Assembly: GCA_026390015.1 (NCBI GenBank) | Contig: JAPLGS010000073.1 | Location: 55,055-92,623, forward strand | Length of the DNA stretch: 37,569 bases | Direction of reading: 5' to 3' | Source of the DNA: Chloroflexota bacterium | Lineage (GTDB): Bacteria; Chloroflexota; Anaerolineae; Anaerolineales; Villigracilaceae | Shown here: piece after piece, positions 1 through 37,569 of the stretch | Layout of the letters: the number at the start of each line of letters is the position of its first letter | Numbering within the stretch: the first letter of the stretch is position 1 | Program-made: the position numbers and the translations under genes | Notes under the pieces: model-generated | The model's input: only the letters and a program-made list of their open reading frames with translations | Databases searched by the model: none | Told to the model about the DNA's origin: nothing

Positions 1-185
1 AGCCCCACCACATCTACATCTTCCTGAAGAGCGGCTTCGGCGATCCTTTCAGGGGTCTGGCGCAGGCCGGTGTAGATCACTTCCATGCCGGCGTCACGCA
101 AGGCGCGTGCCACAACTTTCGCGCCGCGGTCATGCCCATCCAAACCAGGCTTGGCTACCAATACACGGATTTTCTTTTCAGTCAT
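1..185 (-). CDS. Methylmalonyl-CoA mutase, cobalamin-binding subunit (5' part only)
   Basis: The gene starts with ATG at 185 and runs leftward out of the window, so only about 61 residues are seen. They read [20 protein letters not shown] and continue through a [20 protein letters not shown] stretch. The DGHDRG segment matches the DxHxxG motif whose His ligates cobalt in B12-binding domains. Together with the [12 protein letters not shown] start, this is typical of the small or C-terminal B12 subunit of methylmalonyl-CoA mutase, which interconverts succinyl-CoA and methylmalonyl-CoA. A strong ribosome site (GGAGG) lies just upstream and decides the start. Since the protein begins directly with the B12 domain, the catalytic subunit must be encoded separately, probably to the left. 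A related B12-dependent mutase is possible, but the start sequence favours methylmalonyl-CoA mutase. Confidence 0.85.
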
Positions 186-212
186 TTTTCCTCCGAGGGG
201 ATGAAGTTTGAA

Positions 213-218
213 ATTATA
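213..218 (-). promoter_or_regulatory. -10 box upstream of the mutase subunit
   Basis: On the minus strand this reads TATAAT, about 27 bases ahead of the ATG at 185 and upstream of its GGAGG. No good -35 box is visible at the expected spacing. Confidence 0.5.
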
Positions 219-245
219 CTATGTATCATAATCACGGTATTTGAT

Positions 246-279
246 AAAAACAAAGGGATTGCATGATTGCAATCCCTTT
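246..279 (-). terminator. Rho-independent terminator of ftsK
   Basis: A perfect 12-bp stem (AAAGGGATTGCA at 252-263 and its complement at 268-279) with a 4-nt loop is followed on the minus strand by a run of five T. The stem overlaps the ftsK stop codon, so termination is immediately after the gene. Confidence 0.85.
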
Positions 280-2587
280 ACATTCCATCATCTTTTGGCG
301 GCGCGGTCTGACCGTAATCCAGAACCGGGCGCATTTGTGTACCGCCTTCAGGTGGACCGACGATCTTTTTATCCTCCATCATATCCACAATGCGGGAAGC
401 GCGAGTGTAGCCGATACGCATTCTTCTTTGCAGCATGGAAACAGATGCGCGGCCTTCCTTGCGGACAATTTCAACAGCGTCCTCGAAAAGCGGATCGTTA
501 TCTGATTTAGCGCCTTCATCCCATAATTGGGTTTGTTTCAATGGGACACCACTTGGCACAGAATCTGCTGGAGTGCCGGCAACTGCGTATGGACTTGCGC
601 CGCCGGCTTGTGTGCGCCAGTATTCGACCAGAGCCTGAATTTCATGATCTGACACAAAGACTCCTTGCAGGCGCGCGGCTGAGGGCGCATCCGGGGCTTG
701 ATAAAGCATGTCACCGCGGCCGAGCAATCTTTCAGCGCCGGGCTGATCGAGGATCACGCGGCTGTCGGTATTGGATGCAACCGCGAATGCAATACGCGCG
801 GGAAAATTCGCTTTGATCAGACCCGTCACCACATCCACTGATGGACGCTGTGTGGCGAGAACCATGTGAATACCCGTTGCCCGTGATAATTGCGCCAGAC
901 GTGTGATGGTCTTTTCAGTTTCATCCGGAGCGATCATCATTAAGTCAGCCAGCTCATCAATGATGATGACAAGATAGGGTAATTTCTTCTGCCCTTTTAA
1001 TTTCATCTTTGCATTGTAGTCAACAATATTGCGCGAGCCGGCCTGCGCGAATAAATGATAACGCTTGTCCATCTCGCGAGTCATCCATTGCAAGGCGCCG
1101 ATCACGCGATCCATTTCCACCACCACCGGCCCAAGCAAATGCGGGATGCCGTTGTAGCCGGTCAACTCCACTCGTTTAGGATCCACTAAAACAAGCCGTA
1201 CATCATCGGGCGTATTGAACAACAACAGACAGGTGAGAATGGAATTTACGCACACTGATTTGCCAGAGCCGGTTGTGCCTGCGATCAACATGTGCGGCAT
1301 ACTCTCCAGGCTGGCTATGATCGGAAGTCCCGCCACGTCACGGCCTAATCCAAAATTCAAAGGTTTGGTATTTCGCGTGTAAATTTCGCTTTCCAAAATA
1401 TCGCGCAGTGCCACCATCGCCATTTCTTCATTCGGAACTTCGATGCCCACATAGCTATGCCCGGGCACCGGCGCTTGAATGCGGATTCTTGGAGCGGCCA
1501 ATGCAAGCGCGAGATCATCGGAGAGTGACGCGATCTTACTCACACGAACTTTTGTGCGGACGCCGCCACGGGTCTCAAGAAATAGCGGCTCCACTCCGAA
1601 CTGGGTGATCGATGGCCCGCGGCTGATCGCAACTACTTGAGCCGGTGCGCCAAAGGATGCGAGGGTTTCTTCAATTAATCGTGCGCGCTGTTGAATAAAA
1701 TCTTCATTGATGGCAGGCGCGTTGCCTGAGTCGAGAATGTCGCTGACGTTTGGCAGTTTCCAGTGGATGACATTCTGTCCACTTGTTGTCCGCGTGGGTT
1801 GAATGGTGCCTTCGGCCATTGGCGTAACCGTTGGCATGGCGGAGGGATCTATCGGTGTGAAATCTTCCATCGAAACGGAAACAGGCTGAACGTCTGATTT
1901 GGATGTGATGGGTTTATTCAACCATTTTTGTATCCAGATCATTATCGGCGCGAGCCAGAAGAAAAGATCCTGCACGGGCTTATCCAAAAATACTGCTGTG
2001 CCGATAATAAACCACGCGGCCAATGCGATGTATGCGCCGCCAGCGCCGAGCCAACTCCAAAGAACGCGTTGGAAGAGTGCGCCTAGTGCGCCACCGCCAA
2101 TGCCGTTCGCTGCGATCACTTCGGCATTATCAGCTGTGCTGACAAAAGAATGTAAAATGGTGAGAAACCAGAGGAAGAGGATGACACTGCCGACGGCTCG
2201 TTCAATCGAAAGCGGCGGGATGCGCTCGATCTTGCGGAAGACTAGCCACAATCCAAAGACAAGCAATCCAATTGGCAGGATATAAACGCCCCAGCCAAAA
2301 ATTTGAGAAATGAATTTAATTGCGCCGCCAGCGATGAGGGAACTCTTTGCAGAGACAAGTCCAAAAATAATAATGATGCCAACGAATGCAAGGATGATAC
2401 CGACTACATCAAGTTTGCGCTCGGCGGACAGATTCTCCCACCATGAAAACGCAGGCAGCGGCGCCTCAGGCAGTTTACTTTTTGACGCGTTTTTACCACG
2501 CGGCACATCTCCTTTTTTGGAGGAAAGAATTTTTCCGTCAGGTTTTGTGCTTTTCTTGGGAGGTGTGGAGGGTTTTAGGAGGGGCAT
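278..2587 (-). CDS. ftsK: DNA translocase FtsK/SpoIIIE
   Basis: A 769-residue membrane-anchored motor that pumps DNA through the division septum and helps resolve chromosome dimers. The N-terminus is basic, followed by about four hydrophobic segments between residues 60 and 220, then a short linker, the alpha/beta motor and the gamma domain. The Walker A motif GTTGSGKS sits near residues 437-444 and a Walker B-like VIIIDELADLMM about 90 residues later. The C-terminal winged-helix gamma domain (about 700-755, with SMLQRRMRIGYTRA) recognises polar guide sequences. The length is typical of short-linker FtsK/SpoIIIE proteins. The start has no strong ribosome site, but an extended -10 promoter lies about 50 bases upstream and a strong terminator follows, so it looks monocistronic. 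Confidence 0.95.
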   Translation of the reverse strand: MPLLKPSTPPKKSTKPDGKILSSKKGDVPRGKNASKSKLPEAPLPAFSWWENLSAERKLDVVGIILAFVGIIIIFGLVSAKSSLIAGGAIKFISQIFGWGVYILPIGLLVFGLWLVFRKIERIPPLSIERAVGSVILFLWFLTILHSFVSTADNAEVIAANGIGGGALGALFQRVLWSWLGAGGAYIALAAWFIIGTAVFLDKPVQDLFFWLAPIMIWIQKWLNKPITSKSDVQPVSVSMEDFTPIDPSAMPTVTPMAEGTIQPTRTTSGQNVIHWKLPNVSDILDSGNAPAINEDFIQQRARLIEETLASFGAPAQVVAISRGPSITQFGVEPLFLETRGGVRTKVRVSKIASLSDDLALALAAPRIRIQAPVPGHSYVGIEVPNEEMAMVALRDILESEIYTRNTKPLNFGLGRDVAGLPIIASLESMPHMLIAGTTGSGKSVCVNSILTCLLLFNTPDDVRLVLVDPKRVELTGYNGIPHLLGPVVVEMDRVIGALQWMTREMDKRYHLFAQAGSRNIVDYNAKMKLKGQKKLPYLVIIIDELADLMMIAPDETEKTITRLAQLSRATGIHMVLATQRPSVDVVTGLIKANFPARIAFAVASNTDSRVILDQPGAERLLGRGDMLYQAPDAPSAARLQGVFVSDHEIQALVEYWRTQAGGASPYAVAGTPADSVPSGVPLKQTQLWDEGAKSDNDPLFEDAVEIVRKEGRASVSMLQRRMRIGYTRASRIVDMMEDKKIVGPPEGGTQMRPVLDYGQTAPPKDDGM

Positions 2588-2637
2588 GAATTCAAAAGGA
2601 TGAATTATGAAAGATGAAAATTGGAAGTTTCAAAAAG

Positions 2638-2646
2638 ATTATAGCA
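2638..2646 (-). promoter_or_regulatory. Extended -10 promoter of ftsK
   Basis: The minus strand reads TGCTATAAT (extended -10), about 50 bases upstream of the ftsK ATG. No convincing -35 box is seen, as is common for extended -10 promoters. Confidence 0.55.
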
Positions 2647-2707
2647 CTGATGGTCTATTTTCTTTAAGGTACAATTGCATTGTTATAGATTTTCTCAAAG
2701 AAACTTG

Positions 2708-2732
2708 CCACAGAGCGCTGTGACCTCTGTGG
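2708..2732. repeat. Short inverted repeat between ftsK and rnz
   Basis: CCACAGAG (2708-2715) and CTCTGTGG (2725-2732) form 8-bp arms around 9 bases, 31 bases ahead of the TTG start of rnz. It could be a hairpin in the rnz leader, a regulator site, or one more unit of the dispersed short repeats seen in this window. Confidence 0.45.
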
Positions 2733-2763
2733 CAAATCGTTAATTATTGTAAGGACTAAACCA

Positions 2764-3696
2764 TTGTTCGAAATACTTTTTCTTGGCACATCTGCTTCGG
2801 CTCCTTCGGCAAAGCGCGGGCTTGCGGGGCAGATCGTCTCTCATAACGAATATCGTTTTCTTATTGATTGCGGCGAAGGCACACAAAGACAGATCCTTCA
2901 ATCGGGTATCGGTTTTAAGCGCCTGACGCGCATCTTATTAACGCACGGCCATCTTGACCACATCCTCGGGTTGGGTGGATTGCTGTCAACGCTCCTGCGC
3001 TGGGAGTCGATTGATGAGCTTACGATTTTTGGCGGTCGCAGTACGCTTGAGCGTGTTCGAACACTTCTTTATGATGTCGTTCTGCGCGGCAACCAACCTC
3101 CCATGCCTTTGATTTTAAAAGAGATAAAACCCGGCATCATCTTTGAAGCGGATGATTTCACTGTGACCGCTTTTTCCGTCGCACACCGCGGCCCCGATTG
3201 TTTGGGTTATGTTTTTGAAGAGAAGTCGCGCCGTCCATTTCTTTCACAAAAAGCGGATGAACTTGGCGTGCCGTTCGGCCCTGAACGCGGACAATTGGTT
3301 GCCGGCAACGAGATCACTCTGGCGGACGGCCGCCGCGTCACAGCGGATGATGTGCTGGGTGACTGGGAGCGGGGCAGTAAATTTGTCGTGGTAGGAGATG
3401 CCGGTCGGACGGATAACCTGCTCGAGGTCTGCAAGGATGCAGATGGTCTCGTGATCGAATCCACTTATTTGGATGAAGAAGAAGAAATGGCGAAACAGTT
3501 TTCACATCTCACAGCGCGCATGGGCGCGGAGCTCGCCATAAAAGCGGGAGTTAAGAAACTGATCCTCACTCATATTTCGCGCCGCTATCGAGAAAAAGAT
3601 GTGATCGCTGAAGCGCAATCCATTTTCCCAAATGTGATCGTGGCTCGTGATTTTGACACGTATCAGATCAAAAGAGAAATTCAAGACGGCGGATAA
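2764..3696 (+). CDS. rnz: Ribonuclease Z (tRNA 3' processing endonuclease)
   Basis: A 310-residue metallo-beta-lactamase-fold nuclease that trims the 3' end of tRNA precursors. It matters here because the one tRNA in the window does not encode its CCA. The zinc motif HGHLDH is at residues 61-66. Further ligands are visible as H141 (VAHRGPDCLGY), D212 (VVGDAG) and H270 (LTHISRRY); H248 (SHLTA) fits the conserved His/Thr motif of the family. The segment LGVPFGPERGQLVAG is also typical of RNase Z. The usual GDT is GDA here, but the Asp is kept. The start is TTG, with AAGGA eight bases upstream; no nearer ATG preserves the FLGTS beta strand. Confidence 0.93.
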   Translation: MFEILFLGTSASAPSAKRGLAGQIVSHNEYRFLIDCGEGTQRQILQSGIGFKRLTRILLTHGHLDHILGLGGLLSTLLRWESIDELTIFGGRSTLERVRTLLYDVVLRGNQPPMPLILKEIKPGIIFEADDFTVTAFSVAHRGPDCLGYVFEEKSRRPFLSQKADELGVPFGPERGQLVAGNEITLADGRRVTADDVLGDWERGSKFVVVGDAGRTDNLLEVCKDADGLVIESTYLDEEEEMAKQFSHLTARMGAELAIKAGVKKLILTHISRRYREKDVIAEAQSIFPNVIVARDFDTYQIKREIQDGG

Positions 3697-3719
3697 AAAA
3701 TCCCCGCGGCTTTTTTATT
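3689..3719 (+). terminator. Possible terminator after rnz
   Basis: A short GCGG/CCGC stem (3689-3692 and 3704-3707) overlaps the rnz stop and is followed by six T at 3711-3716. It is weak and lies in the 44-bp gap between two converging genes. Confidence 0.35.
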
Positions 3720-3740
3720 AAACTATTATTTCCCTGTTCG

Positions 3741-6242
3741 TTACTTTATCGTCACCTGAATGACCGCCGTATCCACCACCTGGTCATTTCTCACTACTTG
3801 CAGCTGAACTGCATACAGTCCACTCAAGCCTTTTGTATCCCACTCAGCCAGAACATCATTTTCAACAGAAGTATTAACATCGCTCCCCAATTGAATCCAT
3901 TCCTGCGGATTCAATCCCTTGCCAACCTGTACGCGATAATAAGAAAACTTTTCACCCGATGCTGTGCCGATGATTTTTATGACGCCGTTCACATCTGCAA
4001 ATAATTCAGGCGCTGTGATATTTGCGATCGGATCCACAGGCGGCGCTTGAATGGCGTCATAAGATGTCGGCGGAATTTTCATTCCAGCGTTAACCGCCCA
4101 ATCACGCGCATTGTCAGGGATGAGCATATACACACGTTTTTCAATTAATTCTGGCGGAGTAAAGACCGTGGCAAGCAGACCTGTTTCGCGGTTTATATCA
4201 AACTCGCGAAATAGATTATCCGCTTGAATGGGTTCACTGCCATTCAAGAAAACTTCACTCACCAAGTTTTGACATTCACTTGTGGGCAGCATTCCCGAAG
4301 GATCACAGACCGTAATTGTGGAAACACCTTGCGGCGCGCTCCAACCATCAGCGGGAGAATCACCTGAAGCAACTTGCATCAACGCATTCCACAAAACAGA
4401 GGGGAATTTTGGAGAAACTGTTTCATTCTCGCTATGCACGCCAGTCCAAGTGACCACCACATGCGAAGGTGTATACCCGACCACCCACGCATCGCGTCCA
4501 TCGGATGTTTGCCCAACCTTCACGCCCGCAGGCCGCCCGACCGCAAGTGAATTCGATTTGCCACGCTCAGTTTCATCACTCAATACATTTGTCATCAAGT
4601 ACGCGAGCGTGGGCGGCAATACAGGTTTTGCCTGCGGCAATGTCCAATCCACCAGCACCGCGTGATCTACACTTTCGACGCGCAAAATAGTGACGGGCAA
4701 AAAATCATCGCGCACAGTTTGTCCAAAATAAATTCCCTGTTTTCCAAACACGCCATACGCGCCTGCAAGTTTTAACATGGAAGTATCTTCGTTCAAATTA
4801 ATTCCAAACGACGATGCAATACTTGTCACATTTTCAATGCCCATTTGCGCCTGCAATATTTCGACCGGCACTTGATAATCATTTGCCAGCGCGGTTCGCA
4901 AACGCATTGGGCCGTGAAATTTGCCGTCAAAGTTTTGGATGATTCCTTCGTTTGGAATATCCCAGGTTAATGAGGCTGGACTCAAGCCTCTGGTGAATCC
5001 TGTCAAATAGACAAATGCATCCAGGCTTGACCCTGAGCTGTGTGCTGTTACGAGTGGAGTTTCCACTCCTTGAACAGTTTCTCCGACCAGCGCCAGCACC
5101 TGACCATTATTCGGATCAAGGATCAGTGCGCTCGCAGATGAATCAGCAAGTGTGATGGCGGGTGGCAGCGAGGGCAGCAATCTTGCAGACTCGCATTTAT
5201 TTTCTGATTCAGTTATTCCGGCCATGCGGCTTGCGTACACTTCCGTTACACATGTGGATTGTTTCTGCAGGCCATAATCCAATGTGCTGATGATGTTCAA
5301 TCCACCGCGCTCGATTCGGTCACGCGGAATTTGCGAGTCTAATTGAGACAAGACCATGTTGACGAAAGCAGGAGCAAGCTTGAGCGGAGTCTGATGCGCT
5401 GATATTATTTCAGGGATTTCTGCCAATGCAGTTGTCGTATCTTTTTTATTTATCATGCCAAGTCTATTTAAAATAAATATTACTTCATGCCCGCGTTGTA
5501 TTGCTTGTTGCGGAGCGTCCAACGGATTGAGCGCCCGCGTTTCACTCGTCGCCGCAAGCATGGCAGACTCGGCCAGAGTCAACTGCTCGGATGATTTGCC
5601 AAAATAAAGCTGCGACGCGGCCTCGACACCAAAGGCATAATTTCCGAAATGCGCGCTGTTGAGATACCACTCTATGACCTGTGTGCGCCCAAACTGTGCG
5701 GTGATCTGCGCGGCAAGAATGCGCTCGCGGATGGCACGCCGAAACGAAGGAGCTTCGTTGTAAGTAATTAATTCGCTGACAAGTTTCTGCGCGATGGTTG
5801 GGTGCGAATTGGGATCGTTGAATTCCTGAATCGAATATCCAGCGTGAGACCAGAAATTCGGGTCTGCAACAGCGATCACTGAATTGATTAAATTTTCTGG
5901 AATGTGCTGTGGATTTTGTTTGTTGATTGGTATATATCGCCGCGTTTTGTCGGTTGGCGAAAAAGTATAAAGCAGTTGCAAACCTGTGCGGTCATAAATG
6001 CGCGTGGGTTGCAGCAAAAGTCCGTTGGGCGGGTTGAGCAGTACCGGCAAAATTTCAACAGAAGGAAGATCGCGCGTAATGTCTGCGTAGGCAAATGCGC
6101 CGAGAATAATTAATGCCGCGAGTAGAAGTGAAAGAACCGTTCCAACAGTGAGTAACGTGCCACGCGTGCGGTTGGAGGCTGCGCGTTGTTTTGCGAGTCG
6201 TCGTTCGCGGCGGGCGCGGAGAATCGGGAGGGTGGAAGGCAT
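3741..6242 (-). CDS. Class A penicillin-binding protein homologue with degenerate active sites
   Basis: 833 residues laid out as a bifunctional PBP: basic cytoplasmic start, one membrane anchor (about 29-53), GT51 glycosyltransferase region (about 75-265), transpeptidase region (about 365-640) and a C-terminal Ig/FN3-like domain (about 740-833). The fold is recognisable from YLNSAHFGNYAFGVEAASQL and DAWVVGYTP. The chemistry seems lost. The GT51 ExxxF motif reads ADPNF, with Ala126 (codon GCA) at the catalytic Glu. SxxK reads SSLD (405-408), SxN reads DYQ (455-457) and KTG reads KVG (575-577). The frame is open over 2.5 kb, which argues for selection as a structural or regulatory pseudoenzyme rather than decay. 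It is the last gene of a run starting at folP, 9 bases after the GNAT gene, with no clear ribosome site. True PBPs are presumably elsewhere. Confidence 0.85.
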   Translation of the reverse strand: MPSTLPILRARRERRLAKQRAASNRTRGTLLTVGTVLSLLLAALIILGAFAYADITRDLPSVEILPVLLNPPNGLLLQPTRIYDRTGLQLLYTFSPTDKTRRYIPINKQNPQHIPENLINSVIAVADPNFWSHAGYSIQEFNDPNSHPTIAQKLVSELITYNEAPSFRRAIRERILAAQITAQFGRTQVIEWYLNSAHFGNYAFGVEAASQLYFGKSSEQLTLAESAMLAATSETRALNPLDAPQQAIQRGHEVIFILNRLGMINKKDTTTALAEIPEIISAHQTPLKLAPAFVNMVLSQLDSQIPRDRIERGGLNIISTLDYGLQKQSTCVTEVYASRMAGITESENKCESARLLPSLPPAITLADSSASALILDPNNGQVLALVGETVQGVETPLVTAHSSGSSLDAFVYLTGFTRGLSPASLTWDIPNEGIIQNFDGKFHGPMRLRTALANDYQVPVEILQAQMGIENVTSIASSFGINLNEDTSMLKLAGAYGVFGKQGIYFGQTVRDDFLPVTILRVESVDHAVLVDWTLPQAKPVLPPTLAYLMTNVLSDETERGKSNSLAVGRPAGVKVGQTSDGRDAWVVGYTPSHVVVTWTGVHSENETVSPKFPSVLWNALMQVASGDSPADGWSAPQGVSTITVCDPSGMLPTSECQNLVSEVFLNGSEPIQADNLFREFDINRETGLLATVFTPPELIEKRVYMLIPDNARDWAVNAGMKIPPTSYDAIQAPPVDPIANITAPELFADVNGVIKIIGTASGEKFSYYRVQVGKGLNPQEWIQLGSDVNTSVENDVLAEWDTKGLSGLYAVQLQVVRNDQVVDTAVIQVTIK

Positions 6243-6251
6243 ATGTCTATT

Positions 6252-7253
6252 TTACAGCGACTCTACAGCCACTTCTCTGCCGGGGCGCAGTTCCTTTTCA
6301 AACATGTTGCTTTGATTGTGAATATGCATACCCGCCTTTTCGTACAGCCGCAATGCACCTGTCAGGCTGTTTGCATCAACGCCGAGTTCGACATGCATCT
6401 GGCCGCGCCGATGGAACTCACCAAAGGCATGTTGCAGGAGTGTCAGTCCCAATCCATGTTTACGCCATGCTCGGCGCACGCCAAGAATATTGACATACCC
6501 TGCTTGATGATCGCTCATTGACTCGGATCGGCACAGGCAATACCCGGCAATTTCATTACCAGCCCATGCAACGAACCATAAACTGGGATCATATTGAGGA
6601 TGACCTTCGAGATTATGTTTGAAATGTTCCAACTCGCTTTCAAACGGTTCTTCAACATGACCAAAATGATCGCGGAAGGCTTCCCGATGGGCGCTATAAA
6701 CTGCCCGCAGATTCTCTGATGTGTATGGACGCAATTCAATTCTTTCAGGCCACGTCGGCATGGGTGGAATGGAATCCATGTCAATTCGCATGGTGTAATA
6801 TGAGCGGACGTAAGTCCAATTCCTTTCCTTAAATAATTGCTGCGCAGCCTGATTTGTACTGACAGAAACCACGTGAGGGGCAAGGCGCAAATCAGCAGGC
6901 AGAATATCGATCACTTGACGGCAACGTTCCTCGCCCCATTCTGTAATATATGTGCCCAATCCTTTTCCCATAAAATCGGGATGCACACATGCCCAAATAA
7001 ACGGGTGAACAGGTAAGTTACTATTCACCCACACTTCCACATAAGCCGCCAATTTCCCGTCGAAGGTGAAAACTAATTGTATGTCGGTAGCAGGGTTAAA
7101 ACGGGGTGATTGCCATGCATTGCGAGTTTCTTCAGCGTTAATATCTTCCACACCGGCTGTCGCAAGCGCATTGATCTTAAATAGCTCTGCGGCGATATCA
7201 ACATCGTCAAGTGTTGCCGAACGGGACTTAAAGCCTTCTGGTAAAGTATTCAT
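6252..7253 (-). CDS. Two-domain GNAT acetyltransferase
   Basis: A cytosolic protein of 333 residues made of two tandem GNAT folds. The first acetyl-CoA loop is visible in CVHPDFMGKGLGTYI and the second in RRAWRKHGLGLTLLQHAF, followed by LGVDANSLTGALRLYEKAGM, a classic GNAT ending. The substrate cannot be deduced; tandem GNAT proteins include mycothiol synthase-like and antibiotic-modifying enzymes as well as many uncharacterised ones. The ATG at 7253 was chosen over a start at 7304 because GAGGTGAG lies four bases upstream of it, while the longer start would overlap the preceding gene. It follows the zinc-ribbon gene by 43 bases and precedes the PBP homologue by 9 bases, suggesting cotranscription. 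Confidence 0.85.
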   Translation of the reverse strand: MNTLPEGFKSRSATLDDVDIAAELFKINALATAGVEDINAEETRNAWQSPRFNPATDIQLVFTFDGKLAAYVEVWVNSNLPVHPFIWACVHPDFMGKGLGTYITEWGEERCRQVIDILPADLRLAPHVVSVSTNQAAQQLFKERNWTYVRSYYTMRIDMDSIPPMPTWPERIELRPYTSENLRAVYSAHREAFRDHFGHVEEPFESELEHFKHNLEGHPQYDPSLWFVAWAGNEIAGYCLCRSESMSDHQAGYVNILGVRRAWRKHGLGLTLLQHAFGEFHRRGQMHVELGVDANSLTGALRLYEKAGMHIHNQSNMFEKELRPGREVAVESL

Positions 7254-7296
7254 AAAACTCACCTCATTTTTTTTCGGATAACAGTAAGCGTGAAAC

Positions 7297-8631
7297 TCAA
7301 TCATTCAACAGATCAGAAAGAAAACCCATCAATCCACCTTTTTCAGATTCTTCCTGTTTTTGTGTCTTATCCGGAACGTCGCTGGCCACAACTCCGCTTT
7401 GACCATTGACCAGTACCAAATGCTTGCGCCCGTCAAATGGAAGTTCTGTCATCCACACGGGCAGCAAATTAAGTTTGAAGGACTCCACTACAAGATTTGA
7501 AGATGAGGTATGCACTATATTCATACCATTCAGCAAATGTGGAAGTTTGTCCTTGTAACGCGCATACGCCTGACTGCGAGCGTCCAAAGAAGCATCCGCC
7601 ATGGGAACATCATAAATTTCAGCGGGCCAGCTTGCGAGGAAGCGCGGATCATACGGCTGGATGGTCTTCATGTTAAAAGCAGGAATCAACTTCAAGAAAA
7701 CAGCGGACAGTTTTCGGGAGGCGGGCAGCGGCAGGTCATCCACCATAATGGGATATTGGTCTGTGATGCGGGTAACTTTTTTCTCGCCGCGTTTCGCGAA
7801 TAGTTGATCTTCATATTCGATCATTTCCCCTGTGTAATCAATGACGCCGCCAATGTCAAAAGTCCAGAGCGGAAGATATAGCCCGCGCGGCAGTCCCACC
7901 TTTTTTTCTGGTTTGATGTTGTTACTTTCAACCCAATCGACTAATAATTTTGTAGCTTGTTTTTGGTCGAACGCGTGCGGAATAATTCCATCGGGCGCGA
8001 GCAGGTCTTTTGTTTTTTCAAGATTGATCACATGCGGAGAATCACAATACACACACGAAGCCGAGATCTGCAGGGGTGGCAAAATAAATTCAGCGCCGCA
8101 GCCGTTGCAATGAAAGACTTGTTCCTGCAGCGGCTTGCCATGTCCGCGAGAAGTTGCCATGGCAATGATGAAATCTTTCTCGTCTGCATATTGTTGGGTG
8201 TTCGCGCCAACAACCTGGTTGCGTGAACAATAATCGCAGACGAGTGTTTGGCCGTCTGGTGCAAAGGCCATGCGTCCGCCGCATTTGGGACACATGAATC
8301 TATCAGCATTCACCCGACGCAATCCTTCAGGCGCGGCGGGTAAGTTATCAGGATCGATCACTTCATCTGCTTTAAGTTTCCCATCCAGAATGGCGAGCGA
8401 ACGGCGTGCCCGCGCGTGACGCAGGTCATGTGAAAGACAATTTTCCAAGGCTTTGCGTTTTTCAAGCGGGTCAACCGTGACTTCTCCCATCCAAAACCAT
8501 GCTTCCGCGAGCACATCGTGCGAGCTGGTCATATAAATGGCGCGGTCAAGATAGCGGCGCGCGGATTCTTGATTACCCGATTTCGCTTCGATGATTCCAG
8601 AACGGAGAAGGTCTTTTGAATAATCTTCCAT
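7297..8631 (-). CDS. TPR and double zinc-ribbon protein of unknown function
   Basis: 444 residues. The first 90 are helical and TPR-like (AKSGNQESARRYLDRAIY, AEAWFWMGE). Two four-cysteine zinc ribbons follow: C114/C117 with C132/C135, and C175/C178 with C193/C196. The C-terminal half (about 215-420) is a beta-rich domain with a hydrophobic LPRGLYLPLWTFDIGG segment; no catalytic motif is evident. No signal peptide is present, so it is probably cytosolic. Similar TPR-zinc-ribbon proteins occur in Chloroflexota and other lineages without a known role. Its start follows the folP stop by one base, so translation is probably coupled to folP. Function unknown; the zinc binding is inferred from cysteine spacing. 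Confidence 0.75.
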   Translation of the reverse strand: MEDYSKDLLRSGIIEAKSGNQESARRYLDRAIYMTSSHDVLAEAWFWMGEVTVDPLEKRKALENCLSHDLRHARARRSLAILDGKLKADEVIDPDNLPAAPEGLRRVNADRFMCPKCGGRMAFAPDGQTLVCDYCSRNQVVGANTQQYADEKDFIIAMATSRGHGKPLQEQVFHCNGCGAEFILPPLQISASCVYCDSPHVINLEKTKDLLAPDGIIPHAFDQKQATKLLVDWVESNNIKPEKKVGLPRGLYLPLWTFDIGGVIDYTGEMIEYEDQLFAKRGEKKVTRITDQYPIMVDDLPLPASRKLSAVFLKLIPAFNMKTIQPYDPRFLASWPAEIYDVPMADASLDARSQAYARYKDKLPHLLNGMNIVHTSSSNLVVESFKLNLLPVWMTELPFDGRKHLVLVNGQSGVVASDVPDKTQKQEESEKGGLMGFLSDLLND

Positions 8632-8632
8632 A

Positions 8633-9517
8633 TTATTTTTGTCTCACTATCGCATCCGTCATTTTTGCCACCCGCGCCATCTCTTTGACATCGTGCACGC
8701 GGATGATGTCTGCACCGCGTGTGATGCCCACGGCAACTGTCGCGGCGGTGCCTTCCACACGTTGATCTGCGGGCAGGTCTAAAGTGAATCCGATAAATGA
8801 TTTGCGGGATGTCCCCAATAAAATGGGATATCCCAGCTCGCGGATTTCATTCAGCCGATCAATTAATTCTAGATTATGTTCACGTGTCTTTCCAAAGCCG
8901 ACGCCTGGATCCAGAACAATATGCGACTCGGCAACTCCGGCTTTGAGCGCCAGTTCCACGCTGTTCATTAATTCGCGTTTTACATCTTCAATTAAGTTTT
9001 CATACTCCGCGCCGACATAGGCATTTCCAAATTTCTCGCGGATTTCCACACTGGCAGGGTTGCTGCGATTGTGCATCAGAATAAGCGGCGTTTTATATTT
9101 TGCCGCGACGAGTGCCAGGCCATCATCCGCGCGCAATCCCCACACATCGTTGATGATCTGCGCGCCGGCTCGAAGCGCTTCTTCAGCGACTTGAGCTTTA
9201 TAAGTATCAATTGAAAGTATTGCTTCTGGAAAATTATTCTTTAGCGCGCGAACAATGGGAATCACACGTTCCATTTCTTCATCTGCATTGACTGGAGCGG
9301 AGCCCGGCCGCGTTGATTCGCCGCCCACATCCAAAATGTCCGCGCCGCATGCGAGAAAGTTTCGTGCCTGCTCCACGGCAACTTCGACTGCGTCCCCTTT
9401 TGTGATGATCCCATCACCTGAAAAACTATCGGGAGTGACATTCAAGATTCCCATCACATAGGTGCGGGAACCCCAGTTGAATGTAAAACTCCCGATCTGC
9501 AGAGAAGGTGATTTCAT
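8633..9517 (-). CDS. folP: Dihydropteroate synthase
   Basis: 294 residues, the usual length. The enzyme condenses 6-hydroxymethyl-dihydropterin diphosphate with p-aminobenzoate in folate synthesis and is the sulfonamide target. Visible signatures are MGILNVTPDSFSGDG (about 22-36, pyrophosphate-binding loop), VGGESTRPGS (about 64-73), DTYKAQVAEEALRAGA with IINDVWG, LDPGVGFGKT and LLGTSRKSFIG, ending with the conserved RVHDV of the TIM barrel. It is the first gene of a tight minus-strand run (zinc-ribbon, GNAT, PBP homologue) not otherwise related to folate synthesis. A palindromic repeat lies directly upstream of its start. Confidence 0.95.
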   Translation of the reverse strand: MKSPSLQIGSFTFNWGSRTYVMGILNVTPDSFSGDGIITKGDAVEVAVEQARNFLACGADILDVGGESTRPGSAPVNADEEMERVIPIVRALKNNFPEAILSIDTYKAQVAEEALRAGAQIINDVWGLRADDGLALVAAKYKTPLILMHNRSNPASVEIREKFGNAYVGAEYENLIEDVKRELMNSVELALKAGVAESHIVLDPGVGFGKTREHNLELIDRLNEIRELGYPILLGTSRKSFIGFTLDLPADQRVEGTAATVAVGITRGADIIRVHDVKEMARVAKMTDAIVRQK

Positions 9518-9526
9518 GTTGACTAT

Positions 9527-9618
9527 GTCATTGCGGGGCTGTTCTTGATTTTGCCCGAAGCAATCCTCAACTATGCAGGAGATTGCTTCGGATGGAAGAA
9601 CGCCGTTCTCGCAATGAC
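9527..9618. repeat. Palindromic MITE-like intergenic element
   Basis: A 92-bp element with nested inverted repeats: outer GTCATTGC (9527-9534) with GCAATGAC (9611-9618), inner CGAAGCAATC (9556-9565) with GATTGCTTCG (9581-9590). It fills the gap between the STAS-like gene and folP. It resembles the widespread dispersed GTCATTGCGAG...CTCGCAATGAC repeats found in many bacteria, including Chloroflexota. It encodes nothing and would fold into a long hairpin in the folP upstream transcript. Confidence 0.75.
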
Positions 9619-9622
9619 GAAG

Positions 9623-10042
9623 TTAGATCTGATCCAATGGACGTGCCAGCCAGGCTTCGGCTTCGTTAATATCGGTAAAGATCTTCATAGCGGAAGCTGT
9701 TTCTGGCAAAGAGCCGGCCGCCACATTGCGGACCGCATCCGCCACGGATTGATCCGCTACTACAACTGCCACGCGAATATTGCGCGCAGACGGGTCGCTG
9801 TTCGCATCCACTGCCATGCGGATCGCTTTTTCGGGGATTTGTTTCACAGAGCGCAGGTCATAGAGGTTGCGCGTGCGGCGGTCTGCTTCAAGTAGGTGCG
9901 CCAGCGCAAAATCATGCCAGTGGGAGAGGGTGGCATCTGACAGGTCGGTAAACGTTAAGGTCATGCCGCCATCACCGCGGCGGATCACGGAGTAGCCAAC
10001 ATCGGAAGCCGGCGTCCAGTTCAGTGGTTTTGATTCGGTCAT
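9623..10042 (-). CDS. SpoIIAA/STAS-like small protein, function unknown
   Basis: 139 residues with alternating strands and helices. It has a beta-rich start (GGMTLTFTDLSDATLSHW), then NLYDLRSVKQIPEKAIRMAV, RNIRVAVVVADQSVADAVRNVAA and a closing MKIFTDINEAEAWL. The terminal FTDINEAEAWL and the central R-rich strand-helix pattern resemble SpoIIAA/STAS-like domains (DUF-type UspA/SpoIIAA proteins), where the last helix often reads ...EAxxWL. No signal peptide or membrane segment. AGGAGA lies nine bases upstream of the ATG and a TATAAT box lies about 27 bases upstream. Function is not known; a regulatory or lipid-binding role as in other SpoIIAA-like proteins is only a guess. Confidence 0.7.
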   Translation of the reverse strand: MTESKPLNWTPASDVGYSVIRRGDGGMTLTFTDLSDATLSHWHDFALAHLLEADRRTRNLYDLRSVKQIPEKAIRMAVDANSDPSARNIRVAVVVADQSVADAVRNVAAGSLPETASAMKIFTDINEAEAWLARPLDQI

Positions 10043-10068
10043 GGGTTTTCTCCTGTATAAGTAATTTG

Positions 10069-10074
10069 ATTATA
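10069..10074 (-). promoter_or_regulatory. -10 box of the STAS-like gene
   Basis: TATAAT on the minus strand, about 27 bases before the ATG at 10042 and upstream of its AGGAGA. It is divergent from the tRNA-Val promoter. Confidence 0.5.
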
Positions 10075-10110
10075 ACGCAGCCTTATTTTTTTTCGTTTTT
10101 TAGAATCACA

Positions 10111-10119
10111 TGCTATAAT
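10111..10119 (+). promoter_or_regulatory. Extended -10 promoter of tRNA-Val
   Basis: TGCTATAAT ends 11 bases before the first base of the tRNA, so a transcript would begin only a few bases ahead of the mature 5' end. No convincing -35 box. Confidence 0.6.
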
Positions 10120-10130
10120 GTTGGTCACCC

Positions 10131-10204
10131 GGGCGCTTAGCTCAGTTGGTTAGAGCACCTCGTTTACACCGAGGGGGTCGGGGGTTCGAGTCCCTCAGCG
10201 CCCA
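10131..10204 (+). tRNA. tRNA-Val (anticodon TAC)
   Basis: 74 bases fold as a full cloverleaf: acceptor GGGCGCT with AGCGCCC, D arm with AGTTGGTTAGA, anticodon stem CCTCG/CGAGG around loop TTTACAC (anticodon TAC, reads GTA and other Val codons), and a T arm with GTTCGAGTC. The CCA end is not encoded; the discriminator A is followed by CAA, so CCA must be added after trimming. Confidence 0.95.
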
Positions 10205-10206
10205 CA

Positions 10207-10230
10207 AAAACCCTGCGAAAGCGGGGTTTT
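10207..10230 (+). terminator. Terminator of tRNA-Val
   Basis: AAAACCCTGC and GCGGGGTTTT pair around a GAAA tetraloop directly after the tRNA; the T run is part of the stem's 3' arm. Confidence 0.75.
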
Positions 10231-10281
10231 GAATTTCCGTTATATCTTCAAGGGTTTTTCGTTAATTCTGTTTTCCTCCTC

Positions 10282-10290
10282 TGCTATAAT
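10282..10290 (+). promoter_or_regulatory. Extended -10 box placing transcription start at the epimerase ATG
   Basis: TGCTATAAT (TATAAT at 10285-10290) lies seven bases before the ATG at 10298, leaving no room for a ribosome site. The transcript is expected to be leaderless. Confidence 0.6.
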
Positions 10291-10297
10291 CTTGTTT

Positions 10298-11251
10298 ATG
10301 ATTCTCATTACAGGTGCAACAGGTTTTATCGGACGTGCGGTGGTGCGCCAGCTTTCATCCATTGGCTATCCATTGCGGACGTTGATCCGTCCTTCGCCGC
10401 GCACTCCGCGCCTGCCCAAGGGCGTAGCGGTGGAGGTGGCCGTGGTGTCGCTTGCGGATGTGCGTGGTTTGCGCGCGGCGCTGCGCGATGTCGATACCAT
10501 CATCCACCTTGCCAGCGCAGAGAATCAAGGTGGTCGTGGAAATCTATTTGTAGCAGATATTCAAGGCACCGAAAATCTCGTTGAGGCCGCATCAGATGCG
10601 GGTGTGGATCGGATCGTTTATCTTAGTCATATTGGCGCGGCGCGCGCTTCGGGGTATCCCGCTTTCAAGGCAAAAGGAATTGCCGAGGAGCACATCCGAA
10701 ATGGGAAGGTGCCGTATACGATCCTGCGGAGCTCGCTGGTGTATGGTGCTGAAGACCATTTTACAAATAATCTTGCGCGGCTGATTCGTTCTTCATTTGG
10801 CGTGTTCCCGATCCCATCCGGCGGGCGGAGTGTTGTGCAGCCTGTTTGGGTGGAAGACCTGGCGACTTGCATGTTATGGTCTCTTGATAATAATGAGACG
10901 ATCAATAAAGTTTATGAACTTGGTGGAACAGAATTTTATACTTTGCAGCAAATCATCGAAACCATCATGGATGTCACTCATAGGCGGCGCTATCTTGCGC
11001 CGTTATCACCGCTCGCATTGCGCGCGCTGACGGTGTTCTTCGAAGGTATTAATCCAAAGTTTCCCATCTCATCCTTCTGGCTCGATTATTTTGCCGTGAA
11101 CCGTACCTGCGCCATCGATTCCATGCCGCGGGTTTTTGGCTTGATGCCCGCGCGTTTTTCCTATCGCCTTGATTACCTGATCCGCCAGCCATGGGTTCAA
11201 CGCGCGTGGAATATGGTCACTGAAAGAATCTCATCTTTACGCCCCCGCTAA
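10298..11251 (+). CDS. NAD(P)-dependent epimerase/dehydratase-like (atypical SDR, NDUFA9-like)
   Basis: 317 residues beginning MILITGATGFIGRAVVRQL, the glycine-rich nucleotide-binding turn (GATGFIG) of extended or atypical SDR proteins. VEVAVVSLADVRGLRAALRD and VDTIIHLASAENQ complete the Rossmann half. The usual catalytic YxxxK appears as GYPAFKAKG, with no clear active Tyr pair, as in the complex I NDUFA9-like or NmrA-like group. These proteins often bind NADPH and act as quinone, flavonoid or assembly factors, so the substrate is open. A longer reading frame upstream (from 10229) would start inside the tRNA terminator and is rejected; the chosen ATG sits seven bases after a TATAAT box. The GNAT gene follows two bases after the stop codon. 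Confidence 0.85.
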   Translation: MILITGATGFIGRAVVRQLSSIGYPLRTLIRPSPRTPRLPKGVAVEVAVVSLADVRGLRAALRDVDTIIHLASAENQGGRGNLFVADIQGTENLVEAASDAGVDRIVYLSHIGAARASGYPAFKAKGIAEEHIRNGKVPYTILRSSLVYGAEDHFTNNLARLIRSSFGVFPIPSGGRSVVQPVWVEDLATCMLWSLDNNETINKVYELGGTEFYTLQQIIETIMDVTHRRRYLAPLSPLALRALTVFFEGINPKFPISSFWLDYFAVNRTCAIDSMPRVFGLMPARFSYRLDYLIRQPWVQRAWNMVTERISSLRPR

Positions 11252-11253
11252 AA

Positions 11254-12084
11254 ATGTCGGATATAAAAATTAACCTGATCGAAACACCCGAAGAAATGCG
11301 TCTCGTCGAGCAGCTTCAACGTGAGGTTTGGCCCGGCTCCGAAACGGATGTCGTGCCTTTGCACATGCTCATCACCGTTGTGCATAATGGCGGACTTGTG
11401 CTTGGCGCCTTTGTGGATGAAAAGCTAATCGGGCATTGCTCGCACATGATGGGCATTCATCCCGATCATCGTGATGGCGGCATCGGCTTTGCGCTCAAAC
11501 GCGCGCAATGGCAAATGGTTCGTCATCAAAGCCTCGATCACATCACGTGGACCTATGATCCACTGCTCAGCCGCAACGCGTATCTTAACATCGCAAAACT
11601 TGGCGCGGTCTGCAGTATCTACCGCCGTTCAGAATATGGCGAAATGCGCGATGGACTTAATGCCGGACTTCCATCAGACCGCTTCCAGGTGGATTGGTGG
11701 ATCAATACACTTCGAGTTGAAAGTAGATTGGGAAAGCGCTCTCGCCCGACACTCAAACTGAATCACATGATGCGTTCCGGTCTGCGTCCATTTTATTCGA
11801 TTCGCGATTCTTCTCTGACCGATAGCCTGCCGCATCCACCCGAGCATGTTCCGCCTTTTGAGGAGCGCCTGCTTTTGGCCGAGATCCCTGGCGATTTTCT
11901 TGATCTCAAATCAAAGGATTTTGCCCTGGCTCGTGATTGGAAATTTTTCACTCGCGAACTTTTTGAGACCGCGTTCGCTAAAAATTACATCATCACCGAT
12001 TTTATATTTGACAACAGTGAAGGCCACCCGCGTGGACTATACCTCTTAACTCACGGCGAAAGTACCTTGGATGAGTTTGAATAA
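11254..12084 (+). CDS. GNAT-superfamily protein (COG3375-like)
   Basis: 276 residues. The N-terminal half is a GNAT fold: SHMMGIHPDHRDGGIGFALK holds the acetyl-CoA loop, followed by ITWTYDPLLSRNAYLNIAKLGA and EYGEMRDGLNAGLPSDRFQVDWW. These motifs define the predicted acetyltransferase group COG3375, whose substrate is unknown. The C-terminal 100 residues carry no motif known to me. It starts two bases after the upstream epimerase stop, so the two are probably cotranscribed. A bidirectional terminator follows the stop. Confidence 0.8.
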   Translation: MSDIKINLIETPEEMRLVEQLQREVWPGSETDVVPLHMLITVVHNGGLVLGAFVDEKLIGHCSHMMGIHPDHRDGGIGFALKRAQWQMVRHQSLDHITWTYDPLLSRNAYLNIAKLGAVCSIYRRSEYGEMRDGLNAGLPSDRFQVDWWINTLRVESRLGKRSRPTLKLNHMMRSGLRPFYSIRDSSLTDSLPHPPEHVPPFEERLLLAEIPGDFLDLKSKDFALARDWKFFTRELFETAFAKNYIITDFIFDNSEGHPRGLYLLTHGESTLDEFE

Positions 12085-12095
12085 AAAATTAACAA

Positions 12096-12121
12096 AAGAG
12101 ACATCCGCAAGAATGTCTCTT
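12096..12121. terminator. Bidirectional terminator between converging genes
   Basis: AAGAGACAT (12096-12104) and ATGTCTCTT (12113-12121) pair around an 8-base loop. It is flanked by A-rich sequence on the left and GTTTG on the right, so it could end transcripts from both sides. Confidence 0.7.
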
Positions 12122-12137
12122 GTTTGAAGAAAATGGT

Positions 12138-12857
12138 TTATCTGCGAACGGCTGAAGGATTCTGTTCACTGCGTCCCATGGCGGTCACTCCTACTGGATG
12201 ATAAGTCGGTTCCGATCGATTTGAAGAATAGCTGGGAACAGGCTTGGGCGCAGGGCGCGGATAATTAACTGCAGGTTGGTTTGTACGAGAAACTGGCTGA
12301 GCGGCTTGTATCGGGTTATTCCGTGGAGTTGCAAAGTGGTCATGAACATCCGCAAGTGTAAAGAGTCTTTCACCTGCCACAGAGAAAGTGCCAATGATCA
12401 GCACGCGGATCAGCCAGACCATCGCCGCCACAAAGATCGGCACGATCTTGATCATGGTGGTCTGACCCACCAATGAACCTCCCACAACGCTATGATTTAG
12501 GATGGCCACCGAAACGCCCCACCAGGTCAACATCGCATTGAACGCCGCAGCGAGCAGCCACGCCCCAAAGAGATACCAAACTTCGGCAGGCTCGTCGCGC
12601 CCCTGTTCAGGGGTGAAGATGCGGGCAATTCCTGCAAAATCAATTCCACAGAAGGCAAAAGCCAGGATGGCAGACCAATGCATCCCCGCGAATTTTAGAT
12701 CGCCGAGAACATCCCGCAACGCGAATGAGGTTGTGCCAAAATTGAACAATTCGAAAGCCAGCAGGGCAGTGATGAGAATACTTCCAAAGATCGCGCCGCG
12801 TTTCAGAGCGGCGCTCTTCAGGAATGGAATTATTTGAATGTTGAGGGAACGGTTCAT
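12138..12857 (-). CDS. Membrane protein of unknown function with Pro-rich tail
   Basis: 239 residues with about four hydrophobic segments (around 25-45, 58-80, 95-118 and 135-165) and a hydrophilic C-terminal tail of about 60 residues rich in Pro, Ser and Asn, probably disordered. No catalytic motif or family is recognised. The ATG at 12857 is chosen because AAGGAGA lies nine bases upstream; an earlier start at 12881 has none. Its promoter contains a perfect palindrome matching the Gram-positive SOS box pattern, so it may be damage-inducible (inference). It is divergent from the Rrf2 regulator gene. Confidence 0.75.
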   Translation of the reverse strand: MNRSLNIQIIPFLKSAALKRGAIFGSILITALLAFELFNFGTTSFALRDVLGDLKFAGMHWSAILAFAFCGIDFAGIARIFTPEQGRDEPAEVWYLFGAWLLAAAFNAMLTWWGVSVAILNHSVVGGSLVGQTTMIKIVPIFVAAMVWLIRVLIIGTFSVAGERLFTLADVHDHFATPRNNPIQAAQPVSRTNQPAVNYPRPAPKPVPSYSSNRSEPTYHPVGVTAMGRSEQNPSAVRR

Positions 12858-12904
12858 TAGAGTTCTCCTTTTTGTAACCATACTTGATAAGATCGACAGC
12901 GCCT

Positions 12905-12933
12905 AATATAGAACACTTGTTCTAGTTTGTCAA
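12905..12933 (-). promoter_or_regulatory. Sigma-70 type promoter with SOS-box-like operator
   Basis: On the minus strand: TTGACA, exactly 17 bases, TATATT. The perfect palindrome TAGAACA-CT-TGTTCTA (12909-12924) fills the spacer and overlaps the -10 box. It contains GAAC-N4-GTTC, the pattern bound by LexA in Bacillus and Actinobacteria. A repressor there would block polymerase. Confidence 0.65.
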
Positions 12934-12970
12934 GTGCGGATTCGTTGCAGAATCATGACCCAATAAACAC

Positions 12971-12999
12971 TTGACATAATTCAGCCGCTGAATTATGAT
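12971..12999 (+). promoter_or_regulatory. Rrf2 gene promoter with embedded operator
   Basis: TTGACA (12971-12976), 17 bases, TATGAT (12994-12999). The inverted repeat ATAATTCAG-CCG-CTGAATTAT (12976-12996) occupies the spacer. This fits autorepression by the Rrf2 protein encoded directly downstream. Confidence 0.75.
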
Positions 13000-13041
13000 T
13001 ATGTGTAATAAAGTCTATTGTATTACTAGGAGATACAAAGC

Positions 13042-13497
13042 GTGAGACTTTCCAAACGCGGTGAATATGGTTTACGGGCAATGATCGTTCTGGCGGAACC
13101 TGTCGACAAGAACGCCATGCCTGTGGTGCAGATCAAGGAGATCGCTCAACGCGAGCAGATCTCCCCCAAGTTCCTTGAGCAGATTTTGCTTGCACTCAAG
13201 AACGCGGGTCTACTCCACAGCAAAATGGGCGTCGGCGGCGGGTATTACCTGGCCAGGTCCCCCAGAGAGATCACGCTCGGCCAAGTTTTTCGTGTGTTGG
13301 ACGGTCCCGTTGCCCCGATCAAATGTGTCAGCCAGATGTCGTATGAGCCTTGCGGCTGTCCTGACGAGCAGACTTGCGGCCTGCGGCAGGTGATGGGTGA
13401 TGTGCGGAATGCCATCGCCGACATTCTCGACAATACCAGCCTGGCGGATGTAGTCAAGCGACAGAGTACTGTCCGCAAGAAACTCGGCATAAAATAG
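13042..13497 (+). CDS. Rrf2/IscR-family transcriptional regulator
   Basis: 151 residues. The N-terminal winged helix starts MRLSKRGEYGLRAMIVLA, followed by IKEIAQREQISPKFLEQILLALKNAGLLHS and the wing KMGVGGGYYLAR, all typical of Rrf2. Four cysteines lie in the C-terminal loop: C95, C104, C106 and C112. IscR and relatives bind a [2Fe-2S] cluster through three Cys in this region, so an iron-sulfur sensor is likely but the spacing is not that of IscR. The start is GTG with AGGAG ten bases upstream. The gene sits upstream of pstSCAB, separated by a weak terminator. Whether it controls phosphate uptake or only itself is open. Confidence 0.9.
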   Translation: MRLSKRGEYGLRAMIVLAEPVDKNAMPVVQIKEIAQREQISPKFLEQILLALKNAGLLHSKMGVGGGYYLARSPREITLGQVFRVLDGPVAPIKCVSQMSYEPCGCPDEQTCGLRQVMGDVRNAIADILDNTSLADVVKRQSTVRKKLGIK

Positions 13498-13507
13498 ATA
13501 ATAAAAC

Positions 13508-13534
13508 TGCGTACGGGGGAACGCATTTTTATTT
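13508..13534 (+). terminator. Weak terminator after the Rrf2 gene
   Basis: TGCGT (13508-13512) pairs with ACGCA (13521-13525) around an 8-base loop, followed by TTTTTATTT. It separates the regulator from pstS, which has its own -10 box. Confidence 0.5.
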
Positions 13535-13564
13535 ACCTTAAAAGTATACTAGTACTATAGACTT

Positions 13565-13570
13565 TATAAT
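13565..13570 (+). promoter_or_regulatory. -10 box of pstS
   Basis: TATAAT, with no good -35 at 17 bases. Small overlapping palindromes (AGTATACT, ACTAGT, AGTACT at about 13543-13556) lie where an activator or repressor could bind. No canonical Pho box is seen. Ribosome site GGAG at 13584-13587. Confidence 0.5.
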
Positions 13571-13594
13571 ACATAAACAAATTGGAGATGAAAT

Positions 13595-14599
13595 ATGCGA
13601 AAATTTACTTTAACACTTGCCTCAATACTAGTTGTTGTCTCCATGCTTTTGGCTGGATGCAACGCCAGTACACCCACACCTGCCCCAGTTGCAGCCACCG
13701 AATCCCCCGTCAATACAGCCACAGAGCCACCTCTCAGTGGAGTTGTTTCGGTTTCTGGCGCGTTCGCCTTATATCCGATGATGACTGTCTGGGCCGACGA
13801 GTTCCACAAACTTCATCCAGATGTTGAGTTCGATGTGCAAGGCGGCGGCGCCGGCAAAGGTATGACTGATACCATCGCGGACGCAGTGGATATTGGCATG
13901 ATCTCACGCTCGATCAAAGAGGAAGAAACCGCTCAGGGAATTTTCTGGGTATCTGTCGCCAAGGATGCGGTTTTCCCAATTATCAGTTCTGAGAATCCTG
14001 TCGCGGCGCAAATCCTCAAAAAGGGAATCACACAGGAAATCTTCAACAAGATTTACATCAGCGGCGAGATCACAACCTGGGGCGAAGTGATCGGCGACCC
14101 AGCCATCACCGATGAGGTTCACGTATTCACTCGATCTGATGCCTCTGGCGCGGCGGAACAATGGTCAAAATTTAGCGGCGGTAAAGCTCAGGAAGATTTG
14201 AAAGGTATTGGCGTAAACGGCGAGCCTGCGATTTTGGATACCGTGATCAAAGATCCGCTGGCGATCGGTTATGGTAACTTGAACAGTATTTTTGATCTCT
14301 CGAATGGCAATATAGTTTCTGGCATCATCATCCCGCCTATTGATATTGATAAGAATGACAAGGCGGATGCGGTTGAAATTTATACTGTCAAGAAGGATGC
14401 GTTCGACGCGGTTGCGAATGGCACGTATCCATCGCCGCCCGCTCGTTTCGAGAATCTTGCCACTCTGGGCAAACCCGATGGATTGACTCTGGCTTTCATC
14501 GAATGGATATTAACCGACGGCCAGCAATATCTTGAATCAGCCGGGTTCGTGGCGCTTACTCCTGAGCAAAAAACCGAGTCGCTTGCAAAACTCAAATGA
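13595..14599 (+). CDS. pstS: Phosphate ABC transporter substrate-binding lipoprotein
   Basis: 334 residues. A type II signal peptide ends in the lipobox LLAGC (Cys22), followed by a Thr/Pro-rich linker, so the protein is anchored outside the membrane. The binding domain shows VSGAFALYPMMTVWADEF, DVQGGGAGKGMTDTIADAVDIGMISRSI and FTRSDASGAAEQWSKFSGG, matching PstS-type phosphate binding proteins, where Ser, Thr, Arg and Asp side chains hold phosphate. Downstream pstC, pstA and pstB confirm the assignment. The stop codon overlaps the pstC start (ATGA), so translation is coupled. A distinctive hairpin lies just inside pstC. Confidence 0.92.
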   Translation: MRKFTLTLASILVVVSMLLAGCNASTPTPAPVAATESPVNTATEPPLSGVVSVSGAFALYPMMTVWADEFHKLHPDVEFDVQGGGAGKGMTDTIADAVDIGMISRSIKEEETAQGIFWVSVAKDAVFPIISSENPVAAQILKKGITQEIFNKIYISGEITTWGEVIGDPAITDEVHVFTRSDASGAAEQWSKFSGGKAQEDLKGIGVNGEPAILDTVIKDPLAIGYGNLNSIFDLSNGNIVSGIIIPPIDIDKNDKADAVEIYTVKKDAFDAVANGTYPSPPARFENLATLGKPDGLTLAFIEWILTDGQQYLESAGFVALTPEQKTESLAKLK

Positions 14600-15594
14600 A
14601 TCAAATGGATTCAACCAATACCCCTCAATCCATAAATAAAACGACAGGCCGGTTGTCCCGGCCTGTCGTCGCGTCGCGTACAAGGCAAAACAATTTTGCC
14701 CAACGCACATTTTTTATCTTCACACTGCTGCCGGTCCTGCTCATTCTCGTAGTCGCCATCGCTTTATTCGTCCGATCATGGCCGATCTTGAACGCTTATC
14801 CATTATACGATTTACTTTTTGGCAAGGTTTGGAAGCCCACTAATGGACAGTTCGGTTTCCTGCCTTTCATCGCCGGTACATTCTGGGTCACAGCAGTTGG
14901 CATACTTCTTGCAGTGCCAGCCTGTTTGTTGGTTTCGATCTATCTGGCAGAGTATGCCCATGCGCGGACCCGCTCAATTGCCAAGCCTATTTTGGATCTA
15001 CTGGCTGCGATCCCGCCTGTGGTCTACGGTGTCTGGGGATTACTTGCCATCGTCCCATTTGTGGATAAAGTGCTCGCGCCTCTTTCTGACCGATGGCTGG
15101 ATTCTGTTTCGATATTCAGTGTCAACCAGCCGACAGGGTTCGGGATCCTCGCAGCGGGAATCGTGTTGGCGGTCATGATCGCACCGCTGATCATCGCGGT
15201 CATGTATGAAATTTTTTCCACAGTTCCCAACGACTTGCGTCACGCATCTCTCGCAGTCGGCGCGACTCGCTTGCAGACTATTCGAAACATCGTGTTGCCG
15301 CAAGTCGCCCCGGGAATTCTGGCCGCCATTGTGCTCGGGGCATCGCGCGCACTTGGTGAAACCATCGCTGTGTTGATGGTAGTGGGTAACATCCCGCAAA
15401 TGCCGACCTCGATCTTTGATTCCGCGTATCCACTGCCGGCGTTGATCGCCAACAACTACGGCGAGATGATGTCGATCCCTTTGTATGATGCGGCTTTGTT
15501 AAGCGCGGCGCTTGTTTTGCTGGTTGTTATCTTGATCTTTAATATTCTTTCCATGCTGGTCATCCAGCGCATGTTGAGGCGAAAATGGGTTTAA
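14596..15594 (+). CDS. pstC: Phosphate ABC transporter permease PstC
   Basis: 332 residues with about six membrane segments. A hydrophilic N-terminus of about 35 residues precedes the first helix. The permease loop contacting the ATPase is visible as HASLAVGATRLQTIRNIVLPQVAPGILAAIVLGASRALGETIAVLMVVG, the EAA-type motif of Pst permeases. The start overlaps the pstS stop by four bases; a second ATG four codons in is also possible. A perfect 12-bp inverted repeat lies at 14641-14669, within the poorly conserved N-terminal codons. The gene overlaps pstA by 10 bases. Confidence 0.92.
   Translation: MNQMDSTNTPQSINKTTGRLSRPVVASRTRQNNFAQRTFFIFTLLPVLLILVVAIALFVRSWPILNAYPLYDLLFGKVWKPTNGQFGFLPFIAGTFWVTAVGILLAVPACLLVSIYLAEYAHARTRSIAKPILDLLAAIPPVVYGVWGLLAIVPFVDKVLAPLSDRWLDSVSIFSVNQPTGFGILAAGIVLAVMIAPLIIAVMYEIFSTVPNDLRHASLAVGATRLQTIRNIVLPQVAPGILAAIVLGASRALGETIAVLMVVGNIPQMPTSIFDSAYPLPALIANNYGEMMSIPLYDAALLSAALVLLVVILIFNILSMLVIQRMLRRKWV
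14641..14669 (+). promoter_or_regulatory. Strong hairpin at the start of pstC
   Basis: ACGACAGGCCGG and its exact complement (14658-14669) flank TTGTC. It lies 42 bases after the pstS stop codon, inside pstC codons 16-25. In the sense direction it has no T run; on the minus strand it is followed by TTTTATTTAT and would resemble a terminator. Confidence 0.6.
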
Positions 15595-16454
15595 TGAAAA
15601 GACACTGGCAAAGACGTCATTTTGTCGAAGCCTTTATGATATCCATGATGCGGGTTTCCCTATTTATCGTGAGCGCTGCGCTCGGCCTGATCCTATGGAT
15701 CGTTGTGGTGCGCGGGCTGCCCGCGATCAGCTGGGATATGGTCACGAAAATTCCTGAAGGCGGTTATTACATGGGCAAGGGCGGCGGAATTCTAAACGCC
15801 ATCCTCGGTTCTTTATATCTGGCATCAGGCGGTACATTTTTGGCGATGATCTTCAGCGTGCCGATCGCGATGTATCTAAAAACTTATTTAGGCGATTCAA
15901 AATGGGGACATTATGTGCGCCTCTCATTGGATGTTCTTTGGGGCATCCCATCGATTGTGTACGGCGCATTTGGATTCACATTGATGATCGCACTCGGCAT
16001 CCGCTCTTCCTTATTGGCTGGCATCATCATTTTGGCACTGATCGAACTTCCGATCATGACCCGCGCCATGGACGAAGTCATCCGCCGAATGCCTGTCGAT
16101 CTGGAACATGCCGCGCTTGCGCTCGGGTCAACAAAATTTGAAGTGGCGCTGCGCGTGGTCACACGGCAGATGCTGCCGGGGATTACAACCGCCATCCTAT
16201 TAGGTTTCGGCCGCGGAATTGGCGATGCTGCTTCGGTATTATTCACAGCCGGCTACACTGACCGTATTCCCACATCTTTGATGCGCCCAACAGCTTCGTT
16301 ACCATTGGCAGTTTTCTTTCAACTTGGATCGCCTTATCCCGAAGTGCAGCAACGTGGGTACGCGGCGGCGTTAATATTAACGATCATTGTCCTTGCGGTC
16401 AGCCTTGGCTCACGCTGGCTATCAGCGCGCCTCAACAAATATACGATCAAATAA
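15585..16454 (+). CDS. pstA: Phosphate ABC transporter permease PstA
   Basis: 289 residues with about six membrane segments. The cytoplasmic coupling loop reads LEHAALALGSTKFEVALRVVTRQMLPGITTAILLGFGRGIGDAASVLFTAG, typical of PstA. It forms the channel with PstC and is driven by PstB. The start at 15585 has GAGGCG upstream and overlaps pstC by 10 bases; an ATG at 15594, overlapping the pstC stop, is an equally reasonable start. The reading frame is intact. pstB follows after 12 bases. Confidence 0.92.
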   Translation: MGLMKRHWQRRHFVEAFMISMMRVSLFIVSAALGLILWIVVVRGLPAISWDMVTKIPEGGYYMGKGGGILNAILGSLYLASGGTFLAMIFSVPIAMYLKTYLGDSKWGHYVRLSLDVLWGIPSIVYGAFGFTLMIALGIRSSLLAGIIILALIELPIMTRAMDEVIRRMPVDLEHAALALGSTKFEVALRVVTRQMLPGITTAILLGFGRGIGDAASVLFTAGYTDRIPTSLMRPTASLPLAVFFQLGSPYPEVQQRGYAAALILTIIVLAVSLGSRWLSARLNKYTIK

Positions 16455-16466
16455 AGGAGCGCAATT

Positions 16467-17222
16467 ATGGATGCTCATATTCAAGTAAAAAATCTCAACG
16501 TTTATTACGGCAAGCAACAGGCTTTGAAAAATGTCAACATTGAAATTCCGAAGAATCAGATCACGGTCATCATGGGACCCTCAGGCTGCGGAAAAACCAC
16601 TTTGCTAAAAAGCCTCAACCGTTTTTTGGAATTAACTGACGGGACGCAGATCACGGGTGAAGTTTTAGTGGACGGTCAAAATATCTACGCCCATGAGGTG
16701 GATGTGACCGAAGTCCGCAAGGTGGTGGGGTTGCTCGCGCAGCGTCCTTCGCCATTGCCAATGTCGATTTATGATAATGTCGTCTATGGAATGAACATTC
16801 ATCGCATGAAGAAGGACCGCAAGGAATACAAAGCGGCGGTGCGGCATTATCTCGAGATCGCCGGGCTTTGGGATGAAGTCTACAAAAGATTACATGACCC
16901 CGCCACCAGTCTGTCCATTGGGCAGCAGCAACGCCTGTGCCTCGCCCGCGGGCTGGCCGTGGAGCCAGAGATCATTCTCGGCGACGAACCTACCTCCGCG
17001 CTGGACCCGATCTCTTCGCAAAATATCGAAAGCCGTTTAATTGAATTAAAGAAACAATACACAACAGTGATCGTGACTCATACTTTGCGTCAGGCCAAAC
17101 GTCTCGCAGATTACGTGATCTATATGTATTTGGGGGAAGTCATTGAGGCTGGTTCTGCCAGGGAGGTTTTCAATAATCCACAGCACGAACGCACACGAGC
17201 TTATCTTGAAGGGCAGATATAA
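16467..17222 (+). CDS. pstB: Phosphate ABC transporter ATPase PstB
   Basis: 251 residues, the usual PstB length. Walker A GPSGCGKTT (about 37-45), Q-loop in LLAQRPSPLPMSIYDNVVYG, signature LSIGQQQRLCLARGLA (Ser-Ile-Gly rather than the common Ser-Gly-Gly), Walker B EIILGDEPTSALDP and the switch His in VIVTHTLRQAKRLADY. VYGMNIH and the NRFLELTDG segment are PstB-specific. AAGGAG lies upstream of the ATG. No phoU or phoBR gene follows; the next gene, nfeD, has its own -10 box. Confidence 0.95.
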   Translation: MDAHIQVKNLNVYYGKQQALKNVNIEIPKNQITVIMGPSGCGKTTLLKSLNRFLELTDGTQITGEVLVDGQNIYAHEVDVTEVRKVVGLLAQRPSPLPMSIYDNVVYGMNIHRMKKDRKEYKAAVRHYLEIAGLWDEVYKRLHDPATSLSIGQQQRLCLARGLAVEPEIILGDEPTSALDPISSQNIESRLIELKKQYTTVIVTHTLRQAKRLADYVIYMYLGEVIEAGSAREVFNNPQHERTRAYLEGQI

Positions 17223-17229
17223 AAGTGGT

Positions 17230-17235
17230 TATAAT
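17230..17235 (+). promoter_or_regulatory. -10 box of nfeD (near-leaderless start)
   Basis: TATAAT ends nine bases before the ATG at 17245, so the leader would be zero to three bases. No ribosome site is present. Confidence 0.5.
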
Positions 17236-17244
17236 TCGTTCATT

Positions 17245-18549
17245 ATGAAAAATATACGCGTAATTCTGATTACTTTAACGGTACTCGCCTTCTTTTCATC
17301 AGCCCGCGCGCAAAGTGACGCGCCGATCGTGATCGTTATGAAAGCGGACGGTCCGATCATGCCCATCATGGAAGACTATATCAAGCGCGGCATTCTCACA
17401 GCTGAACAAAGAAATGCAGACGCTCTGATCATTGAGCTAAATACTCCCGGCGGTGAGATCCTCACCATGAAAAACATCATCGCAGACATCCGCGCAAGCA
17501 GTGTGCCTGTTATTGTTTATGTCAGCCCGCGCGGCGCATGGGCCGCATCTGCCGGTGCGCTGATCACGATGTCGGGTCACGCAGCCGCAATGGCTCCTGA
17601 GACATCCATCGGCGCGGCCAGCCCGGTGGGCGGGAGTGGTCAAGATCTTGGTGTGACAATGAAGGCCAAGGAAATGGAGGCGCTTAAAGCAATTGTGCGA
17701 ACGCTTACCGAGCGGCGCGGCGATAAAGCCACCAAGCTCGCTGAATCCATGGTGGATAGCGCCAAAGCCATTACTGTCAATGAAGCCCTCGACGCCGGGT
17801 TGATTGACTTCATCGCGAAAGATACCGCAGATTTATTAAATCAACTCGACGGATTTAAAGTGGAAACCGTTGCCGGCAAGATCACTTTGCACACGAAAAA
17901 TGCAACGACACAGCCGCTTAATGTCAGCTTTATTGAACAACTTATGTTCATACTGACCAACTCTAATATAGCATTTCTTCTGCTCGCGATCGGCGTGCAA
18001 GCCATTCTGATCGAGATCTCAAGCCCCGGCGGATGGGCGGCCGGCTTCATCGGAGTAATCTGTCTAACGCTTGCCATTTATGGCATGGGCGTGCTATCGG
18101 TCAATTGGTTTGGATTCGTCTTCCTCCTCATCGCTTTCGTGCTATTTATCCTTGATATCAAAGCGCCCACACATGGCGCGCTGACCACGGCCGGCGTGGC
18201 CTCATTTATAGTTGGCGCACTCGTATTATTTAATTCGCCAGGCACACCACAATTTCAACGCGTGTCAGTTCCGCTGGTGGTGAGTATGGGTGTCTTTCTC
18301 GGTTTATTGTTTTTCGGCATACTCCTTCTGGCGCTGCGCGTACGACATAGACCGGTTCAAACCGGGGTGGAGACAATTCCTGGAAAAACAGGAACAGCTA
18401 AAACGTCGGTGGAAGATGCGGGGCAAGTTCAATTGGGAAGCGAATTGTGGAGCGCAGAAAAATCCGCTGAATCAGAATCCATCAGTAAGGGTGATTCGGT
18501 TGAAGTTGTCGAAGTTCGTGGATTGAGATTGATCGTTAAGAAAAAGTAA
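17245..18549 (+). CDS. NfeD family membrane-bound serine protease (long form)
   Basis: 434 residues. A signal peptide (about 1-23, ending SARAQ) is followed by a ClpP-like protease domain. GAWAASAGALI places the nucleophile at Ser102 and the general base is probably K140 or K142, by analogy with the Ser/Lys dyad of archaeal PH1510. Four or more membrane segments lie at about 235-385, and the C-terminal 50 residues form the OB-fold NfeD domain (ELWSAEKSAES...SKGDSVEVVEVRGLRLIVKKK). Long NfeD proteins usually cleave or partner with an SPFH/stomatin protein, but none is encoded next to it here. The ATG at 17245 gives the signal peptide directly; a longer frame from 17143 overlaps pstB and is rejected. 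Confidence 0.88.
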   Translation: MKNIRVILITLTVLAFFSSARAQSDAPIVIVMKADGPIMPIMEDYIKRGILTAEQRNADALIIELNTPGGEILTMKNIIADIRASSVPVIVYVSPRGAWAASAGALITMSGHAAAMAPETSIGAASPVGGSGQDLGVTMKAKEMEALKAIVRTLTERRGDKATKLAESMVDSAKAITVNEALDAGLIDFIAKDTADLLNQLDGFKVETVAGKITLHTKNATTQPLNVSFIEQLMFILTNSNIAFLLLAIGVQAILIEISSPGGWAAGFIGVICLTLAIYGMGVLSVNWFGFVFLLIAFVLFILDIKAPTHGALTTAGVASFIVGALVLFNSPGTPQFQRVSVPLVVSMGVFLGLLFFGILLLALRVRHRPVQTGVETIPGKTGTAKTSVEDAGQVQLGSELWSAEKSAESESISKGDSVEVVEVRGLRLIVKKK

Positions 18550-18567
18550 CAAATCAAAAAGGACCTT

Positions 18568-19515
18568 ATGCCTGCCACCCCTACGAGAGACAGAGTCTCC
18601 GCCCAAACAGAATCGCCTCCATTGCGCCGCCCGGATTGGATCAAGGTGCGCGCTCCGTCTGGCGAAACCTTTGAACGCCTGCAAGTGTTGATGCGCTCTA
18701 AAGAACTGCATACCGTCTGCGAAGAAGCGATGTGCCCGAATCTCGGCGAATGCTGGGGAAGTGGCACCGCAACTTTTTTGATGCTCGGTGATGTATGCAC
18801 GCGCACCTGCGCCTTTTGCGATATCAAACACGGCAAGCCCGCGCTCATGGATTGGGGCGAAGCTGAGCGCGTGGCGCAAGCCGTGAAATCAATGGAGTTG
18901 AAACACGCGGTCATCACATCGGTGAACCGCGATGAACGTCGTGATGGCGGCGCGCCGATCTTTGCAATGGTCATTCGCCGAATTCGTGAAGTGCTGCGCG
19001 GTTGTTCGATCGAAGTACTGATCCCCGATTTCAAAGGTTCAGTGGAAGCGCTGAAAATTGTCATGGACGCGCGCCCTGAAATTTTGAATCATAATGTCGA
19101 AACCGTGCCGCGTTTGTTCAAGTCTGTTCAGCCGCAGGATAATTATGAATGGGCAGCTGCGACATTATCGAATGCAAAAAAACTTGATCCCGATGTGCTG
19201 ACGAAATCGGGCATCATGCTTGGGCTCGGCGAAACGATGGACGAAGTCAAACAAGTGATGCGTGACCAGCGCAGTTGGGGTGTGGACATTCTTACCATCG
19301 GCCAATATCTGCAGCCGAGCAAGAAGCATTTGGCAATGGAACGCTATTACACGATGGAAGAATTCGCTGAACTCAAAGCCTTCGGAATGGAGATCGGCTT
19401 CAAGTGGGTCGAGTCGAATCCACTGGTGCGGTCGTCGTATCACGCCGCAGATCAAGTCCGCGCGTTGAGTGTGGTGCATCGAAAGTTGTATGGGGAAAGC
19501 GCCAGTGATCAGTAA
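18568..19515 (+). CDS. lipA: Lipoyl synthase
   Basis: 315 residues, a radical SAM enzyme that inserts two sulfurs into octanoyl groups on lipoyl domains. Both iron-sulfur sites are seen: the auxiliary cluster Cys51/Cys56/Cys62 ([12 protein letters not shown]) and the radical SAM CxxxCxxC at Cys77/Cys81/Cys84 (CTRTCAFC). The C-terminal RSSY serine ligand is in [19 protein letters not shown] lies upstream of the ATG. The last residues (GESASDQ) come from a short-period repeat that follows the conserved tail, and a second copy of the tail, ending LYGDGQ, lies at 21264-21309, downstream of an inserted cassette. lipB is not nearby. Confidence 0.95.
19461..19496 (+). repeat. Direct repeat, copy 1: 3' end of lipA
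   Basis: 36 bases, 34 identical to 21264-21299. This copy is in frame as the lipA C-terminus ([12 protein letters not shown]). Similarity extends loosely into the CAGTGA-type repeats that follow both copies. Confidence 0.9.
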
Positions 19516-19532
19516 TTGGTAATCGGAACGAA

Positions 19533-20327
19533 ATGACAACAGATAAACTCACGCCGGAATTCGAGATATTTCAAGGGGAACTGAAATCTTTTATCGTGCG
19601 AATGACTGCCAGTGTTCAAGATGCTGAAGACATTGTTCAGGAAACTTATATCAAGGCCCATGCAAAGCTGAACACCTTTCGCGGCGAATCATCCTTGAAG
19701 ACATGGGTCTTTAGCATTGCATCCAATCTTGCCAGGGATCTGCTGCGGTCAAAGAAGAGATGGCCTGAAACTGTTACAGATATTTGCAGGGAGGAGTCGC
19801 TGGGCAATCCTCAATTTTTTCAGGAAGCCTTGCAGATCAGACAGACATCGCCGCAGGGGAATTTCGAGATCAAGGAACACATCGCTTTATGTTTTACCTG
19901 TGTTTCCAAATCGCTTCCACTTGAACAGCAGCTTGCCTTGCTTCTAAAGGAAGTGTACGGTTTCTCAATGAAGGAAATTGCCAGTATCCTTAACCAGACA
20001 GAGGCAATGGTGAAATATTATCTGCATACAAGCCGCAGCAGGATGATCGAGGTTTTCGACCAGCGCTGTTCCCTGATCAACAAGCAGGGGATTTGTCACC
20101 AATGCACAGAGTTGAACGGCATCTTTAATCCCAAACAAAAAGCGCAGGAGGAACTGGTCAAGATCGAGATGGCAAAAGATGCTGAAAACAAAAGCAAAGA
20201 GGAATTGTTCGCCTTGCGGATGAAGATTTTGCAGGAACTCGATCCTTTTGAATCTGGCGCGGCGGAATTGCAGCTGCATCATTTGGAATATAACAGGCAG
20301 GTCATGGAAAAATACCTGGGGGAATAA
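19533..20327 (+). CDS. ECF-type RNA polymerase sigma factor with Cys-rich C-terminal extension
   Basis: 264 residues. Sigma region 2 (about 10-75) shows DAEDIVQETYIKAHAKLNTFRGESSLKTWVFSIASNLARDLLR and region 4 (about 115-175) shows LPLEQQLALLLKEVYGFSMKEIASIL with the helix-turn-helix TEAMVKYYLHTSRSRM. After region 4 comes an extension of about 90 residues beginning CSLINKQGICHQCTELNGIFNP. Cysteines occur at 120 and 123 (CFTC) and 179, 188 and 191, possibly a zinc or redox site. No anti-sigma gene is adjacent, so the extension may regulate activity, as in ECF41 and ECF42 groups (inference). It begins 17 bases after lipA with no strong ribosome site and leads a three-gene cassette with a SRPBCC and a 133-aa protein. 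Confidence 0.88.
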   Translation: MTTDKLTPEFEIFQGELKSFIVRMTASVQDAEDIVQETYIKAHAKLNTFRGESSLKTWVFSIASNLARDLLRSKKRWPETVTDICREESLGNPQFFQEALQIRQTSPQGNFEIKEHIALCFTCVSKSLPLEQQLALLLKEVYGFSMKEIASILNQTEAMVKYYLHTSRSRMIEVFDQRCSLINKQGICHQCTELNGIFNPKQKAQEELVKIEMAKDAENKSKEELFALRMKILQELDPFESGAAELQLHHLEYNRQVMEKYLGE

Positions 20328-20380
20328 AGCCTATCATTTTCGGTCTCCCGCTCGTCTAAAGAAGAAAAGGAGTTTTAGAA

Positions 20381-20845
20381 ATGAATCAGCAGACAAATCC
20401 AAAAGCAGTTACAGAAAAGAGAATGTTCAGCCGGGAAACAACTGTCAGCGTGAATATTGAGGCGGACCCGTCCATTGTGTGGGCATTGTTGACCCACGCA
20501 TCCGATATCCCAAGATGGAATTCGACTGTGGTTTCGTTGACAGGCGAGATCAGGGAAGGTGGGGCGATTGAGCTCAAGTCCACACTGGATGAAAAACGGG
20601 TATTTAAATTGAAGGTGAAAGAATTCGTGCCTGAAAAAAGGCTTGTGTGGGGAGATGGCATGGGAAACCGGGTCTATTCGCTTGATAAAAAATCAAACGG
20701 CGTGCTTTTTAGCATGTCCGAAAAGATCGGAGGTCCGCTCTTCCCTTTGTTTGCGAAAATGATCCCATCATTTGACAGATCTTTTGAACAATTTGCAGCA
20801 GATCTAAAGAAGGAAGCCGAAACCATTCAAGGTTCCAAAAAGTGA
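20381..20845 (+). CDS. SRPBCC (START/Bet v 1-like) domain protein
   Basis: 154 residues. The fold is read from VSVNIEADPSIVWALLTHASDIPRWNSTVVSLTGEIREGG, the typical start of polyketide-cyclase or SRPBCC proteins, then FKLKVKEFVPEKRLVWGDG and the closing helix FDRSFEQFAADLKKEAE. These proteins form a deep hydrophobic cavity for lipids or small molecules; the ligand cannot be predicted. AAAAGGAG precedes the ATG. It lies 53 bases after the sigma gene and 16 bases before the next, so all three probably share a transcript. No membrane segment. Confidence 0.85.
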   Translation: MNQQTNPKAVTEKRMFSRETTVSVNIEADPSIVWALLTHASDIPRWNSTVVSLTGEIREGGAIELKSTLDEKRVFKLKVKEFVPEKRLVWGDGMGNRVYSLDKKSNGVLFSMSEKIGGPLFPLFAKMIPSFDRSFEQFAADLKKEAETIQGSKK

Positions 20846-20861
20846 CCTAAAGGAGAATATT

Positions 20862-21263
20862 ATGGAAAAGAGAACGAAGGACAACCCTTGGAAATTAAAA
20901 ACGCCTCCCCAGACATCGGACTATGAAATGTATGTAGACACGAAGGATGGGAAGGAAATTATCGTCTGCACGGTCGGCACAACCGTTTTGCATTATGACT
21001 ATCGTTCTCTCGCGGACTTGCATGCCATGTTAAAAAAGCACGGTGATTGGATGGAATTGGGCAGCAAGGATGAGAAACAGGAAACTGTCGAAGGGACTGT
21101 GGAACATTGGGCGCGTTCACCGAAAAACCCGATCGGCGGCTGGTATGGACTCAAGAAGGGGTTCAAGGGGCGCTTTGCCATGTATATTCCACCGCTCATG
21201 GAAGTGCTGGGACTGGCAGAAGTGGAACATAATGCGCGCAATAATCGGATGCGGGCAAAATAA
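20862..21263 (+). CDS. 133-aa conserved-looking protein of the sigma cassette, function unknown
   Basis: 133 residues, soluble, with a YEMYVDTKDGKEIIVCTVGTTVLHYDYRSLADLHAMLKKHGDWMELG start and a GGWYGLKKGFKGRFAMYIPPLMEVLGLAEVEHN end. No catalytic motif is seen and no family is recognised with confidence; Trp, Tyr and Gly are frequent, as in ligand-binding folds. AAAGGAG sits six bases upstream of the ATG. Its TAA stop is immediately followed by the second copy of the lipA tail, so it is the right boundary of the cassette. A role downstream of, or as cofactor for, the sigma factor is inference only. Confidence 0.75.
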   Translation: MEKRTKDNPWKLKTPPQTSDYEMYVDTKDGKEIIVCTVGTTVLHYDYRSLADLHAMLKKHGDWMELGSKDEKQETVEGTVEHWARSPKNPIGGWYGLKKGFKGRFAMYIPPLMEVLGLAEVEHNARNNRMRAK

Positions 21264-21299
21264 CGCGTTGAGCGTGGTGCATCGCAAGTTGTATGGGGA
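21264..21299 (+). repeat. Direct repeat, copy 2: detached 3' end of lipA
   Basis: 34 of 36 bases match 19461-19496. In the lipA frame it reads [14 protein letters not shown] and then stop at 21307-21309, so it still looks like a native lipA ending. It is preceded directly by the stop codon of the 133-aa gene. Confidence 0.9.
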
Positions 21300-21303
21300 T
21301 GGA

Positions 21304-21338
21304 CAGTGAAAAGTGAGTAGTGGACAGTAATCAGTAGA
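21304..21338 (+). repeat. Degenerate heptamer array
   Basis: Five consecutive 7-mers with shared form CAGTNAN: CAGTGAA, AAGTGAG, TAGTGGA, CAGTAAT, CAGTAGA. A related array (CAGTGAT, CAGTAAT, TGGTAAT) follows lipA copy 1 at about 19503-19523. Confidence 0.65.
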
Positions 21339-21374
21339 TCCCTTCTGCCGTTTGGCGGGAGGGATTTTTATTTT
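21338..21374 (+). terminator. Rho-independent terminator upstream of the GT-C gene
   Basis: A 12-bp stem with three G-T pairs (21338-21349 with 21354-21365), loop GTTT, then TTTTATTTT. It would originally have ended the lipA transcript and now ends the sigma cassette. Confidence 0.85.
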
Positions 21375-21443
21375 GGAGTATGATTGCCCGAATCTCCCTT
21401 AACCTGAAAGGCAATCATGTCACGTAATCGAATCATTCTCGTC
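21365..21443 (+). repeat. Direct repeat, copy A: MFS leader and first nine codons
   Basis: 79 bases, 77 identical to 24477-24555. It contains the -10 box, the leader hairpin and codons for MSRNRIILV. The identity stops abruptly inside the coding region. Confidence 0.93.
21379..21384 (+). promoter_or_regulatory. -10 box and leader hairpin of the GT-C gene (duplicated)
   Basis: TATGAT, followed by a leader in which GATTGCC (21382-21388) can pair with GGCAATC (21410-21416), partly covering the AAAGG ribosome site just before the ATG at 21417. An identical arrangement precedes the MFS gene. Confidence 0.45.
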
Positions 21444-23612
21444 TCACTCATATTAAGTGCCAGTTACTTTCTAAGCATTGGGCACCATACCATCAATTTC
21501 TGGGAAAAACCTGGGCGGCTGATGCTGGGACTGTCGCTAATTTGCATACCTCTTTTAACGTGGATAGTATTTCTCGTTATCAATCAAATTCAACCACAAC
21601 TTAATAAACCTGGCAGAAAACAATTCCTTGTTTTCATCATTCCGGCGCTCTTGATCAGCGCTGCCATTACCTGGCGTTACTACAGTATGCCCGCAACTTT
21701 TCACACAATTATTATAGACCCAGTTGTCACACAAAACCAAAAAGTAGAAATAATAGAGATCAAAGCAAACGGCAGGATCATTCCACAAAACGAAAAAAAT
21801 GCTTTGGATTATGACTGGCAGGTGAAAGATGGCGTATTGTTTGCAACAAGTAAGTCACGACCAATAAAGATCATATTTAAAACGGAAATTAACGCGGCTG
21901 TACGATTATTATTTCTTGCCTCGCCTCAAGGCGGGAAAGCCGTGATCGATCTTGAAAAAGAACAAATTGAAGTGGATTTGAAAAATCCCGAGAATCGCCA
22001 GCAAACTACCACTATTTATATCCAGTCATCTCGTGGAATTCCGAACTGGTTGTTCATTCCAATGCTGGTTATGGTGGATATTATTACGATCGCCAGTTTT
22101 TTTCTCTTTATTTATTTAATTCAGAAAGCAGGGGAAAAAAGAATGGCAATGTTAGCACCAACCACAGTCTCCCTTCTTAATCACCGTGTTAACATTGCGA
22201 TCCCGCTATTTATTTCAAGCGTTTTGCATATACTTAACTCACTTGCTGCACCGCTAATTCTTGATGTAGACAGCATATCTCACCTTCAGGGAGCAATTCA
22301 CTTGCTGGAATTCGGGAATCTCGATGGGGTTTCAATGATTCGAGGTCCCGGGTCAACTTTTTTATTCGCGCCATTTCTCTTTTTATTTGGACGTAATCCA
22401 TGGGGAATAAAAATGCTCCTGCACCTATTGGCAATTGCCTGTGTCCCGGTCAGCTATCGGATCAGCTGGCAGCTTTGTAAAAACCAAACCGTCGCTTTTG
22501 TCTGTGGACTTGTTGTGGCGCTCTCGCCTGACTTGTTCTTCTATTCCAATTTCGTGATGTCTGACTTGCCGAATCTGTTCTTTGTGCTGGTATTTTGCAC
22601 CTTGCTGATCTCTGCATTGGAGACCTTCGAGTTTCGTTGGGTGATTTCCGCCATGCTCTTGGCCTCATTTTCCACGTTATTTCGTTCTGAAAATATTACC
22701 CTGCTCTTGATCGGGGCAGGGGCTCTTTTAGCCTCGTATGTCTCGCAATGGAAAGCAAAAGGCTTTGCAAGACCAATACGTGATTTAAGTATGTTTGGCC
22801 TGGTTATTATTTTCGCAGTCTTGCCACTCTTGTGGTGGTCTGGCCAAAACCAAAGGATATATGGCTTCTTTGGGTTGAGTAACTATGCAGGTGAAGTATT
22901 TTACGATGGCTGGGTATATTTTGGAGACGCCAGTAAACTAGCCTATACCGATAAAAACTCACCCGCGGTACAAAAAATACAGGCAACTATCGATCGATAT
23001 CCAATTATCATAACTGATAAAAGTGGAGCGCCCACCGGGTGGGAGATTTACCCAAGTTTGATAAAAGCAGGATATACAACGGAACAGGGTTTTGATTTAC
23101 TCAAACAAGCCGCTATAGACTCGATCAAAAAAGATTGGAGCCTTACATATCAATTGTTACTGATCAAGATTAGAGCAGGCCTGCGCCCTGAAACAACTAA
23201 CATGCATACCCTTGCTCTGCCATCTGAAAATTATCAAACGCAGAAGTTGGGATACTTTGATCAGGAGAATCTAATCATTCCAGCTTTAATTCTTGCGCAA
23301 AGAACCGGCTATACATATATTCAAAGATGGTACGATTCTTATTACCCCTGGTGGGTATATTTATGCATAGTTGCAATGTTCTTTTGCCTGTATCGCTCTC
23401 CTGGAACGGTTTGGCTGACCCTTATATTAATTATAGGAACGCGTATCTTTATCCCGAACATCATGGGACTATCCCATTGGCGATATACCCTGGCAGGGTT
23501 AATGCCGCTACAAATCCTTGCGATCGATTGGCTCGCAGGACTGATCAAAGGCGGAGAATCTCTTATTTATCATAAAAATACCATCATAGCCCCCAGTGGC
23601 CCTTCTCGTTAA
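21417..23612 (+). CDS. GT-C type polytopic membrane protein (ArnT/PMT-like glycosyltransferase)
   Basis: 731 residues. After a short tail (MSRNRIILV, shared with the MFS protein) come three hydrophobic segments. A soluble beta domain (about 100-210) sits between the third of these and about ten further membrane segments. The first loop of the core holds LILDVDSISHLQGA, an acidic motif where GT-C enzymes bind a lipid-linked sugar donor. SPDLFFYSNFVMSDLPNLFF, LFRSENITLL and LPLLWWSGQN fit the ArnT/PMT or oligosaccharyl-type family. Donor and acceptor are unknown; cell-surface glycan or lipid modification is inferred. The region is visibly more AT-rich than its neighbours. Its promoter, leader and first nine codons are a copy of the MFS gene's 5' end, so expression may be borrowed. 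Confidence 0.75.
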   Translation: MSRNRIILVSLILSASYFLSIGHHTINFWEKPGRLMLGLSLICIPLLTWIVFLVINQIQPQLNKPGRKQFLVFIIPALLISAAITWRYYSMPATFHTIIIDPVVTQNQKVEIIEIKANGRIIPQNEKNALDYDWQVKDGVLFATSKSRPIKIIFKTEINAAVRLLFLASPQGGKAVIDLEKEQIEVDLKNPENRQQTTTIYIQSSRGIPNWLFIPMLVMVDIITIASFFLFIYLIQKAGEKRMAMLAPTTVSLLNHRVNIAIPLFISSVLHILNSLAAPLILDVDSISHLQGAIHLLEFGNLDGVSMIRGPGSTFLFAPFLFLFGRNPWGIKMLLHLLAIACVPVSYRISWQLCKNQTVAFVCGLVVALSPDLFFYSNFVMSDLPNLFFVLVFCTLLISALETFEFRWVISAMLLASFSTLFRSENITLLLIGAGALLASYVSQWKAKGFARPIRDLSMFGLVIIFAVLPLLWWSGQNQRIYGFFGLSNYAGEVFYDGWVYFGDASKLAYTDKNSPAVQKIQATIDRYPIIITDKSGAPTGWEIYPSLIKAGYTTEQGFDLLKQAAIDSIKKDWSLTYQLLLIKIRAGLRPETTNMHTLALPSENYQTQKLGYFDQENLIIPALILAQRTGYTYIQRWYDSYYPWWVYLCIVAMFFCLYRSPGTVWLTLILIIGTRIFIPNIMGLSHWRYTLAGLMPLQILAIDWLAGLIKGGESLIYHKNTIIAPSGPSR

Positions 23613-23630
23613 ATAAAAACAGAGACTGTC

Positions 23631-23644
23631 AAGCCAGCTACTGT
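23631..23644 (+). repeat. Short direct repeat left of the MNT/HEPN pair
   Basis: AAGCCAGCTACTGT matches 24464-24477 in 13 of 14 bases. The two copies bracket the toxin-antitoxin genes. Confidence 0.5.
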
Positions 23645-23716
23645 GAAATTAATCAACGAGTTTACTTGTTGTATGGCATGGCCGAAGAAGGAATAAAAAC
23701 TTTACAAGGAAAGGGG

Positions 23717-23722
23717 TAAAAT
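23717..23722 (+). promoter_or_regulatory. -10 box of the MNT gene (leaderless)
   Basis: TAAAAT ends six bases before the ATG at 23729, implying a leaderless transcript. AAGG sequences lie upstream of the box, too far to act on this start. Confidence 0.45.
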
Positions 23723-23728
23723 TATCTC

Positions 23729-24028
23729 ATGAGTACGATTACCTATCCTTTTAGCCTTCCCAAACTTATTGACATTTGCCGCCGAAACGATGTTTCGATG
23801 GTGGGCGTCTTTGGTTCGATGGTGCGCGGAGAAGCGAAAAAAAATAGCGACATTGACTTGATCGTCCGATTTTCCAAACGCAAAAGTTTGTTGTCCATGG
23901 TTCGGTTTGAACGTGAGTTGGCGGAAACGCTTGGGCGGAAAGTTGATCTACTAACAGAAGCTTTCATCAGCCCGTACATGCGCGAACGGGTTTTGCAGGA
24001 AATGCAGGTGGTGTATGGCTCACGATGA
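23729..24028 (+). CDS. MNT-domain nucleotidyltransferase, MntA-type antitoxin
   Basis: 99 residues with the minimal nucleotidyltransferase motif GSX10DXD intact: G29-S30 (VFGSMVRGEA) and D41/D43 (SDIDLIVRF). LGRKVDLLTEAFISPYMRERVLQEM completes the fold. In type VII MNT/HEPN systems this protein transfers AMP groups onto the HEPN toxin and silences its RNase. The downstream HEPN gene overlaps it by 14 bases, the normal operon layout. Flanking 14-bp repeats and the AT-rich surroundings suggest acquisition by transfer. The antitoxin frame looks functional although its partner is frameshifted. Confidence 0.9.
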   Translation: MSTITYPFSLPKLIDICRRNDVSMVGVFGSMVRGEAKKNSDIDLIVRFSKRKSLLSMVRFERELAETLGRKVDLLTEAFISPYMRERVLQEMQVVYGSR

Positions 24029-24364
24029 AACCCTCTATTTGCGCCATGTTCTCGATGCAATGGATACAGTCGAAGAATATTTACTGGGCGTGAATGAAGA
24101 AAAATTCAAAAATACGCGCTTGATTCAGGATGGAGTCATTCGGCAAATTGAATCATCGGGGAAGCCGTTCGGCATGTTTCCAAAAACACCCGCAAATCGT
24201 ACCCGGAAATTCCGTGGCAAGATGTGGCAGGGATGCGCGATAAACTCATTCATGGTTATTTCGGTGTAGATATTGAAAAAGTATGGGATACAGCCCGTGA
24301 TGACCTGCCCATTTTACGGGAACAGGTGATGGGAATTCTAAAAGACTTCGGACAAAACATCTAA
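24015..24364 (+). pseudogene. HEPN toxin (HepT-type), frameshifted
   Basis: The first frame gives MAHDETLYLRHVLDAMDTVE through FKNTRLIQDGVIRQIE, a typical DUF86 HEPN start. At about 24151-24153 one A seems missing (ATTGAATC where ATT-GAA-ATC is expected). Reading on in the +1-corrected frame gives IIGEAVRHVSKNTRKSYPEI, then DVAGMRDKLIHGYFGVDIEK and LREQVMGILKDFGQNI, with a stop at 24362. The catalytic RX4HXY motif (R-DKLI-H-G-Y, 24236-24259) lies only in the shifted frame. The uninterrupted first frame ends after 84 residues without it. A natural loss of toxin, a sequencing error, or slippage would all look alike. Confidence 0.85.
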
Positions 24365-24381
24365 TTCAAGAACAAAAAAAT

Positions 24382-24405
24382 GCTCTTTTTCAAGAGCGTT
24401 ATTTG
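24382..24405. terminator. Possible terminator after the HEPN gene
   Basis: GCTCTT (24382-24387) and AAGAGC (24392-24397) pair with a 4-base loop; A run on the left and GTTATTTG on the right. Modest. Confidence 0.4.
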
Positions 24406-24463
24406 TAGCTAAAAAACTATTCCAATCTCAAACGGGATGAGACAGGTTGATTCTGACATGCAA

Positions 24464-24477
24464 AAGCCAGCTTCTGT
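24464..24477 (+). repeat. Short direct repeat right of the MNT/HEPN pair
   Basis: AAGCCAGCTTCTGT, 13 of 14 bases as at 23631-23644, directly abutting copy B of the MFS leader repeat. Confidence 0.5.
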
Positions 24478-24555
24478 TTTTATTTTGGAGTATGATTGCC
24501 CGAACTTCCCTTAACCTGAAAGGCAATCATGTCACGTAATCGAATCATTCTCGTC
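24477..24555 (+). repeat. Direct repeat, copy B: native MFS leader and first nine codons
   Basis: 77 of 79 bases match 21365-21443. Here the coding part continues into the MFS gene (-10 TATGAT at 24491-24496). Confidence 0.93.
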
Positions 24556-26007
24556 ACCATTGGTATCATGCTCAGCCTGTTCCTCGCTTCGATGGAAGCG
24601 ACTGTCGTTGCAACCGCCATGCCGACCATCGTCGGTCAGCTGGGCGGGCTGGAGCATTACTCGTGGGTATTTTCAGCCTTCATGCTGGCTTCCACCACAT
24701 CTGTTCCGCTGTATGGAAAACTCTCGGATATTTATGGCCGCCGCCGAATCTATGTGATTGCGATGGCGCTCTTTCTTGTCGGCTCGGTCATGAGCGGACT
24801 TGCAATCAACATGACGCAACTCATCTTCGCGCGCGCTTTGCAGGGACTCGGCGCGGGCGGAATCCAACCGTTGGCATTTATCCTGATCGGAGAGATGTTC
24901 AGCTTGCAGCAGCGCGCCAAAATGCAGGGACTTTTCTCGGGCGTGTGGGGCTTCTCTTCCATTGCGGGGCCGCTGCTCGGCGGATTCATTGTGGATAAAT
25001 TTTCGTGGCATTGGGTCTTTTACATCAACGTACTTCCGGGTCTACTTGCTGCGGCGCTGGTCGCTCTCGCTTGGCAGGAGCAGGCTCAAAGTCACGAACG
25101 ACCGAAAGTGGATTATCTCGGCGCGGTCTTGCTGACATCCAGTGTTGTCTCATTATTGCTTGGGCTGATGGAGTTCGGCTCCATTAATAGTTGGTCATTG
25201 CTCGCGCTCGCCCTCGCGCTCTTCATTGCGTTGATATGGGTCGAGAGCCGCGCCGCTGACCCGATCCTGCCGCTGCCCCTTTTCCGCGACCGGTTATTTC
25301 TCACCGCAGTTACGCACGGGGTCTTCACAGGTTGGGCGATGTTTGGCAGTGTCTCGTTCATACCGCTCTTTGTGCAATCGGTGTTCGGCACCAGCGCCAC
25401 GCAGGCCGGCATCACGATCACGCCGATGCTGTTAGGATGGGTGAGCGCCAGCATTATTGGCATGAGGTTGATCATGACGGTCGGGTATCGCAAGCTGGGG
25501 CTGGTCGGAACAACGGTCTTCGTGACGGGCGCATTCCTGATGACGCTGATCGGCGCGGGCTCGAGCCAGATCATCATGATGATCTTTGTAACCATAATGG
25601 GCGTGGGCATGGGGCTTTCGATCCCATCGTTTTTGGTGGCGGTGCAGACGACCGTGGAGCGGCGCAATCTCGGCACAGCCACTTCGATGCTTCAATTCAG
25701 CCGTTCGATCGGAGGGACTCTGGGAGTGAGTGTGATGGGCGCCGCCTTGAGCATTCGACTCGCCTCGAACTTGAGCGCCTCAAGTCTTGACCCGAAGCTG
25801 GTGACTCAAATCCTCGATCCTTTACCCGGCTCGCAGATCGTTGTGGATGCCGGCGTGCGTCTCGCAATGGCGAATGCAATTCATCTTGTCTTTGTGATCG
25901 CATTTATATCCGCTGCGCTTGGTTTATTGTCGGTCTTCTTCACTCCGCAGCGGGAACTAAAGGAAAAGCCTGTTGAAAGTGAATCTTTTCCACTGAGCAT
26001 GGATTGA
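24529..26007 (+). CDS. MFS multidrug exporter, DHA2 (14-TM) family
   Basis: 492 residues with about 14 membrane segments. SLFLASMEATVVATAMPTIV is the TM1 signature of EmrB/QacA-type exporters, GKLSDIYGRRRIYV is the A-motif in loop 2-3, and FARALQGLGAGGIQPLAF with GFSSIAGPLLGG covers the C-motif. Such proteins expel drugs or metabolites by proton exchange; the substrate is unknown. The tail is short and hydrophilic. The leader carries a hairpin over the AAAGG ribosome site and a TATGAT box. It is one of the two host genes between which the accessory island sits. A strong terminator follows. Confidence 0.93.
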   Translation: MSRNRIILVTIGIMLSLFLASMEATVVATAMPTIVGQLGGLEHYSWVFSAFMLASTTSVPLYGKLSDIYGRRRIYVIAMALFLVGSVMSGLAINMTQLIFARALQGLGAGGIQPLAFILIGEMFSLQQRAKMQGLFSGVWGFSSIAGPLLGGFIVDKFSWHWVFYINVLPGLLAAALVALAWQEQAQSHERPKVDYLGAVLLTSSVVSLLLGLMEFGSINSWSLLALALALFIALIWVESRAADPILPLPLFRDRLFLTAVTHGVFTGWAMFGSVSFIPLFVQSVFGTSATQAGITITPMLLGWVSASIIGMRLIMTVGYRKLGLVGTTVFVTGAFLMTLIGAGSSQIIMMIFVTIMGVGMGLSIPSFLVAVQTTVERRNLGTATSMLQFSRSIGGTLGVSVMGAALSIRLASNLSASSLDPKLVTQILDPLPGSQIVVDAGVRLAMANAIHLVFVIAFISAALGLLSVFFTPQRELKEKPVESESFPLSMD

Positions 26008-26028
26008 GCAGAAGATAAAATATCATTT

Positions 26029-26061
26029 ATAGACTGGCCAAGACCAGTCTATTTTTTTTTT
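26029..26061 (+). terminator. Strong terminator after the MFS gene
   Basis: ATAGACTGG (26029-26037) and CCAGTCTAT (26044-26052) pair around six bases, followed by nine or more T. Confidence 0.92.
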
Positions 26062-26137
26062 CGACCCCGTGCAAAAAAATCAAATCTAATATACAATAAG
26101 CGTGATAAATGTCACAAACAAACCCGGGAGGTTCCAT

Positions 26138-26635
26138 ATGACAAGCACACTCGATAATCTGAAAGAAGCATTTGCCGGCGAAAGCCAGGCGAATCAAAAG
26201 TATCGCGCATTTGCAAAAAAAGCAGAGCAGGATGGCTTTGCCAATATTGCGCGGTTGTTCCGCACCACCGCCGAGGCGGAACGGATCCATGCCGAGGGAC
26301 ATCTCAAGTCGCTGGAAGGTATCGGCAGCACGGCTGAAAACCTGCAGGCAGCCATCGCAGGCGAAACGCACGAAACAGAAAATATGTATCCGCCCATGTT
26401 TGCACAGGCCGAGGCTGAAGGTCATAAAGCCAAGCGTATGTTTGGCTATGCCCTGGAAGCGGAAGCTGTCCACGCCAAATTGTATCAACTGGCATTGGAT
26501 GCCGTTCAGCAAGGCAAGGATTTAACGGAAGTTGACTTCTATCTTTGTCCTGTCTGTGGGTACGTTGAGTTCGGCAAGCCGACGGACAATTGTCCGGTCT
26601 GCGGTACGAAGGCTGGTAAATTCACCCAAGTTTAG
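26138..26635 (+). CDS. Rubrerythrin
   Basis: 165 residues, a non-haem di-iron peroxidase that removes hydrogen peroxide in anaerobes and microaerophiles. Four-helix ligands are visible in AFAGESQANQKYRAFAKKAEQ, AEAERIHAEGH, AAIAGETHETENMYPPMFAQAEAEG and EAEAVHAKLYQ. The C-terminal rubredoxin-like domain holds CPVCGYVE and CPVCGTKAG, binding one iron by four Cys. The start at 26138 is chosen for its GGGAGG ribosome site; an upstream frame start at 26102 has none. A TACAAT box lies at 26092-26097. It suggests an oxygen-sensitive lifestyle. A terminator-like hairpin follows. Confidence 0.93.
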   Translation: MTSTLDNLKEAFAGESQANQKYRAFAKKAEQDGFANIARLFRTTAEAERIHAEGHLKSLEGIGSTAENLQAAIAGETHETENMYPPMFAQAEAEGHKAKRMFGYALEAEAVHAKLYQLALDAVQQGKDLTEVDFYLCPVCGYVEFGKPTDNCPVCGTKAGKFTQV

Positions 26636-26647
26636 TAATCTAAACTC

Positions 26648-26681
26648 AAAGGGCAGCGGCTGATCGGTCGAGACCCTTTTT
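26648..26681 (+). terminator. Terminator after rubrerythrin
   Basis: AAAGGG (26648-26653) pairs with CCCTTT (26674-26679), ending in five T. The 20-base interior can pair partly. Confidence 0.55.
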
Positions 26682-26698
26682 GTATTTCGGCGCAAGCC

Positions 26699-26726
26699 TT
26701 GACATCCCCTCGATTCTGCAGATAAT
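26699..26726 (+). promoter_or_regulatory. Promoter of the pheS T-box operon
   Basis: TTGACA (26699-26704), 16 bases, GATAAT (26721-26726), about 20 bases before the first T-box stem. Confidence 0.65.
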
Positions 26727-26744
26727 TACTGCAATTAAATCAAA

Positions 26745-27005
26745 GGCATTGACAGAGGAAAGTAAACTGGCAGAAGCCGCCAGAGATGTGCAAAGGAATC
26801 GTTGAAATTGCACTCGGCCAAAATCAGTTGAAGTTCCCTCTTGAGCCTCCCGAGTTAACACGTTGCAAGTTTGAACGTCAGTAGCTTGGGACGCGATCCA
26901 TGCGTTACCGGGAAGCCGATGAATGTCGGCGCAAATTGAATTTGGGTGGTACCGCGAGAACTCTCCCTCTCGTCCCATTATTTGTGGACGGGAGGTTTTT
27001 GTTTT
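26745..27005 (+). ncRNA. T-box leader, phenylalanine-specific
   Basis: This fills the 442-base gap between rubrerythrin and pheS. Lower stem I is AGAGG (26754-26758) with CCTCT (26837-26841); upper stem AACTG (26765-26769) with CAGTT (26825-26829). The specifier loop has the loop-E pattern AGTA/GAA and the codon TTC at 26834-26836 (Phe), matching the downstream genes. An apical hairpin of GTGCAA/TTGCAC type follows. The T-box itself, GGGTGGTACCGCG, is at 26944-26956. The terminator pairs 26966-26975 with 26986-26995, with TTTTTG after. Uncharged tRNA-Phe would stabilise the antiterminator and turn on pheS. Confidence 0.93.
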
Positions 27006-27006
27006 A

Positions 27007-27054
27007 GACTGTGGACGATAGACCATCATCTAGGAATTGCTATCGTTCACAGTC
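27007..27054 (+). repeat. Imperfect hairpin/heptamer repeat between T-box and pheS
   Basis: GACTGTGGACGATAG (27007-27021) and CTATCGTTCACAGTC (27040-27054) are complementary except one G-T position. The sequence also reads as a string of related 7-mers. It lies just after the T-box terminator and before the GGAGG of pheS. Confidence 0.6.
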
Positions 27055-27077
27055 CATCGTCATTTTTTGGAGGCAGT

Positions 27078-28136
27078 ATGTTGGATAAATTGAATGAGAT
27101 CGAAAAAGCCGCGCTGGAGGATCTATCGTCCATTACGGAGCAGACTGCTTTGGACGCGTGGCGCGTTTCAAATGTTGGGCGCAGTTCTCCGCTGATGCAG
27201 ATCTTTGCTGGTTTTGGGAAACTCTCAAAGGAAGAAAAACCAATTGTCGGGGCGGCTGCGAACCGTGTCAAAGTGGCGTTGGAATCCGCTTTGGAAGAAA
27301 AAACTCAAGCGGTGAAATATGCAGCGCTGGCGAAATCCTTATCCGAAGAAAAATTGGATATAACGTTGCCGGGACGCGAAGTCAACATCGGACGATTGCA
27401 TCCAGCCAATCAGCAATTGCGGCGTGTGCTGGCCATTCTCGCGGAGATGGGCTTTCAGGTGTACACCTCGCGCGAAGTTGAAACCGACGAGATGAATTTC
27501 CAAATGCTCAATTTTGCGCCGCATCACCCTGCGCGCGAAATGCAGGATTCCTTTTACGTGGAATCAGAAGGCCGCGAGGACAATCCCATTTTGATGCGCA
27601 CACATACCTCACCGGGACAGATCCGCGCGATGCGTGAAGCTGTGGCGACCAACCCGCAGAATCCGCCGCCGATTCGAATCGCGTTGCCCGGAATGTGTTA
27701 TCGCTACGAGCAGATCACGGCGCGTTCTGAAATTCAATTCAATCAAGTGGAAGGGCTGGCCGTTGGCGAAGGAATCACATTCGCGGATTTGAAAGGCACG
27801 CTGACAGATTTTGCGCGGCGCATGTTCGGCAAGGATGCGCGCGTTAGATTCCGCGCCTCGTATTTCCCATTCACCGAACCGTCCGCCGAAGTGGATGTGG
27901 AATGTTTTGTGTGCGGCGGCAAGGGCTGCCAGGTTTGCAAGAATTCCGGCTGGCTTGAAATTCTGGGCTGCGGCATGGTTCATCCGAATGTTTTACAGAA
28001 CGGCGGCTACGATCCCAAACGATACACAGGCTTCGCATTCGGCATGGGACCCGAGCGTCAGTTGATGCTGCGTAATAAGATCAACGATATTCGTTATTTC
28101 TGGGGCAACGACCTGCGCTTTTTGGAGCAGTTTTAG
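27078..28136 (+). CDS. pheS: Phenylalanyl-tRNA synthetase alpha subunit
   Basis: 352 residues. The N-terminal coiled-coil start is MLDKLNEIEKAALEDLSSI; the class II catalytic core shows NFQMLNFAPHHPAREMQDSFYV (motif 2-like region), RTHTSPGQIRAM and ALPGMCYRYEQITARSEIQFNQVEGLAVG. GKGCQVCKNSGWLEILGCGMVHPNVL and FAFGMGPERQLMLR contain motif 3. GGAGG lies seven bases upstream of the ATG; a longer frame starting at 26946 lies inside the T-box and is rejected. Normally pheT follows directly, but here a four-helix-bundle gene is inserted in between. Confidence 0.96.
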   Translation: MLDKLNEIEKAALEDLSSITEQTALDAWRVSNVGRSSPLMQIFAGFGKLSKEEKPIVGAAANRVKVALESALEEKTQAVKYAALAKSLSEEKLDITLPGREVNIGRLHPANQQLRRVLAILAEMGFQVYTSREVETDEMNFQMLNFAPHHPAREMQDSFYVESEGREDNPILMRTHTSPGQIRAMREAVATNPQNPPPIRIALPGMCYRYEQITARSEIQFNQVEGLAVGEGITFADLKGTLTDFARRMFGKDARVRFRASYFPFTEPSAEVDVECFVCGGKGCQVCKNSGWLEILGCGMVHPNVLQNGGYDPKRYTGFAFGMGPERQLMLRNKINDIRYFWGNDLRFLEQF

Positions 28137-28140
28137 AATT

Positions 28141-28170
28141 GTAGGAAGTAGGTGATTAGGAATTAGGAGG
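28141..28170 (-). repeat. Left short-period repeat flanking the four-helix-bundle gene
   Basis: A run of TAGG-type units (TAGGAAG, TAGGTGAT, TAGGAAT, TAGGAGG) just after the pheS stop. Its complement contains ATCACCT, the unit of the right-hand repeat, so the two flanks are in inverted orientation. Confidence 0.5.
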
Positions 28171-28176
28171 CTGGTT

Positions 28177-28656
28177 ATGACAGGCGATAAAGGTTTGGAG
28201 ACTTTGTTGGTTTGGCAAAAGTCTCTGGCGTTTGCTGTTGAAGTTTGCAAAACCATCCTACCCAAGATGCCCGTTCAAGAAATATGGTCGCTGAGTGATC
28301 AATTACGGCGTTCAGTGCAAAGCATCCCTGCAAATATTGCCGAAGGTTATGGCAGATTTTATTTTCAAGAAAGTGTCCGCTTTTGTTATATTGCAAGAGG
28401 TTCTCTTGAAGAAACATTTAGTCATTTGACTCTCGCACACAAACTTGATTATATGGATGACGAAACCTACAAACAACTTAATAACCAGATTATTGAGTTA
28501 CGAAGAATGATAAGCGGTTATATTTCTTTCCTGAAAGAAAGCAAACGCGGCGTATCTGAACCAGGCGCAAACCACCACGTCCAGGAAGACTCTCCAACCT
28601 ATATCATCAACACCGATTCTCCTGGTCCCCAATCACCTGATTACCCGATCACCTGA
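28177..28656 (+). CDS. Four-helix-bundle protein (23S rRNA-intervening-sequence/S23 type)
   Basis: 159 residues. LLVWQKSLAFAVEVCKTILPKMP, LSDQLRRSVQSIPANIAEGYGR, FCYIARGSLEETFSHLTLAHKLDYM and QLNNQIIELRRMISGYISFLKESK are the four helices of this family. Members occur inside 23S rRNA introns of Leptospira and Coxiella and beside diversity-generating retroelements (Avd), and as scattered single genes. They bind nucleic acid, but the role of lone copies is unknown. The last 15 residues (DSPGPQSPDYPIT) are translated from the right-hand octamer repeat, whose bases even supply the stop codon. It splits the pheS-pheT operon, which suggests recent insertion. No reverse transcriptase is nearby. Confidence 0.88.
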   Translation: MTGDKGLETLLVWQKSLAFAVEVCKTILPKMPVQEIWSLSDQLRRSVQSIPANIAEGYGRFYFQESVRFCYIARGSLEETFSHLTLAHKLDYMDDETYKQLNNQIIELRRMISGYISFLKESKRGVSEPGANHHVQEDSPTYIINTDSPGPQSPDYPIT

Positions 28657-28671
28657 TTACCTGATCCCCGA
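28632..28671 (+). repeat. Right octamer repeat flanking the four-helix-bundle gene
   Basis: Five consecutive 8-mers: ATCACCTG, ATTACCCG, ATCACCTG, ATTACCTG, ATCCCCGA. They overlap the end of the reading frame and stop 16 bases before the pheT start. Confidence 0.7.
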
Positions 28672-28687
28672 ATTTAAAGAGGAAATT

Positions 28688-31222
28688 ATGAAACTACCTA
28701 TTTCTTGGTTAAAAGATTTTATTGATCTCGACGGTATAACTGTCGAAGATATAGCCCGAAAGTTAACTTTGGCTGGTCTTGAAGTGGACGAGATCCTATA
28801 TGCGGGATTACCCATGCCAACGTATGGCGCTGGCGAGAAACACGAATTCAAAACCAACGGCATCGCGTGGGATAAAGAGAAGATTGTCGTGGCTGAAATC
28901 CGGGAAGTGAAGGAGCATCCCAACGCGGACAAATTAACTTTGCTTGATTTATATGATGGCCAACAGGAGCAGGTTGTGTTGACGGGCGCGCCGAATATCT
29001 TCCATTTGAAAGGCACAGGTAAATTACCCAAACCGATCAAAGTGGCATATGCCAAGGAAGGCGCGACCATCTACGACGGCCACGCTGATGGACTCGTGTT
29101 GACCACGCTCAAACGCGCAAAGATCCGCGGCGTCGATTCCTACTCGATGGTCTGCTCTGAAAAAGAATTGGGAATTACCGGAGAACATGAAGGCATCATC
29201 CTGCTCGATGATGATGCGCCCGTGGGCATGTCGCTCGCGGATCATATCGGCGATGCGGTTTTGGATATTTCCATTTTGCCGAACATGGCTCGCAACGCGA
29301 ATGTGATCGGTATTGCGCGTGAACTGGCCGCGCTGACGGGAAGAGAATTGCGTAAACAAGTAAACACCGAAACAGGTAAACAACCTTCAACCTTGAACCT
29401 GCAACCTGTAACCGATCTTGTCGAAATTGAAATTACCAACTCCGAACTTAATCCGCGCTTTGTGGCGGGATTAATTCGCGGCGTGGAGATCAAACCAAGT
29501 CCATACCAAATTCAGCGCAGACTAAAACTCGCGGGCATTCGCGCCATCAACAACATTGTGGACGCGACCAATTACGCCATGATCGAACTTGGCGAGCCAT
29601 TGCACGCATTTGATTATGATGTGCTCAAGGAGCGCGCTGGCGAAAAGAAGATCAAGCTCATCACTCGTCCCGCACAGGAAGGCGAGGAACTTGTCACTCT
29701 TGATGGAGAGAAACGTAAACTCACTTCCATGAACGTGCTGGTCTGTGACGAGAAAAGTTCACTGTCACTGGCGGGTGTGATGGGCGGTACCGAATCAGAA
29801 GTGACGCAGAATACCAGGAACGTGCTGCTCGAAGGCGCGGCCTGGAACTTTATCAACATTCGCCGCACAGCCAAACAGCATAACCTTCCATCCGAAGCAT
29901 CCTTCCGATTTTCGCGCGGCGTGCATCCTGCGCTCGCTGAAACTGGCGTGAAACGCGGATTGCAATACATGGCGGCTTGGGCAAATGGAAGTATCGCGCC
30001 AGGCCTCGTGGACGTGTATCCGCTTAAGCCGAAAGATTCTGTCGTTGAAGTCACGCCCAAAGACGTGAAGAGACTGCTTGGCATTGAACTCACTCTTGAA
30101 CAAATTGCCGAACTTCTTTCACGCCTTGAATTCAAATGTGAAATTACCGATCATCATTTACAAGTTACCGCCCCCGCCCACCGCATGGACATTGACGAAG
30201 GCGTCGTCGGTCTCGCGGATGTGCTTGAGGAAGTTGCGCGTTCGTACGGCTTCGATAAAATTCCGACCACCACCATCTCTGATGCGCTGCCTCCGCAGGC
30301 TGGCAATCCCATCCACGAGTGGGAGGAACATCTGCGCGATCTGCTCGTGGCGATCGGCATGCAGGAAGTTGTCACCTATCGTATGACCTCGCCCGAACGC
30401 GAAGGGCGCGTGATCGCGCACGGCGAATACGTCCGCATCGCGAATCCCATTGCGCCCGAAAGAAGTGTGCTGCGCCAAAGTCTGCTGGCAGCGGTGCTTG
30501 AAGTTGCCGAGAAAAATGCGCGTGCTGAATCGATCGTGATGTTTGAAGTCGGTTCGATCTTCGAACCTGTCAAAAATGATCTGCCGAACGAGCCGCGCAA
30601 ACTTGCCATCGTGATGACGGGCGCCCGCAGCGCATCTGCATGGGATGTGAAAGCTGCGCCCGCCTTTGACTTCTATGACATGAAGGGACGAATCGAACTC
30701 CTTTTGGCAGGACTCCGCTACACAGACATTGTTTACGCTGAAACGGAATCTACTTACAGCCTGCACCCAGGTAAATCTGCTGAAGTAAAAATAAATGGAC
30801 AAGTGGTGGGCGTGTTCGGCGAACTGCATCCGCTGGCGAAGGAGAAATATGAATTTGGCGACGCGCCTGTCATCGTGGCGGAATTTGATCTCGAAAAATT
30901 GCGCACATTGAATCCATCCTATGGCATTATCCCTGTTTCCGAGTTCCCGCCCATGTATGAAGACATCGCCATCATCCTGGATGAATCAGTTGCCGCATCT
31001 GCGGTCGAAGCATTGATCAGGCAAACGGGCGGAAAAACCGTGACCGACGTCCGCTTGTTCGATGTCTATCGTGATGAAAAGATCGGCGCTGGCAAAAAGT
31101 CGCTGGCGTACAGTCTTACATATCAAGCCGCAAAAACACTGACTGATGCCGATGCCGCCGCGATTAGAAATAAAATTGTGAAGCGGCTGGAAAACACAAT
31201 CGGCGCGAAGTTAAGAAGTTAA
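28688..31222 (+). CDS. pheT: Phenylalanyl-tRNA synthetase beta subunit
   Basis: 844 residues. MKLPISWLKDFIDL is the typical start; an EMAP-like tRNA-binding domain (about 60-175, IVVAEIREVKEHPNADKLTLLDLYDG) is followed by the B3/B4 editing region, where the segment GIRAINNIVDATNYAMIELGEPLHAFD is diagnostic. The B5 domain (VVEVTPKDVKRLLGIELT) follows. The C-terminal FDX-ACB domain (about 750-844) ends NKIVKRLENTIGAKLRS. GAGG lies just upstream of the ATG. Residues about 231-242 (KQPSTLNLQPVT) are encoded by a degenerate heptamer array. The T-box upstream of pheS probably controls this gene too, if transcription passes the inserted gene. A terminator follows. Confidence 0.96.
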   Translation: MKLPISWLKDFIDLDGITVEDIARKLTLAGLEVDEILYAGLPMPTYGAGEKHEFKTNGIAWDKEKIVVAEIREVKEHPNADKLTLLDLYDGQQEQVVLTGAPNIFHLKGTGKLPKPIKVAYAKEGATIYDGHADGLVLTTLKRAKIRGVDSYSMVCSEKELGITGEHEGIILLDDDAPVGMSLADHIGDAVLDISILPNMARNANVIGIARELAALTGRELRKQVNTETGKQPSTLNLQPVTDLVEIEITNSELNPRFVAGLIRGVEIKPSPYQIQRRLKLAGIRAINNIVDATNYAMIELGEPLHAFDYDVLKERAGEKKIKLITRPAQEGEELVTLDGEKRKLTSMNVLVCDEKSSLSLAGVMGGTESEVTQNTRNVLLEGAAWNFINIRRTAKQHNLPSEASFRFSRGVHPALAETGVKRGLQYMAAWANGSIAPGLVDVYPLKPKDSVVEVTPKDVKRLLGIELTLEQIAELLSRLEFKCEITDHHLQVTAPAHRMDIDEGVVGLADVLEEVARSYGFDKIPTTTISDALPPQAGNPIHEWEEHLRDLLVAIGMQEVVTYRMTSPEREGRVIAHGEYVRIANPIAPERSVLRQSLLAAVLEVAEKNARAESIVMFEVGSIFEPVKNDLPNEPRKLAIVMTGARSASAWDVKAAPAFDFYDMKGRIELLLAGLRYTDIVYAETESTYSLHPGKSAEVKINGQVVGVFGELHPLAKEKYEFGDAPVIVAEFDLEKLRTLNPSYGIIPVSEFPPMYEDIAIILDESVAASAVEALIRQTGGKTVTDVRLFDVYRDEKIGAGKKSLAYSLTYQAAKTLTDADAAAIRNKIVKRLENTIGAKLRS
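29381..29413 (+). repeat. Heptamer array inside pheT
   Basis: CAACCTT, CAACCTT, GAACCTG, CAACCTG, TAACC: four and a half copies of a 7-base unit, translated as a short flexible insert after residue 230. The reading frame stays open through it. Confidence 0.75.
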
Positions 31223-31231
31223 GTAGTACAA

Positions 31232-31263
31232 ACGGGATGCAAAAAAACTTGCGCCCTGTTTTT
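31232..31263 (+). terminator. Terminator after pheT
   Basis: ACGGG (31232-31236) with CCTGT (31255-31259) and GCAA (31239-31242) with TTGC (31249-31252) build an interrupted stem, followed by five T. Confidence 0.6.
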
Positions 31264-31309
31264 GTTGGTTGTATACTGATAAAAACCTTATTTAACATAG
31301 GAGAGAAAA

Positions 31310-31600
31310 ATGAATAATAAGAATACAGGTATGATTGCCACGATCGCCGCCGTTGTTTTATGCGGATGTCCGGGTTTGTTTATGTGCATATTTGGAGCGG
31401 TTGCTGCCGCAGGCATCATGCCATATACCACTGAGGTAAATGGCGTCAGCAATTCAGGAACAATGCCCGCAGGCGCTGGGATCGCGATGCTTTGTTTTTC
31501 ACTCATCTTAATTATTATCCCGATCGCGGTCGGATTCTTCACAATGCGTAAGAAGCCCGAAGCAGTCACAACCAACGAACCGCTTCCACCAGCTTCCTAA
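31310..31600 (+). CDS. Small two-helix membrane protein, unknown function
   Basis: 96 residues. Two hydrophobic segments (about 8-38 and 55-77) flank a short polar loop (PYTTEVNGVSNSGTMPAG), and a charged tail RKKPEAVTTNEPLPPAS follows. Three cysteines lie in or near the first helix (C18, C20, C26). No family is recognised. AGGAGAG precedes the ATG by about five bases, a good ribosome site. It stands alone between pheT and a strong bidirectional terminator. Confidence 0.7.
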   Translation: MNNKNTGMIATIAAVVLCGCPGLFMCIFGAVAAAGIMPYTTEVNGVSNSGTMPAGAGIAMLCFSLILIIIPIAVGFFTMRKKPEAVTTNEPLPPAS

Positions 31601-31612
31601 AAAGCTATAGAT

Positions 31613-31648
31613 AAAAAAACTGCTCCCGTTTCAGGGAGCAGTTTTTTT
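31613..31648. terminator. Bidirectional terminator between converging genes
   Basis: Seven A, then CTGCTCCC (31620-31627), loop GTTTCA, GGGAGCAG (31634-31641), then seven T. Serves both the small membrane protein and the SIMPL lipoprotein. Confidence 0.93.
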
Positions 31649-31663
31649 ATCGGAAAGAAGCGC

Positions 31664-32386
31664 TTACTTGATCAAATAGGTAATGCTGACGTTGACAGAG
31701 ATCGTTAACTGACCAGGCTGGATCGGTACAGCTACATCTGCAGTCATGCCGCCACCGCCGCCACCTTTACCAGAAAGCATCGGCATTGGGCTGCTCTCGT
31801 AGAAGCTGAGGTTCTGGATATCACCAAGTGTAATACCAGCGGCATCCGCCATTTCCTGAGCCTGTGTCTTCGCGTCAGTCACTGCCTTGGCGCGAGCTTC
31901 CTTCACAGCGGCCGTCTTATCAGCCACATCAAATTGAATGCTGTTGACATTGTTTGCGCCTGCGCTGATGGCGTCATCCAGCAAATTGCCAAGGCTGTCA
32001 AGATTGCGCACGGTGACGTAAACTGAATTATCCACCATGTAGACCGTGCCAGTTACAACGCCGTCGGGTCCATATTGTTGTGAAGGATAGATGCTGAAGT
32101 TGGTGGTGCGGATATCTTTTTTATCCACGCCCGTCTTTTTGATCGCATTGATCACCGCAGTGGTATGGGCTTTGTTGGCATCGACAGCTTCCGAGGCGGT
32201 CGCGGATTCGTCATGCACGCCGATGTAGATGTAGGCAATGTCAGGGGTGAGGTCAACCAGACCAATGCCGTTCACGTTCATTGTGCGTGAGAAAGGTTGG
32301 GCCTCCTGATTTATGGTGGTCGGTCCGCAAGCGCTCAAGACGAGAGCGAAAACCAGAATTGCAAAAACTAAAAATTTTGTACGCAT
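31664..32386 (-). CDS. SIMPL-domain (DUF541) lipoprotein
   Basis: 240 residues. A lipoprotein signal ends in LVLSAC (Cys20). The SIMPL domain (about 30-235) is recognised from MNVNGIGLVDLTPDIAYIYIGV, NKAHTTAVINAIKKTGVDKKDIRTTNFSIYPSQQY and KEARAKAVTDAKTQAQEMADAAGITLG. Members include E. coli YggE and Brucella BP26, linked to oxidative stress and surface exposure; the mechanism is unknown. The ATG at 32386 is chosen for AAAGGAGA nine bases upstream. A Gly-Gly-Gly-Gly-Gly-Gly stretch (about 205-212) interrupts the last strand. It is a single gene. Confidence 0.88.
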   Translation of the reverse strand: MRTKFLVFAILVFALVLSACGPTTINQEAQPFSRTMNVNGIGLVDLTPDIAYIYIGVHDESATASEAVDANKAHTTAVINAIKKTGVDKKDIRTTNFSIYPSQQYGPDGVVTGTVYMVDNSVYVTVRNLDSLGNLLDDAISAGANNVNSIQFDVADKTAAVKEARAKAVTDAKTQAQEMADAAGITLGDIQNLSFYESSPMPMLSGKGGGGGGMTADVAVPIQPGQLTISVNVSITYLIK

Positions 32387-32525
32387 TTTATATCTCCTTT
32401 GTTTTGTGATTTCTCTATCCAAGACGTTGTTATTTTGAAAAAGTTCCCTTGCATCGCAAGGTGTTGCACTTGTATTTTAGTCCATTTGAAGCTAAAATGA
32501 CGCACAAATGTTCTAACGGAAAACC

Positions 32526-33710
32526 ATGCCTATAAATTATCAGGAAGTTTACACGCAAATAAAAGAGCTCGGCAAAGGCGCGAAAGAAAGACGAAAGAAG
32601 AAAGAGGAGGCGCAAGCCTCGGCGCGTGACTTGCTGAATTTTTACGATTCTAAATTGGATGAACTGCGCTCCAAAGTGGACTCTGTCAAAGCAGTTGACC
32701 CGAACATCCGCTGCGCCTACCCGCTCGAGGAGACTCTCGCTTCCTCCCATCCGCTGCCTGCTTCTGTCATCCAAGCGACTTTGATCGCCGCTGACGGTTC
32801 GCAGATCAACCCTGACCGCCACGCAGCGATCCAGTTTTGCGTGGTCAATGTTGGCGCGATCCAGATGAAACTCAACTCAGGGGAAACGCCTGAAATTTTT
32901 ACTGATACTGAATTATTATATGGTGATGATCTTTTGCCAAATGGCTATCCCCTGTCAGACGGCATGGTGGCGCTAAAACGAGACCTCGCTGAACGGTCAA
33001 AGCTGGAAGAATTATCCAAAGGCTTGCAGGGTTCAGTGGTCACATTTACAGATGGACCTATCGAACTGTGGGGCGCTAAAGGCGAGGATGCAAGTTCATA
33101 CGAAGCGATTGTCCAAAAATATCTTGGAGTGCTTTCCCGTTTGCAGGGCCGTGGAGTTATCACCGCTGGTTACGTAGACAAACCTTCCGCAGATCTGGTT
33201 GTGCGCCTGCTGGAAATCGCATCCGCTGATAACGAGCAGACGCAAAAGCTGAGGGAGTTTCATCCACTGCGCGGCGTGAGTGACCGCTGGCTGTTCGGAG
33301 GGCATAAAAATCTATTACTGCCACCAGGTCACCGTTCGGCGGTATTTGGGATTCAGTCCAGTTCTGAAAAGAAATATACAGGTATTTTGTCATTGCATTT
33401 CTTCTATCTCAATGTAGGCACGGAGGGACATCCCTGGCCAGTGCGCGTTGAAATCCCCAAATGGGTGGCGGATGATAAAGAGAAGTTGGATCTATTGCAT
33501 GGTGTTCTGGTCGAACAATGCCGCATGATGGGCAGCAAGCCCTATCCATATTTATTGCATCGCGCGCATGAGACTGCCGTTGTCAAAATGGAAGAGAAGC
33601 AGCAGATCGAGCAGATGCTGGCCATGGAATTACGCAATCAAGAGGAAGAAGTAGATGATATGTCCAACAAGAGTTCTGCAAAAGGTTTAGCTGGCAGAAC
33701 AAAACGATAA
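32526..33710 (+). CDS. nurA: NurA domain nuclease
   Basis: 394 residues. A basic coiled-coil start (KELGKGAKERRKKKEEAQ) is followed by the NurA RNase H-like core: first metal-binding Asp90 in LIAADGSQINPD and second Asp176 in VVTFTDGPIELWG. In archaea NurA is a 5'-3' nuclease that works with the hexameric ATPase HerA in DNA end resection; bacterial homologues are less studied. The next gene encodes a HAS-barrel protein, the domain HerA uses to contact NurA, but no HerA ATPase lies nearby. A TAAAAT box is at 32493-32498. A weak ribosome site precedes the ATG. Confidence 0.88.
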   Translation: MPINYQEVYTQIKELGKGAKERRKKKEEAQASARDLLNFYDSKLDELRSKVDSVKAVDPNIRCAYPLEETLASSHPLPASVIQATLIAADGSQINPDRHAAIQFCVVNVGAIQMKLNSGETPEIFTDTELLYGDDLLPNGYPLSDGMVALKRDLAERSKLEELSKGLQGSVVTFTDGPIELWGAKGEDASSYEAIVQKYLGVLSRLQGRGVITAGYVDKPSADLVVRLLEIASADNEQTQKLREFHPLRGVSDRWLFGGHKNLLLPPGHRSAVFGIQSSSEKKYTGILSLHFFYLNVGTEGHPWPVRVEIPKWVADDKEKLDLLHGVLVEQCRMMGSKPYPYLLHRAHETAVVKMEEKQQIEQMLAMELRNQEEEVDDMSNKSSAKGLAGRTKR

Positions 33711-33711
33711 A

Positions 33712-33768
33712 CCGCCCCCTCCGCCAAAAAAAATGCGACAGAAATACCGCCGCGTTTGGGGGCGGAGG
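33712..33768 (+). promoter_or_regulatory. Two mutually exclusive GC hairpins before the HAS-barrel gene
   Basis: CCGCCCCC (33712-33719) can pair with GGGGGCGG (33758-33765), or CCTCCGCC (33718-33725) can pair with GGCGGAGG (33761-33768). The two stems share bases and exclude each other. The ribosome site GGAG is 14 bases further on. Confidence 0.4.
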
Positions 33769-33793
33769 AATGGGCTGGGATAGGAGATACACA

Positions 33794-34390
33794 ATGAATC
33801 AACAAATCGAAATCGGACGTTTACTTCGGGCGGGGACAACGGGCTTCGTTGCAGGCTGCCGCGTGTCCCAATTGACCGTGCCTGCCTTTGGCGCATTGGT
33901 GCGCGCGCCGCTGGGCGAGGGCTATCAGGTGTATGGACTCATCCACGATATTCATATTGACGATGACGGGCTGGTGCGTCAACTGGTGACATCCAATAAT
34001 ATCAGCGATGATGTCATGCGTGATAACCGTGAGAATCGCATCGTACCCGTGGAGATGTCCGTGCTGACGGTGGGTTATGAACAAGATGGCAAAGTGCATC
34101 ACCTTTTACCGCCGCGTCCGCCGTTGAGTTTGGATGTGATCTATTTGTGCGATGATACAGATTTGGTCAGGTTCACGTCCGCGGGGCGGTTCGGGTATTT
34201 CAGGCATATTTTGAATTCAAAAGATATTCCAATTGGTGAAGTGATCGCGGCGCATTTCCATCAGGCAGGCGAGGCACAACAGGATGAGAAATGGCGGGAA
34301 GCGGCAACCCAGGAACTGATCGCGCTGCTGCGGGATGATTATCCAACGTTGATGTCCGCCCTGGGCGCATTGGGTGATATATCCTCTTGA
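33794..34390 (+). CDS. HAS-barrel domain protein (HerA-associated)
   Basis: 198 residues. EIGRLLRAGTTGFVAGCRVSQLTVPAFGALVRAP is the start of a HAS barrel, the beta-barrel found at the N-terminus of HerA, where it docks NurA. Here it is followed by a helical extension (FHQAGEAQQDEKWREAATQEL) and ends without any P-loop. A stand-alone barrel next to nurA, as in some cyanobacteria and Chloroflexota, suggests an adaptor for a HerA-type ATPase encoded elsewhere. The ATG at 33794 has AGGAGA upstream; a longer frame from 33770 is less likely. Confidence 0.8.
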   Translation: MNQQIEIGRLLRAGTTGFVAGCRVSQLTVPAFGALVRAPLGEGYQVYGLIHDIHIDDDGLVRQLVTSNNISDDVMRDNRENRIVPVEMSVLTVGYEQDGKVHHLLPPRPPLSLDVIYLCDDTDLVRFTSAGRFGYFRHILNSKDIPIGEVIAAHFHQAGEAQQDEKWREAATQELIALLRDDYPTLMSALGALGDISS

Positions 34391-34500
34391 GTCTGATAGA
34401 GGATTCGAAAAGCTCGTCAGACTTGAGATAACATCAAAAGTCTTGAAACCAAAGGCGGCGCTCATTTGAGGATGTTTTCCGACTTGCTCCTGTGGGGAGT

Positions 34501-34506
34501 TATAAT
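34501..34506 (+). promoter_or_regulatory. -10 box of the AEC transporter gene (near-leaderless)
   Basis: TATAAT ends nine bases before the ATG at 34516, again leaving no space for a ribosome site. Confidence 0.5.
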
Positions 34507-34515
34507 TTCGTCATC

Positions 34516-35433
34516 ATGTCAATCAACGAACTTTTCACCACCTTTGCAAATAACCTTCTGCCAATTATGCTGGTCGGCGGCGCAGGTTTTTTACTCGGAA
34601 AATTCCTCACCGTGGATTCGCGCTCGCTTGGGCGCGTTGTCTTTTATGTATTCAGTCCCTTGCTCGTCTTCGACTTGATGATAAAAAGTAAATTGGATCT
34701 ACAGCAGGCGTTGACCACTGTCGGGTATACAGTTTCCATGATTACGATAATGGGGTTGCTGGCCTTCCTCCTCAGTAAATTATTAAAACTGGAAAGACCG
34801 AATATGCTGGCTGTCATCCTTACGGTTGCTTTCGGAAATACCGGCAACTATGGATTGCCGCTGGTAAAATTCGCATTTGGGAATGATGCGCTGGCGATTG
34901 CGTCAATTTATTATATAACGACCACCATTCTCTTTAACACAGTGGGTGTCATCATTGCATCCCTCGGCCATATGGATCTGAGATCAGCCGTACTTGGAAT
35001 TTTCAAATTGCCAATTTTGTATGGTGTGTTATTGGCAATTCTGGTGAGGGTGTTTGGAATTGAGCTTCCATTACCAATTTCACGCACAATTGAAATAGCC
35101 GCGAATGGCGCGATTCCTGTCATGCTTATTTTGCTTGGGTTGGAATTAACCCGCATTCAATGGTCGCATAATTTCCGCGCGCTGGGGCTGGGCGTATTTA
35201 CCAAACTCTTGTTCGCTCCATTGATCGGATTATTGATCGCGAGTTTATTCGGCCTGGGACACACCGCTCGTCAAGCCAGTGTGCTGGAAGCATCCATGCC
35301 GGCGGCGGTGGCAACCACTGTCGTAGCGACAGAATATCAACTGGAACCGTCGCTGGTCACGGCCATTGTTTTTCTTGGCACCGCGTTGAGTCCGCTTACG
35401 CTTACGCCATTGCTTGTATATTTAGCGAGGTAA
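34516..35433 (+). CDS. AEC (auxin efflux carrier) family transporter
   Basis: 305 residues with about ten membrane segments in two inverted five-helix halves. VFYVFSPLLVFDLMIKSKL, AVILTVAFGNTGNYGLPLVKFAFG (the conserved GN-x-G-NxGLP region of helix 4), ANGAIPVMLILLGLEL and LEASMPAAVATTVVATEY (helix 9) are family signatures. Bacterial members move malate or other organic acids, often outward; the substrate is not predictable. The TATAAT box lies inside a longer upstream frame, so the ATG at 34516 is preferred. The peptidase gene starts four bases after its stop. Confidence 0.88.
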   Translation: MSINELFTTFANNLLPIMLVGGAGFLLGKFLTVDSRSLGRVVFYVFSPLLVFDLMIKSKLDLQQALTTVGYTVSMITIMGLLAFLLSKLLKLERPNMLAVILTVAFGNTGNYGLPLVKFAFGNDALAIASIYYITTTILFNTVGVIIASLGHMDLRSAVLGIFKLPILYGVLLAILVRVFGIELPLPISRTIEIAANGAIPVMLILLGLELTRIQWSHNFRALGLGVFTKLLFAPLIGLLIASLFGLGHTARQASVLEASMPAAVATTVVATEYQLEPSLVTAIVFLGTALSPLTLTPLLVYLAR

Positions 35434-35437
35434 TGAA

Positions 35438-36667
35438 ATGTTAAATCCACGCAAGTTGGGATTAAGAATAGTTGCGACCCTGCTGATGGTCATATCCATT
35501 TTATTGAACACGCAACAGGCTAAAGGTCAGGAAGGGATCGTGGTGGAAGATGCCAATGTGACGGTTTCCTTTGGGCAGACGATCACATTCACAGCGAAGA
35601 TCACATCTTCGCTCCCCATCAAACAGGCCTCACTTCTTTTTCGCGGCGTGAATGAGGAAGCGACACGCGTCGAAACCCTGCAAGTGGCGCAGGATGGTTC
35701 GGTGAGTTTCACGTATGATGCTTCGCAGAATCTTATTCCGCCTTTTAGTTGGATCGTGTTTTGGTTTCAAGCCACGTTGACTGATGACCAAACCTACACG
35801 AGCGCACCCATTACTTTTCCATATAACGACGAGCGCTTCCCATGGCGTGAAGCAACCCGGGCGAATATAACAATACATTGGTACGCCGGCGATGATGCCT
35901 TCGGCGCAACCGCCATGGACGCCGCAGGCTCGGGCATGCTCGCCACGGGTGAATTCATCCCGAGCTCACTTTCAGATCCAGTTGAAATTTACATCTACTC
36001 AAATGTGACTGATTTGCAAAGCACATTACTGCTCGGCGGTGAAGATTGGACAGGCGGCCATGCCAACCCGAAGATCGGCGTCGTGCTGGTTGCAATTGCG
36101 CCCGGTGAAAATCAGGCCATGGAAATGGAAACAAAGATCCCGCATGAACTTACGCACATCATGCTATATCGTTCGCTTGGCGAAAAATACCTGATCCAAC
36201 CCACCTGGCTGATCGAAGGGATCGCCTCGATGATGGAACTGTATCCAAATCCAGATTACGCGCACGCGTTGGATGTCGCGAGTCAAAATGATTCTTTAAT
36301 TCCATTCGACGAATTATGCGCCACTTTTCCCGCCGACGCAGGCAACGCCTACCTGGCATATGCCCAATCCCAATCATTCGTTACCTATATTCGTGATACT
36401 TATGGCAAATCCGGTCTGACCCGGTTATCCGAATCATATAGCGATGGCTTGAACTGTGAACTTGGCGCGACGAATGCGCTTGGCACGCCGCTCAGTCAAT
36501 TGGATTCGCGCTGGCGCGAATCAGTATTGGGGCTAAACCTGACAGGTGTTGCCGCTCGTAATCTTTCGCCGTTTATACTGCTGATGATCTTGGTGCTGGT
36601 GGTGCCGATCTGGGGCGCGATCGATCTGATGCGTCAGAGGAGAAAATTTGGAAACAAGTCAAAATGA
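35438..36667 (+). CDS. Peptidase MA-like metalloprotease, membrane anchored
   Basis: 409 residues. A signal peptide (about 1-30) is followed by an Ig-like domain (about 33-128), then a gluzincin-type protease domain: HELTH at 236-240 gives two zinc His and the catalytic Glu, and WLIEGIAS places the third ligand Glu at 260. A C-terminal membrane helix (about 380-400) and basic tail anchor the protein with the catalytic part outside. Substrate unknown. GAGGT lies upstream of the ATG. The gene is four bases after the AEC transporter and overlaps acylphosphatase by 20 bases, so all three likely form one transcript. Confidence 0.85.
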   Translation: MLNPRKLGLRIVATLLMVISILLNTQQAKGQEGIVVEDANVTVSFGQTITFTAKITSSLPIKQASLLFRGVNEEATRVETLQVAQDGSVSFTYDASQNLIPPFSWIVFWFQATLTDDQTYTSAPITFPYNDERFPWREATRANITIHWYAGDDAFGATAMDAAGSGMLATGEFIPSSLSDPVEIYIYSNVTDLQSTLLLGGEDWTGGHANPKIGVVLVAIAPGENQAMEMETKIPHELTHIMLYRSLGEKYLIQPTWLIEGIASMMELYPNPDYAHALDVASQNDSLIPFDELCATFPADAGNAYLAYAQSQSFVTYIRDTYGKSGLTRLSESYSDGLNCELGATNALGTPLSQLDSRWRESVLGLNLTGVAARNLSPFILLMILVLVVPIWGAIDLMRQRRKFGNKSK

Positions 36668-36947
36668 AATAATCCGCGTGCATATGCGGGTGACCGGGCG
36701 TGTGCAAGGTGTCGGTTTTCGAGCGCATGTGGAATATCACGCTTCACAGAACGGGGTGACGGGCTGGGTGCGGAACGTCGGTTATGATTCGGTTGAAACA
36801 GTTGCCGAAGGAACGCGCGCACAGATCGATAAATTTATAGCAGCAGTGAAACAGGGTCCGCGCGCCTCACGAGTGGATGATGCGCGGGTTGAATATGAAA
36901 CTGTTACAGGGGAATTTCAAGAGTTTGGCGTGAAGAGAAGTATATGA
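36648..36947 (+). CDS. Acylphosphatase
   Basis: 99 residues. RVTGRVQGVGFRAHVEYHASQNGVTGWVRNV contains the acylphosphatase signature GRVQGVGFR with the phosphate-binding Arg25 and the catalytic Asn43 in GWVRN. The enzyme hydrolyses acyl phosphates such as carbamoyl or acetyl phosphate. The start is TTG, six bases after GAGGAG; internal ATG codons would cut off the conserved first strand or nearly so. It overlaps the peptidase gene by 20 bases. Confidence 0.9.
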   Translation: METSQNEIIRVHMRVTGRVQGVGFRAHVEYHASQNGVTGWVRNVGYDSVETVAEGTRAQIDKFIAAVKQGPRASRVDDARVEYETVTGEFQEFGVKRSI

Positions 36948-36990
36948 CGTGGAAAGAATTTAATCTACTCAGACCCGCAAAGATCAAATA

Positions 36991-37296
36991 TTAGGCGAAC
37001 CCCAGTCCACGCTCTTTCAAAGATACCCATTTCCCCTGGCCGATCACCATATGATCGAGTACATCCACATCCAATAATTTACCGGCCTGGACAATGGCGC
37101 GAGTTACAGCCACATCATCGGGGCTGGGAGTTGGATCACCGCTGGGGTGGTTATGCACAACGATAATGGCGGATGCATTAATGCGGATCGCATCCTTGAA
37201 TAATTCCCCGACCCTTACTTGCGAAGAATTGACCGAGCCTTTATAAACCTCGACTATTTCCAAAACGCGATTCCTTCGATCGAGCAGGATCACACG
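36991..37296 (-). pseudogene. radC: RadC C-terminal fragment, truncated by an insertion element
   Basis: About 101 residues of the RadC JAB1/MPN domain remain: [20 protein letters not shown], then the zinc motif [14 protein letters not shown] and [25 protein letters not shown] at the end. Full RadC is about 225 residues; the N-terminal helix-hairpin-helix part is missing. The frame reaches the IS200/IS605-type right end at about 37297, where homology stops. A GTG could restart translation at 37293, but the half domain is probably inactive. The missing half may lie on the far side of the element, beyond the window. Confidence 0.85.
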
Positions 37297-37569
37297 TGAC
37301 TACTCCCCACGCCTAAAGGCGGGGGCTTCTAGGGCAAAGCCCAGGCTCTCTAGTCCGAGAGCTTCTATGTTTAGCGAAGCGTTCAAATCACGATCAAGAA
37401 CCAAACCGCACGAAGGACAATCATGGAGACGAACTGACAAATCTTTTTGAACAACCCAACCACAGCCAGAGCATCGTTGCGAAGTACCGCGCGGATCAAC
37501 CAATACGACTGCACGACCAGCCCATTCTGCCTTGTACGTGCAATACATGATCAACTGACGCCACGAAGC
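37297..37569 (-). mobile_element. IS200/IS605-family element (right end, partial)
   Basis: The boundary is seen as a subterminal hairpin, CCCCACGCC (37305-37313) with GGCGGGGG (37318-37325) around TAAA, typical of IS605-group ends, which lack terminal inverted repeats. Inside is tnpB. No target duplication is expected in this family. The left end is outside the window. Confidence 0.85.
37300..37569 (-). CDS. tnpB: TnpB (OrfB) RNA-guided nuclease of IS200/IS605 type, C-terminal part
   Basis: About 89 residues, open at the window edge (reads ASWRQLIMYCTYKAEWAGR at its visible start). The zinc finger CSGCG...CPSCG is seen (C-x2-C twice), and DRDLNASLNI supplies the third RuvC Asp. TnpB is an RNA-guided nuclease, ancestor of Cas12, that cuts the empty donor site and so favours retention of the element. 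No tnpA is visible in this part. The stop codon lies inside the right-end hairpin region, where the guide (omega) RNA normally ends. Confidence 0.9.
   Translation of the reverse strand, partial: ASWRQLIMYCTYKAEWAGRAVVLVDPRGTSQRCSGCGWVVQKDLSVRLHDCPSCGLVLDRDLNASLNIEALGLESLGFALEAPAFRRGE

What the first reader, a model, noticed from the sequence alone, without database searches (positions are those of the whole stretch)
19461..21299. ECF sigma cassette inserted next to lipA with a duplicated lipA 3' end
A three-gene block (ECF sigma, SRPBCC, 133-aa protein) of about 1.8 kb lies between two copies of the lipA 3' terminus (34 of 36 bases identical, both in the lipA frame; copy 2 starts right after the stop of the last cassette gene). 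Restoring a host gene's end at the far side is the hallmark of elements that integrate into gene 3' ends, yet no integrase is present. Either a cargo-only element or recombination between flanking short repeats is suggested.
Basis: partly seen in the sequence, partly recalled or inferred. Interest (0 to 1): 0.75.

Follow-up and report, generated by a model that had tools for sequence, protein, structure and literature searches.

The report
Displaced lipA ends flank gene cassettes
In one family of bacteria, new genes keep landing just behind the housekeeping gene lipA, and each landing seems to push a leftover copy of lipA's tail downstream, so that gene cassettes build up there much as in an integron or an rhs locus but with no integrase found beside them.

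Summary
A 36-nt piece of the lipA 3' end (19461-19496) recurs at 21264-21299 (34/36, both differences synonymous). Copy 2 abuts the stop of the third block gene and runs through an in-frame stop to a strong terminator (21336-21367).

It is not a lone three-gene element. A tail profile finds relicts downstream of lipA, on lipA's strand, in 11 of 42 genus genomes examined (plus G046, added later), and in four genomes of three other genera. They follow unrelated cargo: ECF-sigma block, NADAR-like, VOC, RelE-like, DUF4160-DUF2442, DinD-like, MFS, Dps-like genes. Tail duplication hits 5 of 28 lipA genes against 4 of 958 others (8 with paralogues). G019 is an empty site: what follows its lipA (1465 nt, 91%) follows the block in G044. 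Neither a recombinase gene nor a genus-type attC was found at the lipA loci.

Best reading: recombination anchored in the conserved lipA end brings a donor end plus cargo and displaces the resident end, as proposed for rhs tips and Vibrio T6SS arrays. The ECF block itself is an old resident (12 of 13 genus carriers have it near lipA). A trans-acting recombinase is not excluded: 9 of 19 relict edges cluster.

The parts
18568..19515 (+). lipA (lipoyl synthase), the anchor gene
   Evidence: ORF; protein matches in 38 of 41 genomes searched, 36 of them strong
19461..19496 (+). lipA 3' tail, copy 1 (part of the working gene)
   Evidence: direct repeat D1
19533..20327 (+). ECF sigma factor gene
   Evidence: PF04542 3.8e-15, PF08281 6.1e-10
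20381..20845 (+). SRPBCC-type protein gene
   Evidence: PF10604 2.4e-8
20862..21263 (+). DUF6855 protein gene (the 133-aa protein)
   Evidence: PF21619 3.4e-69
21264..21299 (+). lipA 3' tail, copy 2 (displaced relict), in the lipA frame with TGA at 21307-21309
   Evidence: 34/36 to copy 1, both differences synonymous; tail profile 7.9e-11
21336..21367 (+). intrinsic-terminator-like hairpin; its core CCCTTCTGCCGTTTGGCGGGAGGG lies 10 nt after the lipA stop in the empty-site genome G019
   Evidence: 14-pair stem, longest in 19300-24600
21365..21444 (+). copy of the MFS 5' leader and first codons, in front of the GT gene
   Evidence: 77/80 to 24477-24556
21417..23612 (+). PMT_2 glycosyltransferase-like gene whose reading frame starts with the MFS start codons (MSRNRIILV)
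   Evidence: absent between relict and MFS in contig G008:C400
24477..24556 (+). MFS 5' leader and first codons (working copy)
24529..26007 (+). MFS transporter gene; in G001, G051 and G071 its homologue is itself followed by a lipA-tail relict
   Evidence: PF07690 4.9e-53

Best explanation
The 3' end of lipA is a recurrent anchor for gene gain. Incoming DNA that carries a lipA 3' end from another lineage followed by accessory gene(s) recombines with the resident lipA end. The chimeric lipA stays functional, the cargo now follows it, and the resident end with its stop, and often its terminator, is displaced to the far side of the cargo as a relict. Repeats of this give arrays of cargo separated by displaced lipA ends. 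Once a relict exists, the cargo has lipA homology on both sides, so ordinary homologous recombination can move it between strains or remove it precisely. Shown: the duplicated ends, their restriction to the lipA locus and lipA's strand among the copies found, variable cargo, an empty site, synonymous excess between the two ends, no recombinase gene found at the loci. Inferred: homologous recombination as the agent, DNA uptake as the route, a circular or linear intermediate.
For: (1) Tail relicts downstream of lipA in 11 of 42 genus genomes (in G042, G043, G051 and G063 only weak hits, E 0.001-0.01), plus G046, G330, G312, G250, G345; no minus-strand hit better than E 0.19. (2) At least eight different cargoes. 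(3) Left edges spread over profile positions 1 to 30 of 63, and identity in G058 runs 117 nt back from the stop. (4) Relict against own lipA, 17 of 19 relicts: 40 synonymous and 37 non-synonymous differences, 42 of 77 at third positions, 30% synonymous expected (p = 4e-5; 36 of 73, p = 3.8e-4 without the repeat rows G008 and G063). So many of the paired ends seem to have diverged in working lipA genes before being joined. (5) Empty site G019 against G044. (6) Same cargo after lipA in different genera: VOC in G250 and G043 (85% identical), DinD-like in G345 and G024 (85%), ECF block in G341. (7) No match to tyrosine- or serine-recombinase profiles in 2974 ORFs of 52 lipA loci, 648 kb. (8) ComEC present in G000.
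Against: Relict left edges cluster: 9 of 19 lie at profile positions 20-24. The gap from cargo stop to relict is -5 to 34 nt in 15 of 19 cases (58-71 nt in three; G058 has no intact gene before it), tighter than random illegitimate joints would give. Recombination signal inside lipA is weak (PHI-like, 37 of 1000 permutations). Non-synonymous differences (37 of 77) show that many relicts have also decayed, and the test rows are not independent. Homology of 36 nt is near the lower limit for RecA (recalled). No intermediate or transfer was seen. Other genes show tail-only duplication at low rate (4 of 958).
Confidence: 0.56

Rival explanations
1. Site-specific insertion: lipA's 3' end is an attachment site, and cargo-only cassettes are inserted by a recombinase encoded elsewhere (a tyrosine integrase or the integron integrase common in this genus).
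For: Gene-3'-end restoration is the classical sign (recalled); one site and strand; 9 of 19 relict left edges at profile positions 20-24, at GCGTTGAGY/GTTGAGY, which fits the integron core consensus GTTRRRY (recalled); 34 of 57 genus genomes have an integron integrase over cut-off; all 12 genomes searched have tyrosine recombinases somewhere.
Against: 10 of 19 edges lie elsewhere and most of these (9) reach further left into lipA, up to 117 nt before the stop in G058. No PF00589 or PF00239 hit within 25 kb of lipA in the 12 genomes searched; nearest 27 kb (G053) and about 50 kb (G000). No profile match in lipA loci. Integron integrase over cut-off in only 5 of the 12 relict genomes, against 34 of 57 overall. 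Genus attC of 125-132 bp not seen at lipA loci: 5 hits in 1.14 Mb scanned, all 61-87 nt. An attC insertion would not duplicate the lipA end (recalled mechanism).
Confidence: 0.18
2. Local duplication: lipA's end was duplicated within the genome (tandem duplication or slippage at the AGTGA-type spacer repeats) and the copy decayed.
For: In G051 and G022 spacer and, in G051, terminator are very alike on both sides; spacer repeats follow lipA in many genomes.
Against: Excess of synonymous differences between the two ends and different lipA C-termini, e.g. in G250 and G066; unrelated genes lie between the copies; empty site G019/G044.
Confidence: 0.12
3. Old vertical block with a functional tail: the ECF block has long followed lipA here, and the tail-terminator copy is kept because it works (terminator, 3' RNA).
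For: Block downstream of lipA in 12 of 13 genus carriers; lipA and block trees broadly alike; relict identical in G000 and G008:C209.
Against: Relicts follow unrelated genes; no tail profile hit behind the block in G044, G047, G048, G055 and G062; AU test rejects a shared tree; the block is elsewhere in G018.
Confidence: 0.1

Closest known systems
rhs C-terminal displacement (Jackson et al. 2009, PMC2935791, abstract and passages seen)
   Same: Incoming end displaces the resident end downstream; strings of displaced fragments that keep pieces of the conserved core of varying length as direct repeats; homologous recombination with circular intermediates proposed
   Different: Anchor is a housekeeping enzyme gene; the displaced pieces are short stretches of the conserved lipA end itself; cargo genes are unrelated to the anchor
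Vibrio cholerae T6SS immunity-gene arrays, homology-facilitated illegitimate recombination proposed (Kirchberger et al. 2017, PMC5361080, abstract and passages seen)
   Same: One-sided homologous anchor, non-homologous cargo, older pieces shifted back, array growth without evidence for an integrase
   Different: There the retained items are immunity genes; here mixed accessory cargo and non-coding relicts of a core gene
HGT hotspots without mobile elements (Oliveira and colleagues 2017, PMC5635113, abstract and passages seen)
   Same: Variable content beside a core gene, no recognisable mobile elements, recombination at flanking core genes proposed, link to transformable species
   Different: That model is double recombination at both flanks; here scars of the core-gene end remain
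Integrons
   Same: Cassette-like genes added at one fixed end; small accessory and toxin-antitoxin-like cargo
   Different: No integrase at the locus, no genus-type attC found, target end duplicated

Membership tests
Displacement arrays (rhs / T6SS type) | Displaced copies of the anchor gene's end downstream, same strand, as direct repeats of varying length | tested here: met
Displacement arrays (rhs / T6SS type) | Displaced ends derive from other alleles rather than self-duplication | tested here: met
   40 of 77 differences synonymous against 30% expected, p = 4e-5; 3.8e-4 after dropping repeats; rows not independent
Displacement arrays (rhs / T6SS type) | Anchor is a polymorphic toxin or effector gene with a variable C-terminus | tested here: not met
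   anchor is lipA with a conserved end
Displacement arrays (rhs / T6SS type) | Circular or linear intermediate recombining through homology | not testable with these tools
   needs live cells or reads
Integrative element in a gene 3' end | Host gene end restored, old end on the far side | tested here: met
Integrative element in a gene 3' end | Integrase in the element | tested here: not met
   PF00589 and PF00239 in 12 genomes; home-made profiles on 2974 ORFs of 52 loci
Integrative element in a gene 3' end | Constant crossover core | tested here: inconclusive
   9 of 19 left edges at profile positions 20-24, the others from 1 to 30
Integron | intI beside the array | tested here: not met
Integron | attC sites at cassette ends | tested here: not met
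   own simple finder, which found 125-132 bp attC-like sites near genus integrases
MGE-free HGT hotspot | Variable content next to a core gene, no mobile elements | tested here: met
   variable content; recombinases; transposases were not searched for systematically
MGE-free HGT hotspot | Raised recombination in the flanking core gene | tested here: inconclusive
   PHI-like 37 of 1000; no comparison with other core genes

The most novel reading that the evidence does not exclude
The lipA 3' end is a true attachment site for a family of integrase-less gene cassettes moved in trans by an unidentified recombinase, an integron-like capture platform built on a housekeeping gene and shared by at least four genera.
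Probability: 0.15. Interest if true: 0.85.

Novelty: new variant of a known kind. Interest (0 to 1): 0.55.

Why it matters
It shows what look like scars of many gene gains at a single core gene with no mobile-element machinery found beside it. If the reading holds, the displaced lipA ends record the anchor, the junction and, where several lie in a row, the order of events, which makes the open question of how hotspots without mobile elements take up genes directly readable. It also suggests that displacement arrays, described for toxin loci, can form at an ordinary metabolic gene.

Tried and rejected
Discrete three-gene mobile element: rejected because the block is long resident at lipA and the tails follow other genes too. 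Integron cassette insertion at GTTGAGY: considered because of the integrons in the genus, disfavoured by relicts that reach further left and by absence of genus-type attC, not excluded. Target-site duplication by a transposase: rejected, lengths vary and are too long (recalled lengths). Neutral in-genome duplication: disfavoured by the synonymous excess. Terminator-promoter unit as a genome-wide repeat: a 41-nt pattern with up to 3 mismatches hit 3 of 57 genus genomes (G044, G022, G008), on their lipA contigs. PHI-like test of lipA: weak. Literature: lipoyl synthase with attB, integration site, integrase (487 papers hold 3 of 4 terms, 12 listed, none of these with the phrase 'lipoyl synthase'); Anaerolineae with integron and gene cassettes (1 paper, listing only); integron cassettes with attG (8 papers, listing only); Chloroflexota with natural competence (1 paper, listing only). 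None of this proves absence from print.

Biases and corrections: the 42 genus genomes are those whose lipA contig I could reach, so diverged tails are under-represented and some downstream stretches are only about 1 kb; 15 of 57 are missing. G046 was fetched because it carries DUF6855, so I give 11 of 42 first. The four other-genus genomes were fetched because the pattern showed two hits. Loci under 8 kb (e.g. G008) were left out. The control stretches were picked arbitrarily, not at random. One search covers 17 of 19 relicts (not G046, G345), and its G043 row aligned only 15 nt; its gap-free subset (22 synonymous, 12 not) was picked after the fact. G000/G008 share an event, G042/G063 likewise. 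The G053 relict was seen by eye only and is not counted. The IntI-only profile missed a distant PF00589 gene in the control (G042:C1:3001570), so I added it to a broader profile; the control hits are its own seed proteins, so its sensitivity is not independently tested. On checking I counted the edge clustering (9 of 19), moved the site-specific rival from 0.16 to 0.18, the best reading from 0.58 to 0.56 and the novel case from 0.13 to 0.15.
Full report
Observation. lipA runs 18568-19515. The 36 nt at 19461-19496 recur at 21264-21299 with 34 identities. Copy 2 starts at the base after the stop of the third gene, stays in the lipA frame, ends at TGA 21307-21309, and is followed by an AGTGA-type spacer and a 14-pair terminator-like hairpin, 21336-21367, the longest in the stretch scanned. 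The genes between are an ECF sigma factor, an SRPBCC protein and a DUF6855 protein. Both differences between the copies are synonymous. A mirror-image case lies next door: the 5' leader and first nine codons of the MFS gene (24477-24556) recur before the GT gene (21365-21444), 77 of 80, so the GT frame begins with MFS codons.

Is it special? I tested the last 66 nt of 986 genes (window, lipA loci of at least 8 kb, arbitrarily chosen stretches of G000, G042 and G066) for a same-strand match within 10 kb downstream. lipA: 5 of 28. Other genes: 8 of 958, of which 4 are paralogue-like; Fisher p = 1.5e-6 without those, 1.4e-5 with them. Opposite strand: 2 of 986. Two of the four tail-only cases lie in the same lipA locus of G022, so the process may not be confined to lipA itself.

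Relatives. A pattern search in 57 genus genomes and a tail profile on the lipA loci of 42 of them found relicts downstream of lipA in 11: G000, G008, G001, G022, G042, G043, G051, G058, G063, G066, G071. In G042, G043, G051 and G063 the hits are weak (E 0.001-0.01). G046 adds one, 7.2 kb from lipA, but was fetched for its DUF6855 gene. G053 has a degenerate one seen by eye, not counted. All counted relicts are on lipA's strand; the best minus-strand hit has E 0.19. In a family-wide pattern search (86 of 152 genomes have any hit) G330 and G312 (g18), G250 (g23) and G345 (g19) also have a second copy, 0.5 to 0.9 kb downstream of lipA; searches confirm them. By pattern, second copies lie on the lipA contig, except G008:C400, where the copy sits at the contig edge behind a DUF6855 end (a variant of the same locus), and G365, whose two hits lie on two contigs (not followed up).

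Cargo. What precedes the relict differs: the ECF block (G000, G008, G066); a lipoprotein-like gene and smaller ORFs (G022); ABC genes, then MFS (G001); NADAR-like (G042, G063); VOC (G043, G250); DUF4160 + DUF2442 (G330); RelE-like + a second small gene (G312); DinD-like (G345); MFS (G051, G071); several genes ending with a Dps-like one (G046). The same cargo after lipA appears in different genera: VOC in g23 and g1 (85% identical), DinD-like in g19 and g1 (85%), ECF block in g18 (G341: DUF6855 94%, ECF 87%, lipA 87% to the window's) and g1. In G024 and G341 no relict was detected.

Empty site. In G019 the terminator core CCCTTCTGCCGTTTGGCGGGAGGG lies 10 nt after the lipA stop, then a promoter-like stretch and a lipoprotein-like gene. 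In G044 the same 1465 nt (91%), which begin 64 nt after the lipA stop in G019, follow the DUF6855 gene, and the terminator part matches separately. So the block is present or absent between lipA and what follows it. This does not tell gain from loss: recombination between two tails would also remove a block cleanly. G019's contig ends 1.5 kb downstream of lipA. DUF6855 occurs in 13 of 57 genus genomes, 12 downstream of lipA and one (G018) elsewhere without a tail. In the family it is 21 of 152: by contig position 14 near lipA, 5 on other contigs than the lipA hit, 2 undetermined. The block tree resembles the lipA tree, but each data set rejects the other's tree (AU 0.0012 and 0.00096, 13 taxa). 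So the block is an old resident with some exchange, not a fresh insertion in this genome.

Direction and source. Over 17 of the 19 relicts, relict against own lipA gives 40 synonymous and 37 non-synonymous differences, 42 of 77 at third positions; 30% synonymous would be expected (p = 4e-5; 36 of 73, p = 3.8e-4 after dropping G008 and G063). Some relicts end in another lipA C-terminus: GDGQ in G000 against GESASDQ, GEVLPVISK in G250 against GESVHQNQ. So many pairs of ends seem to have diverged inside working lipA genes and were then brought together, which favours lateral replacement over in-genome duplication. The non-synonymous share shows later decay in others.

Junctions. Relict left edges, in profile positions of 63, are 21, 21, 30, 3, 14, 16, 24, 16, 24, 1, 24, 11, 20, 24, 6, 21, 23, 7, 13; in G058 the identity runs 117 nt back from the stop. 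Nine of 19 lie at 20-24. These are local-alignment edges and approximate. On the cargo side the join lies -5 to 34 nt from the stop of the preceding ORF in 15 of 19, 58-71 nt in three, and in G058 the relict follows a truncated MFS start. The simple homology model explains neither the clustering nor the tightness; deletion of useless sequence and selection for a nearby stop or terminator are possible but untested.

Machinery. PF00589 and PF00239 hits in 12 genomes (11 of the 12 relict genomes and G053) all lie away from lipA; nearest 27 kb in G053 and about 50 kb in G000. An IntI profile matched none of 2867 ORFs at lipA loci but also missed a distant family member in the control stretches; a broader tyrosine profile and a serine profile matched none of 2974 ORFs in 52 loci, 648 kb, with only their own seeds as control hits. 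Integrons are common in the genus: 34 of 57 genomes have an integrase over cut-off, but only 5 of the 12 relict genomes (G001, G042, G043, G051, G063), and not G000. attC-like sites of 125-132 bp were found near integrases in L126, L127 and L128 and none of that kind at lipA loci. G000 has ComEC.

Mechanism. The best reading is displacement by recombination: donor lipA end plus cargo recombines in the conserved lipA end, the resident end moves behind the cargo. Jackson et al. 2009 (PMC2935791, abstract and passages) propose this for rhs tips through circles that carry core fragments of variable length; Kirchberger et al. 2017 (PMC5361080, abstract and passages) suggest homology-facilitated illegitimate recombination for T6SS immunity arrays; Oliveira and colleagues 2017 (PMC5635113, abstract and passages) report that many hotspots lack mobile elements and link them to recombination at flanking core genes. 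Small variable segments (PMC2884548, passages) are a looser parallel. It works like these systems; it is not an rhs or T6SS locus, because the anchor is a housekeeping gene. Shown: duplication, preference for lipA, cargo variety, allelic difference, empty site, no recombinase gene found locally. Inferred: the recombination pathway, uptake, intermediates.

Verdict. Real, recurrent and informative; a new variant of a known kind of gene-gain scar.

Noticed in passing
window 21365-21444 and 24477-24556: 5' leader and first nine codons of the MFS gene duplicated in front of the GT gene; G008 contig C400 has the relict and terminator followed directly by MFS, without GT, so this insertion has an empty counterpart in a strain variant.
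   Followed up: partly
L126, L127, L128 (G053, G069, G016): Integrons are common in this genus (34 of 57 genomes with integrase over cut-off) with long 125-132 bp attC-like sites.
   Followed up: partly
window 24015-24370: HepT-like gene (name recalled) behind the nucleotidyltransferase gene (23729-24028) looks frame-broken: its conserved part seems to continue in another frame.
   Followed up: no
L058 (G022) 5181-8312: Restriction-modification-like gene (by eye) whose last coding stretch recurs exactly over 44 nt about 0.5 kb downstream, in the same hotspot.
   Followed up: no
L066 (G044) 2808, 4681, 5306; L058 (G022) 3724, 4416, 5153: Near-identical terminator units, mostly followed by a promoter-like stretch (TTGTCA-N17-TATAGT type), between successive genes behind lipA: a second kind of repeated junction.
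   Followed up: partly
after lipA in many genomes, e.g. window 21300-21335: AGTGATCAGTAATCAGT-type spacer repeats follow lipA stops; role unknown, could favour recombination or slippage.
   Followed up: no
G000:C62:20577-23260: Two serine recombinase genes on the same contig, about 50 kb upstream of lipA.
   Followed up: no
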